From an uncultured Bacteroidia bacterium (GTDB lineage Bacteria; Bacteroidota; Bacteroidia; Bacteroidales; UBA932), in contig CADBYT010000022.1 of the NCBI GenBank assembly GCA_902798975.1, positions 1 through 40,195 of the forward strand: DNA of 40,195 bases. The letters run 5' to 3'. Below are positions 1-40,195 of the stretch, one piece after another (positions within the stretch are counted from its first letter, which is position 1; each line of letters begins with the position of its first letter). The translations under genes and the position numbers were made by a program. Below the pieces are notes generated by a model, which did not search any database, was not told where the DNA came from, and saw nothing but the letters and a program-made list of their open reading frames with translations.

Positions 1-350
1 GTTCCGAAGGGTAGGTTGATGTCGTCGCAGATGATCAGAATGTGGTCGAGCTCGATGTCCAGCTTTTGCTGCCAGTAGCGGACGGCGTTGCCGGAGAGGT
101 TCATGTAGGTGGAGGGCTTCAAAAGATGAAACTCGCGCCCCTTGTCGCGGACGAGCGTCATGTCGCCGTAGCGGCCGGGCTCGAAAACGACATTGGATGC
201 CTGAGCCCAGGCATCCAATATCATAAAGCCGATGTTGTGTCTCGTGGCGGCGTATTCGGCACCGATGTTGCCGAGTCCGACGACCAGGTAAGACTTCTCT
301 GACCCGGCGGGGTCGGGTTTACTCCTCCGTAGCAGCCGCAGCAGTGACAT
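1..350 (-). CDS. pth: Peptidyl-tRNA hydrolase, C-terminal part cut by window edge
   Basis: Pth releases peptides from peptidyl-tRNAs that drop off the ribosome. The minus strand reads in one frame from an ATG at 350 to the edge, giving about 116 residues. The family core is clear: [19 protein letters not shown] with the catalytic His near residue 38, then [11 protein letters not shown] with the substrate-binding Met-Asn pair, then DDINLPFG with the conserved Asp. The start is uncertain. The ATG at 350 overlaps the 3' end of rplY by 32 nt and adds about 20 basic residues before the core; no ATG or GTG lies closer to the core. It follows rplY, a common pairing of translation genes in one transcript. 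The C-terminal third is outside the window. Confidence 0.93.
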
Positions 351-900
351 TGCGCGTGGTCTTGACGCCGCAGATGATCGTGTCCTTGTCGGAGACGACG
401 GCGACGTTCTTCAGCTGGATGTCGCCAGCCTTGATGCGCTTGTCGAGACCGAGGTCGGTGATGTCGACGGTGACCTCATCGGGGAGGTCCTTCATGGCGG
501 CGCAGACCTTGATGCTGCGGGCGTTCTGGTAGAACTTACCACCCTGCTGCACACCCTTGGCGTGGCCGGCGATCACGAGGGGAACGCTGATGGCGATGGG
601 TTTCTTCTCATCGACGGCGAGGAAGTCGACGTGGAGGCAGGCGTCCGTGACCGGGTGCCACTGCAGTTCGTGAAGAACGGCGGTCTGGGCCTTCTTGGCA
701 CCGTCGAGGACGAGGTCCACGATGAAGGACTTCGGGGTGTCGGTGAGGGCTTTCAGTTCTTTGGCGTTGACGGTGAAGAGGACGTTCTCCATGCCGAGGC
801 CGTACAAGTTGCACGGGACGAGGCCTTCGCGGCGGAATGCCTTGATAACGGCCTTGTTGCCGACCTTGCGGGTCGTGCCTTTGAGTTCAAAATGTTGCAT
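319..900 (-). CDS. rplY: 50S ribosomal protein bL25, long CTC form
   Basis: bL25 binds 5S rRNA in the central protuberance of the large subunit. The 193-residue product has the long two-domain form (also called Ctc/TL5): an N-terminal 5S-binding barrel with the typical opening [20 protein letters not shown] and VPCNLYG, and a C-terminal beta domain ending in an Ala/Glu-rich tail. The start at 900 is the only sensible one and sits about 90 nt after a -7 promoter box at 989-996. The gene leads the minus-strand pair rplY-pth; the pth start lies inside its last codons. Identification rests on the full-length family pattern and on the pth linkage. Confidence 0.95.
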
Positions 901-927
901 TTGTACTGTTTTAAAATGTGTTACTCA

Positions 928-946
928 ATCCGGCGCAGGGCCGGAT
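928..946 (-). promoter_or_regulatory. Perfect hairpin in the rplY 5' leader
   Basis: ATCCGGC pairs with GCCGGAT around a 5-nt loop, 28 nt before the rplY start. It lies inside the predicted leader. Ribosomal protein genes are often autoregulated through such leaders, but no specific motif is recognised here. Confidence 0.4.
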
Positions 947-988
947 CCCATTGCACCAAAACCACTTGCTGGTTTTCGAAATGCGTGG

Positions 989-996
989 CAAAGGTA
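989..996 (-). promoter_or_regulatory. -7 box for rplY
   Basis: The minus strand reads TACCTTTG, which fits the Bacteroidota -7 consensus TAnnTTTG. It predicts a leader of about 80 nt before rplY. No clear -33 TTTG is seen. Confidence 0.5.
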
Positions 997-1017
997 AGCA
1001 TTTTCTTGAATTATTCG

Positions 1018-1025
1018 TAACTTAG
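1018..1025 (+). promoter_or_regulatory. -7-like box for the M6 protease
   Basis: TAACTTAG sits five bases before the ATG at 1030 and fits TAnnTTTG with one change. Transcription from it would give an almost leaderless mRNA. Confidence 0.35.
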
Positions 1026-1029
1026 GGGT

Positions 1030-2658
1030 ATGAATTTGTTGCTGTTTTCGCTTGTTTTCCGCATGGTGGTGATTCCGGTTCAGTTCGAGGACCGGGAGTT
1101 CGCGGGTGCGCGGACGGAGCAGGAGCGGCTGGTGGCGGAGGCGCAGGCGTATTTCAACCGGCAGTACGGGGAGGAGGCGTTCGAGTTCGTGCTGGGCCCG
1201 GCGGTGACGCTTTCGCGCGAAGTCGCGTGGTACGGGACGGACTATCCGGACCGGCGCGACGTGCACCTCGCGGATGCGGTGAAGGAGGCCTGCACGGCCG
1301 TGCAGGGCAGCATCGACTTCGCGCAATACGACAGCGACAAGGACGGCTTCGTGGACAATGTATTCCTGCTGTACGCGGGTCCCGGGCAGCATGAGAGCGG
1401 GGTCGCGAGCGACATCTACCCGCAGCAGGGACGGCTCAGCGCCGGCGGCGGCAATCCGCTGACTATTAAGAACATAAAGATTGACAAATTCGCCGTGGCA
1501 CCGGAGGCGCGGCTCGGCATCTTCTGCCACGAGTTCGGCCACGTGCTCGGACTCCCTGACCTCTACGACAGCGACGGCGAGCAGAGCGGCGGCACGGACC
1601 GCGGACTCTGGGGAACATCACTGATGGACGAGGGCTGCCGGCGGGCGGTGCCGCCCGATTTCGGCGCCATCGAATTCGAGCTGCTGGGGCTCGGGACCGC
1701 GGAGGAGCTGACGACGGGGCCCAAAACCCTTGCGCCGCTGCTCAGCGGGCGCCGCTACCTCAAGGCGCCGACCGACACGGAGGGGGAATTCTTCTTGTTT
1801 GAGGCGCGCGCGGACGGGCTGCACGTCTTCCATGTCGACCGCTCCGACAACCCGGCCGGACACTCTCCCGGCCACGACGGGGAGCTGACGGCGCACGACC
1901 GCTGGGACTACGGCATCGTGAACGATAACCCCGCGCACCCCTGCGCCCGGCCGATGCCGGCGGATCCGGGGGCGGCCACGGCGAGCGGGTTGCCATTTCC
2001 CGGAACGGGGGGCGTCGACACGTTCGGGTCCGACTCCCCTGCCGCCTTCCGCGCCTGGAGCGGACACGCGCCCGGCTTCGCGCTGCGGGGCATCCGCCAG
2101 GACGGGACGGGGGTGACGTTCGAGGTGCTGCGGCCCCTGGCACTGGTGGACATTATCGTGTACCAGGATGCTGCTGTGCTGCGCTGGAAGGCCGATCCGG
2201 CCCTGAAGGGCATCGGCGGCTACACACTGCGCTGGACGGACGGGCTCGAGGAGCGGCGGCGCGAGCTGACGCCCGACGCGACGAGCTGCACGCTGGAGGG
2301 ACTGCATCCGCAGACGCCCTACCGCTTCTACATCCAGGTGCACACGACCGCGCGCGAGCGTTACAGCATCGACGGCAGCTTCACGACGAAGATGCTGCGC
2401 GAGGGCACCTACCCCTACATCTTTCTGAGCGGCGCTACGCGCAATGTGGACGGCAGCTTCCCAGCGGGGAGCAAGATCCCGCTGCGCGTGTTCAACGCGG
2501 CCGAGGTGGAGTCGGTCAGCTGGACGATGAACGGCATCCCGGTCACACCGGAGGAGGACGGGTACTACACGCTGCGCTGGAGCGGCATCCTGCGGGCCAA
2601 GATTACGCATACCGACGGCACGTCGGAGACACTCTATAAAGAGATTACGGTGCAATGA
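1030..2658 (+). CDS. M6-family (immune inhibitor A-like) metalloprotease with C-terminal Fn3-like domain
   Basis: This is a zinc-dependent endopeptidase of the M6 type. The core starts almost at once (VVIPVQFEDREF, residues 13-24), passes a calcium-loop-like DSDKDGFVDN near residue 100, and reaches the zinc site HEFGHVLGLPDLYD near residue 167, followed by GLWGTSLMDEG. A fibronectin III-like domain follows at about residues 370-455 (TPYRFYIQVHT), then a short beta domain. An in-frame stop at 1018 fixes the N-terminus, so only about 11 hydrophobic residues precede the catalytic domain: no normal signal peptide or propeptide. M6 enzymes are usually secreted, so either export is unusual or the 5' end has been lost. 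It overlaps the lipoprotein gene by 4 nt (ATGA). Substrate unknown. Confidence 0.8.
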   Translation: MNLLLFSLVFRMVVIPVQFEDREFAGARTEQERLVAEAQAYFNRQYGEEAFEFVLGPAVTLSREVAWYGTDYPDRRDVHLADAVKEACTAVQGSIDFAQYDSDKDGFVDNVFLLYAGPGQHESGVASDIYPQQGRLSAGGGNPLTIKNIKIDKFAVAPEARLGIFCHEFGHVLGLPDLYDSDGEQSGGTDRGLWGTSLMDEGCRRAVPPDFGAIEFELLGLGTAEELTTGPKTLAPLLSGRRYLKAPTDTEGEFFLFEARADGLHVFHVDRSDNPAGHSPGHDGELTAHDRWDYGIVNDNPAHPCARPMPADPGAATASGLPFPGTGGVDTFGSDSPAAFRAWSGHAPGFALRGIRQDGTGVTFEVLRPLALVDIIVYQDAAVLRWKADPALKGIGGYTLRWTDGLEERRRELTPDATSCTLEGLHPQTPYRFYIQVHTTARERYSIDGSFTTKMLREGTYPYIFLSGATRNVDGSFPAGSKIPLRVFNAAEVESVSWTMNGIPVTPEEDGYYTLRWSGILRAKITHTDGTSETLYKEITVQ

Positions 2659-3062
2659 GACCTTCGCTTCGCATATTGCTTCTGGGGGCGCTTCTGCTGC
2701 TCGCGGGCTGCCAGGACGAACGGCAGCGCGCCGCGTTCTGCGAGAACGAGGGGGTGCGCCTGCTGGTGGGCGGCAGCATCGCCTTCAGCTACGAGCCGAA
2801 CACCTGCCAGCTGGCCTTCAGCCGCGATCTGCGGGAGTTCCGCGCCTATACCGACACGATGTCGGACTTCTTCGTGGCCAGCTTCTCGCAGGTGCCCGCC
2901 GAGTTGGGGCAGCGCCTGACGGCCGACCTGGTGTGGACCACGGAGCGGGACGTGCTGACGCGAAAAAACCTCACCCTCGAGGTGGTTCGCCTCGAGGGTG
3001 ATATGGTCTGGTTGTGGAGCGCCTCGGGCCGCATCGGCCTGGTGGTGCGCATCCTGGAATAA
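2655..3062 (+). CDS. Small lipoprotein coupled to the M6 protease
   Basis: The 135-residue product opens with a lipoprotein signal, MRPSLRILLLGALLLLAGCQ, with the lipobox Cys at residue 19. The mature part is about 115 residues and not recognised; its C-terminal half (LTADLVWTTERDVLTRKNL onward) looks like a small beta domain. The start codon overlaps the stop of the M6 gene as ATGA, so the two are translationally coupled and may act together at the envelope. The stop is 2 nt from the end of convergent tpiA, and the coding sequence holds a hairpin that looks like the terminator of tpiA. Confidence 0.75.
   Translation: MRPSLRILLLGALLLLAGCQDERQRAAFCENEGVRLLVGGSIAFSYEPNTCQLAFSRDLREFRAYTDTMSDFFVASFSQVPAELGQRLTADLVWTTERDVLTRKNLTLEVVRLEGDMVWLWSASGRIGLVVRILE
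2963..3000 (-). terminator. Intrinsic terminator of tpiA inside the convergent lipoprotein gene
   Basis: On the minus strand CACCCTCGAGG pairs perfectly with CCTCGAGGGTG (2972-2982 with 2990-3000, 7-nt loop) and a run of six T follows three bases later at 2968-2963. It lies 65 nt past the tpiA stop and has no T-run on the plus strand. Confidence 0.7.
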
Positions 3063-3064
3063 GC

Positions 3065-3820
3065 TTAGAACGACAGGGCGATCTGGATGAAGTCGTCCGC
3101 CTTCAGGGCGGCGCCGCCGATGAGGCCGCCGTCGATGTCAGGCTGGGCGAAGAGCTCCTTGGCGTTGGACGGCTTGCAGGAGCCGCCGTAGAGGATCGTG
3201 GTGTCGTCCGCGACGGCCGCGCCGAACTTGTCAGCGAGGACTTTGCGGATGAATGCGTGAATCTCTTCGGCCTGGTCCGGGGTGGCCGTTTCGCCGGTAC
3301 CGATGGCCCAGACGGGCTCGTAGGCAATGACGATCTTCTTCATGTCCTCGGCGGTGAAGTTGTAGAGGACGTTCTTAATCTGGGCGGCGCACACGTCGAA
3401 GTGCTTGCCGGCCTTGCGCTCTTCGAGGACCTCGCCGACGCAGAGGATGACGCCGAGGCCGGCCTCAAGGGCGAGTTTCACTTTCTCGACGAGCTTCTCG
3501 TCGGTCTCGCCGTAGTACTGGCGGCGCTCGGAGTGGCCGAGGATGGTCCACTGGCAGCCGACGGCCTTCAGCATGTCGACGGAGACTTCGCCGGTGTAGG
3601 CGCCTTTCACGTGGTCGGCGCAGTTCTGGGCGGAGAGCTCGACTTTGGTGCCTTCGAGCTGCTTGCCGCAGCAGCAGAGGTGGGTAAAGGGCGGGGCGAT
3701 GATGAGGCCGACGCCGGCCGGGACTTCCGCGGCGCGGGCGGCGACCGCCTTCGCCAGTTCGATACCATCAGGTCTGGTCGTATTCATCTTCCAGTTGCCT
3801 GCAACGATTTTCTTTCTCAT
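3065..3820 (-). CDS. tpiA: Triose-phosphate isomerase
   Basis: TpiA interconverts dihydroxyacetone phosphate and glyceraldehyde 3-phosphate in glycolysis and gluconeogenesis. The family signatures are all present: AGNWKMN at the N-terminus with the catalytic Lys, ILGHSERR with the catalytic His, AYEPVWAIGTG with the catalytic Glu, and the phosphate-binding YGGS near the C-terminus. An ATG ten codons upstream at 3850 is possible, but MRKKIVAGNWKMN at 3820 matches the usual start and gives the standard 251 residues. It is divergent from tyrS across a palindromic promoter region and convergent with the small lipoprotein gene. Confidence 0.97.
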   Translation of the reverse strand: MRKKIVAGNWKMNTTRPDGIELAKAVAARAAEVPAGVGLIIAPPFTHLCCCGKQLEGTKVELSAQNCADHVKGAYTGEVSVDMLKAVGCQWTILGHSERRQYYGETDEKLVEKVKLALEAGLGVILCVGEVLEERKAGKHFDVCAAQIKNVLYNFTAEDMKKIVIAYEPVWAIGTGETATPDQAEEIHAFIRKVLADKFGAAVADDTTILYGGSCKPSNAKELFAQPDIDGGLIGGAALKADDFIQIALSF

Positions 3821-3847
3821 ATTTTTTGATAAATTGATTTCGACCCG

Positions 3848-3864
3848 CAAATTTACTAAATTTG
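3848..3864. promoter_or_regulatory. Palindromic divergent -7 boxes for tpiA and tyrS
   Basis: CAAATTTACTAAATTTG is a perfect inverted repeat of 8 bp arms around one C. The right arm is a -7 box TAAATTTG for tyrS and the left arm is the same box for tpiA. Each lies about 20-30 nt before its start codon. The two promoters face away from each other with their -7 boxes one base apart. Confidence 0.6.
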
Positions 3865-3885
3865 CAGACTTTTAGAAAACAAGCG

Positions 3886-5175
<1,290 letters not shown>

Positions 5176-5189
5176 TCATCCCTTTTAAA

Positions 5190-5220
5190 ACGTCATCCCC
5201 GACCTGATCGGGGATCTCAT
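5190..5220 (-). repeat. R1: short palindromic (REP-like) unit
   Basis: ATCCCCGA (5195-5202) pairs with TCGGGGAT (5208-5215) around CCTGA, flanked by GACG on the minus strand. It belongs to the same family as R2-R5, in the opposite orientation. It lies between tyrS and rbfA. Confidence 0.75.
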
Positions 5221-5223
5221 CCT

Positions 5224-5571
5224 ATGGACAAACCTGCATCCACCAGACAGTTGAAGGTCGCGCGCGAAATCCAGCGCGACCTCTCCGAGATCATCCGCAG
5301 CCGCGGCATGGCAGCCTTCGGCGGCGCCATGGTCACGGTGAGCGAAGTGCGCATCAGCCCCGACCTCAGCATCGCGAAGGTCTTCGTGAGCATCTTCCCC
5401 TCCGACCGCGCCCCGCAGGTGATGCAGCTCCTCGAGGAGGAGAAGCGCAGCATCCGCGGCGAGCTCGGCCGCCAGGTCAGCTCCCAGCTGCGCATCGTGC
5501 CGGAACTCGATTTCCACCTGGACACGACGCTCGACTACGCGGAGCATATCGAGGAGCTCCTAAAGAAATAA
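5224..5571 (+). CDS. rbfA: Ribosome-binding factor A
   Basis: RbfA is a small KH-fold factor needed for late maturation of the 30S subunit and 16S rRNA 5' processing. The 115-residue product has the usual pattern: QLKVAREIQRDLSEIIRSRG near the start, VTVSEVRISPDLSIAKVFVSIFP in the middle, and a C-terminal helix ending FHLDTTLDYAEHIEELL, which is the RbfA signature. It is followed after 9 nt by the LolC/E-type permease, a gene order common in Bacteroidota. Confidence 0.93.
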   Translation: MDKPASTRQLKVAREIQRDLSEIIRSRGMAAFGGAMVTVSEVRISPDLSIAKVFVSIFPSDRAPQVMQLLEEEKRSIRGELGRQVSSQLRIVPELDFHLDTTLDYAEHIEELLKK

Positions 5572-5580
5572 TTCTGCCCT

Positions 5581-6852
5581 GTGCGGCCCGACCTTTATAT
5601 CGCGCGTCGGTACCTGGTGGCGAAGAAGTCGCTGGGCGTCATTCACGCGATATCTGTTTTGAGCGCCATCGGGATGGCGGTCGGCACCGCCGCACTCATT
5701 CTCATTCTCTCCGTTTACAACGGCTTCGACCGCATCATCAAGGAGAGTCTTTCCGACCTGGCGCCGGACGTGCTGGTCACGCCCGTTTCCGGAAAATACT
5801 TCGTGCCGTCCGGGCCTGCCTTCGACGCGCTGCTGGACGATTCGCGCGTGGCGCAGGTCTGCAGCGTGCTGGAGGAGGAGGTGTTCGTTTCCTACGGCGG
5901 GCGGCAGCAGCTGGCCCGTGCGAAGGGCGTGGATGCCGTCTACGAGGAGGAGTCGCAGCTGGCTTCCCACGTGGTCGAGGGCGAGTTTTCGCTGCATGAC
6001 GGCGACTTGCCCCAGGCGGTCGTAGGCGCCTCGCTGGCGCGTGAAATGGGCATCCGTACCCATTTCGTGGAGCCGCTGGTGCTGTATTATCCGCGGCGCG
6101 GCGCCCGGATTTCACTGCTTGGACCGACCGCGTCTCTGGGCAGCGTGAAGATGCAGCCGGCGGCGCTGGTCAGTGTGAATGCCACCGTGGACGGGGACCT
6201 GCTGGTGGTGCCGCTGGAGGAGATGCGCTCGCTGCTGGGATTGACGGATGAGGTCAGCGGGGTGGAGTTGCGGCTCGCCGGGGCGTCTTCCGGCCAGGCT
6301 GTCTCTTCCCGTACGAACCGGAAGTTCCTGCGGGAATTGCAGGAGTTGCTCGGGCCGTCCTATCGCGTGCAGGACCGGGTGCAGCAGCAGCCGTCCCTGT
6401 ACAAGATGATGCGCTACGAGAAGCTGGCTATCTATCTGATTCTGCTGTTTGTGGTGATTATCATCGCATCCAATATCTTCGGGTCCCTGTCGATGCTGTC
6501 CATCGCCAAGCGGGACGACATGGCAACGCTGCGTGCCATGGGCGCCGACGACCGCCTGGTCCGGCGCATCTTCATCTGGGAGGGCTGGCTGGTGTCGCTC
6601 TGCGGCCTGCTTGTCGGTCTGGTCACCGGTGTGGCCCTGGCTCTGGTGCAGCAGCATTTCGGCATCATCAAGATGCCCGGCGGCTTCTTCCTTCAGGCCT
6701 ACCCCGTCGTCCTGCAGCCCTCCGATGTCGTCTGGACCGTCCTCGGCGTCGGCGCCGTCGGCTTCCTCATCTCCCTCCTCGCCTCCCCGAAACCCGAATC
6801 CAGCTCCATCAGCACGCATTCCGCCACCAACGCCACCTCCACCCAGCGCTAA
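5581..6852 (+). CDS. LolC/LolE-type lipoprotein-releasing ABC permease
   Basis: This integral membrane subunit of the Lol/FtsX (MacB-like) permease family extracts lipoproteins from the inner membrane together with an ATPase that is not in the window. The start is GTG at 5581, 9 nt after rbfA, giving MRPDLYIARRYLVAKKS. The layout is one membrane segment at about residues 20-45, a large periplasmic domain, and three segments at about 280-305, 325-350 and 380-402 (the FtsX domain, with SMLSIAKRDDMATLRAMGA in the coupling region). The last 25 residues are an odd Ser/Thr/Pro-rich tail (SPKPESSSIST...) instead of the usual basic end, and codons there are more uniform than upstream. A late frameshift or a lineage-specific tail are both possible. 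Confidence 0.85.
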   Translation: MRPDLYIARRYLVAKKSLGVIHAISVLSAIGMAVGTAALILILSVYNGFDRIIKESLSDLAPDVLVTPVSGKYFVPSGPAFDALLDDSRVAQVCSVLEEEVFVSYGGRQQLARAKGVDAVYEEESQLASHVVEGEFSLHDGDLPQAVVGASLAREMGIRTHFVEPLVLYYPRRGARISLLGPTASLGSVKMQPAALVSVNATVDGDLLVVPLEEMRSLLGLTDEVSGVELRLAGASSGQAVSSRTNRKFLRELQELLGPSYRVQDRVQQQPSLYKMMRYEKLAIYLILLFVVIIIASNIFGSLSMLSIAKRDDMATLRAMGADDRLVRRIFIWEGWLVSLCGLLVGLVTGVALALVQQHFGIIKMPGGFFLQAYPVVLQPSDVVWTVLGVGAVGFLISLLASPKPESSSISTHSATNATSTQR

Positions 6853-6881
6853 CCGCCTTCCTCCTTTCGCATCCCAATCGC

Positions 6882-6994
6882 GCTGTGAGCTATAATCAAT
6901 TGAATTACAGCAGATTACCGTTTTATACTACCCGGTTTTCAGGGGGAGTATAAAGTCATAATCTCCTACCACCCAACCACTTCCAGCTCACAGC
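6882..6994. repeat. B1: quasi-palindromic module B
   Basis: The closing stem is a perfect 10-bp inverted repeat, GCTGTGAGCT with AGCTCACAGC. An inner imperfect hairpin at 6924-6952 pairs TATACT with AGTATA around a C/G tract. An AT-rich shoulder follows the inner hairpin, as in B2-B4. Confidence 0.8.
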
Positions 6995-7016
6995 ATTTTT
7001 CAATTATTGGGACTGG

Positions 7017-7058
7017 GGCTGGAGCCGCCTCCCATTACGGAAGTCGGCGGCTCCAGCC
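7017..7058. repeat. E: perfect 13-bp inverted repeat
   Basis: GGCTGGAGCCGCC pairs with GGCGGCTCCAGCC around a 16-nt loop. The core of about 29 nt (GCCGCC, loop, GGCGGC) recurs nearly unchanged on the other strand at 26678-26708, inside the insertion sequence. Confidence 0.7.
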
Positions 7059-7142
7059 AGGTGATTGATGTGCCGGTCGGGCGGTTGGTGGAACTGAATG
7101 TGCTTGGGGGGCACCAGCGACTCGCGATACGCGGCTCGGCGC

Positions 7143-7200
7143 TTGCCGCGAGACGCTGCGCGAGCTCTTCAGTGGGCTCGCTCGCGCCCGCGGCTGCCCG
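7143..7200 (+). repeat. C1: core of module C
   Basis: This 58-bp GC-rich tract, with the stem GCGCGAGC/GCTCGCGC, recurs at 26428-26487 (reverse) and 31641-31698 with few changes. It ends 13 nt before the metY stop codon. Confidence 0.8.
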
Positions 7201-7213
7201 GTCAGGAGCGGGG

Positions 7214-8503
7214 CTAGAGTTCTGCGGCGGCAAGGGCCTGCTCGAGGTCGGCGATGATGTCGCGGGGATCCTCCAGGCCGATGCTCAATCTCATGAGACC
7301 GGGGTCAACACCGGCTTCGCGGAGCTGCTGGTCGGAGAGCTGCCGGTGGGTGTGGGAGGCCGGATGGAGGATGCAGGTGTAGCAGTCGGCCACGTGGGTC
7401 TCGATCGTCACCAGCTGCAGGTGGTCCATGAAGCGCTTGGCCTTCTCGCGATCACCCTTGAGGGCGAGCGCCATCACGCCGCAGGTGCCGTCAGGCAGGT
7501 ATTTCTGCGCCAGCGCGTGGTCCGGATCGTCGGCGAGGCCGGGATAGTGTATCCATTCCACGGCCGGATGGTCGTGGAGATATTCAGCCACCTTTTGCGC
7601 GGAAGCGCAGATATGCTTCATGCGGACGGCGAGCGTCTGGATGCCGAGGTTCAGGTAGAAGGCGTTCTGCGGGCTCTGAATGGAGCCGAGGTCGCGCATC
7701 AGCTGGCTGGTGGCCTTGGTGATGTAGGCCAGCTTGCCGAATTTCTTCGTGTAGGTGAGGCCGTGGTAGGACTCGTCGGGCGTGGTCAGGCCGGGGAATT
7801 TCTCCGCGTGCGCTTTCCAGTCGAAGTTGCCGCTGTCGATGATGGCGCCGCCGACCGTGGTACCGTGGCCGTCGAGGTATTTGGTCGTGGAATGCGTGAC
7901 GATGTCGGCGCCCCATTCGATCGGGCGCAGGTTGACGGGCGTCGGGAAGGTGTTGTCCACGATGAGTGGCACGCCGTGCTTGTGGGCGATGCGCGCCATG
8001 CGCTCGATGTCGAGCACGCGCACGCCGGGATTGGTCAGGGTCTCGCCGAAGAGGAGTTTGGTATTCGGGCGGAAGGCTGCCTCGATCTCCTCGTCGGAGG
8101 CGTTCTGGTCGATGAAGGTAACCTCGATGCCCATCTTCGGAAGGGTAACGCCGAAGAGGTTGTAGGTACCGCCGTAGATGGCCGAGGTGGTGATCATGTG
8201 GTCGCCGGCCGTGCAGATGTTGAAGCAGGCGAAGAAGTTCGCCGCCTGGCCGGAGGAGGTCAGCATGCCCGCCACACCGCCTTCCAGGGCAGCCAGACGC
8301 GCCGCGACGCGGTCGTTGGTCGGGTTCTGCAGACGGGTATAGAAGTAGCCGGAGGCTTCGAGGTCGAAGAGGCGGCCCATCTCGTCGGAGGTGGTATATT
8401 TGAAGGTCGTGCTCTGGATGATCGGCATTTGCCGGGGCTCGCCGTTCGCCGGCTCATACCCGGCCTGGACGCAGAGGGTGGAGGGATGGAGGTTCTGTTT
8501 CAT
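7214..8503 (-). CDS. metY: O-acetylhomoserine sulfhydrylase (homocysteine synthase)
   Basis: This PLP enzyme of the Cys/Met metabolism family makes homocysteine from O-acetylhomoserine and sulfide. The 429-residue length is typical of O-acetylhomoserine aminocarboxypropyltransferases and longer than cystathionine synthases. The sequence shows TLCVQAGYEP at the start, YFYTRLQNPTNDRVAARLAALEGG, the cofactor-ring-stacking Tyr in SAIYGGTYNLF, VDNTFPTP with the cofactor Asp, and the PLP lysine K208 in HSTTKYLDGHG. It is divergent from manA with a good -7 box of its own. The long loop from about residue 225 (SGNFDWKAHAEKFPGLTTPD) is a further mark of this subgroup. No SAM riboswitch is visible in the short leader. 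Confidence 0.92.
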   Translation of the reverse strand: MKQNLHPSTLCVQAGYEPANGEPRQMPIIQSTTFKYTTSDEMGRLFDLEASGYFYTRLQNPTNDRVAARLAALEGGVAGMLTSSGQAANFFACFNICTAGDHMITTSAIYGGTYNLFGVTLPKMGIEVTFIDQNASDEEIEAAFRPNTKLLFGETLTNPGVRVLDIERMARIAHKHGVPLIVDNTFPTPVNLRPIEWGADIVTHSTTKYLDGHGTTVGGAIIDSGNFDWKAHAEKFPGLTTPDESYHGLTYTKKFGKLAYITKATSQLMRDLGSIQSPQNAFYLNLGIQTLAVRMKHICASAQKVAEYLHDHPAVEWIHYPGLADDPDHALAQKYLPDGTCGVMALALKGDREKAKRFMDHLQLVTIETHVADCYTCILHPASHTHRQLSDQQLREAGVDPGLMRLSIGLEDPRDIIADLEQALAAAEL

Positions 8504-8526
8504 AGCGCATTTACTAACCGTAGATG

Positions 8527-8534
8527 CAAAGATA
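8527..8534 (-). promoter_or_regulatory. -7 box for metY
   Basis: The minus strand reads TATCTTTG, a full match to TAnnTTTG, 24 nt before the metY ATG. The leader left is too short for a metabolite riboswitch. Confidence 0.6.
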
Positions 8535-8545
8535 AGCTTTTTTCG

Positions 8546-8553
8546 TAACTTTG
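8546..8553 (+). promoter_or_regulatory. -7 box for manA
   Basis: TAACTTTG is a full match to TAnnTTTG, 6 nt before the ATG at 8560. It predicts a nearly leaderless mRNA and argues against starting at the TTG at 8551, which lies inside the box. Confidence 0.6.
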
Positions 8554-8559
8554 CGCCGT

Positions 8560-9648
8560 ATGGAAGAAGAGAAGAAACTATATCCGGTCAAGTTCTGCAC
8601 CCTGCAGGACGATTACCCCTGGGGCAGTGAGGAATTCAAGCTCGCGGACCTGGGATATCGCGATTCGCTGATCCGCGAGGGATGGCTGGCGGGCAACAGT
8701 CTCGCCGAGTTGATGGACACCTATCTCGACCGCGTGGTCGGGGACAATGTATACGAATACTACGGCCGGCAGTTCCCGGTCTGCGTGCGCGTGCTGCACG
8801 TCAAGGGCCGCATGCCGCTCCGGGTGCATCCGGACGACGAGACCGCCGCGCAGCGTTATGATTTCCTGGGTAAGGAGAAACTCTGGTACGTCCTGCGCGC
8901 CGGCGCGGATGCCCGCCTGATGGTGGGCTTCCGGCGCGATACGGATGCCGCCGAGGTGTACGCCAAGTGCCTGGACGGCAGCATCGAAGAGGTGCTGAAC
9001 GTCATTGCTCCGCACGCCGGGCAGTGTCTGCATATTCCCGCCGGGACGCCGCACGCGGCCGCCGGGGATGTGGATATCCTGGAGATCGGCGAGTCCTCGC
9101 CGATGGATTTCTGCCTCTGCGGCTGGGGCGAGGAGGTGCATCCGGACGAGTTCGATCCGGCGCTCACCCTGGTGGATGCGCTGGACTGGATTGACTACCG
9201 GCAGTTCCGGTGCGAGCCGAGCGCGAGCGTCGTGGAGGACGGAGCGGAAAATGGTTTTTCGAGCAACCGCACGAAAAATATTTTCCGGCCGTCCGCTGGG
9301 AAAGGCGACGCGCCGGGTTCAGAACGGCTGCTCGATCTGCCGCAGCTGCGCGTCGACCGCATTCCCCTTTCCACGCCCCTGCAGGTCCGCCGCGAAGTCG
9401 GGCCCTTCCTCCTGTACAGCTGTGTCAAAGGTGGCGCGTCGGTGCAACTTCCGCTGGCCGGCGGGCAGCAACTGGATTTCCCGGTGAAGGTGGGTGAAAC
9501 CTTGCTGGTCCCGGCCGAATGTGCCGAATTCGTGCTCGGCCCTACCGAGCGGGACACCATCCTGCTGGAGACCACGGTGGTCCGCAACGATGCCGACCCC
9601 TACATCGACCCTTCCGCCGCCCCGACTCTCCCGGAAGACGCAGAATAA
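8560..9648 (+). CDS. manA: Type I mannose-6-phosphate isomerase
   Basis: This zinc-dependent cupin enzyme interconverts mannose 6-phosphate and fructose 6-phosphate. Start at ATG 8560 (MEEEKKLYPVKF) gives 362 residues. Seen in the sequence: YPWGSEEF near residue 20, the metal-site strand PLRVHPDD, EKLWYVL, then IPAGTPHAAAGDVDILEIGE, which carries later metal and active-site positions. A second cupin-like half follows (about 255-345). A stretch of about 30 residues near 222-252 (coding 9240-9330) is Asn/Ser/Lys-rich, poorly matched to the family and probably a loop. It lies alone, divergent from metY, and its end faces a repeat-filled gap. Confidence 0.85.
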   Translation: MEEEKKLYPVKFCTLQDDYPWGSEEFKLADLGYRDSLIREGWLAGNSLAELMDTYLDRVVGDNVYEYYGRQFPVCVRVLHVKGRMPLRVHPDDETAAQRYDFLGKEKLWYVLRAGADARLMVGFRRDTDAAEVYAKCLDGSIEEVLNVIAPHAGQCLHIPAGTPHAAAGDVDILEIGESSPMDFCLCGWGEEVHPDEFDPALTLVDALDWIDYRQFRCEPSASVVEDGAENGFSSNRTKNIFRPSAGKGDAPGSERLLDLPQLRVDRIPLSTPLQVRREVGPFLLYSCVKGGASVQLPLAGGQQLDFPVKVGETLLVPAECAEFVLGPTERDTILLETTVVRNDADPYIDPSAAPTLPEDAE

Positions 9649-9657
9649 CTGTTTTTC

Positions 9658-9866
9658 GTAAGTTTCTAACTATCAATATCATACAAAAGTAACCAGATCC
9701 TCCGGGACCTGGTTACTTTCATAGTTGTCTATCAATTAAACAATTACCAAGAACAGCACAACCGACCAGCAATCCCGTTTTTACCAACTCACATACAATC
9801 AGCATTTTACAAAAGTAACCGGGTCCGCGGGAACCCAGTTACTTTCATAAAACATTATCTATCAAT
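9658..9866 (+). repeat. A1: double-hairpin module A
   Basis: Hairpin 1 at 9686-9719 and hairpin 2 at 9812-9845 each pair AAAGTAACC with a GGTTACTTT-type arm (hairpin 2 with one change) over a C/G-rich centre. The starts are 126 nt apart. The spacer is diverged from A2/A3 but keeps the same length. Confidence 0.85.
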
Positions 9867-9918
9867 AACTTATCGAAAACATGCCCAATTACTTATCAAA
9901 AACACCGCCTTAGATAAA

Positions 9919-9951
9919 CGAGATTCGCCGGTCGGGGCCGGCGAATGACGG
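9919..9951 (+). repeat. R2: REP-like unit
   Basis: ATTCGCCGG pairs with CCGGCGAAT around TCGGGG, preceded by GAG and followed by GACGG. R4 is identical in the unit. A half unit (TTCGCCGGTCGG) follows at 9954-9965. Confidence 0.75.
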
Positions 9952-9968
9952 GCTTTCGCCGGTCGGCT

Positions 9969-10077
9969 TGTGAGCTACAAGAAACTCATTATCAATCGAG
10001 AACAAAAAAACACTACCCCCATTTCGGGGGTAGTATAATTTTATAATCTACTAATATCCAGCCACTTACAGCTCACA
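9969..10077. repeat. B2: quasi-palindromic module B
   Basis: The closing stem is TGTGAGCT with AGCTCACA. The inner hairpin pairs ACTACCCCC with GGGGGTAGT perfectly around a 5-nt loop (10012-10034). Confidence 0.85.
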
Positions 10078-10106
10078 GCAAATGCGGAGCCGGGCGGCTG
10101 GGAGGG

Positions 10107-10931
10107 TTAATCCATCGGAGACATGACGAAGGTGACGGAGCCGGAGGTGGTGGAACCCTTCAGGCCGGCGTCGACCTTGAGGATGCACTTGCCGTCCATG
10201 TAGCTGATCGTCGCCTTGGCGTTCTCGAGCTCGAAGATGCGGTTCTTGCTGAACCAGGAGAAGCTGACGTTGTCTCCGCTGATGGAGCAGCTGCCCACAT
10301 CAGGCATGTCGTCGGAGAAGGTGAAGAGGACGGTGTTGGCGCCCGTGAGGGTGATGGAGAGCAGCTTGCAGTCCGGAAGATAGTCTCCCTTGTGGCCGTT
10401 GTCATTCAGGAACTTCTTGATCTGGGAGAGGTCGCAGCCATCAAACTGGGCCGTGACAGGATCGCCGAAGCCCTGGACGGTGGCGCGGACCTTGTCGATG
10501 TTCCAGGTGCGGAAGGCCGTGTTGGTGGTGGTCGCCCGCGTGAAGGAGGCCTTGAACGTCTCGCCGGACGGCGAAATGGTCACGGTCACCTCGCCGCTGG
10601 TGCCGCTGAGGGTCACGGTGCCGCCGTTGCTGAGCGTGAAGGTCAGGCCGTCGTTCGTGGTGTAGGTACCGCTGGTGAACGATGTGCCCCGCGCAATCAC
10701 GAAGAGGCCGCTCTCGGTGAATTCCAGAAAAGTGATCTGCGAAATCGCAGCCGGCGCAATGCGCGCAGCCGGAGCCGGTTCGCCGCCGCGCGGGACGAGC
10801 TTTCCGGCGTATTGGATGAAGCGGGGTTCTTCGAACTGATTCTCGCCTCCGTTGTTCTGCTTGCCGCAGGAGAACAGGAGCGGCAGCATGGCCACCAGGG
10901 TAGCGGCGAATAATATCTTCTTCATATTCAT
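10107..10931 (-). CDS. Lipoprotein of unknown function
   Basis: The 274-residue product starts MNMKKILFAATLVAMLPLLFSC; the lipobox Cys near residue 22 marks it as a lipoprotein. I chose the ATG at 10931 because the frame upstream runs into the preceding gene's stop at 10936, leaving a 4-nt gap. The mature part is rich in Thr, Ser and Gly with repeated short beta strands (TTNDGLTFTLSNGGTVTLSG, VTVTISPSGETFKASF), suggesting a beta-sandwich or lipocalin-like fold; no family is recognised. It is the second gene after an outer-membrane beta-barrel gene, so the two are probably co-expressed at the outer membrane. Confidence 0.75.
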   Translation of the reverse strand: MNMKKILFAATLVAMLPLLFSCGKQNNGGENQFEEPRFIQYAGKLVPRGGEPAPAARIAPAAISQITFLEFTESGLFVIARGTSFTSGTYTTNDGLTFTLSNGGTVTLSGTSGEVTVTISPSGETFKASFTRATTTNTAFRTWNIDKVRATVQGFGDPVTAQFDGCDLSQIKKFLNDNGHKGDYLPDCKLLSITLTGANTVLFTFSDDMPDVGSCSISGDNVSFSWFSKNRIFELENAKATISYMDGKCILKVDAGLKGSTTSGSVTFVMSPMD

Positions 10932-10935
10932 TCGT

Positions 10936-11688
10936 TTAGAAAAGTTTGACATAGAGGTGGAACGTGAGGGTCGGCCAGAACATCATGTACTTGCCGTATT
11001 CCTCGATTTTGGCGACCGACTTGAGGTTCTTCTCGGTGATCTGCACGTACTGGGTGCGGTCGGTGAGACCTACGCCCTCTGCCCAGACGCCGGCCTTGCC
11101 TTGATAGATGGCGCCGAGGTCTACGCTGAAGGTGACGGTCTTGTCTTCATTGACGGCGCGGCCGTAACCGATGCCGACGTAGGGCTTGACAGAGAAGCCG
11201 CTGCCGCCGAAACCGGGCGCGCAGAGGTCAACGTTAAGCGTGCCGTTCTTCGCCCGCACGAGGTAGCCGTCCACTTCGATGCCGGCCGTGTTGTACGCAC
11301 TCGGCATGTTGGCGATCTGGCCGCGAATGAAGCGCGGGGAGCCCAGATAGGCACCTACGGTGAAGTGGAAAGCGCTGTGGCCGGGATAGATATTGAAGAG
11401 CAGGCGAGCGTTGCTCATGCCGAGGCCGAGCTTGAGCGGAGCGGTGGCATTGCCATTGCCGGAAAGATCGGGAATGGTGAAATCTTTGACGGTGTAGCCG
11501 ATAAGTCCGAAGCCCATACCGTAGCCGGCGCGGAGGTCGACGTGGTCGCCAAGCGGGGCGGCGAGCTCCACACTGACGCCGTCCGTGCCGAGGCCGACAC
11601 CGAGCGACAGGTGGTCGAACACCTGGGCGCCGGCGTTAACCGAAAAGGCGAAGGCCGCCGCGACGCAAAGAGAGAGGAATTTGTTCAT
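10936..11688 (-). CDS. Outer-membrane beta-barrel protein
   Basis: The 250-residue product has a cleavable signal peptide (MNKFLSLCVAAAFAFSVNAGAQ) and then alternating amphipathic strands rich in Gly and aromatics: LSLGVGLGTDGVSVELAAPL, VDLRAGYGMGFG, FHFTVGAYLGS, FSVKPYVGIGYGRAV. It ends in a terminal Phe (FHLYVKLF), the usual signal for barrel assembly. The size suits a small barrel of 8-12 strands. The ligand or role is unknown. It leads a two-gene unit with the lipoprotein downstream and has its own -7 box facing the DJ-1 gene. Confidence 0.75.
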   Translation of the reverse strand: MNKFLSLCVAAAFAFSVNAGAQVFDHLSLGVGLGTDGVSVELAAPLGDHVDLRAGYGMGFGLIGYTVKDFTIPDLSGNGNATAPLKLGLGMSNARLLFNIYPGHSAFHFTVGAYLGSPRFIRGQIANMPSAYNTAGIEVDGYLVRAKNGTLNVDLCAPGFGGSGFSVKPYVGIGYGRAVNEDKTVTFSVDLGAIYQGKAGVWAEGVGLTDRTQYVQITEKNLKSVAKIEEYGKYMMFWPTLTFHLYVKLF

Positions 11689-11716
11689 GATTGTTCCTGA
11701 TTAATTATGCGATTGT

Positions 11717-11736
11717 CAAAGATAATTATAATTTTG
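11717..11736. promoter_or_regulatory. Divergent -7 boxes for the barrel gene and the DJ-1 gene
   Basis: The minus strand carries TATCTTTG (11724-11717) for the beta-barrel gene, about 28 nt before its ATG. The plus strand carries TAATTTTG (11729-11736), 5 nt before the ATG at 11742. Confidence 0.55.
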
Positions 11737-11741
11737 TGGAT

Positions 11742-12320
11742 ATGAAAGGAGTGAATATATTTTTGGCCGACGGCTTCGAGGATGTCGAGGCCCTCGCCAC
11801 CAGCGACGTGCTCCGCCGGGGCGGCGTCGCCGCGCGCCTGGTCGCCCTGACGGACGAGGCGACTGTCGAGTCTTCCCACGGGGTCACGGTCTGCCCGGAC
11901 GCCTACCTGCCCGAAGTGGATCTGGATGCAGCCGGAACGACGGCCGACGACGTGATGATTTTCCCGGGCGGCATGCCCGGGTCCAAGAACCTCGCCGCCT
12001 GCACGCCGCTCATCGACGCGATGCGGGCGCATTATGCCGCCGGCGGCACTGTGGCAGCGATTTGCGCGGCGCCGGGGCTGGTGCTCAGCCAGCTCGGAGC
12101 CGGGGTTCTGCGGGGTGCGGAGTTCACTTGTTTTGAGGGATTCGAGGAGCTGCTGATCGCCCAGGGCGCCGTCCATACGCCCGCGCCCGCCGTGCGGGCC
12201 GGCCGTATCGTGACCGGGCGTTCCGCCGGCCACGCGGTCGCCTTCGGCCTCGAAATCCTTCGCGGCCTGAAAGGCGACGCCGTCGCCGCCAGGGTCCGCC
12301 ACGCCCTGTATCTGGACTAG
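11742..12320 (+). CDS. DJ-1/PfpI family protein
   Basis: The 192-residue product is a single-domain class I glutamine amidotransferase-like protein of the DJ-1 branch (DJ-1, YajL, ThiJ-like). The nucleophile elbow is VAAICAAPGLVL with Cys108, and the partner acidic residue lies in ADGFEDVEAL (Glu16). FPGGMPGSKNL and the C-terminal TGRSAGHAVAFGLEILRGL complete the family pattern. Proposed activities for the family include redox-stress protection, chaperone action and deglycase or glyoxalase activity; the sequence cannot choose. The start at 11742 is set by the -7 box just upstream; the ATG at 11691 lies in the opposite gene's leader. Confidence 0.88.
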   Translation: MKGVNIFLADGFEDVEALATSDVLRRGGVAARLVALTDEATVESSHGVTVCPDAYLPEVDLDAAGTTADDVMIFPGGMPGSKNLAACTPLIDAMRAHYAAGGTVAAICAAPGLVLSQLGAGVLRGAEFTCFEGFEELLIAQGAVHTPAPAVRAGRIVTGRSAGHAVAFGLEILRGLKGDAVAARVRHALYLD

Positions 12321-12374
12321 GAGATTCGCCGATCAAGTCGGCGAATGACGGAAAAAGGAAGCCGGCGAATGACG
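12321..12374 (+). repeat. R3: REP-like unit and a half unit
   Basis: ATTCGCCGA pairs with TCGGCGAAT around TCAAG, followed by GACGG. A half unit GCCGGCGAATGACGG follows at 12361-12375. It abuts the DJ-1 stop codon. Confidence 0.75.
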
Positions 12375-12404
12375 GAAAAAGGTAGCCAGCGACTAACGGC
12401 GGAC

Positions 12405-12470
12405 AACAGGTTCCCCCCGAAAGGCATTTAGCGAAAGCTGTTTTTTTCTGCCTTTCGGGGGGAACCTGTT
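12405..12470. repeat. Perfect 22-bp inverted repeat after glmS
   Basis: Bases 12405-12426 and 12449-12470 are exact reverse complements. The 22-nt loop carries a small AGC-GAAA-GCT stem and a run of seven T. It lies 7 nt past the glmS stop, facing the DJ-1 gene. No T-run follows either outer arm, so it is not a standard intrinsic terminator, but a long 3' hairpin could stabilise or end both mRNAs. Confidence 0.85.
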
Positions 12471-12477
12471 GCCGCAA

Positions 12478-14322
12478 CTATTCTACTGTAACGGACTTGG
12501 CGAGGTTGCGGGGCTGGTCGACGTCGCGGCCTTTGGCGATGGCGACGTGATAGGCCAGAAGCTGGAGCGGAATGATCGACAGGATCGGCTCGAAGCACTC
12601 CTCGGTGTCCGGAATCTCGAACGACCAGTCAGACAGCGCCTTGACGTCGGTGTCGCCCTCGGTGACGACGCTGATGATGCGCCCCTTGCGGGCCTTCACC
12701 TCCTGGATGTTCGACAGGATCTTCTCGTAGTTGCCGCGACGCGGCGCGATCACCACCACCGGCATCTCCTCGTCGATGAGCGCGATCGGACCGTGCTTCA
12801 TCTCCGCGGCGGGATAGCCCTCGGCGTGGATGTAGGAAATCTCCTTCAGCTTCAGCGCCCCCTCCAGCGCGACCGGATAATTGTAGCCGCGGCCAAGATA
12901 GAGGAAGTTGTGCGTATAGGTAAAGACCTTCGCAAGCGACTCAATTTCAGCGTCATGCTCCAGGATCTTCGCGATCTTGTCGGGAATGTGCTGCAACTCC
13001 TTCACGAGCGCGGCGCGGCGCTCCTCGGACACGGTGCCAAGCTGGTCCGCAAGGCTCAGGGCGATGAGGAAGAGCGTGGTGACCTGCGCGGTGAACGCCT
13101 TCGTGGAGGCGACACCGATTTCCGGACCGATGTGCGTGTAGCAGCCGGTGTCTGTGGCGCGGGCGATGGAGGAGCCGACCACGTTGCAGATGCCGAAGAG
13201 GAAGGCGCCCGCCTCGCGGGCCAGGTTGACGGCGGCCAGCGTGTCGGCCGTCTCGCCGGACTGGGAGATGGCGATCACGACGTCTGTCGGGAAAATGACG
13301 GGGCGGCGGTAGCGGAATTCGGAGGCGTACTCCACCTCGACCGGCTTGCGCGTCAGCTCTTCGATGATGTATTTGCCGATCAGGCCGGCGTGCCAGGAAG
13401 TGCCGCAGGCGCAGATGACGAAACGCTGCGCGGCCAGCAGGCGTTCCCGGTTGTCGATGACACCGGAAAGCTTGACCTCGCCGAGCTCCGGATGCAGGCG
13501 GCCTTGCATCGATGCGCGCAGGGTGCGCGGCTGCTCGAAGATCTCCTTCAGCATGAAATGCGGGAAGCCGCCTTTCTCGATCTCGCTCAGGTTCATCTCC
13601 AGCTCGCGGACTTCGGCCGTCTGCTCGACGCTGCGCAGGTCCGTGATGCGGAGCTCCTGCCCGCGCTGGATGTAGGCGATCTGCTCCTCGCCGAGGTAAA
13701 CCACCTTGTGGGTATATTCGATGATGGGCGAGGCGTCCGAGCCCACGAAGAACTCATCCTCCCCCACGCCGATCAGCAGCGGGCTGCCCTTGCGGGCGGC
13801 AATGAGCTTGTCGGGCTGGTTCTTGTCCATGATCACGAGGGCGTAGGCGCCGACGACGTGGTTGAGCGCCAGCGGAACGGCCTTCTCGAAGCTGACCTTG
13901 CGGGAGTCCATCATGTACTGGATCAGCTGGATGACGACTTCCGTGTCGGTCTGGCTCTGGAAATGGTAACCCTTGCGGGTGAGCTCCGTCTTGAGGGACT
14001 GGTAGTTCTCGATGATGCCGTTGTGGATCAGCGCAAGGTTGTGATTTTCAGAATAATGGGGATGCGAGTTGACGTCACTCGGCTCGCCGTGGGTAGCCCA
14101 GCGGGTGTGGGCGATGCCGATGCTGCCGGACACGTCCTTGTCGGCCGCCACAGCTTCCAGGTCCTTGACTTTGCCTTTGGTTTTGTAGATGACAAGCTTG
14201 CCGCTGTCGCCGATGAGCGCCACGCCGGCGCTGTCATAGCCCCGGTACTCGAGCCGGGTCAAACCTTTGATGAGGATCGGATAGGCCTGGCGCCCTCCGA
14301 CGTAACCAACAATTCCGCACAT
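12478..14322 (-). CDS. glmS: Glucosamine-6-phosphate synthase (isomerizing)
   Basis: GlmS makes glucosamine 6-phosphate from fructose 6-phosphate and glutamine, the entry step for peptidoglycan and LPS amino sugars. The 614-residue product starts MCGIVGYVGG, so Cys2 is the N-terminal nucleophile of the glutaminase domain, followed by RLEYRGYDSAGVA and HTRWATHGEPSDVNSHPH. Two SIS sugar-isomerase domains follow, with the phosphate-binding SQSGETADTLAA and ASTKAFTAQV, and it ends PRNLAKSVTVE, the conserved C-tail. A -7-like box TAACTTCG at 14353-14346 precedes it. The leader is about 25 nt, so no glmS ribozyme is present. Confidence 0.97.
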   Translation of the reverse strand: MCGIVGYVGGRQAYPILIKGLTRLEYRGYDSAGVALIGDSGKLVIYKTKGKVKDLEAVAADKDVSGSIGIAHTRWATHGEPSDVNSHPHYSENHNLALIHNGIIENYQSLKTELTRKGYHFQSQTDTEVVIQLIQYMMDSRKVSFEKAVPLALNHVVGAYALVIMDKNQPDKLIAARKGSPLLIGVGEDEFFVGSDASPIIEYTHKVVYLGEEQIAYIQRGQELRITDLRSVEQTAEVRELEMNLSEIEKGGFPHFMLKEIFEQPRTLRASMQGRLHPELGEVKLSGVIDNRERLLAAQRFVICACGTSWHAGLIGKYIIEELTRKPVEVEYASEFRYRRPVIFPTDVVIAISQSGETADTLAAVNLAREAGAFLFGICNVVGSSIARATDTGCYTHIGPEIGVASTKAFTAQVTTLFLIALSLADQLGTVSEERRAALVKELQHIPDKIAKILEHDAEIESLAKVFTYTHNFLYLGRGYNYPVALEGALKLKEISYIHAEGYPAAEMKHGPIALIDEEMPVVVIAPRRGNYEKILSNIQEVKARKGRIISVVTEGDTDVKALSDWSFEIPDTEECFEPILSIIPLQLLAYHVAIAKGRDVDQPRNLAKSVTVE

Positions 14323-14345
14323 ACGTTTCTAGTAACAAAAAACGC

Positions 14346-14353
14346 ACGAAGTT
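14346..14353 (-). promoter_or_regulatory. -7-like box for glmS
   Basis: The minus strand reads TAACTTCG, one base off TAnnTTTG, 23 nt before the glmS ATG, in the 43-nt gap after the S4 protein gene. Confidence 0.35.
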
Positions 14354-14365
14354 ACGCAATTTCCG

Positions 14366-14749
14366 TCAAAAATCCATCGACTCCATCATTTCTTCGAGCT
14401 GACGGCGGTCGCGCTTGGTCGGACGGCCCGCGCCGCGGTCGCGCTGGAGGACGATGGTTTCCTTCGGAGCGTGGAGTTTGAAGCGTTCGCTTTCGGGGGT
14501 GAGATCTTCGGCAAATTCGGGCACCAGCTGCGCTCCCATGCGGCTTTCGGTGACTTTCAGGACCCGGTAGGAGAAGAGTGCCGGGCCCTTGCGGATCTCC
14601 AGGATGTCACCGGCCTTGACGGCCTTGGACGGCTTGGCATTGACACCCGCAATCTTGACTTTGTTGCCGTTGCAGGCGTCGGTGGCGTCGCTCCGGGTCT
14701 TGAACACCCGGATTGCCCATAAGTATTTGTCTATTCTGACGCTATCCAT
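14366..14749 (-). CDS. Hsp15-like S4-domain RNA-binding protein
   Basis: The 127-residue product has one S4 domain at its N-terminus (RIDKYLWAIRVFKTRSDATDACNGNKVKIAG) and a basic C-terminal tail (RGAGRPTKRDRRQLEEMM). This is the layout of Hsp15 (HslR), which recognises 50S subunits that carry stranded peptidyl-tRNA after premature dissociation. I chose the ATG at 14749 (MDSVRIDKYLW); the upstream ATG at 14767 lies in the TolC-like gene. It starts 2 nt after that gene's stop, so it probably shares its transcript. The GRPTKRDRR tail is usual in these proteins. Confidence 0.85.
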   Translation of the reverse strand: MDSVRIDKYLWAIRVFKTRSDATDACNGNKVKIAGVNAKPSKAVKAGDILEIRKGPALFSYRVLKVTESRMGAQLVPEFAEDLTPESERFKLHAPKETIVLQRDRGAGRPTKRDRRQLEEMMESMDF

Positions 14750-14751
14750 AT

Positions 14752-16091
14752 TCAGAGCTTGCCGCATCTGCGAAGGTACGAATTCACCGCGAGGTTATAT
14801 TCCATTTTCCGGTCAATCCGCTCCTCCTCGGCCTGCCGAAGGGACAGCTCCGCCTGCAGCAGGTCCGACATCGTCACCTGGCCGGCACCGTAGCGCGCCC
14901 TTAATTTATCCGCTGCATCCCGGGCGACAGCCACCGACTCCGTGGCGACGCCCAATTGCTCCCAGGCCGTTTCCACGGCCAGCCGCTTCTGGTGCAGTTG
15001 CAGGGCCAGCTGGGCCTCATAATACTCCTGCTGCGATTGGGCTTTCTCCACCTGGCTCTCGTAGCGGCGGGCACGGGCAACCGCTTTGCCGATACCCGTG
15101 ATCGGGATCTGGACCGTGGCAAAGCCGACACCGTTGAGTTTCCCTTTTCCCATCCCGTTCAGGTCATGGTATCCATATCCGGCGCCGATGGAAATCTGGG
15201 GCAGGTACTCCCCCACCGCCATTTTCTTCTGCAGCCGCTCGGACTCGACCTGCATCGCCAGCAGGCGGGACTCCTCGGTCATGTATTGCGCATCGTCCGG
15301 CAGGAGGTAATGCTCGGGAGCGGCCAGCTCCCCGAAGGAATCCCCTTCCAGGACATAGGAATCCAGGTCCAGATAGGCATATTCAAAGCCGATCGCATTG
15401 AAGAGGTCCATTTTGACCAGCTTCAGGGCGCTTCGCAGCTGGACCCTGCCGGAGGCCAGCTCGCGCTGCCGCATCCGCACCTGCAGCAAATCGGTGTCGG
15501 CGATCAGCCCCGCATCCACCGCCGCGGAGGCATCGCGCTCCAGGGAATCCAGCAACTGCCCGGCCTGCTCCAGGGTCTGCATCTTTTCCTGCAGGGAGAC
15601 GCCCAGGCGGTATTTACCGAGAGCTGCAGCTCCCCCGCCTGCACGCCCAGCGAGGCCAGCCGGTTGCCGTTCACGATACGCCTGCCGGCAAAGACGGGCT
15701 GCAACACCATCGCCGACGCAGCCCAGCCAAATTTAAACCCGGCATACCAGGGATTGATTCCGGCCTGACCGGCCGCATCCGTGACCAGTTGCGAGAGTAC
15801 ATCCGCCCAATATCCGCTCAGGATGTCCTGCGGCATGACATAGATGAGCGGATTGAGCGCATAGTAGCCTGCGGCGTTCAGGCTGACGCGGGGGAAGTAT
15901 TCCCAACGGGCTTCGGCCCGCTGGGCCAGGGCGGCCTGCAGGTCGAACCGGGCGACACGGATGCCGGGATCGTGCTCCACGGCAAGCTCCTGGCACTCCG
16001 CCAGCGTGACGACACGCTGGGCGCTGACGCCGGCCGGCACGAATACCAGCAGGACCGGAAGGATATACGAAATGTCAAGCAGTTTCTTCAT
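14752..16091 (-). pseudogene. TolC-family outer-membrane efflux protein, frameshifted
   Basis: The product would be the outer-membrane channel of the RND pump encoded next to it. Part 1 (from ATG 16091) carries a signal peptide (MKKLLDISYILPVLLVFVPAGVSAQ), then VTLAECQELAVEHDPGIRVA, a typical TolC N-terminal repeat. The frame then breaks near 15610-15622: the other frame continues with KYRLGVSLQEKMQTLEQAG and runs to the stop at 14752 with the second helical repeat (LRARYGAGQVTMSDLLQAELSLRQAEEE). One missing base would restore a continuous protein of about 446 residues. It overlaps the pump gene by 17 nt. Either a real loss, a reversible slip or a sequencing or assembly error; the rest looks intact. 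Confidence 0.8.
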
Positions 16092-19000
16092 GCTTCTTCT
16101 TTTTATCTGCACCGCGGAAAATCTGCCAGTACGACACCGGCATGATCAGGACGATCAGGAGGATCGAGAACAGGATGCCGAAGCAAATCACCACCCCCAT
16201 CGGCATCCACAGCTGGTCGCCGCTGAGGATCATCGGCAGCACACCCAGCGCCGTCGTGCAGGAGGTCAGGAAAATCGGCCGCACCCGGCGGGCGCCGGCC
16301 AGGAAAGCGGCATCGCGCACGCTCATGCCCTGTTCCGAGCGCAAATCTTCGGCGTACTCGAACATGATGATACCATTGCGCACGATGATGCCGACGAGCG
16401 AGACCAGGCCCAGTACGGCCGTGATGCTCAGGTCGAGTCCGAAGATCCACAGCCCGAAGGAGGCGCCGAACAGGCAGAGCAGGCTCAGCACCATCGTCAG
16501 GGCGGCCACGGAGCCCTTCTTGAAATGCAGCAGCAGGAAGACGAACAGCACGGCTACGGCCGCTATGAAAGTCCAGAGAATCTGCGGGATGAAATAGTCG
16601 TTGGATAACGAAAGGCCCAGATACCTGACCGAGGCGCCTTCCGGCAAATTCGGTTCGATATGGGTCCGGACATATTCGCGGATCGGTTTCATCGCGGCGG
16701 GCTGGCTCTTCTTGTAGCGCATGTCGGCCATTACGCTCACGGATTCCCGGCCGGCATAACGCATGATCTTCTCGGGTCGCCAGGCGGGCCGGAGCGTCGC
16801 CACCTGGCGAAGCGGGACCGTGGATCCTGCCCGGAACGTCGGCACCTTGACGTCGCCGAGCGACTCATAAGCCATGTTCCGTGTGATGCCCTGGCTGTAG
16901 AGATTGACCGGGACCTTGCGGTCTCCCTCCCAGATGGTGGCGATGGGCATCCCGTCGAGCAGGCCGGCCAGCGAAAGGGAGAGGACAGACTTGTTGACCC
17001 CCAGCCGTGGCGCCTCTTCCGGGTCGAGTTCAACCTCGACATAGGGAACGATGTTGTCGTAATCGGTGTGGATCCAGGTCAGCTGGTCCTCCATCCCGTA
17101 CATGAACGTGCGGAGGCTGTCCGCCAGCGGCCGGAGTTCTTCGGTCGGGGCGCCGCAGAGCATCACTTCCACGGCCGTGACGGCCTGATAGTCCATCTGG
17201 CGGAAATGGATAAGCGCTTCCGGGAACCAGTTCTCATAGCGCTGGGAGCATTCGAGCAGCAACTGCTCGGTGTCGGCATTCGAGCGGGTGTTCACGATCA
17301 GCTGCGCGATATTCCTGCCCGGCATCGCCGGAGAGTAGGTGGCGTGGAAACGCGGAGCGTTGCACCCCACGAACGAGGTGATTCCCGTCACGCGCGGATC
17401 CGCGAGCAGCATGTGCGACAGGGAGTCGCTGACCGCCGAGGTTTTTTCCAGGGAGGCATTTCCATCCAGGTTAATCTCCACGGCGAAGATGTCCCGGGCC
17501 GCCTTCGGCATCATCATGACGTTGATCCGGGTGAACATGAAAATGCCGAGGCCGACGGCCAGCACGCCCACGGCAATGGTCAGGAATGCATGCCGGAAGC
17601 AGAAGCGCTCCAGCGCATCGTAAACCCGCTGGATCAGACTGAAGAGCCGGGCCTGCGCCCGGGAAAGGATATTGTTGCGCGAAGGACCGTTCTCCCGGAT
17701 GAAGCGCACTTCCAGCGAGGGCACGACCAGCATGGCGTATGCCAGGGAGGCCGCCAGGGCAAAGGCGATAATCCAGGGGAAGATGGCGACGAAGTCGCCC
17801 AGATAGCCCTTGATGATTTTGAGCATCGGGAAAAACATGGCCGAAATGGCGAAGGTCGCCATGAACATCGGCATGAAGAGCTCCCTGCCGCTCGCTGCGG
17901 CCGCATCTTCCCGGGCGAGCCCGCGGCCGAGTTTGTCCATATAGCCGTCCATCGTGATGATGGAATCGTCCACAATCATGCCCAGTACGGCAATCAGCGC
18001 GGCCAGGGAGACCATGTTGACCTGCATGCCTGTCATGTACATCGCAGCCAGCGCCACGGCCGTGCACACAGGCACGCCGGAGCTGGCGATCAGCGCCGAC
18101 CGCATCGGGAAGAGCAGCAGCATCACCAGGATCACCACCAGCATGGCGATCAACAGGTCGCGCATGAACGACATGATGGAGCGGCGCACCACCTTGGGCT
18201 GGTCGGTGATCCGGCTCATGTGGAGGGACAACGGAGCCGTGGCCGAGAATTCCTTCAGGACCTTGTCCACCTCCCGTCCGAAATCGACGATGTTGTTGTC
18301 GGAGCGCATCACGATGCTGAGCACCATGGCCGTATGCCCATTGTAAGAAACGAAGCTTGACGGCTCCTTGTAGCGGCGCTCCACCGTGGCAATGTCCCGC
18401 AGGTGCAGCGCCCCGGACTCCAGTCCGGTGAAGACGATGCGGTCCGCCACTTCCTGCTCGGTCGTCACGGGATTGGCCACGTGGACCGGGGAATAGGCGT
18501 AATCGGTATGGAACGTGCCGCCAGAGGTATTGAGCGCCGCGCTCTGGTACTCAAGCATCAGGCTGGCTGGGTTCACGCCGTAAGACGACAGCCGCTCCAT
18601 ATCCAGGGTAACGGCAACTTCCTCGTCCTGCGCTCCGTAAATGGTAACGCTGGACAGGGCAGGAATCTCCTGCAGGCGGGAGGAGAGATCCCGGGCATAG
18701 TCCAGCATTTCCCCATATCCCTTGTCCTCGGATTCCATCGTGATGAGCAGCGAAGAGATCTCGCTGAAATCGTCCAGCACCACGACGGCAAGCACACCGG
18801 CGGGCAGGGTCATTTTGGCGGTCTGGAGGCGGAGTTTAATCCTGGACCACACTTCATCCTTGGTCCGGACCGGCGTGGTCAGGTCCACCAGCAGATAGCA
18901 TATCCCATCCTGGGACATCGACTTGAGCGAGGAGCGGTCCACTTCCTTGCAGGAAAACAGGACATCCTCCAGCGGTTTGGTCACCTGGTCGCGCACTTCC

Positions 19001-19212
19001 TCCGCCGTAGCACCGGGGTAAATGGCCGCGACCAGGCCCTGCTTGATCTGAAAGGTCGGGAATTCGTCCCGCTTCATCCGGAAAAGGCCTACGACGCCGA
19101 CCACGACCAGGGCCGCTACAAAAAGATAGATGACCTTCTTGTAGTGGATGGCGTCCCGGATTACCTGGCCGCGAAGTTCGGGCAAACGCGTAGGCTTCAC
19201 TTTGTTACTCAA
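16075..19212 (-). CDS. RND-family inner-membrane efflux transporter
   Basis: The 1045-residue product is a resistance-nodulation-division pump of the AcrB/HAE1 type, driven by proton flow. It has 12 predicted membrane segments in two halves, each with a large periplasmic loop. The proton-relay pair is seen as DD in LIAVLGMIVDDSIITMDG, near residue 415, and the second half shows LGLVSLVGIIVRNGIIMFEYAEDLR. The N-terminus (VIRDAIHYKKVIYLFVAALV) is normal. It is the middle of a tripartite set: adaptor gene upstream overlapping by 8 nt, TolC-like gene downstream overlapping by 17 nt. Substrates cannot be read from sequence; candidates are drugs, bile acids or lipids. Confidence 0.92.
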   Translation of the reverse strand: MSNKVKPTRLPELRGQVIRDAIHYKKVIYLFVAALVVVGVVGLFRMKRDEFPTFQIKQGLVAAIYPGATAEEVRDQVTKPLEDVLFSCKEVDRSSLKSMSQDGICYLLVDLTTPVRTKDEVWSRIKLRLQTAKMTLPAGVLAVVVLDDFSEISSLLITMESEDKGYGEMLDYARDLSSRLQEIPALSSVTIYGAQDEEVAVTLDMERLSSYGVNPASLMLEYQSAALNTSGGTFHTDYAYSPVHVANPVTTEQEVADRIVFTGLESGALHLRDIATVERRYKEPSSFVSYNGHTAMVLSIVMRSDNNIVDFGREVDKVLKEFSATAPLSLHMSRITDQPKVVRRSIMSFMRDLLIAMLVVILVMLLLFPMRSALIASSGVPVCTAVALAAMYMTGMQVNMVSLAALIAVLGMIVDDSIITMDGYMDKLGRGLAREDAAAASGRELFMPMFMATFAISAMFFPMLKIIKGYLGDFVAIFPWIIAFALAASLAYAMLVVPSLEVRFIRENGPSRNNILSRAQARLFSLIQRVYDALERFCFRHAFLTIAVGVLAVGLGIFMFTRINVMMMPKAARDIFAVEINLDGNASLEKTSAVSDSLSHMLLADPRVTGITSFVGCNAPRFHATYSPAMPGRNIAQLIVNTRSNADTEQLLLECSQRYENWFPEALIHFRQMDYQAVTAVEVMLCGAPTEELRPLADSLRTFMYGMEDQLTWIHTDYDNIVPYVEVELDPEEAPRLGVNKSVLSLSLAGLLDGMPIATIWEGDRKVPVNLYSQGITRNMAYESLGDVKVPTFRAGSTVPLRQVATLRPAWRPEKIMRYAGRESVSVMADMRYKKSQPAAMKPIREYVRTHIEPNLPEGASVRYLGLSLSNDYFIPQILWTFIAAVAVLFVFLLLHFKKGSVAALTMVLSLLCLFGASFGLWIFGLDLSITAVLGLVSLVGIIVRNGIIMFEYAEDLRSEQGMSVRDAAFLAGARRVRPIFLTSCTTALGVLPMILSGDQLWMPMGVVICFGILFSILLIVLIMPVSYWQIFRGADKKKKHEETA

Positions 19213-20263
19213 TTACTTCCATTCCAGTAGAGACTTTCTGGAAGCCCTCCACGATTACCCTGTCACCAGCCGACAGGCCTTCCGAAACGATAATTCCCCG
19301 GCCGCTGTATCCGTCCGGGACAATATGCACCTTGCAGGCGCGGCCATCCACCACCGTCCAGACGTATTTGCCTTCGGTATCCATCCGGACCGCCGCAGCA
19401 GGGACCACGATGCGCCGGTCGCCCGTGACCTCCGGAACGGCGAAACTCGCCTTGACCACCATCCCCGGCATCAGCTTCGGGTTCCTGTCGGCCAGGCGGA
19501 GGATGCAGCTGTAGCTCCGCGTCAGGGGCGATGCCACATAGCCCCGCTCAGACACGACTGCAGACAGGTTTTCCAGTCCGAGCGCAGGCACGGACACGAT
19601 AGCGGGCGTGCCGATGACGATGCTGCTGATGTCGTTCTCATGGACATCGATACGGATGTTCAGCACGTTCATGTCCATCAACAAGGCGATACGCTGTCCC
19701 GGAAGTACCTCGACTCCCTGGTCGACGTACAGTTCGCCGATGATGCCGCGGTAGGGCGTCTTCACGGTCCCGTCCGCCACGGCGCGCCGGGCTGCGGCGG
19801 CCGTCGCTTCGGCCTTGGCAAGCTGGGTCTCGATGTCGATTTTCTGTATTTCGGGAATCGCGCCCGAGGTGTACACTTTCTGGAGGCGTTCATTGGCATC
19901 GCGCGCCTGGTCCAGGGACGCTTCGGCAATCTGCAGGGCGCTCTCGACGCTTTGCGAGCGGATCACGGCCACGGCCTGCCCGCCCCCCACGCGTTCGCCC
20001 TTGCGGACGCGCAGCGCCGTCAGGGTTCCCCCGTACGGCGCTGTCAGCACGACGGATTTCTCGGGTTCGACCTCGCCGGAGAACACCTGGTCAGGCAGGA
20101 TCTCCGGGAAACCCACCGAAATCGTCTTGACCCTGACGGGAGGACGCTGTGTTTCCGGGGCGGTTCCCCTGATCCGGTCCACCAGTTGCGTCACCTGCTC
20201 CGACTCGCAGCCGGAGGCAAGCATGGCAACGAGGGCCAGTCCTATCCAATTCAACCTTTTCAT
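19205..20263 (-). CDS. RND efflux periplasmic adaptor (membrane fusion protein), lipoprotein
   Basis: The 352-residue product links the RND pump to the outer-membrane channel. It opens with a lipoprotein signal (MKRLNWIGLALVAMLASGC), then the barrel-sandwich hybrid (VLTAPYGGTLTALRVRKGERVGGGQAVAVI), a helical hairpin with many Ala and Glu (ASLDQARDANERLQKVY onward), and the second half of the lipoyl-like domain (VKTPYRGIIGELYVDQGVEV). A C-terminal membrane-proximal domain follows (VDGRACKVHIVPDGYSGRGI). Anchoring in the inner membrane by a lipid is normal for this family. It starts 5 nt after a small lipoprotein gene. Confidence 0.92.
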   Translation of the reverse strand: MKRLNWIGLALVAMLASGCESEQVTQLVDRIRGTAPETQRPPVRVKTISVGFPEILPDQVFSGEVEPEKSVVLTAPYGGTLTALRVRKGERVGGGQAVAVIRSQSVESALQIAEASLDQARDANERLQKVYTSGAIPEIQKIDIETQLAKAEATAAAARRAVADGTVKTPYRGIIGELYVDQGVEVLPGQRIALLMDMNVLNIRIDVHENDISSIVIGTPAIVSVPALGLENLSAVVSERGYVASPLTRSYSCILRLADRNPKLMPGMVVKASFAVPEVTGDRRIVVPAAAVRMDTEGKYVWTVVDGRACKVHIVPDGYSGRGIIVSEGLSAGDRVIVEGFQKVSTGMEVIE

Positions 20264-20268
20264 CTGAG

Positions 20269-20778
20269 CTAATTCTTCGTGGCCACGCAGACGACATTGC
20301 TGGCCGTGATGGTGTACGTGAGACTCGAGATGACCATCCGCTCACCGGAATACACAAGCTTGACATTCAAGAGTCCGTCCAGGATGAACGCCTCTCCGGA
20401 GACCGTCACCTGCAGTTCCGGCAGCAAACCAACCCGGAGCGTCCGGGTTGTAGGCAAAAGCCGGAAACCACCGGGAGTCAATTCCGCTTCGAAGACAAAC
20501 ACGTCCCCTCCCAATACGTTCATCGTCACGAGCATCGTCTCGTTCCCGCGCGCCTTGATATCCATCCGCCCGATCTCGGGCGTCAGGTCGTACACGTTGG
20601 GGCCGAGATTGACCGGGTCCACACCCTGTATAGGTACATCCGCCGTCACATCCACCGTCACGGTCCCGCTCGTCTTGAAGGTGTAACTTCCGGTAAACAG
20701 ATCCGTCGGCAACTGGGTACAGGCCGACAGCATCATCAACAATAGCGCAGCTATGGAAAGTATTTTCTTCATATTCAT
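20269..20778 (-). CDS. Small lipoprotein of the efflux operon
   Basis: The 169-residue product has a lipoprotein signal (MNMKKILSIAALLLMMLSAC). The mature part is a run of predicted beta strands (TSGTVTVDVTADVPIQGVD, RGNETMLVTMNVLGGDVF, LPELQVTVSGEAFILDGLLN), probably a small beta-sandwich; it ends in an unpaired Cys region (NVVCVATKN). No family is recognised. It lies 4 nt after the metallopeptidase gene and 5 nt before the adaptor gene, so it is probably co-made with the pump and may sit near it in the envelope. Confidence 0.7.
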   Translation of the reverse strand: MNMKKILSIAALLLMMLSACTQLPTDLFTGSYTFKTSGTVTVDVTADVPIQGVDPVNLGPNVYDLTPEIGRMDIKARGNETMLVTMNVLGGDVFVFEAELTPGGFRLLPTTRTLRVGLLPELQVTVSGEAFILDGLLNVKLVYSGERMVISSLTYTITASNVVCVATKN

Positions 20779-20782
20779 AATC

Positions 20783-21484
20783 TTATCGTCTGCTATTTCC
20801 GAGTGAAATGTAGTAGAAGAGAGTGGCGAGGGAGCCGAGAGCGGCGATGATGTAGGTGTAGGCGGCCCATTTCAGGGCGTCGGCCGCCATCGGCCGCGTC
20901 TCCGCGTCCACGATGCCGGAACGCTCCAGCCACGCGACGGCGCGCTGGCTCGCATTGATCTCGACCGGAAGCGTGACGATGCTGAAGAAGGTCGTCATCG
21001 CGAAGAGGATGATCCCCAGCCAGAGCAGCGTCGGGAAGACGTTGATCAGGAGCACGCCCGCGAGCAGCACCCACTGGACCGTGTTGTTGGCAAAGGTGAC
21101 GACCGGCACCAGCGCGGAGCGCAGCTTCAGCGGCGCGTAGCCCGTTGCATGCTGGATCGCATGGCCGGTCTCGTGCGCCGCCACGGCGCAGGCCGCGACG
21201 GAAGCGCTCTCGAAGACGCCTTCGCTGAGGTTGACGGTCTTGTCCTTGGGGTTATAATGATCGGTCAGCTTGCCGGAAACCGACTGCACGGTGACGTCCT
21301 TGATCCCATTCTGCGCAAGCATGAGACGCGCCACGTCGGCGCCCGTCAGGCCGCCCGGTGAAGGAACGCGGCTATATTTCTCGAATTTGCTGCTCAGGAC
21401 ACGCTGGATGATGAAGGAGGCCAGCATGACGGCGAGCATGATAATCCAGATACCGCTCATAGGCATTAGTGTTATTAAATTCAT
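20783..21484 (-). CDS. YugP-type membrane zinc metallopeptidase
   Basis: This is a member of the neutral zinc metallopeptidase (YugP) family of the inner membrane. It has an N-terminal membrane segment (MSGIWIIMLAVMLASFIIQ), the HExxH zinc motif in AVAAHETGHAIQHATGYAPL, and two or three further hydrophobic segments (VQWVLLAGVLLINVFPTLLWL; YTYIIAALGSLATLFYYISL). The glutamate-containing stretch EINASQRAVAWLE is typical of the C-terminal part. The start is uncertain: the ATG at 21484 gives 233 residues, the one at 21466 gives 227; the longest frame runs into the rng gene and is unlikely. The natural substrate is unknown. Confidence 0.8.
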   Translation of the reverse strand: MNLITLMPMSGIWIIMLAVMLASFIIQRVLSSKFEKYSRVPSPGGLTGADVARLMLAQNGIKDVTVQSVSGKLTDHYNPKDKTVNLSEGVFESASVAACAVAAHETGHAIQHATGYAPLKLRSALVPVVTFANNTVQWVLLAGVLLINVFPTLLWLGIILFAMTTFFSIVTLPVEINASQRAVAWLERSGIVDAETRPMAADALKWAAYTYIIAALGSLATLFYYISLGNSRR

Positions 21485-21530
21485 ACAAAAATAAAAAAAA
21501 CTGCAGAAACGCCAAAGAAAAAGAGGTCCT

Positions 21531-23090
21531 CTATGCGAGGGCCTCTCCTTTCTCATTCACGATTTCATACTGCAGGATGCTGTGGTCGGTCATCTCGACC
21601 AGCTCCAGCTTGCACTTGTACTTGCGTTTCCACTTGCGGAGGAAGGAGTTCCATCCGCGCGTCAGGTAGGCCCCGAGGATGGGGCTCAGCCGGACGGTCA
21701 TGGTCTTCTGTCCCTTCTCGGCGAGGTCGGCGATCCTGCGCTCGATCTCTTCGTCGATGACCACGGTGGACGTGATGTGTCCGGTGCCGTGGCACAGGGG
21801 GCATTTTTCGGTCGTATTGATCTCTGTCACGGGGCGGATCCGCTGGCGCGTGAGCTGCATGAGGCCGAACTTGGTCAGGGGCAGCACGTTGTGCTTGGCC
21901 CGGTCGCCCGCCATCAGGTCCCGCATGTACTTGTAGAGGTCGTTGCGGTGCTCGGGCTTCGCCATGTCGATGAAGTCGACGATGACGATGCCGCCCATAT
22001 CGCGGAGCCGCAACTGGCGGGCAATTTCCTCGGCGGCCAGTTTGTTGACCTCGAAGGTGTTCTCCTCCTGGTCGGTGGTCTTGGCCCGGATGCCGCTGTT
22101 GACATCGATCACGTTGAGCGCCTCGGTGGTCTCGATCACGAGATACGCACCCTGCTTCATCGGTACCACCTTGCCGAAGGAGCTCTTGATCTGGCGGGTC
22201 ACTTCGAAATGGTCGAAGATGGGTTCCCTGCCTTCGTAGAGCTTGACGATCTTCTCCTGTTCGGGAGCGATCAGGGAAATGTAGCGGCGCGTCTCTTCGT
22301 ACACCTTCCGGTCGTTGACCTGGATGTTGGTGAACGAGTCATTGAGCAGATCGCGCAGCACGGTGGTGGTCTTGGAGTACTCGGTGAAGAGGAGTTTCAC
22401 CCCCTTGGATGCTGCCACCTTCTTCCAGGATCCTTCCCATTTCTCGATGAGCAGGCGCAGCTCGGCCACCAGAACGGCGGCCGTCTTGCCTTCTGCGGCG
22501 GTCCGGATGATGGCGCCGTAGTTCTTGGGGAGGATGCTCCGGACGAGGGTCTCAAGTCTCTTTTTCTCCTCCTTCGAGGAGATTTTCTGGGAAACGCTCA
22601 CCTTCTCGGCGAAGGGGAGCAGTACGACGTTGCGTCCTGCCAATGAAATCTCCGCAGTCAACCGGGATCCCTTGGTGGAAATCGGTTCCTTAGTGATCTG
22701 GGCGATGATCATCTGCCCGGGCTTGAGGTGGTCTTCGATCCGCCCCTCCTTCGCGAGGGCGGGGCCGATCTTCATCCCCGAATAGAGCTGGCCGAGGTCC
22801 CGGTTGGGATTGCTTTCGCGCACGAAGGTGTCGAAAGCCTTGAAGTACAGGCCCAGGTCGAGGTAGTGGATGAACGCCTCTTTGCTGTCACCGATGTCCA
22901 CGAAGGCGGCATTCAGCGCGGGGAGGATTTTCTTGACCTTGCCAAGGAAGACGTCCCCGACCGAATAGCTCTGACCCTGGTTCGATTCGCGGTTCAGCTC
23001 GATCAGCCGATGGTTCTCGAGCAGTGCGATCCGGACCTCGGAGGACGAGACGTCCACCACCAGGTCTTTTTCAGTCTTCGCAGTATCCAT
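21531..23090 (-). CDS. rng: Ribonuclease G/E family endoribonuclease
   Basis: RNase G/E cuts single-stranded AU-rich RNA and matures 5S or 16S rRNA ends. The 519-residue product has an N-terminal S1-like RNA-binding domain (VGDVFLGKVKKILPALNAAFVDIG), an RNase H-like core, the catalytic block IDVNSGIRA and VIVDFIDMAKPEHR with the metal-binding Asp residues, and the zinc-link CPLCHGTG that joins dimers. The long unstructured C-terminus of RNase E is absent, so it matches RNase G. I chose ATG 23090 (MDTAKTEKDLVV); two Met codons just upstream overlap the terminator of the preceding unit. Confidence 0.93.
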   Translation of the reverse strand: MDTAKTEKDLVVDVSSSEVRIALLENHRLIELNRESNQGQSYSVGDVFLGKVKKILPALNAAFVDIGDSKEAFIHYLDLGLYFKAFDTFVRESNPNRDLGQLYSGMKIGPALAKEGRIEDHLKPGQMIIAQITKEPISTKGSRLTAEISLAGRNVVLLPFAEKVSVSQKISSKEEKKRLETLVRSILPKNYGAIIRTAAEGKTAAVLVAELRLLIEKWEGSWKKVAASKGVKLLFTEYSKTTTVLRDLLNDSFTNIQVNDRKVYEETRRYISLIAPEQEKIVKLYEGREPIFDHFEVTRQIKSSFGKVVPMKQGAYLVIETTEALNVIDVNSGIRAKTTDQEENTFEVNKLAAEEIARQLRLRDMGGIVIVDFIDMAKPEHRNDLYKYMRDLMAGDRAKHNVLPLTKFGLMQLTRQRIRPVTEINTTEKCPLCHGTGHITSTVVIDEEIERRIADLAEKGQKTMTVRLSPILGAYLTRGWNSFLRKWKRKYKCKLELVEMTDHSILQYEIVNEKGEALA

Positions 23091-23109
23091 TGTTCGCAAC
23101 ATAATCAAG

Positions 23110-23141
23110 AAAAAGCCCGCCGGATCTCCCGTCAGGCTTTT
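23110..23141 (-). terminator. Intrinsic terminator between the HU unit and rng
   Basis: On the minus strand AAAAGCC, then CGG, pair with CCG and GGCTTTT across a short internal loop, followed by T-rich TTTTTCTTG. It starts 9 nt past the stop of the 29-residue gene and ends 20 nt before the rng ATG. Confidence 0.75.
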
Positions 23142-23149
23142 CTCGACTT

Positions 23150-23239
23150 CTATTTCTTCTTGTGGCGGTTCAGACGCAAGCGCTTCTTACGCTTGTGCGT
23201 CGCCATCTTATGTCTCTTATGCTTCTTTCCGTTCGGCAT
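23150..23239 (-). CDS. 29-residue basic ribosomal peptide, bS22/mS38 (AURKAIP1/COX24)-like
   Basis: The minus strand encodes MPNGKKHKRHKMATHKRKKR followed by LRLNRHKKK and a stop, 29 residues of which most are Lys, Arg or His. Such peptides with a KMxxHKRKKRLRxNRHKKK core are conserved in Bacteroidota next to HU or RNase G, and are named after the C-terminal domain of the mitochondrial ribosomal protein mS38; the related actinobacterial protein is bS22. A place in the small ribosomal subunit is inferred, not shown. It begins 2 nt after the HU stop and ends just before a terminator, so HU and this peptide form one unit. Confidence 0.8.
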   Translation of the reverse strand: MPNGKKHKRHKMATHKRKKRLRLNRHKKK

Positions 23240-23241
23240 AA

Positions 23242-23538
23242 TTATTTGGATTTGGGTTTCACGTTCTCCTTGACCGCGGCGGCGAAGGACTTAGCCGGCT
23301 TGAAAGCGGGGATGCAGTGGGCAGGGATCGTCATCGTGGTCTGGCGGGTGATGTTCCGGGCGGCCTTCTGGGCGCGCTGCTTGTTGATAAAGGAACCGAA
23401 TCCGCGCAGGTACACGTTGTTGTCCTTGATGAGGGAAGCCTTGATGCTCTCCATGGTGGCCTCGACGACAGTCTGGACGGTCACCTTCTCGATGCCGGTG
23501 GCCTTGGCCACTTCGTTCACGATTTCTGCTTTAGTCAT
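23242..23538 (-). CDS. HU-family DNA-binding protein
   Basis: The 98-residue product is a histone-like nucleoid protein: MTKAEIVNEVAKATGIEKVTV forms the helical dimer core, GFGSFINKQRAQKAARNITR is the conserved strand leading to the DNA-binding arm, and the arm tip with the usual Pro is at about residue 70 (TMTIPAHCIPAFKPAKSF). The C-terminal tail is short and Lys-rich. It bends DNA without strong sequence preference. The promoter is unusually clear: TTTTG and TATTTTTG 19 nt apart upstream. It leads a two-gene unit with the 29-residue ribosomal-type peptide. Confidence 0.93.
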   Translation of the reverse strand: MTKAEIVNEVAKATGIEKVTVQTVVEATMESIKASLIKDNNVYLRGFGSFINKQRAQKAARNITRQTTMTIPAHCIPAFKPAKSFAAAVKENVKPKSK

Positions 23539-23590
23539 TGTCTTGAGTATTAAATTATTTTGTAACTAACCTATATCGTTTTTGGGAGTG

Positions 23591-23622
23591 CAAAAATAGA
23601 GTTAATTTTTTATTATTCAAAA
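23591..23622 (-). promoter_or_regulatory. Full -33/-7 promoter for HU
   Basis: On the minus strand TTTTG (23622-23618) and TATTTTTG (23598-23591) are 19 nt apart, matching the Bacteroidota pattern TTTG-N19-TAnnTTTG. The start codon is about 53 nt downstream. Confidence 0.65.
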
Positions 23623-23634
23623 TGATATTTGCAG

Positions 23635-23669
23635 TTTTTTGGACGTGGCACGGAGATTGACTATATTCG
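23635..23669 (+). promoter_or_regulatory. -33/-7 promoter for lon
   Basis: TTTTTTG (23635-23641) and TATATTCG (23662-23669) are 20 nt apart, close to the Bacteroidota consensus with one base off in the -7 box. The ATG is 45 nt downstream. Confidence 0.5.
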
Positions 23670-23714
23670 CAGACGGTTCCATAAAACAGAGATTACTGAC
23701 ATTTTGACAATAAT

Positions 23715-26117
23715 ATGAGACAAGATAAAGAATTCACCCTCCCCGCTGGCGCAGAAGTCAGCATCATTCCCGTCATGCAGGGAGAAGGCCTGCTGAAAAT
23801 CGACGAGTCCGAACTCCCCGAGATCCTGCCGGTCCTGGCGCTCCGCAACGCGGTGCTCTTCCCGGGCGCCGTGTTCCCGATCACGATCGGGCGCGAGAAG
23901 TCCGTGCGCCTGATTCAGGACGCCGAGAAGGAAGGTTTCTTCATCGGCGCCGTGCCGCAGAACGACGTGATGGTCGAGGAGCCGCAGGAGGAAGACCTCA
24001 GCCGCTACGGCTCCGTCTGCAAGGTCCTGAAGACCCTGGAGATGCCGGACGGCACGATCACGGCCATCCTCCAGGCGTTCAAGCGCCTGCAGCTGGACGC
24101 CGTGCTCGGCTATGAGCCGTATATCACCGCCCGGGTGCATTATCTCCCCGAAATCCTGAATGAGGACCCGCACAGCACGGACATCAAAGCCATCAGCGAA
24201 TCGCTGAAGGACAAGGCCGTCCACCTGCTGCGCGCGAGCAATATCGGTACGCGCGAGACGATCGGCGCCCTCAAGGCGATCGACGATTTCCGCTTCCTCG
24301 TGAACTTCGTCGCGACCACCATCGAGGTGGAGAACTTCGAGTCGAAGATCCAGTTGCTGGAGATCGACGACGTCAAGGTGCGCGCGCTCAAGCTGCTCTC
24401 CGTGCTGGATTCGCAGGTGGAGCTGATGAAGATCAAGCAGGAGATCAACCAAAAGGTCAAGAGCGAGATCGACCAGCAGCAGCGCGAGTACTACCTCAAC
24501 AACCAACTGCGCACCATCCAGGAGGAGCTGGGTATGGACGACGAGCAGGAATTCGACAAGTTCCGCGAGCGCGCCGCCGCGAAGAAATGGCCCAAGGAGA
24601 TCGGGGAGGCCTTCAACAAGGAGCTCTCCAAGCTCGAGAAATACAATCCGTCTTCCCCGGACTACAGCGTCCAGTACAATTATCTGGAGTTCATGCTCGA
24701 CCTGCCCTGGGGCGAGATGAGCCAGGACAACCTGGACCTCAAGCACGCGCAGAAGGTGCTGGACGGCGACCACTATGGCCTCGATTCGGTCAAGGACCGC
24801 ATCATCGAGTATCTCGCCGTGCTCAAGCTGAAAGGCAATATGAAGTCCCCTATTCTCTGCCTCTACGGCCCTCCGGGCGTGGGCAAGACCTCGCTGGGCA
24901 AGTCCATCGCCAAGTCGCTCGGTCGCAAGTACGTGCGCATCGCCCTGGGCGGCATGCACGACGAGGCGGAGCTGCGCGGCCACCGCAAAACCTACGTGGG
25001 CGCCCTTCCGGGCCGCATCCTGAACGGCATCGCCCGCGCCGGCACCTCCAACCCGGTCATCGTGCTGGACGAGGTGGACAAGCTGGCCGCCGACTTCAAG
25101 GGCGACCCGTCTTCGGCCCTGCTGGAGGCGCTGGATCCGGAGCAGAATTCCACCTTCCACGATAACTATCTCGACCTGGACTACGACCTCAGCAACGTCC
25201 TCTTCATCACCACGGCCAACAGCACCGCGCCCATCCAGCCGGCCCTGCTCGACCGCATGGAGCTGATCAACGTGACGGGCTACCTGGCCGAGGAGAAGAT
25301 GGAGATCGCGAAGAAATTCCTCGTGCCCAAGCAGCTCGAGGAGCACGGCATCGAGAAGAACGCGCTCAAGATCGACAAGGCGGCCCTCGCCGCCATCATC
25401 GACGAGTACACCCACGAATCGGGCGTGCGCGGCCTTGAGAAGCAGATTGCGAAGCTCGCCCGCGTGACCGCGAAGAAGATCGCCCTCGGCGAGGAGTATC
25501 CTTCCGTCATCAAGAAGGAGCACCTGAAGGAGTATCTCGGTCTGCCCACCAATTTCCACGACCTGCAGAAGGGCAACGAAGCGCCCGGCGTGGTCACGGG
25601 CCTCGCCTGGACCCAGATGGGCGGCGAGATCCTCTTCGTGGAGAGTTCCATCTCGAATGGCAAGGGCGTGATGTCCATGACCGGCAATCTGGGCGACGTG
25701 ATGAAGGAGTCGGCGACCATCGCCTACCAGTATATAAAGGCGCATCCGGAGATGGCAAAGATGACCTCCGAGGAGTTCGCAGCCAAGGACCTGCACGTGC
25801 ACGTGCCTGAAGGGGCCACCCCGAAGGACGGCCCGTCAGCGGGTATCACGATGGTGAGTTCGATGGTGTCGGCGCTGCGCGGCCAGGCGGTCAAACACGG
25901 TATCGCCATGACCGGCGAAATGACGCTGCGCGGCCGCGTGCTGCCTGTCGGCGGCATCAAGGAGAAGATTCTCGCCGCCAAGCGCGCCGGGGTCCACACG
26001 ATCGTCATCTCGGAGGACAACCGCAAGGATATCGAGGACATCAAGGAGATCTACGTCCGCGGCCTCGAATTCCACTACGTCAAGACCATCCAGGACGTCA
26101 TCAGCTTCATCTTCTAG
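23715..26117 (+). CDS. lon: ATP-dependent Lon protease
   Basis: Lon degrades damaged and regulatory proteins in the cytoplasm. The 800-residue product has the LON substrate-binding domain (about 30-230, [20 protein letters not shown]), a coiled-coil linker, the AAA+ module with Walker [14 protein letters not shown] near residue 386 and Walker [10 protein letters not shown] near 450, and the protease domain with the catalytic Ser in [14 protein letters not shown] near 705 and Lys in [17 protein letters not shown] near 748. Length and order are those of normal LonA. It has its own promoter, divergent from HU, and its 3' end faces the repeat-filled gap before the IS. Confidence 0.97.
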
Positions 26118-26147
26118 AGCATCTTGGTCACGTCCCTCCCTGGGGCC

Positions 26148-26254
26148 GTGAGTCACAACCGACTAGATATCAGCTTGTTACATAATTATACTCCCCCAAA
26201 AATCGGGGGAGTATAATTTTATAATCAGTTGAAATATAGCTATTCACGACTCAC
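26148..26254. repeat. B3: quasi-palindromic module B with swapped closing stem
   Basis: The closing stem reads GTGAGTC with GACTCAC, where B1 and B2 have GTGAGCT with AGCTCAC: both sides changed together. The inner hairpin is a perfect 13-bp stem, ATTATACTCCCCC with GGGGGAGTATAAT (26185-26217). Confidence 0.85.
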
Positions 26255-26266
26255 AAGAAATGTATC

Positions 26267-26286
26267 GTCCTGACGGGAGTTTACCA
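26267..26286 (-). repeat. D unit, reverse copy
   Basis: The minus strand reads GGTAAACTCCCGTCAGGACG; the L4 copy at 31710-31729 differs at one base. It joins modules B and C in both loci. Confidence 0.7.
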
Positions 26287-26313
26287 ATCTGGGTGCGGGC
26301 AGAACCTGGCACC

Positions 26314-26337
26314 ACCGCCGGGCGCGCGCCCGGCGGT
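26314..26337. repeat. Perfect 24-bp palindrome without a loop
   Basis: ACCGCCGGGCGC is followed directly by its exact reverse complement GCGCCCGGCGGT. It sits in the insert that distinguishes L3 from L4. Confidence 0.8.
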
Positions 26338-26338
26338 T

Positions 26339-26389
26339 ACGAGCGATCTCCGCTTTCGAGCTTTGGAGGGCTCGACGCGGAGTGCTCGT
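26339..26389. repeat. Three-block hairpin in the L3 insert
   Basis: ACGAGC, CTCCGC and TCGAGC pair in nested order with GCTCGA, GCGGAG and GCTCGT across short internal loops, giving 18 base pairs around an 8-nt loop. Confidence 0.7.
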
Positions 26390-26427
26390 TGCCGGCAAGT
26401 GAGGTGGCTGCCCGCCCCGCTCTTCCC

Positions 26428-26529
26428 CGGGCAGCCGCGGGCGCGAGCGAGCCCACTGAAGAGCTCGCGCAGCGTCCTGCGGCAGCCGCCGGAAAGCGTA
26501 TATTCCGGCGGCGGTGCCCCTGTTTTCCG
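26428..26529 (-). repeat. C2: module C, reverse copy
   Basis: Read on the minus strand it matches C3 from GGAAAACAGGGGCACC through a perfect 10-bp stem (GCCGCCGGAA with TTCCGGCGGC) to the 58-bp core. Its end forms a further stem, CGGGCAGCC, with 26406-26414. Confidence 0.85.
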
Positions 26530-26539
26530 CCCGACGCCT

Positions 26540-26547
26540 GGTTTTGC
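26540..26547. repeat. Left 8-bp target site duplication of the IS
   Basis: GGTTTTGC here and at 27713-27720 is a perfect direct repeat at both ends of the IS; 8-9 bp duplications are normal for IS256-like elements. Confidence 0.75.
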
Positions 26548-26591
26548 GGTCTAATAGACATTTCGGGTGATGGATTCCCATCAAAAAGATC

Positions 26592-26612
26592 CTATTAGAC
26601 ATTTCGGGAGAT
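26592..26612 (+). repeat. Second copy of the IS end sequence
   Basis: CTATTAGACATTTCGGGAGA repeats the left end (26551-26570) with two changes, 41 bp inward and in the same direction. Confidence 0.7.
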
Positions 26613-26677
26613 AAATCTGGCAACAGTCAAGCGCGGAGCGAGCCGTTCCATCGAGCTCGGCGGAGCGCTTGATCTGT

Positions 26678-26708
26678 AGCCGCCGACTACCGTAATGGGA
26701 GGCGGCGG
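26678..26708 (-). repeat. E hairpin copy inside the IS
   Basis: On the minus strand GCCGCC and GGCGGC flank the same loop as the E hairpin at 7024-7052, with one base changed in the loop. It lies just after the transposase stop codon. Confidence 0.65.
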
Positions 26709-26711
26709 TGC

Positions 26712-27671
26712 CTAGTAATGGCGAGTGATATACTCATCTATCAGTTTCTTCCTGTGTTCTCGAGTAAGTCCGCTATGGACACGTACCTTAGACTTGATGT
26801 CTGAGAAAATGCCTTCCAGGCCGTTATTCGTGTTAGGTATGATTCTATCTCTATAATCATAGAATGTCCATAGCCAAGACATATGTCTGCGTAAGCTTAG
26901 ATATGCGCTCCTTAATCGGGGACGCATATACGGAGGTGTTCTCCGCTTGATTCTCTTGTCATGGACACGCTCATTTAATACGTCCTTGTATTTGTCGTAC
27001 CACTCGTTAAATGCACCGATAAAGCACTCCTTGTCCATTATCGTGATGGCATTGACGAGATCCAGCAGATCTCTGGCAGCATCCAAATCTGGATCCTCAG
27101 CGAGGTATCTTCGGACTATCATTTGCTGATGAAACTGACACATCTGGACGGGATACCTTTTAAGTGCCTGCATCAATCCCCACATTCCGTCAATGACGAT
27201 ACCGTATATCCTGAAGCCATGTTTCTCAAGCCAGGAGACGCCTTCCAGGTAATCTGCTATGGTCTCATGCGTGACGTATTTGCGCCATAAAATCTTCTTC
27301 CGAAGAGAGTCCTTGATGACCATCAATCCAAAGTTCCGACCCCAGTATGTCGTGTCCATTTGGACAATCACTTGCTTGTATTTGGAGATCTTCTGCACAT
27401 AGCGCATCCCGGTGAGATCTCGAGCGATGGTCTTCGTGGACACCTGGTACTTATCGGCAAGCTGTGCCATTGTTTGCTTACCTTCGATATAGTCGGTGAT
27501 TACTTGAGCTTTGTCTCGACGCAAACCGCCGTCAAAACGGCGTCCACAGTCCTTGCATTTATACCGCTGAATACGGCCTCTCAGGCCATCGTGGACCACA
27601 TTTTTCGACCCGCAGAAAAAGCATTTTTTTAAGCATATCAATGATAATCTTTGCAAAGGTATGAATTTCAA
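26712..27671 (-). CDS. IS256-like transposase with N-terminal zinc ribbon
   Basis: The 319-residue product is a DDE transposase of the IS256 group, zinc-binding variant. Residues 17-42 form a zinc ribbon (Cys17, Cys20, Cys39, Cys42). A helix-turn-helix follows at about 65-90 (TMAQLADKYQVSTKTIARDL). The catalytic triad fits Asp106 (VQMDTTYWG), Asp161 (GIVIDGMWGL) and Glu286 (NTNNGLEGIFSDIK), and the CQFHQQ block near 178-183 is the conserved Cys/His insert of the IS256/MULE group. All key residues are intact, so it is likely active. The reading frame starts 17 nt inside the right end repeat. Confidence 0.88.
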   Translation of the reverse strand: MKFIPLQRLSLICLKKCFFCGSKNVVHDGLRGRIQRYKCKDCGRRFDGGLRRDKAQVITDYIEGKQTMAQLADKYQVSTKTIARDLTGMRYVQKISKYKQVIVQMDTTYWGRNFGLMVIKDSLRKKILWRKYVTHETIADYLEGVSWLEKHGFRIYGIVIDGMWGLMQALKRYPVQMCQFHQQMIVRRYLAEDPDLDAARDLLDLVNAITIMDKECFIGAFNEWYDKYKDVLNERVHDKRIKRRTPPYMRPRLRSAYLSLRRHMSWLWTFYDYRDRIIPNTNNGLEGIFSDIKSKVRVHSGLTREHRKKLIDEYITRHY

Positions 27672-27712
27672 TTCATTGCAAGGATTTCATCACCCAAAAT
27701 GTCCAATAGCCC

Positions 27713-27720
27713 GGTTTTGC
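27713..27720. repeat. Right 8-bp target site duplication of the IS
   Basis: GGTTTTGC, identical to 26540-26547, abuts the right end of the IS. Confidence 0.75.
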
Positions 27721-27735
27721 TGTTTTTGGTAATCT

Positions 27736-27946
27736 GCTGATTTGAAAATGATTACAAAAGTAACCAGGTCCTATGGGACCTGGTTACTTTTGTAAAACGC
27801 TGGTTGTGAAGAAGTTGGAGAAAACAGAACAAAACGCTATCTAAGCTGTTTTTAATAACTGATTAAGTGATAGCTGGTTATGAGAGTAACCGGGCCCAAA
27901 AGAACCTGGTTACTCTCATAGATTATTGATATCCAGAAGCTTATAA
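27736..27946 (-). repeat. A2: double-hairpin module A, reverse copy
   Basis: Hairpins at 27757-27790 and 27883-27916 start 126 nt apart. Read on the minus strand, the spacer matches A3 closely (for example ATCACTTAATCAGTTATT and CACAACCAGCGTTTTAC). This is the only content of the gap between the IS and the next gene, apart from 35 bp of tail. Confidence 0.87.
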
Positions 27947-27981
27947 AAAACAGCTTCAACTACCAACCGCGGGCGGGTCAG

Positions 27982-29121
27982 CTATTCCTCGAAGAGGTCG
28001 TCCGGTTCGAAGAGGCCCTCGCAGTAGGCGTCGTAGGTGTAGCCGGCGATCGGGTAGTCGGGCACGTCGTCGACCGGGGCGATGAAGCGGATCACAACGG
28101 GGGTCAGGTACATCTCGGCGTCGGGGTTTTCGGCCTTGGTTGCATTCCAGTCATCCACGATCATGTGCTTGGTCGGAGTCAACTTAGTGCCGTCGAAGTT
28201 GTAGGCCTTCAGCTCGCGGGTGCCGACTTCGTAGTTGAAGACGAGCCAGGAGCTGGCGACGCCGAGGTCGTCGATAAAGGCGTAGCTCTGCACTTCGTTG
28301 TAGTAGTTGATCTGCTCCTCCTCTTCCTCCTCAGGATCATAGATGACGAAGCCACCGTCCCCAAGCGCGACACCCTCCGGGTTGAGGCCCATCAGGCGGG
28401 GAAGGGCGTTCAGGCTGACGTCGTCGAGGCCGTCGAAGTCCTGGCGGACGAAATGCACGCCGTTCCAGCCGTAGTCCACGTCGAGGGCCGTGCCGGGATA
28501 CGCCGCGTCGCTGCCCTCTTCCGGATAGAACAGGTAGTCGACATCCAGCGTCACGGACAGCAGGCCGTCCTCACCGGAGCCGAAGGTATAGCTGTAGTTG
28601 GGGTCCATGTAGTGCCACTCACCGCTGTCGATCAGCGCACTGATGAGGTCCGCGGAGAGCATGTCTTCCATGTTCGGCGTGGGCAGGAGCCAGACTTCTT
28701 CCTTGGTCAGCTTGCCTTTCACGTAGTTGTAGGCGCCGCCCCGGTCGAAGCCGCAGAGGCCGTCATAGCCGCCGTAGGCGACCCAGTAGGCCCGCCAGCC
28801 GCCGCTCTCGAGCGGATAGCACTTGACGTTGATGTAGCCGTAGAAGCCGGAGTCCATGCCCTCGACCATGTGGCCCTCCACGCCGGCCGAGAAGAAGGTC
28901 GGGTCGAACGCGGGAACGTCCGCCGGGTCATACTCGCTGTAATCGGTCTGCTGCACGTGCGCGCAGTAGTCCGGCAGGTCCTCCTTGGGAATGAGGTCGA
29001 AGATAGTTTTGGCGATGTAGTCGTCAGTTGCGTCCGCCGCCTTGTTCCCGCCCTTGCAGGCGGTCAGCGCCAGGCCGGAGCAGAGCAGCGCGGCCAGGGC
29101 GATCATGCTTAGTTTTTTCAT
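27982..29121 (-). CDS. Large lipoprotein of unknown function
   Basis: The 379-residue product has a lipoprotein signal (MKKLSMIALAALLCSGLALTAC, Cys22). The mature protein is acidic and rich in Tyr, Asp and Gly, with stretches such as GFYGYINVKCYPLESGGW and GGYDGLCGFDRGGAYNYV, and a run of six Glu near residue 267 (DPEEEEEEQINYY). It looks like a folded extracytoplasmic domain, but I do not recognise the family. It is the last gene of a four-gene unit (coaD, thioredoxin-like, small basic protein, this), 12 nt after the small gene. Its 3' end faces module A2 and the IS. Confidence 0.75.
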   Translation of the reverse strand: MKKLSMIALAALLCSGLALTACKGGNKAADATDDYIAKTIFDLIPKEDLPDYCAHVQQTDYSEYDPADVPAFDPTFFSAGVEGHMVEGMDSGFYGYINVKCYPLESGGWRAYWVAYGGYDGLCGFDRGGAYNYVKGKLTKEEVWLLPTPNMEDMLSADLISALIDSGEWHYMDPNYSYTFGSGEDGLLSVTLDVDYLFYPEEGSDAAYPGTALDVDYGWNGVHFVRQDFDGLDDVSLNALPRLMGLNPEGVALGDGGFVIYDPEEEEEEQINYYNEVQSYAFIDDLGVASSWLVFNYEVGTRELKAYNFDGTKLTPTKHMIVDDWNATKAENPDAEMYLTPVVIRFIAPVDDVPDYPIAGYTYDAYCEGLFEPDDLFEE

Positions 29122-29133
29122 GGTATCTACTAA

Positions 29134-29376
29134 CTAGAATAATTTTGGATGGCTCTCTTCCAGGCCGGTGAGCACGCGCTCCATCACCGCCTGGCGGATC
29201 AGTGCCGAGCGGGACGAGACCTTGAAACGTTTGCAATACGTGTCGATGGCCGCGAGCTCCTGTGCGTTGAACAGCACGGACTTGCGGTGGACGCGCCGGA
29301 GGGAGGCCCGCTGCTTGTCGAGGTAGGCGGGGTCGACGCCGGCGAATTTCTTGCTACTCTTCTTCTTTTTGGCCAT
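29134..29376 (-). CDS. Small basic protein, possibly ribbon-helix-helix
   Basis: The 80-residue product has a Lys-rich start (MAKKKKSSKKFAGVDPAYLD) and a C-terminal half that looks like a ribbon-helix-helix or related short DNA-binding fold: RKSVLFNAQELAAIDTYCKR, then VSSRSALIRQAVMERVL. DNA binding is inferred only from this pattern. It overlaps the end of the thioredoxin-like gene by 23 nt and is followed after 12 nt by the lipoprotein gene. No toxin partner is seen, so an antitoxin role is not supported. Confidence 0.65.
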   Translation of the reverse strand: MAKKKKSSKKFAGVDPAYLDKQRASLRRVHRKSVLFNAQELAAIDTYCKRFKVSSRSALIRQAVMERVLTGLEESHPKLF

Positions 29377-30166
29377 AGAGCATATTGATATATTGGATCA
29401 TTTCCATCAGGCTGTCCATCTCGAGGCGCCGCCCGATGATCTCTCCCTCCCAGACCACGAAGATCTTGGGCGTGGAGAAAACGCCGTAGTCGAGCAGCAG
29501 CGTGGACTCGGAATTCGGGTCCCAAAGGTGGATCATCCTGACCTTTCTATTGCTGGTCTTGAGCGACTTGCGGAAGGCCTTGAAGGCCCGCTTGTCGGCA
29601 TCCACGTTGATGGCGTAGAAGTTCAGCGGGAACTCGACCGCCGCGAGCACGGTGGGCAGCGCGTAGGTCTCCAGGCGGCATTTCGCGCATTCGGGCGAAT
29701 AGAACATCAGCACGCAGGCGCGGTCCGCGACCGGCAGCGTCTTGCGGCCGCCGCAGGGGGTGCGCAGGGTGAGCTGCGGCGCGGGCATGCCGATCAGGGT
29801 GTTGCGGTGTTCGAGGGCGAATCGCTCCGCTTCGAACATTTCGAATTCGCTGCGCGTCTGCACGAGACCCGGCTCAATCCAGGTGTCGTAGAGGTGCACG
29901 GCCACGGCTTCCTCGCCCATCACGCGGCTGTAGCGGTAATGGTCAAAGATGGCGAGCGCCACGTGCTGGCGCATCAGCGAATCGGTGCAGGACGAGATCA
30001 GGTCGTCGAATTCGGCATTCTTCACCTCGACGTCCTCGTAGAGCAGGGCGCCGTAGAATTGCGTCAGCAAGCTGTCCAGCGGCGCATAGACGCCGGTCGT
30101 GTCCATCTGCGCGGCAGCGCGGAACGTGCACGTGAGTGCGAACAGCAGGATGACGAATTTTCTCAT
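29354..30166 (-). CDS. Periplasmic thioredoxin-fold protein with N-terminal DUF5106-like domain
   Basis: The 270-residue product has a signal peptide (MRKFVILLFALTCTFRAAAQ), a helical N-terminal region with features of DUF5106 (LLTQFYGALLYEDVEV, DSLMRQHVALAIFDHYRYSR), and a C-terminal thioredoxin fold: IGMPAPQLTLRTPCGG, then VLMFYSPECAKCRLETYALP with the CxxC pair, then a cis-Pro in YGVFSTPKIFVVW. It probably reduces or isomerises disulfides in the periplasm. The start overlaps the coaD stop as ATGA, so it is translationally coupled to coaD. The DUF assignment is from pattern memory and less sure than the thioredoxin fold. Confidence 0.78.
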   Translation of the reverse strand: MRKFVILLFALTCTFRAAAQMDTTGVYAPLDSLLTQFYGALLYEDVEVKNAEFDDLISSCTDSLMRQHVALAIFDHYRYSRVMGEEAVAVHLYDTWIEPGLVQTRSEFEMFEAERFALEHRNTLIGMPAPQLTLRTPCGGRKTLPVADRACVLMFYSPECAKCRLETYALPTVLAAVEFPLNFYAINVDADKRAFKAFRKSLKTSNRKVRMIHLWDPNSESTLLLDYGVFSTPKIFVVWEGEIIGRRLEMDSLMEMIQYINMLYGQKEEE

Positions 30167-30636
30167 AATACTTCGGGCAGGACGACCCCTTCGGGCAGGA
30201 ACTGGCTGGTGTCGCCGTGGTGGCGGAGCAGGTCGCGCACGGCCGAAGAAGAGATGTGGGCGAACTCCTGCGCCGTCGGGATGATGATGGTCTCGATCTC
30301 CGGCGCGAGGCGGCGGTTGGCGTCCGCGATGGCCTTCTCGTTGTCGAAGTCCATCATGTTGCGGATGCCGCGCACGATGTGGCGTATGCCCAGCTGGCGG
30401 CAGATGTCGATGGTCAGGCTGTCGTAGGAGACGACGCGCACGCGGTCGCCGAGCTGCTCGGTGGCCTGGCGGATGATGTCCAGCTTCTGCTCGTTGGTGA
30501 AAAAACCGCGCTTGTCCTGGTTGATACCGACGGCGACGACCACCTGGTCGAACATCGTCAGCGCACGGCCGAGGATATTGAGATGGCCCGCGGTGAACGG
30601 GTCGAACGATCCCGGAAAGAGAGCTATCGTGTTCAT
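30163..30636 (-). CDS. coaD: Phosphopantetheine adenylyltransferase
   Basis: CoaD carries out the penultimate step of coenzyme A synthesis, adding AMP to 4'-phosphopantetheine. The 157-residue product shows the nucleotidyltransferase start MNTIALFPGSFDPFTAGHLN with the (T/H)xGH motif, the binding loop VVVAVGINQDKRGFFT, RHIVRGIRN, and the C-terminal ISSSAVRDLL. Start at 30636 is set by MNTIALFPGSF and by a -7 box just upstream. The GIRNMMDFDNEKAIADANRRL segment is a little unusual in order but keeps the family's key Arg residues. It leads a four-gene unit and is divergent from ung. Confidence 0.95.
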   Translation of the reverse strand: MNTIALFPGSFDPFTAGHLNILGRALTMFDQVVVAVGINQDKRGFFTNEQKLDIIRQATEQLGDRVRVVSYDSLTIDICRQLGIRHIVRGIRNMMDFDNEKAIADANRRLAPEIETIIIPTAQEFAHISSSAVRDLLRHHGDTSQFLPEGVVLPEVL

Positions 30637-30643
30637 AACGAAC

Positions 30644-30671
30644 AAATATAGGCAAAAAATGTGTATATTTG
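30644..30671. promoter_or_regulatory. Divergent -7 boxes for coaD and ung
   Basis: The minus strand has TATATTTG (30651-30644) 7 nt before the coaD ATG, and the plus strand has TATATTTG (30664-30671) 4 nt before the ung ATG at 30676. Both mRNAs would be almost leaderless. Confidence 0.6.
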
Positions 30672-30675
30672 GGTG

Positions 30676-31344
30676 ATGACCGTAAAAATCGAACCTTCCT
30701 GGCGCGAAGCGCTCCAAAGCGAATTCGACCAGCCCTATTTCGCCGCCCTGGCGCAGCAGCTGCATGCAGAGAAGGCTGCCGGGCGCACCATCTTCCCGCC
30801 GGGCGGGGAGATCTTCCGCGCGTTTGACCTCTGTCCGCTGGATCAGACCAAGGTCGTGATCCTGGGCCAGGACCCCTACCACGGCTACGGCCAGGCCATG
30901 GGCCTGTGCTTCAGCGTGCCGCAGAATGTCCCGGCGCCGCCTTCGCTCAAGAACATCTTCAAGGAGATCGAGACCGATCTCGGCGTGCGCATGTCCGGGA
31001 GTCCGGACCTCACGCCGTGGGCCCGGCAGGGCGTGCTGCTGCTCAACGCGGTGCTGACCGTGCGGGCGGGAGAGCCCACCTCGCACAGCGGTATCGGCTG
31101 GCAGACCTTCACCGATGCGGTGATCCGTACGGTCAGCGAGCGGCGCGACGGGGTGGTGTTCCTGCTCTGGGGCAATTACGCCCGCAGCAAAGCGCCGCTC
31201 ATCGACTCCTCGCGCCACCTCGTACTCGAGGCGGCGCATCCCTCACCGCTGGCCCGCGGCGCCTTCTTCGGCTGCCGCCACTTCTCCCGCTGCAACGAAT
31301 TCTTGACCGCCCACGGCCAGCCCCCGATCGACTGGAAGATCTAG
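30676..31344 (+). CDS. ung: Uracil-DNA glycosylase, family 1
   Basis: Ung removes uracil from DNA to start base-excision repair. The 222-residue product shows the water-activating loop VILGQDPYHG with the catalytic Asp, the uracil pocket LLLNAVLTVRAGE, VFLLWGNYA, and the DNA-intercalation loop HPSPLARGAFFGCRHFSRCN. These are the family 1 signatures. Start at ATG 30676 (MTVKIEPSWR) follows from the -7 box, which overlaps the earlier possible start. It stands alone on the plus strand and its 3' end faces locus L4. Confidence 0.95.
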   Translation: MTVKIEPSWREALQSEFDQPYFAALAQQLHAEKAAGRTIFPPGGEIFRAFDLCPLDQTKVVILGQDPYHGYGQAMGLCFSVPQNVPAPPSLKNIFKEIETDLGVRMSGSPDLTPWARQGVLLLNAVLTVRAGEPTSHSGIGWQTFTDAVIRTVSERRDGVVFLLWGNYARSKAPLIDSSRHLVLEAAHPSPLARGAFFGCRHFSRCNEFLTAHGQPPIDWKI

Positions 31345-31351
31345 CTGCTTC

Positions 31352-31568
31352 TTATAAGTCTCTAAATATCAGTAATATACAAAAGTAACCGGGTTCTCTT
31401 GGGCCCGGTTACTTTCATAACCAGCTATCACTTAATCAGTTATTGAAAACAACTCAGATAGCGTATTGTTCTGTTATCTCCAACTTCCTCACAACCAGCG
31501 TTTTACAAAAGTAACCAGGTTCCACAGGACCTGTTTACTTTCATAATCATTTTCAAATCAACCGATTA
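31352..31568 (+). repeat. A3: double-hairpin module A
   Basis: Hairpins at 31382-31415 and 31508-31541 start 126 nt apart. Left and right flanks (TATAAGTCTCTAAATATCAG; TCATTTTCAAATCAACCGAT) also match A2, which marks the module as longer than the hairpin pair. Confidence 0.87.
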
Positions 31569-31597
31569 CAAAAAAACGGCACAGGCTGGCGGAGGGT

Positions 31598-31698
31598 GGA
31601 AAACAGGGGCACCGCCGCCGGAATATACGCTTTCCGGCGGCTGCCGCGAGACGCTGCGTGAGCTCTTCAGTGGGCTCGCTCGCGCCCGCGGCTGCCCG
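31598..31698 (+). repeat. C3: module C
   Basis: It holds the 10-bp stem GCCGCCGGAA/TTCCGGCGGC and the 58-bp core shared with C1 and C2. In the core stem a C-to-T change (GCGTGAGC) still allows a G-U pair. Confidence 0.85.
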
Positions 31699-31709
31699 CC
31701 CCTCTGGTC

Positions 31710-31729
31710 GGTAAACTTCCGTCAGGACG
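31710..31729 (+). repeat. D unit
   Basis: GGTAAACTTCCGTCAGGACG links modules C and B, as in the reverse copy at 26267-26286. Confidence 0.7.
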
Positions 31730-31739
31730 TCCGTTTGCT

Positions 31740-31843
31740 TGTGAGCTGTAACTGGTTGTTGATGAGAGTTCTACTGTTTCACACTACCCCCACAATAGGG
31801 ATAGTATAAAATGATATTTCTTTGATTTACAGCCTGTTACACA
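31740..31843. repeat. B4: degenerate module B
   Basis: The left end keeps TGTGAGCTG but the right end has changed, so the best closing stem is GCTGTAA with TTACAGC. The inner stem pairs ACTACCCC with GGGATAGT, with one mismatch. Confidence 0.7.
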
Positions 31844-31857
31844 TCATAGTAGAAGTG

Positions 31858-31889
31858 GAGATTCGCCGGTCGGGGCCGGCGAATGACGG
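31858..31889 (+). repeat. R4: REP-like unit
   Basis: ATTCGCCGG pairs with CCGGCGAAT around TCGGGG, followed by GACGG; it is identical to R2 across the unit. Confidence 0.75.
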
Positions 31890-31924
31890 CTAGCGGCGGG
31901 CGGGAAACAGGCTGGCGAGGCGGC

Positions 31925-33544
31925 TTACCGCTTGCCGAGGAGGAGGCGGACGAGGAGGAAGGCGGCGAGGAGCAGGAAGACCAGCGTGCAGACGCGGCCG
32001 ATGATGTCGCCGTGGCGCACGAAGGCAGTCTGTTCGGAGGACAGGTTGACGGTACCGGACAAAGTCTGGCGGGTCCACCAGGCGGAAGACGAAAGGATCT
32101 CGCCGCGCTGGTTGATGAAGGCGGAGATGCCGGTGTTGCCGCAGCGGGCGATGTCGCGGCGCAGCTCGATGGCGCGCAGCGACGCGAAACTCAGGTGCTG
32201 GCGATAGCCCGGGGTATTCCCCCACCAGGCATCGTTGGTGATGATGGTCATGGCCTGCGCCCCGGCGCGCACGTATTCCGTGCAATATTCCCCGTAGACC
32301 GACTCATAGCAGACGGCGCAGCCCAGCGGGGTGCGCTCCGCCCCGAAATGCAGCAGCGACACGCCGTCCTGCCCCACGCAGCGGCCCATCAGGCCGCCCA
32401 CGCCCATTTTGGCGGACAGCCAATTATCCAGCGGCACAAAAACACGAGGATAGGGCGTAAACTCGGTGCCCACGACCAGCTTGCTCTTGTGGTAGACTTC
32501 CACCGGACCCTCGGCGTGCGCCATCAGGGCGCTGTTGTGCGAGACTATCCAGCCGTCGCCGTAAGAGCGGGCCAGGATGGTCGGCGCCGCGTGGGTCTGG
32601 AAGAGTTCGTAGGTGCTGGCGCCAAAGAGCAGCCCGGCACCGGGATGCCCGCCCAGGAAGGCGCGGAAACGCTGCAGCGTGCGCGAATTTTCGGGCTCGT
32701 TCAGGAGCACGTCGCCGGTAAAGGTTTCGGGCGCGAGCAGCAGCACGGGGCCCTCCGGACGCCCGGAAAGCACCTCGGAGAACTGCCCCAGCAGGATCTC
32801 GGTCTGCTCGGCCTGCGGGAGGGATTCGAATTTCTCGTAAGGGTCGAAATTGGGCTGGCCGACGACCACGTCCACCACCCCTTCCGAGCGCTCCTCATAG
32901 GACGCCCAGATCATTTTGGAGGCCACCACGGGGCCGGCGATCACCAGGATGATGCCCACCGCGGCGCAGGCGCGCGCAATGCCGTTCCAGCGCTGCCAGA
33001 GCCCGCTGCCGACGGCCACGATGAGGCCGTAGATGCCCAGGTTCGCCGCCCATACCCAGAGCGAGCCGCCCAGGGAGCCGGTGAATTCGTACCACTGCAC
33101 CGTGCGGATGCTGCGGGCGAAGGCGTTGCCCAGCGTGAGCCAGGGCCAGGAAATGTCCACGAAGAAGTAGCGCCGCTCCCAGGCGATCCACATCGCCGCG
33201 AGGAAGATGTAGGGCAGCGCGCCGCCCATTTTCTTTTTCGCGAGGCGGAAAATGAGCCACACGGCAAACATCTGTACGGCGTTGCCGAAAATGGCGAACA
33301 GGCCGCCGCCGACCGTCGCGTTGCACACCCAGAAGGTCGTGGCGGCGTTCCATGCCACGAGGGTGAAAGCGGGCAGCAGCCACGAGGCCCGCATCTTCAG
33401 CTCATGCGCCACCTCGTCGGCGAAGAGCAGCGGAACGAAGGCGACCAGCGCCAGCGCCCCCACGTGGGGCACCAGCCAGGGCAGGCTCAGCAGCAGCGCG
33501 GACAGCGCGGAGCACAGCCATAGGACGACGAACGGCTTTCTCAT
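31925..33544 (-). CDS. lnt: Apolipoprotein N-acyltransferase
   Basis: Lnt adds the third acyl chain to the N-terminal Cys of lipoproteins in the inner membrane. The 539-residue product has several N-terminal membrane segments (first: VVLWLCSALSALLLSLPWLV) and a periplasmic nitrilase domain with the catalytic set Glu in LLLAPETFTGD, Lys in VYHKSKLVVGTEFTP, and Cys in LGCAVCYESVYGEY, then a final membrane segment (VCTLVFLLLAAFLLVRLLL). This fits a genome that also encodes a LolC/E-type permease and many lipoproteins. It overlaps the pseudouridine synthase gene by 4 nt (ATGA) and is the last gene of the lysE-PASTA-rluD-lnt unit. Confidence 0.93.
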   Translation of the reverse strand: MRKPFVVLWLCSALSALLLSLPWLVPHVGALALVAFVPLLFADEVAHELKMRASWLLPAFTLVAWNAATTFWVCNATVGGGLFAIFGNAVQMFAVWLIFRLAKKKMGGALPYIFLAAMWIAWERRYFFVDISWPWLTLGNAFARSIRTVQWYEFTGSLGGSLWVWAANLGIYGLIVAVGSGLWQRWNGIARACAAVGIILVIAGPVVASKMIWASYEERSEGVVDVVVGQPNFDPYEKFESLPQAEQTEILLGQFSEVLSGRPEGPVLLLAPETFTGDVLLNEPENSRTLQRFRAFLGGHPGAGLLFGASTYELFQTHAAPTILARSYGDGWIVSHNSALMAHAEGPVEVYHKSKLVVGTEFTPYPRVFVPLDNWLSAKMGVGGLMGRCVGQDGVSLLHFGAERTPLGCAVCYESVYGEYCTEYVRAGAQAMTIITNDAWWGNTPGYRQHLSFASLRAIELRRDIARCGNTGISAFINQRGEILSSSAWWTRQTLSGTVNLSSEQTAFVRHGDIIGRVCTLVFLLLAAFLLVRLLLGKR

Positions 33545-34547
33545 TCTTCAGGCATCTGACCGCAGTATTTGCGCCACTTGTCCAGGAGGGCGGTCATATC
33601 CTCCGGGAGGGCGGAATCGAATTGTATCCATTCGCCGGTACGCGGATGCGCGAAACCGAGCGTCCGGGCATGCAGCGCCTGCCGGGGGCAGAGCGCGAAA
33701 CAGTTCTGGATGAACTGGCGGTATTTGGCGTAGATGGTGCCCTTGCGGATCTCCGCCCCGCCGTAGCGTTCGTCGTTGAAAATAGGGTGTCCCAGCTGGG
33801 ACATGTGGACGCGGATCTGGTGCGTGCGCCCCGTTTCCAGCTTGCATTCCACCAGGGTAACGAAGCCGAAGCGCTCCAGCACCTTCCAGTGCGTGACGGC
33901 GCGCTTGCCGCGGTCCTCGTCTTCGACGGAACGGAAACGCAGGCGGTCGGAGGGGTCGCGCCCGATGAAGCTCTCCACCGTGCCCTCGTCCTCAGGCATG
34001 TCGCCCCAGACGATGGCGTTGTAGCGGCGCTCGATGCTATGGTCAAAGAACTGCTTCGCGAGCTTCAGCTGCGACTCATCGTTCTTGGCCACGGCCAGCA
34101 GGCCGCTGGTGTCCTTGTCGATGCGGTGCACCAGGATGCCCATGCGCTCGTCGAGCGCCTCGGAGTCCTGGCTGATGCCCAGGTGGGCGTGCCCTCGTAG
34201 TGGCCGTGGCCGGGATGGACCACCATGCCGGCCGGTTTGTTGACCACGAGCACGTCGTCGTCTTCAAAGACGATATTCAGGGGAATGTCCTGCGGAATGA
34301 TCTCCAGGCCGCGGCGCCGGTAGGGCATCACGAAGCGGATCACGTCGCCGGGACGGACGATGTAGTTGGCTTTGACGGGGGTCTCCCCCACCCGCACGTA
34401 GCCCTCCTTGAAGGCCTGCTGGATGCGGTTGCGGGAGGTGTCCTCGAGGTGGGTGGACATGTATTTGTCGATCCGCAAGGGCGCCTGCCCCGGATCCACT
34501 TCCAAGCGGAAGTGTTCGAACATCTCCTGCGGCTCCTGCGGCGTCAT
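33541..34547 (-). pseudogene. RluD-family pseudouridine synthase, frame broken
   Basis: The family makes pseudouridines in 23S rRNA. Part 1 from ATG 34547 carries an S4 domain (PLRIDKYMSTHLEDTSRNRI onward) and the start of the catalytic core (DDDVLVVNKPAGMVVHPGHG). Part 2, in another frame, carries ERMGILVHRIDKDTSGLL with the catalytic Asp, LETGRTHQIRVHMSQLGHP and the usual C-terminus. The break is near 34182-34200. Unlike the TolC-like case, about seven residues normally found after GHYEGT (the LVN-LA-H stretch) are missing too, so a deletion of about 20 nt is likelier than a single slip. Neighbouring genes overlap by 4 nt on both sides. Confidence 0.8.
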
Positions 34548-35335
34548 TTCCTGGCTGCGGAGGGGAGTTTGGCGGGATCGGTGGTCAGGGACATCGTGAC
34601 CTCCGTGCCCATGCGCACCTTCTCGGAAGCGGTGGGACGCTGCTGGTACACAAACGCGCTCACGGAGTCGGCGTAGGTCTTGACGGTCTCGTCGAAATGC
34701 AGCTTGCCCACGTTGAGCGAGCTCTCGAGCGTCTGGTCCACGGCGGGCAGGTACTGCTTGCCGACGAGCTTCGGGGTGTAGGTCATGTTGTCGTTGGGAT
34801 TCAGGCCCACGACGAGGTTGATGGTGGAGCCGCTGGCCAGGATGGTGCCGGCCTTGATGTCCACGCCGCCGCGCTGCTGGCGCAGCACGCTGTTGGTGGC
34901 GATGTCACGGACATAGATGAGCCGGCCGAGGGTCAGGCCGTGACGCGCGAGTTCGGCCTTGGCCTGGCGCATCGAATAGCCTACCAGCGAAGGCATCTCC
35001 ACCTCCTTGGGAACCATGGTGTTCACGGTGAGGCGGATGCGGCGGCCGCGCTTGACGTGCTCGCCGGCCTCGGGGGTCTGCAGGTAGACCACGCCCGGCT
35101 TGAGGCGCTTGACATAAACGGAGTCGGCCAGGACGATGCGGACACCGCCGTCCGATGCGGCCCTGCGGGCCTCGGACCAGGTCATGTTGGTGAAGTCGGG
35201 GACCTCGATCTCCTTGCCATGCTGGGTGCCCAGCGAGAGGAAAATGCTCACCAGCGTGACCACCACCAGCACGGCGGCCACGGCCAGCAGGACGTTCTTG
35301 ACGATCCAATTGTTGAGAATTTTCTTGATATCCAT
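34544..35335 (-). CDS. Membrane-anchored protein with three PASTA domains
   Basis: The 263-residue product has an N-terminal membrane anchor (NVLLAVAAVLVVVTLVSIFL, residues 15-34) and then three PASTA domains in the periplasm, at about 40-108 (EVPDFTNMTWSEARRAASDG), 110-180 (EMPSLVGYSMRQAKAELARH) and 185-258 (YTPKLVGKQYLPAVDQTLES). PASTA domains bind peptidoglycan fragments or beta-lactams in some proteins. No kinase domain is attached; such stand-alone proteins upstream of rluD are usual in Bacteroidota. The start lies 4 nt after the lysE-like stop and the end overlaps the next gene by 4 nt. The role is unknown. Confidence 0.87.
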   Translation of the reverse strand: MDIKKILNNWIVKNVLLAVAAVLVVVTLVSIFLSLGTQHGKEIEVPDFTNMTWSEARRAASDGGVRIVLADSVYVKRLKPGVVYLQTPEAGEHVKRGRRIRLTVNTMVPKEVEMPSLVGYSMRQAKAELARHGLTLGRLIYVRDIATNSVLRQQRGGVDIKAGTILASGSTINLVVGLNPNDNMTYTPKLVGKQYLPAVDQTLESSLNVGKLHFDETVKTYADSVSAFVYQQRPTASEKVRMGTEVTMSLTTDPAKLPSAARK

Positions 35336-35339
35336 ATCT

Positions 35340-35963
35340 TTAGCTTCCTATTAGCAACATAGCGCCGCGCACCACCAGGATGACGGCAAATACGCACACG
35401 ACCGCACCCGCCACGGTGCTCATGGTGCGGAGCGTCTTGATGTTCAGCCGCAGGTAGCGGGCCAGTACGGTCGTGACGGAGAACCAGTAAATGCACTCTC
35501 CCACGCCCACCAGCGGAGCCAGCACGAGCGGCAGGAGGCCGCCTTCGTCCCCCAGCCCGAACATGGCCAGCAGGGCCATCATGACGCCCAGCGCCAGCGG
35601 GTTGGACAGCGTGCCCAGGAGGCCCTGCCAGTAGCAGGTCCAGCCCGACATCTTCGCCGGCTCGTCCTGCATGTTCACGGACACGGGACGCAGCAGCATT
35701 CCCGCACCGATCGCACCCACGAGCAGGCCGCCGACCAGCATGATCCAGCCCTGGTTCCGCCCGATGAAATCGTCCATCAGCGAGAGCGCCAGCAGGCCTA
35801 TGGTCGCGTAGAGCATGTCCACGGTGGCTGCGCCGAATCCGACCATGCGGCCGCAGCGGGGCCCGTAGCAGAGGGTCCGCTGGATCACCATCACGAGGAT
35901 GGGACCGATGGGGATGGCGACGATGACGCCGACCAGCAAGGCTTTGAGGATCGAAAAAAACAT
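35340..35963 (-). CDS. LysE-family transporter
   Basis: The 207-residue product has the six-segment pattern of LysE/RhtB exporters, which move amino acids or related compounds out of the cell. The N-terminus (FFSILKALLVGVIVAIPIGP) carries the conserved xPIGP turn, followed by a short loop and TLCYGPRCGRMVGFGAATVD. A last segment (TMSTVAGAVVCVFAVILVVRG) ends near the C-terminus. It leads the lysE-PASTA-rluD-lnt unit, with a clear -7 box 8 nt before the ATG. The substrate cannot be read from sequence. Confidence 0.83.
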   Translation of the reverse strand: MFFSILKALLVGVIVAIPIGPILVMVIQRTLCYGPRCGRMVGFGAATVDMLYATIGLLALSLMDDFIGRNQGWIMLVGGLLVGAIGAGMLLRPVSVNMQDEPAKMSGWTCYWQGLLGTLSNPLALGVMMALLAMFGLGDEGGLLPLVLAPLVGVGECIYWFSVTTVLARYLRLNIKTLRTMSTVAGAVVCVFAVILVVRGAMLLIGS

Positions 35964-35971
35964 ATAGTCTA

Positions 35972-35979
35972 CAAAGATA
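35972..35979 (-). promoter_or_regulatory. -7 box for the lysE-like operon
   Basis: The minus strand reads TATCTTTG, a full match to TAnnTTTG, 8 nt before the ATG at 35963. Confidence 0.6.
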
Positions 35980-35990
35980 GTTAAAAAATA

Positions 35991-36070
35991 GATTCGCCGG
36001 TCAAGCCGGCGAATGACGGAGAAGGGAAGCCGACGAATGACGAGATCCCCGATCAGGTCGGGGATGACGA
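35991..36070 (+). repeat. R5: three REP-like units in tandem
   Basis: The first unit pairs ATTCGCCGG with CCGGCGAAT around TCAAG; a half unit (GCCGACGAATGACG) follows; the third unit pairs ATCCCCGA with TCGGGGAT around TCAGG. Each is followed by GACG. The gap 35964-36124 holds only this, the terminator and the promoter above. Confidence 0.75.
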
Positions 36071-36100
36071 AAAAAGCGGGCTGCCGGTGCAGTCCGCTTA
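36071..36100 (-). terminator. Intrinsic terminator of the serS-ruvC-barrel unit
   Basis: On the minus strand AGCGG-A-CTG pairs with CAG-C-CCGCT around CACCGG, followed by a T-run TTTTTT. It lies 25 nt past the stop of the 1007-residue gene. Confidence 0.75.
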
Positions 36101-36124
36101 TTTCTGTATGCAGAGGGTGCGATA

Positions 36125-39100
36125 TTACATCATCGGGGGACGACCGCCGCCCATCATGCCACCGCCCATGGGCATTCCGCCGCCCATGCCGCCACGCATG
36201 CCGCCCATGCCACCACGCATGCCGCCGCCGCGGCGACCGCCGACGGTGCCGAAGTTGTAGGACAGGGACACGATGACGTAACGACCCAGCGTGTTGCTGA
36301 TGGTTTCGACGTGACGGCTCGCCTGATCCTGCACCGAGAGGGCGCGGGACTGGCCGAGCAGGTCAGCCACATAGACCGAAAGGTTGACGGGGCCGAAGGA
36401 CTTGGCTACGGTCATGTTCACGATGAACTGCGGATCCACCGGGGTGGTGTAGCCGTTGTACCAGCGGTAGTTGGCGTTCGCAGTCACGGAGATGCCGGTC
36501 AGCAGCCAGTTCCAGGTGAGCTCGCCGGTGACGGCGTTGCTCCAGGTCTGGGAGTTGCGGGAGGCCTTCGTGGCATTGGCCGCAGCGTCGCCCTTCTGGG
36601 TATACCAGGTCTGGTTCATGTTGGTGCTGCCACCGATGGAGGCCTGGAACTGCACGCCGCGATAGGTAACCCGCAGGCGCTCGTTCAAGCTCAGGTTGTC
36701 GGTGAAGTTCTCCACGATGTGGGCCTTGTAGTAGGCAGGATCGTTGAACTGGTCGATGAACCAGTTCATCCACTCGTAGAAACCGCCGTCCGGATCGGTG
36801 TAGCGGCTCATGTCCACGTCGACACCTTCGTAGGCGAAGGACTGGCGCCAGTTGAGACCCGTGTTGTTGTTGACGGAGAAGATACCCTTCTTGTCCAGCG
36901 GGAAGTTGACGAAGAAGTTGAGTCCGGCGTTGCCGGTGGTCGGGGCGTTGAACGGGATCGTGTACTGGCCGCCATTCTTGCCCGTGATCACCACGTTGGA
37001 AATCTGGTTCTGCGTGAAGCCGCCGTTCGCCCGGATGTTGAAGGACGAGAAGTTCTGGCGATTGCTGTAGCGGTACTCGCCGTTGATGTTGTGGGTGAAG
37101 TACGGAGTCAGCGTCGGGTTACCGAAGGTGACGCGCAGCGGGTTGGTGTTGTCCGGCACCGGCATCAACTGCTGGGTGGACGGCTGGCTGGACTGACCGC
37201 GGTAGAAGAAGCGCAGGGATGCGTCGTCGCTGAGGTCGAACATCATCATGACGGTCGGGGAGAAGTTCCAGCGGTTGTCTTCATACTCCTGCAGGCCCGT
37301 CGACTTCGTGGCGGGATTGTACACGGTGGTTCCGTTGTAGGTGTACTGCGGCATCGCGGTGAAACCGGCCTGGAGGTGCATACGGTCGTCCTGGTAGAGG
37401 ACGTTGCCGCCGAACTCGTGGCGACGGTTCAGGTTCGTGATCGCATTGGAGTACTGCGGGTCAAGGACACCGCCGTTCAGCAGGTCATAGGTATTCTTCT
37501 CGGAGATGGACTTGCTCCAGTTGTAGGAGTAGTTGGCCTCCAGGTAGAAGTAGTTGCCGAGCGGCTCGGTGTAGGTGGCACGCGTGCTGACGGAGTAGCT
37601 CTGCTGATCCTGTACGGCATGCTGGTTCACCTCGTCGACATACGACCGCGCGCCGAAGTATTCCGTCTTGTTCCAGTTCAACGCGTCCATCTTGTTGTCG
37701 GACAGGTTGAAGTTCGTATTCACCGTGAGGGTACGGCCCGGGAGGCCGAGACGCTGGCGGAACAGGAGGAAGCCGCTGGTGCTGATGTTCTTGTTGTTGC
37801 CGGAGTTGTCCGTCCGGGAGACGTTGACCGGATCCGTCGGGAAGGTGCCGGTGGCGCCTTCGTCACGGTAAGTCTGGCTCGCGCTGGTCTGGGTGTAGTT
37901 GCCGCCGCCGAAACGGACGCGCGGTTCGAACACGATGGAGGTATTCTCCGAGAACTTGTGCTCCAGACGGAGGCCGAAGTTGTGGCCGTCGGACTTGTTG
38001 ATGTTCTGGCTGTTGCTGTTCACCATCTGGTTGACACCGGAAAGGTAGCTGATGGTGGAGGATTCCTGCTCGGAGATGCTGTTGTTGTTGTTGTAATTGT
38101 AGTTACCACCGATCTCCATGCGGCCGTCGAAGAAGTCGGCCGCGGCGTTGAGGCCGGCCATGTAGGAGGTGTTGATGCCACCGCCGCCGCCGAAGCCCAT
38201 GCCGCCGCCCATACCCATGCCGCCACCGCCCATCATGTTGCCCATCATGTTCCCGGAGAAGTTCGTGGAGCCCTGGACATTGGCGTTGTTGGCATTGAGG
38301 ATGAGGGAAATCTGGGTCTTGCCGGAGAAGTTGCCGAGGAAGGCATTGCCGGAGAAGCGCCAGTCGTTCAGCGGGTTCTTCTCGCTCGGGATGTCATGTC
38401 CCACGCCCGCGGTCACGCGGCCGACGATACCGTTGAGGTTGGCGCCTTCCGTCAGGCCCAGGTCGATCACGGTCTCTTCCTGACCGTCATCGATGCCGGT
38501 GAATTCGGCCTGCTCGGACTTTTTGCGGATAACCTTCAGCTTCTTCACGAGCTTGGCAGGAATGTTCTGCGAGGCGACCTGCGGGTCGTCCAGGAAGAAG
38601 GTCTTGCCCTGCACGGTGATCTTGCTGACGGACTGGCCGTTGACGGAGATCGTACCGTTGTCGGCAACCTCGATGCCCGGCATCTTCTTGAGCAGGTCGA
38701 TGAGGTTGTCGTTCTCGGTGGTCAGGAACGAACCGGCATTGTACTCGATCGTGTCCTTCTTGACGATGACCGGGTTGCCGATGGCGGACACTTCAGCCGC
38801 CTCCAGCTGCTCGCGGTCGATCTTCATGCGGATCTCGCCGAGGTCAATGGACTTGTTGTTCTCGATGACGATCTGCTTGGAGAAGGGTTCATAGCCCATC
38901 AACTCCGCCACGATGGCATAGGAGCCATTGCGGATGGATGACATCGAGAAAGCGCCCTTGTCATCAGACAGAGTGTACTTGGCCGGTTTGGTCTGGCCGT
39001 CACGAGTGAGAGAGACTGTCGCGAAGCCCAGTGCTTCGCCCGTAGAGTCGTCGATCAGGACACCTTTCACGACGTTCTGGCTCTGAGCAAAGGCGCTGAA

Positions 39101-39148
39101 ACCCAGCAGCATCAGCCCGGCCATCAGAAGGATTCTCGCTTTTTTCAT
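36125..39148 (-). CDS. TonB-receptor-like outer-membrane beta-barrel protein with Gly/Met-rich tail
   Basis: The 1007-residue product has a signal peptide (MKKARILLMAGLMLLGFSAF), a CarboxypepD_reg-like domain (about 25-110, VVKGVLIDDSTGEALGFATV), a plug-like region (about 130-230, NLIDLLKKMPGIEVADNGTI), and a large barrel (OMP_b-brl_3-like) rich in Asn, Tyr and Phe. Two stretches stand out: residues about 299-324 in the barrel (MMGNMMGGGGMGMGGG) and the C-terminus from about 971 (RGGGMRGGMGGMRGG), both made of Gly, Met and Arg. The end is not the usual aromatic residue but PPMM. Met-rich patches could bind copper or silver, but this is only inference. The gene follows ruvC by 4 nt. Confidence 0.85.
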   Translation of the reverse strand: MKKARILLMAGLMLLGFSAFAQSQNVVKGVLIDDSTGEALGFATVSLTRDGQTKPAKYTLSDDKGAFSMSSIRNGSYAIVAELMGYEPFSKQIVIENNKSIDLGEIRMKIDREQLEAAEVSAIGNPVIVKKDTIEYNAGSFLTTENDNLIDLLKKMPGIEVADNGTISVNGQSVSKITVQGKTFFLDDPQVASQNIPAKLVKKLKVIRKKSEQAEFTGIDDGQEETVIDLGLTEGANLNGIVGRVTAGVGHDIPSEKNPLNDWRFSGNAFLGNFSGKTQISLILNANNANVQGSTNFSGNMMGNMMGGGGMGMGGGMGFGGGGGINTSYMAGLNAAADFFDGRMEIGGNYNYNNNNSISEQESSTISYLSGVNQMVNSNSQNINKSDGHNFGLRLEHKFSENTSIVFEPRVRFGGGNYTQTSASQTYRDEGATGTFPTDPVNVSRTDNSGNNKNISTSGFLLFRQRLGLPGRTLTVNTNFNLSDNKMDALNWNKTEYFGARSYVDEVNQHAVQDQQSYSVSTRATYTEPLGNYFYLEANYSYNWSKSISEKNTYDLLNGGVLDPQYSNAITNLNRRHEFGGNVLYQDDRMHLQAGFTAMPQYTYNGTTVYNPATKSTGLQEYEDNRWNFSPTVMMMFDLSDDASLRFFYRGQSSQPSTQQLMPVPDNTNPLRVTFGNPTLTPYFTHNINGEYRYSNRQNFSSFNIRANGGFTQNQISNVVITGKNGGQYTIPFNAPTTGNAGLNFFVNFPLDKKGIFSVNNNTGLNWRQSFAYEGVDVDMSRYTDPDGGFYEWMNWFIDQFNDPAYYKAHIVENFTDNLSLNERLRVTYRGVQFQASIGGSTNMNQTWYTQKGDAAANATKASRNSQTWSNAVTGELTWNWLLTGISVTANANYRWYNGYTTPVDPQFIVNMTVAKSFGPVNLSVYVADLLGQSRALSVQDQASRHVETISNTLGRYVIVSLSYNFGTVGGRRGGGMRGGMGGMRGGMGGGMPMGGGMMGGGRPPMM

Positions 39149-39152
39149 ACAA

Positions 39153-39713
39153 TCACTTTTTTATACGCTCCGGATTGGATGCAACAAATTTCTCCCAGGA
39201 AGTGCTGGCCGGCGCGCTGCTAAACGGACTGGACAGCTGGTAGAAGTGGCACATCGCGAGAGCAAGTGCATCTGTCGCATCAAGGTATTTACTTGCAATT
39301 TTAATGCCAAGCGTGCGCTGAACGATCAAAGAAACTTGCTCTTTGGAAGCGGCTCCGTTGCCGCAGATCGCCATCTTGGCTTTGGAGGGGGCATACTCGT
39401 AGATTTTCACCCCGCGGCCCAGGCCGGCGATCATCGCCGCGCCCTGCGCCCGGCCCAGTTTGAAGGGCACCTGGGCGTTCTTGGCGTAGAACGGCGACTC
39501 GATGGCCATGTCGTCGGGGTGATGGAGGTCGCACAAGGCCCCCACTTTCTCGTGGATGACCTCCAGTTTATCGTAGGGAGAGTCGATCTTGCGCAGGTCC
39601 ACCACGCCCACGTCCACGAAGGAGGGCTTGCCGGCGGCATCCACGCGCACGATCCCGAAACCCAAAATGTTGGTTCCGGGATCGATGCCCATGATGACTT
39701 TCTCCTTAGTCAA
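39153..39713 (-). CDS. ruvC: Holliday junction resolvase RuvC
   Basis: RuvC cuts four-way junctions at the end of recombination repair. The 186-residue product has the RNase H-like core with four acidic residues: Asp in VIMGIDPGTNILGFG, Glu in MAIESPFYAKN, and two Asp in KYLDATDALALAMCH. FKLGRAQGAAMIAG and the basic strand KIYEYAPSKAKMAI are also typical. It overlaps serS by 8 nt. The last 20 residues after the core are Ser/Pro-rich and end in a Lys pair; the stop is 4 nt before the next ATG. Confidence 0.95.
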   Translation of the reverse strand: MTKEKVIMGIDPGTNILGFGIVRVDAAGKPSFVDVGVVDLRKIDSPYDKLEVIHEKVGALCDLHHPDDMAIESPFYAKNAQVPFKLGRAQGAAMIAGLGRGVKIYEYAPSKAKMAICGNGAASKEQVSLIVQRTLGIKIASKYLDATDALALAMCHFYQLSSPFSSAPASTSWEKFVASNPERIKK

Positions 39714-40195
39714 TGATGCTGAAGCCTGTGTACGGACGGAGGACCTCAGGGATCACGATGCCTTCCGGGGTCTGGTTGTCCTCGAGGAGGGCGGCCACGA
39801 CGCGCGGAAGCGCCAGGGAACTGCCGTTCAGCGTGTGCGCGAGCTGGGTTTTGCCCTCGGCGTCGCGGTAGCGCAGGTGCAGGCGGTTGGCCTGGAAGGT
39901 TTCGAAGTTCGAGACGGAGGAAATCTCCAGCCAGCGGCCCTGGGCCGCGGACCACAGCTCGAAATCGTAGGTGATGGCGGAAGTGAAGCTAAGATCGCCG
40001 CCGCAAAGCCGCAGGATGCGGTATTTGAGGCCGAGCTTGTTGACCAGGGACTCCACGTGCGCGACCATCTCGTCGAGCGCCTTGTAGGAGTCTTCCGGCT
40101 TCTCCACGCGCACGATTTCGACCTTGTCGAACTGGTGCAGGCGGTTCAGGCCGCGGACGTCCTTGCCGTAGGAGCCGGCCTCGCGGCGGAAGCAC
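39706..40195 (-). CDS. serS: Seryl-tRNA synthetase, C-terminal part cut by window edge
   Basis: SerS charges tRNA(Ser) and tRNA(Sec) with serine. About 162 C-terminal residues are visible. The class II motif 2 is seen at the edge as CFRREAGSYGKDVRGLNRLHQF, with the ATP-binding Arg, and motif 3 as HTLNGSSLALPRVVAALLED with its conserved Arg, followed by the family ending GIVIPEVLRPYTGF. LEISSVSNFETFQANRLHLR is the strand before motif 3. The N-terminal coiled-coil arm and motif 1 lie outside the window. It is the first visible gene of a unit with ruvC and the large barrel protein. Confidence 0.96.
   Translation of the reverse strand, partial: CFRREAGSYGKDVRGLNRLHQFDKVEIVRVEKPEDSYKALDEMVAHVESLVNKLGLKYRILRLCGGDLSFTSAITYDFELWSAAQGRWLEISSVSNFETFQANRLHLRYRDAEGKTQLAHTLNGSSLALPRVVAALLEDNQTPEGIVIPEVLRPYTGFSIID

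Follow-up and report, generated by a model that had tools for sequence, protein, structure and literature searches.

Nests of dispersed palindromes at both ends of a coaD-ung block that occurs in two orientations between lon and lnt in uncultured Bacteroidales

Introduction

The closest described counterparts of the elements analysed here are the RAYT/REP systems (REPtrons, BIMEs, and REPINs), in which a Y1/HUH-type gene lies between palindromes, orphan copies of these palindromes are dispersed, and several families per genome are nested in clusters. A canonical REP is 20 to 40 nt long with a GTAG foot, and discussion of RAYT palindromes usually centres on their role in termination, as sites for gyrase, or as targets of insertion. 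Bacteroidales also possess invertible segments, in which DNA lying between inverted repeats is found in either orientation. Published accounts provide further points of comparison. REPs are frequently located between convergent genes (PMC1525189). Genes for the TnpA-Y1 subclass 2.6 of Bacteroidetes, with the motifs NH[LIV]H and YIH[QN]NP, are flanked by "atypical secondary structures" that have copies elsewhere in the genome (PMC6006769). BrickBuilt of Porphyromonas gingivalis, a member of the Bacteroidales, is a MITE, a short non-coding element with terminal inverted repeats (PMC4596501). Among titles and abstract openings of open-licence articles in PMC, none concerned RAYT/REP palindromes bounding recurrent small inversions.

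Here, we describe a locus within a 40,195-nucleotide stretch of DNA (the window; its genome is G000) in which two composite hairpin copies in opposite orientation bracket a block containing coaD and ung. Two of the modules, palindromes A and B, resemble RAYT/REP palindromes in enclosing a putative Y1/HUH-type gene in relatives and in having dispersed orphan copies, and several families per genome are again nested in clusters. However, A and B are about 110 bp long with ~13-bp inverted ends, and their copy numbers are low for such systems, at 16 for A and about 7 for B. Compared with subclass 2.6, the RAYT-like genes of this group have the flanking structures in common, whereas their HxH (YTHVH, FTHFH, or FTHTH) and Y-x-x-NNP motifs differ. 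A and B are short non-coding Bacteroidales elements with terminal inverted repeats, as are BrickBuilt-type MITEs, but they lie beside a Y1-like gene and no target duplication has been established for them. As in the Bacteroidales invertible segments, both orientations and inverted repeats occur; unlike those segments, the arms vary by species and the readable reversed species are armless, and no recombinase stood out among the window ORFs.

Results

The block lies between lon, which neighbours HU and rng in relatives whose contigs reach that far, and lnt (Table 1). We take the respective ORFs to be coaD and ung, following the labels given in an earlier sequence-only reading, and lnt, a presumed name based on its protein. 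Both the lon/block and the block/lnt junctions are convergent gene ends. The gene for the 379-aa hypothetical protein was not found in the block in several relatives. Domain matches to two other block products were weak, with RHH_1 slightly under its cut-off of 20.5 for the 80-aa protein (E 0.001, 19.4 bits) and Thioredoxin_2 likewise sub-cut-off for the thioredoxin-like protein (E 6e-4).

Table 1. Positions of genes, repeat modules, and the insertion sequence in the window
Feature	Position	Strand	Basis
lon, fixed left flank	23715..26117	+	ORF
Module B palindrome, copy 1	26148..26257	-	repeat search; same type flanks RAYT-like gene in G323:C7
Modules C + D, copy 1	26308..26518	-	repeat search, fold
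8-bp target duplication GGTTTTGC, left	26540..26547	.	alignment
IS, 1165 bp, IS256 family variant Zn-binding type	26548..27712	-	NF048019, TIR, TSD
IS transposase ORF	26712-27671	-	NF048019
8-bp target duplication GGTTTTGC, right	27713..27720	.	alignment
Module A palindrome, copy 1 inner	27719..27828	-	alignment of A elements
Module A palindrome, copy 1 outer	27845..27954	-	alignment of A elements
379-aa hypothetical protein, block gene	27982..29121	-	ORF
80-aa ribbon-helix-helix-like protein, block gene	29134..29376	-	RHH_1 weak match
Thioredoxin-like protein, block gene	29354..30166	-	Thioredoxin_2 weak match
coaD (presumed), block gene	30163..30636	-	ORF; conserved in relatives
ung (presumed), block gene	30661..31344	+	ORF; ATG at 30676
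Module A palindrome, copy 2 outer	31344..31453	+	alignment of A elements
Module A palindrome, copy 2 inner	31470..31579	+	alignment of A elements
Modules C + D, copy 2	31608..31700	+	D ~120 nt shorter than in copy 1
Module B palindrome, copy 2	31738..31846	+	core diverged
lnt (presumed), right flank	31925..33544	-	ORF

The sequence-only reading had described two inverted composites of four modules, A-C-D-B, around the coaD-ung block, and alignment bore this out. With the interrupting IS left out, copy 1 (26148-27965, minus strand) aligned with copy 2 (31344-31846, plus strand) over 489 columns at 85.1% identity, including a 50-nt exact run, and all of the matching joints quoted in that reading were found. 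A repeat search of the window returned inverted arms at 27723-27965/31333-31575 (243 nt, 87%), 26428-26550/31576-31698 (123 nt, 91%), and 26250-26285/31710-31745 (36 nt, 81%). When copy 2 was searched against its own genome, its A part matched copy 1 with an E value of 2.7e-79 and its C/D part with one of 4.5e-44. For module A, copy 1 scored 291 bits versus 91.5 for the next-best place; C/D of copy 1 is equally close to the C4 copy and to copy 2. Judged from the E values, the similarity of the two copies is far beyond chance.

Parts of the description required amendment. The A-C-D-B order holds overall, but about 120 nt of D in copy 1 are missing from copy 2. Beyond its first part and the joint with D, module B aligns poorly between the copies, and module A, also present in both, consists each time of two ~110-bp palindromes rather than one unit. 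The parts of the composite are not unique to the locus: the search of the assembly gave 29 match rows spread over 12 contigs, in which some places appear once per strand. Rather than a single unknown four-part element, the composite consists of several dispersed repeats nested together.

The insertion in copy 1 has the transposase, terminal inverted repeats, and 8-bp duplication of the IS256 family, in which target duplications measure 8 to 9 bp. Its transposase matched NF048019 with an E of 1e-117 (392.7 bits, cut-off 150); Pfam gave no match at 0.001, and NCBIfam supplied the family name.

Module B of copy 1 has the core TACTCCCCC/GGGGGAGTA and the ends GTGAG...CTCAC. In both A and B, the inverted ends (CNGTTTTTnGTAA or TGTGAGCTGTAA) surround a core hairpin, and with a length of ~110 nt and the consensus end CTGTTTTTnGTAA these elements fall outside the canonical REP. 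The window genome yielded 16 aligned A elements and eight exact A cores, and dispersed copies of both A and B are present. Pairing in A is strong, with 84% of cells paired compared with no more than 51% after sliding. Covariation in A was not above that of shuffles (141/500 as high), and we therefore limit our claim to a palindrome rather than a conserved RNA. The window gave no Rfam match at gathering scores, and copy 2 gave none in a distant-mode search of a phage collection. C/D of copy 1 is a GC-rich structured element that starts with GGCACC and ends with GGTGCC, and its core motif occurs in 11 stretches among the examined parts of the window genome. A GC hairpin resembling C/D was also read by eye downstream of a RAYT-like gene at L272.

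The view that the composite belongs to no known repeat class fails for A and B, which flank RAYT-like genes in relatives. In flanks read by eye in these relatives, rather than in the window genome, B-type palindromes lie on both sides of such a gene in G323:C7 (L271), A-type palindromes with the same core, AAAGTAACCGGG, lie on both sides of another in G365:C140 (L295), and palindromes with A-type ends and a different core accompany a third (L275). The identification of these genes as putative transposases is weak. REP_Tyr_transpos (NF047646) matched the proteins with E values of 2e-6 to 9e-5, all under the cut-off. The individual values were 7e-6 (G365:C140), 2.4e-6 (G323:C7), and 3.8e-5 (G097:C1) in a genome search in which 0/21 genomes exceeded the 80-bit cut-off, and 2.1e-5 (L295), 3e-6 (L265), and 9.4e-5 (L275) against single proteins. 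Even with E values of up to 1 allowed, Pfam returned no match for three RAYT-like proteins. In the window genome, a 71%-complete assembly, the stretches scanned around its four RAYT-like genes contain other hairpins and no A or B.

A palindrome scan of 30 transposase loci yielded 7 in real flanks versus 1 in shuffled flanks. In a near/far scan of 25 of these loci, with five left out for cut flanks, 10 palindromes were near and 7 far (in stretches of unequal length), versus 0 in shuffled upstream stretches; one of the 10 near palindromes, at L266, appears unrelated. ORFs at the G097, G200, and G302 junctions were considered as RAYTs and rejected, as no model supports them, and we refer to them only as ORFs with an HxH motif. 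The G097 junction protein had no relevant match in NCBIfam- and Pfam-type model searches, and the G058 protein had no match in the window genome.

In close relatives, the block was observed in both orientations between the same flanks, lon and lnt, as the sequence-only reading had thought possible. With one genome per species compared, 10 of 21 close genomes are window-like and 11 are reversed, and in 16 of them (10 window-like and 6 reversed) lon and lnt lie on opposite sides in one contig. Metagenome assembly around repeats could in principle create such differences, since the relatives named are MAG or uncultured-bacterium records and four reversed contigs (G058, G015, G150, and G308) stop within the block or at its edge. 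However, both junctions are spanned by the contigs of these 16 genomes, several junctions being repeat-free, and we consider an artefact highly improbable. Capture of the block by a pair of mobile repeats acting as a composite transposon, also raised previously, would suit repeats flanking both sides but is scarcely credible: the block adjoins lon in 20/21 close genomes, which are all those whose contig holds lon, repeats or not, and G008 keeps the window order although just 6 bp separate its block from lnt and its lon side has only a single short hairpin.

A phylogeny of 25 rows built from six flank genes required five orientation changes, four of them forced by starred branches, and a single change was found in 0% of 200 bootstrap trees; the block-gene tree contained six. 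Placing the reversed genomes in one clade was rejected (p-AU 8e-51) with 11 well-filled rows, G365 being excluded as below the 80% filling limit. The block has flipped repeatedly within this species group. Orientation keeps a phylogenetic signal, with five changes versus a mean of 8.5 for shuffled labels (5/500 and 11/500 shuffles as low). Because orientation tracks the tree better than shuffled labels do, flipping is not fast. Inversion is not confined to the block, as g20783/g14366, left of rng, are also inverted in two genomes, G080 and G200.

Long inverted arms, from three unrelated repeat families, flank the block in G000 (88%/233 nt), G200 (88%/135 nt), and G080 (84%/118 nt). These arms are mostly each other's best genome match (in G000, this is true for A and not for C/D). 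A search of the G080 assembly with its arm found two places only, both of them block ends, and the four best rows of the G200 arm search all lie at block ends. Long paired arms were present in 3/10 window-oriented versus 0/6 reversed genomes, of which two were compared and four have a gap of <=20 bp. Of the 16 both-flank genomes, six were not compared (gap <=20 bp on a side) and five have no shared repeat. The G302 ends share merely a 39-bit match, and the G108 block-end match is better in the direct than in the inverted sense. In the six reversed genomes whose two block ends can be read, the lnt side measures 5-65 bp and the ends share no matching repeats.

The proposal that the inverted copies allow inversion stands insofar as both orientations occur, but the reversed genomes without paired repeats argue against the composite as the cause. 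Homologous recombination between the arms, by which the block would switch back and forth in a population as an invertible segment, would draw on the 50-nt exact run and on the two orientations among relatives, but we regard it as distinctly unlikely. Besides the armless reversed relatives, the phylogenetic signal in orientation speaks against it, and the arms, at 82-88% identity, have not been homogenised, which argues against frequent recent exchange. Furthermore, in G302/G097, the sole pair readable in detail, reading by eye places the break at a hairpin edge with no crossover between flanking repeats, and the inverted piece carries the hairpin array along with ung.

A somewhat unlikely alternative is that independent processes are at work, with palindromes gathering at convergent ends, block orientation drifting because inversion between such ends does no harm, and matching copies reflecting coincidence or target preference. 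Repeat families at the block ends that differ even between sister species, the five comparable genomes with nothing common to both ends, and the frequent location of REPs between convergent genes (PMC1525189) are all consistent with this. Arms that are best matches in three species and three families speak against it, as does a piece of lnt next to the left G080 arm. This arm, beside lon, carries AAGCGGTAG, read by eye as the final codons of lnt with its stop, although the tail may alternatively be a shared insertion target. The G080 lnt tail ends in GTAG, the REP foot. In a scan for gene-end relics in the wrong junction, most matches came from the native lnt end, which the protein match had truncated, and this tail was missed for the same reason; the sole outlier was a second ung end in G108, and 213/5200 shuffled junctions likewise gave a 12-base match.

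Discussion

We favour, with a probability of roughly 0.56, a model where nests of mobile palindromes occupy two convergent, inversion-prone gene ends, the block between them flips recurrently, and the arms derive from inverted duplication or exchange. Each composite would be a nest of non-coding mobile palindromes, with A and B as the palindromes that probably form the ends of RAYT-like (Y1/HUH transposase) elements, orphans here as far as the assembly shows, and C/D as another dispersed element, rich in GC. Copy 1 was probably entered later by the IS256-type IS. Such nests would settle at the lon/block and block/lnt ends, and because both block ends are convergent, flipping breaks no transcription unit. 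Copies 1 and 2 are homologous, most likely through inverted duplication or exchange between the ends, at inversion or by conversion, and two independent insertions are disfavoured. The arms may arise with, or assist, inversions.

A stronger and unlikely version of this model is that RAYT-type palindromes actively drive block inversion through aborted or one-ended transposition between the convergent ends. Starting from a palindrome at one end and reaching into the other, such transposition would flip the intervening DNA and leave each end with an inverted palindrome copy and some bases from the adjacent gene.

The locus forms a natural series for asking whether palindromes cause, or merely mark, small inversions, with housekeeping genes flipping repeatedly across a species group and different palindrome families occupying the same two ends. 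In an uncultured, many-species genus, it also shows long palindromes bounded by inverted ends next to their likely transposases. If palindrome-driven inversion were true, it would turn ordinary housekeeping blocks into recurrently invertible cassettes.

The composite pair is a nest of dispersed repeats

In the window assembly (2.09 Mb, 71%-complete; the window is its contig C22, positions 1-40195), a repeat search of the window detected inverted-repeat arms of 243 nt (87%), 123 nt (91%), and 36 nt (81%) between two copies of a composite of modules A, C, D, and B. With the insertion sequence (IS) in copy 1 left out, the copies were 85.1% identical over 489 aligned columns, with a longest exact run of 50 nt, confirming the inverted pair around the coaD-ung block that a sequence-only reading had described. 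REPs have been reported as targets of several IS families, IS256 among them (PMC1525189).

Features of the inverted composite pair in the window
Feature	Position or length	Orientation	Remarks
Composite copy 1	26148-27965	opposite to copy 2	one side of hyp379-rhh-trx-coaD-ung
Composite copy 2	31344-31846	opposite to copy 1	other side of hyp379-rhh-trx-coaD-ung
IS in copy 1	1165 bp		IS256 variant, Zn-binding type; TIRs and 8-bp duplication GGTTTTGC

Searching the own assembly with parts of the composite returned 29 match rows over 12 contigs, and the module order differed elsewhere in the genome (A, B, GC hairpin, C/D at contig C4; B, C/D, A at C25). Module A, aligned from 16 own-genome copies and one from genome G365 of the same genus, is palindromic over 110 bp, its ends reading CTGTTTTTnGTAA and its core AAAGTAACCGGG; module B, a palindrome of similar length, has TGTGAGCTGTAA at its ends and TACTCCCC as its core; and module C/D is GC-rich with a strong predicted fold. 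Hairpin CGATGCGACCCC or a close variant was present inside four other D copies (loci L022, L023, L025, and L026) and also lay on both sides of the stretch matched in a RAYT-like gene on contig C13 of the window genome. The C13-type hairpin in module D is one palindrome nested within another element. Although the inverted pair is real, what had been read as one four-part composite consists of RAYT-type palindromes nested together with other repeats.

Around the C13 gene (L093), hairpin CGATGCGACCCCC..GGGGGTCGCATCG lies on either side, at 2399-2436 and 3485-3524, and recurs, exact or slightly changed, in the same four D copies. In the window, a further A-A pair and a B palindrome, without C/D, follow the gene at 8551-9648 (9648-9883 and ~9960-10084), and the gene at 7214-8503 has a GC hairpin and a D-type core at its 3' end (7024-7214).

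Association of modules A and B with RAYT-like genes

A RAYT-like gene was located at the lon-ung junction in G058, its protein matching REP_Tyr_transpos at an E value of 2.4e-6 and 27.5 bits, below the cut-off of 80. Relatives of this protein occurred in 213 of 400 genus genomes (E <= 1e-40), and ~110-bp palindromes around 30 returned loci numbered 7 in real flanks versus 1 in shuffled flanks. B-type palindromes lie on both sides of the RAYT-like gene at G323:C7 (the downstream copy seen by eye). Inspection by eye also showed the gene at G365:C140 to have A-type palindromes that keep the module A core on either side, and that of G097:C1 to have A-type ends with a different core. Modules A and B are thus associated with RAYT-like genes. 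These proteins carry HxH and Y-x-x-NNP motifs; since all score below the RAYT-model cut-off and a Pfam search gave no match at E up to 1, we call them RAYT-like. The window assembly contained four RAYT-like matches. The G058 protein itself found no match there, so within the assembled sequence the A and B copies of the window genome are orphans.

Short repeats (CCGTCCTGACGG-GGCAGCAGG; AATCAAGCGGCGTG-like units) surround the RAYT-like gene of the G058 junction (L078, 3625-4090 and 5000-5820). Related ORFs of ~315 aa with an SHxH motif lie beside GCCAGGGGC hairpins at the junctions of G097 (L124), G200 (L125), and G302 (L128). The G097 protein had no hit to any family model, and these ORFs possibly encode an undescribed hairpin-associated enzyme.

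The block occurs in both orientations among close relatives

An Ung search over 400 genus genomes found 20 others at >=85% identity, all of which were analyzed (21 with the window). The window order (lon> <rhh <trx <coaD ung>) occurred in 10/21 and the reversed order (lon> <ung coaD> trx>) in 11/21. In 16 genomes (10 window-like, 6 reversed), lon and lnt lay on either side within one contig; contigs of G058, G015, G150, and G308 stop at or within the block, orientation in G308, whose contig lacks lon, being set by lnt, and G284 had no lnt within 5 kb up to the contig end. Where present in these contigs, the listed flank genes were constant in order and strand, except for g20783/g14366. Left of rng, this pair lies inverted with respect to the window in G080 (L121) and G200 (L125), a second small inversion close to the locus.

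The flank tree comprised six flank genes and 25 rows, four of them outgroups. It required five orientation changes, four forced by starred branches; none of 200 bootstrap trees of the flank genes had one change only, and a single clade of reversed genomes was rejected (p-AU 8e-51; 11 well-filled rows). These repeated changes and the presence of both orientations bear out the earlier proposal that the block can invert. Transfer of a fixed block does not account for the orientation pattern, since the tree of the four block genes itself needed six changes, four of them forced. Shuffled orientation labels averaged 8.5 changes on the flank tree against the five observed, which counts against fast switching.

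In the wider genus, 46 of another 66 named loci had ung> immediately after lon> (counted by hand), so this arrangement may be the older of the two. At L138 and L139 (G368 and G194), L157, and L158, the rng-HU-lon piece, likewise with outward genes at its bounds, is turned relative to the block and is a second flipping unit. At L156 and L160, ~3.3 kb separates trx from coaD, where relatives have almost nothing. Among the 14 named records with the closest Ung proteins (L140-L153), six mention a ruminant stomach in the title.

Arms and junctions at the block ends

Long inverted arms were observed at both block ends in G000, the window genome (295 bits), G200 (172 bits), and G080 (128 bits), belonging to three unrelated repeat families. 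The two block ends were the only places found for the G080 arm in its own 78%-complete assembly, and a search of five relatives found none. For the G200 arm, the four best rows all lay at block ends (best off-locus, 52.7 bits). In G000, module A of copy 1 scored 291 bits versus 91.5 for the next place, and for module C/D the C4 copy and copy 1 were nearly equally close (149 and 174 bits). By eye, the left G080 arm starts with AAGCGGTAG, the last lnt codons and stop, right after the lon stop; this lnt tail beside lon points to copying between the two block ends.

Gaps at other junctions were measured between protein-match ends. In G008 (window order), the lnt-side gap was 6 bp and the lon-side gap 116 bp including a hairpin; in the reversed G251 and G065, the lon-side gap was 2 bp, with CTAG common to the stops of lon and ung, and the lnt-side gap 8 or 5 bp. 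Flipped genomes, as they now stand, thus do not require composites. Read by eye, G302 (window order) and G097 (reversed) share an HxH-motif ORF adjoining lon, and in both a hairpin array adjoins ung; the inverted piece therefore runs from array-ung to rhh, with the break at the array edge. G108 and G058, of opposite orientations, both have a related RAYT-like gene (81% identity) beside ung. In G108, the ung-lnt junction (L122) contains an additional lnt end as well as an additional ung 3' end, which differs slightly and resembles the G200 allele over 17 nt; it looks as if another allele recombined at this junction.

Small inversions in relation to RAYT and REP palindromes

REP clusters are reported as rearrangement hot spots in Pseudomonas (PMC11708052), and TRIP1 repeats as bounding large inversions in E. 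coli (PMC10888264). Searches of open-licence papers turned up no title or abstract opening that placed RAYT or REP palindromes at the bounds of recurrent small inversions, weakly suggesting that this association is novel. The block does flip, but recombination between these arms, the route first proposed, is just one possible route. In our best reading, the two convergent gene ends would serve both as palindrome landing sites and as inversion breakpoints, and the inverted arms would be made or exchanged there, whether arms or inversion came first.
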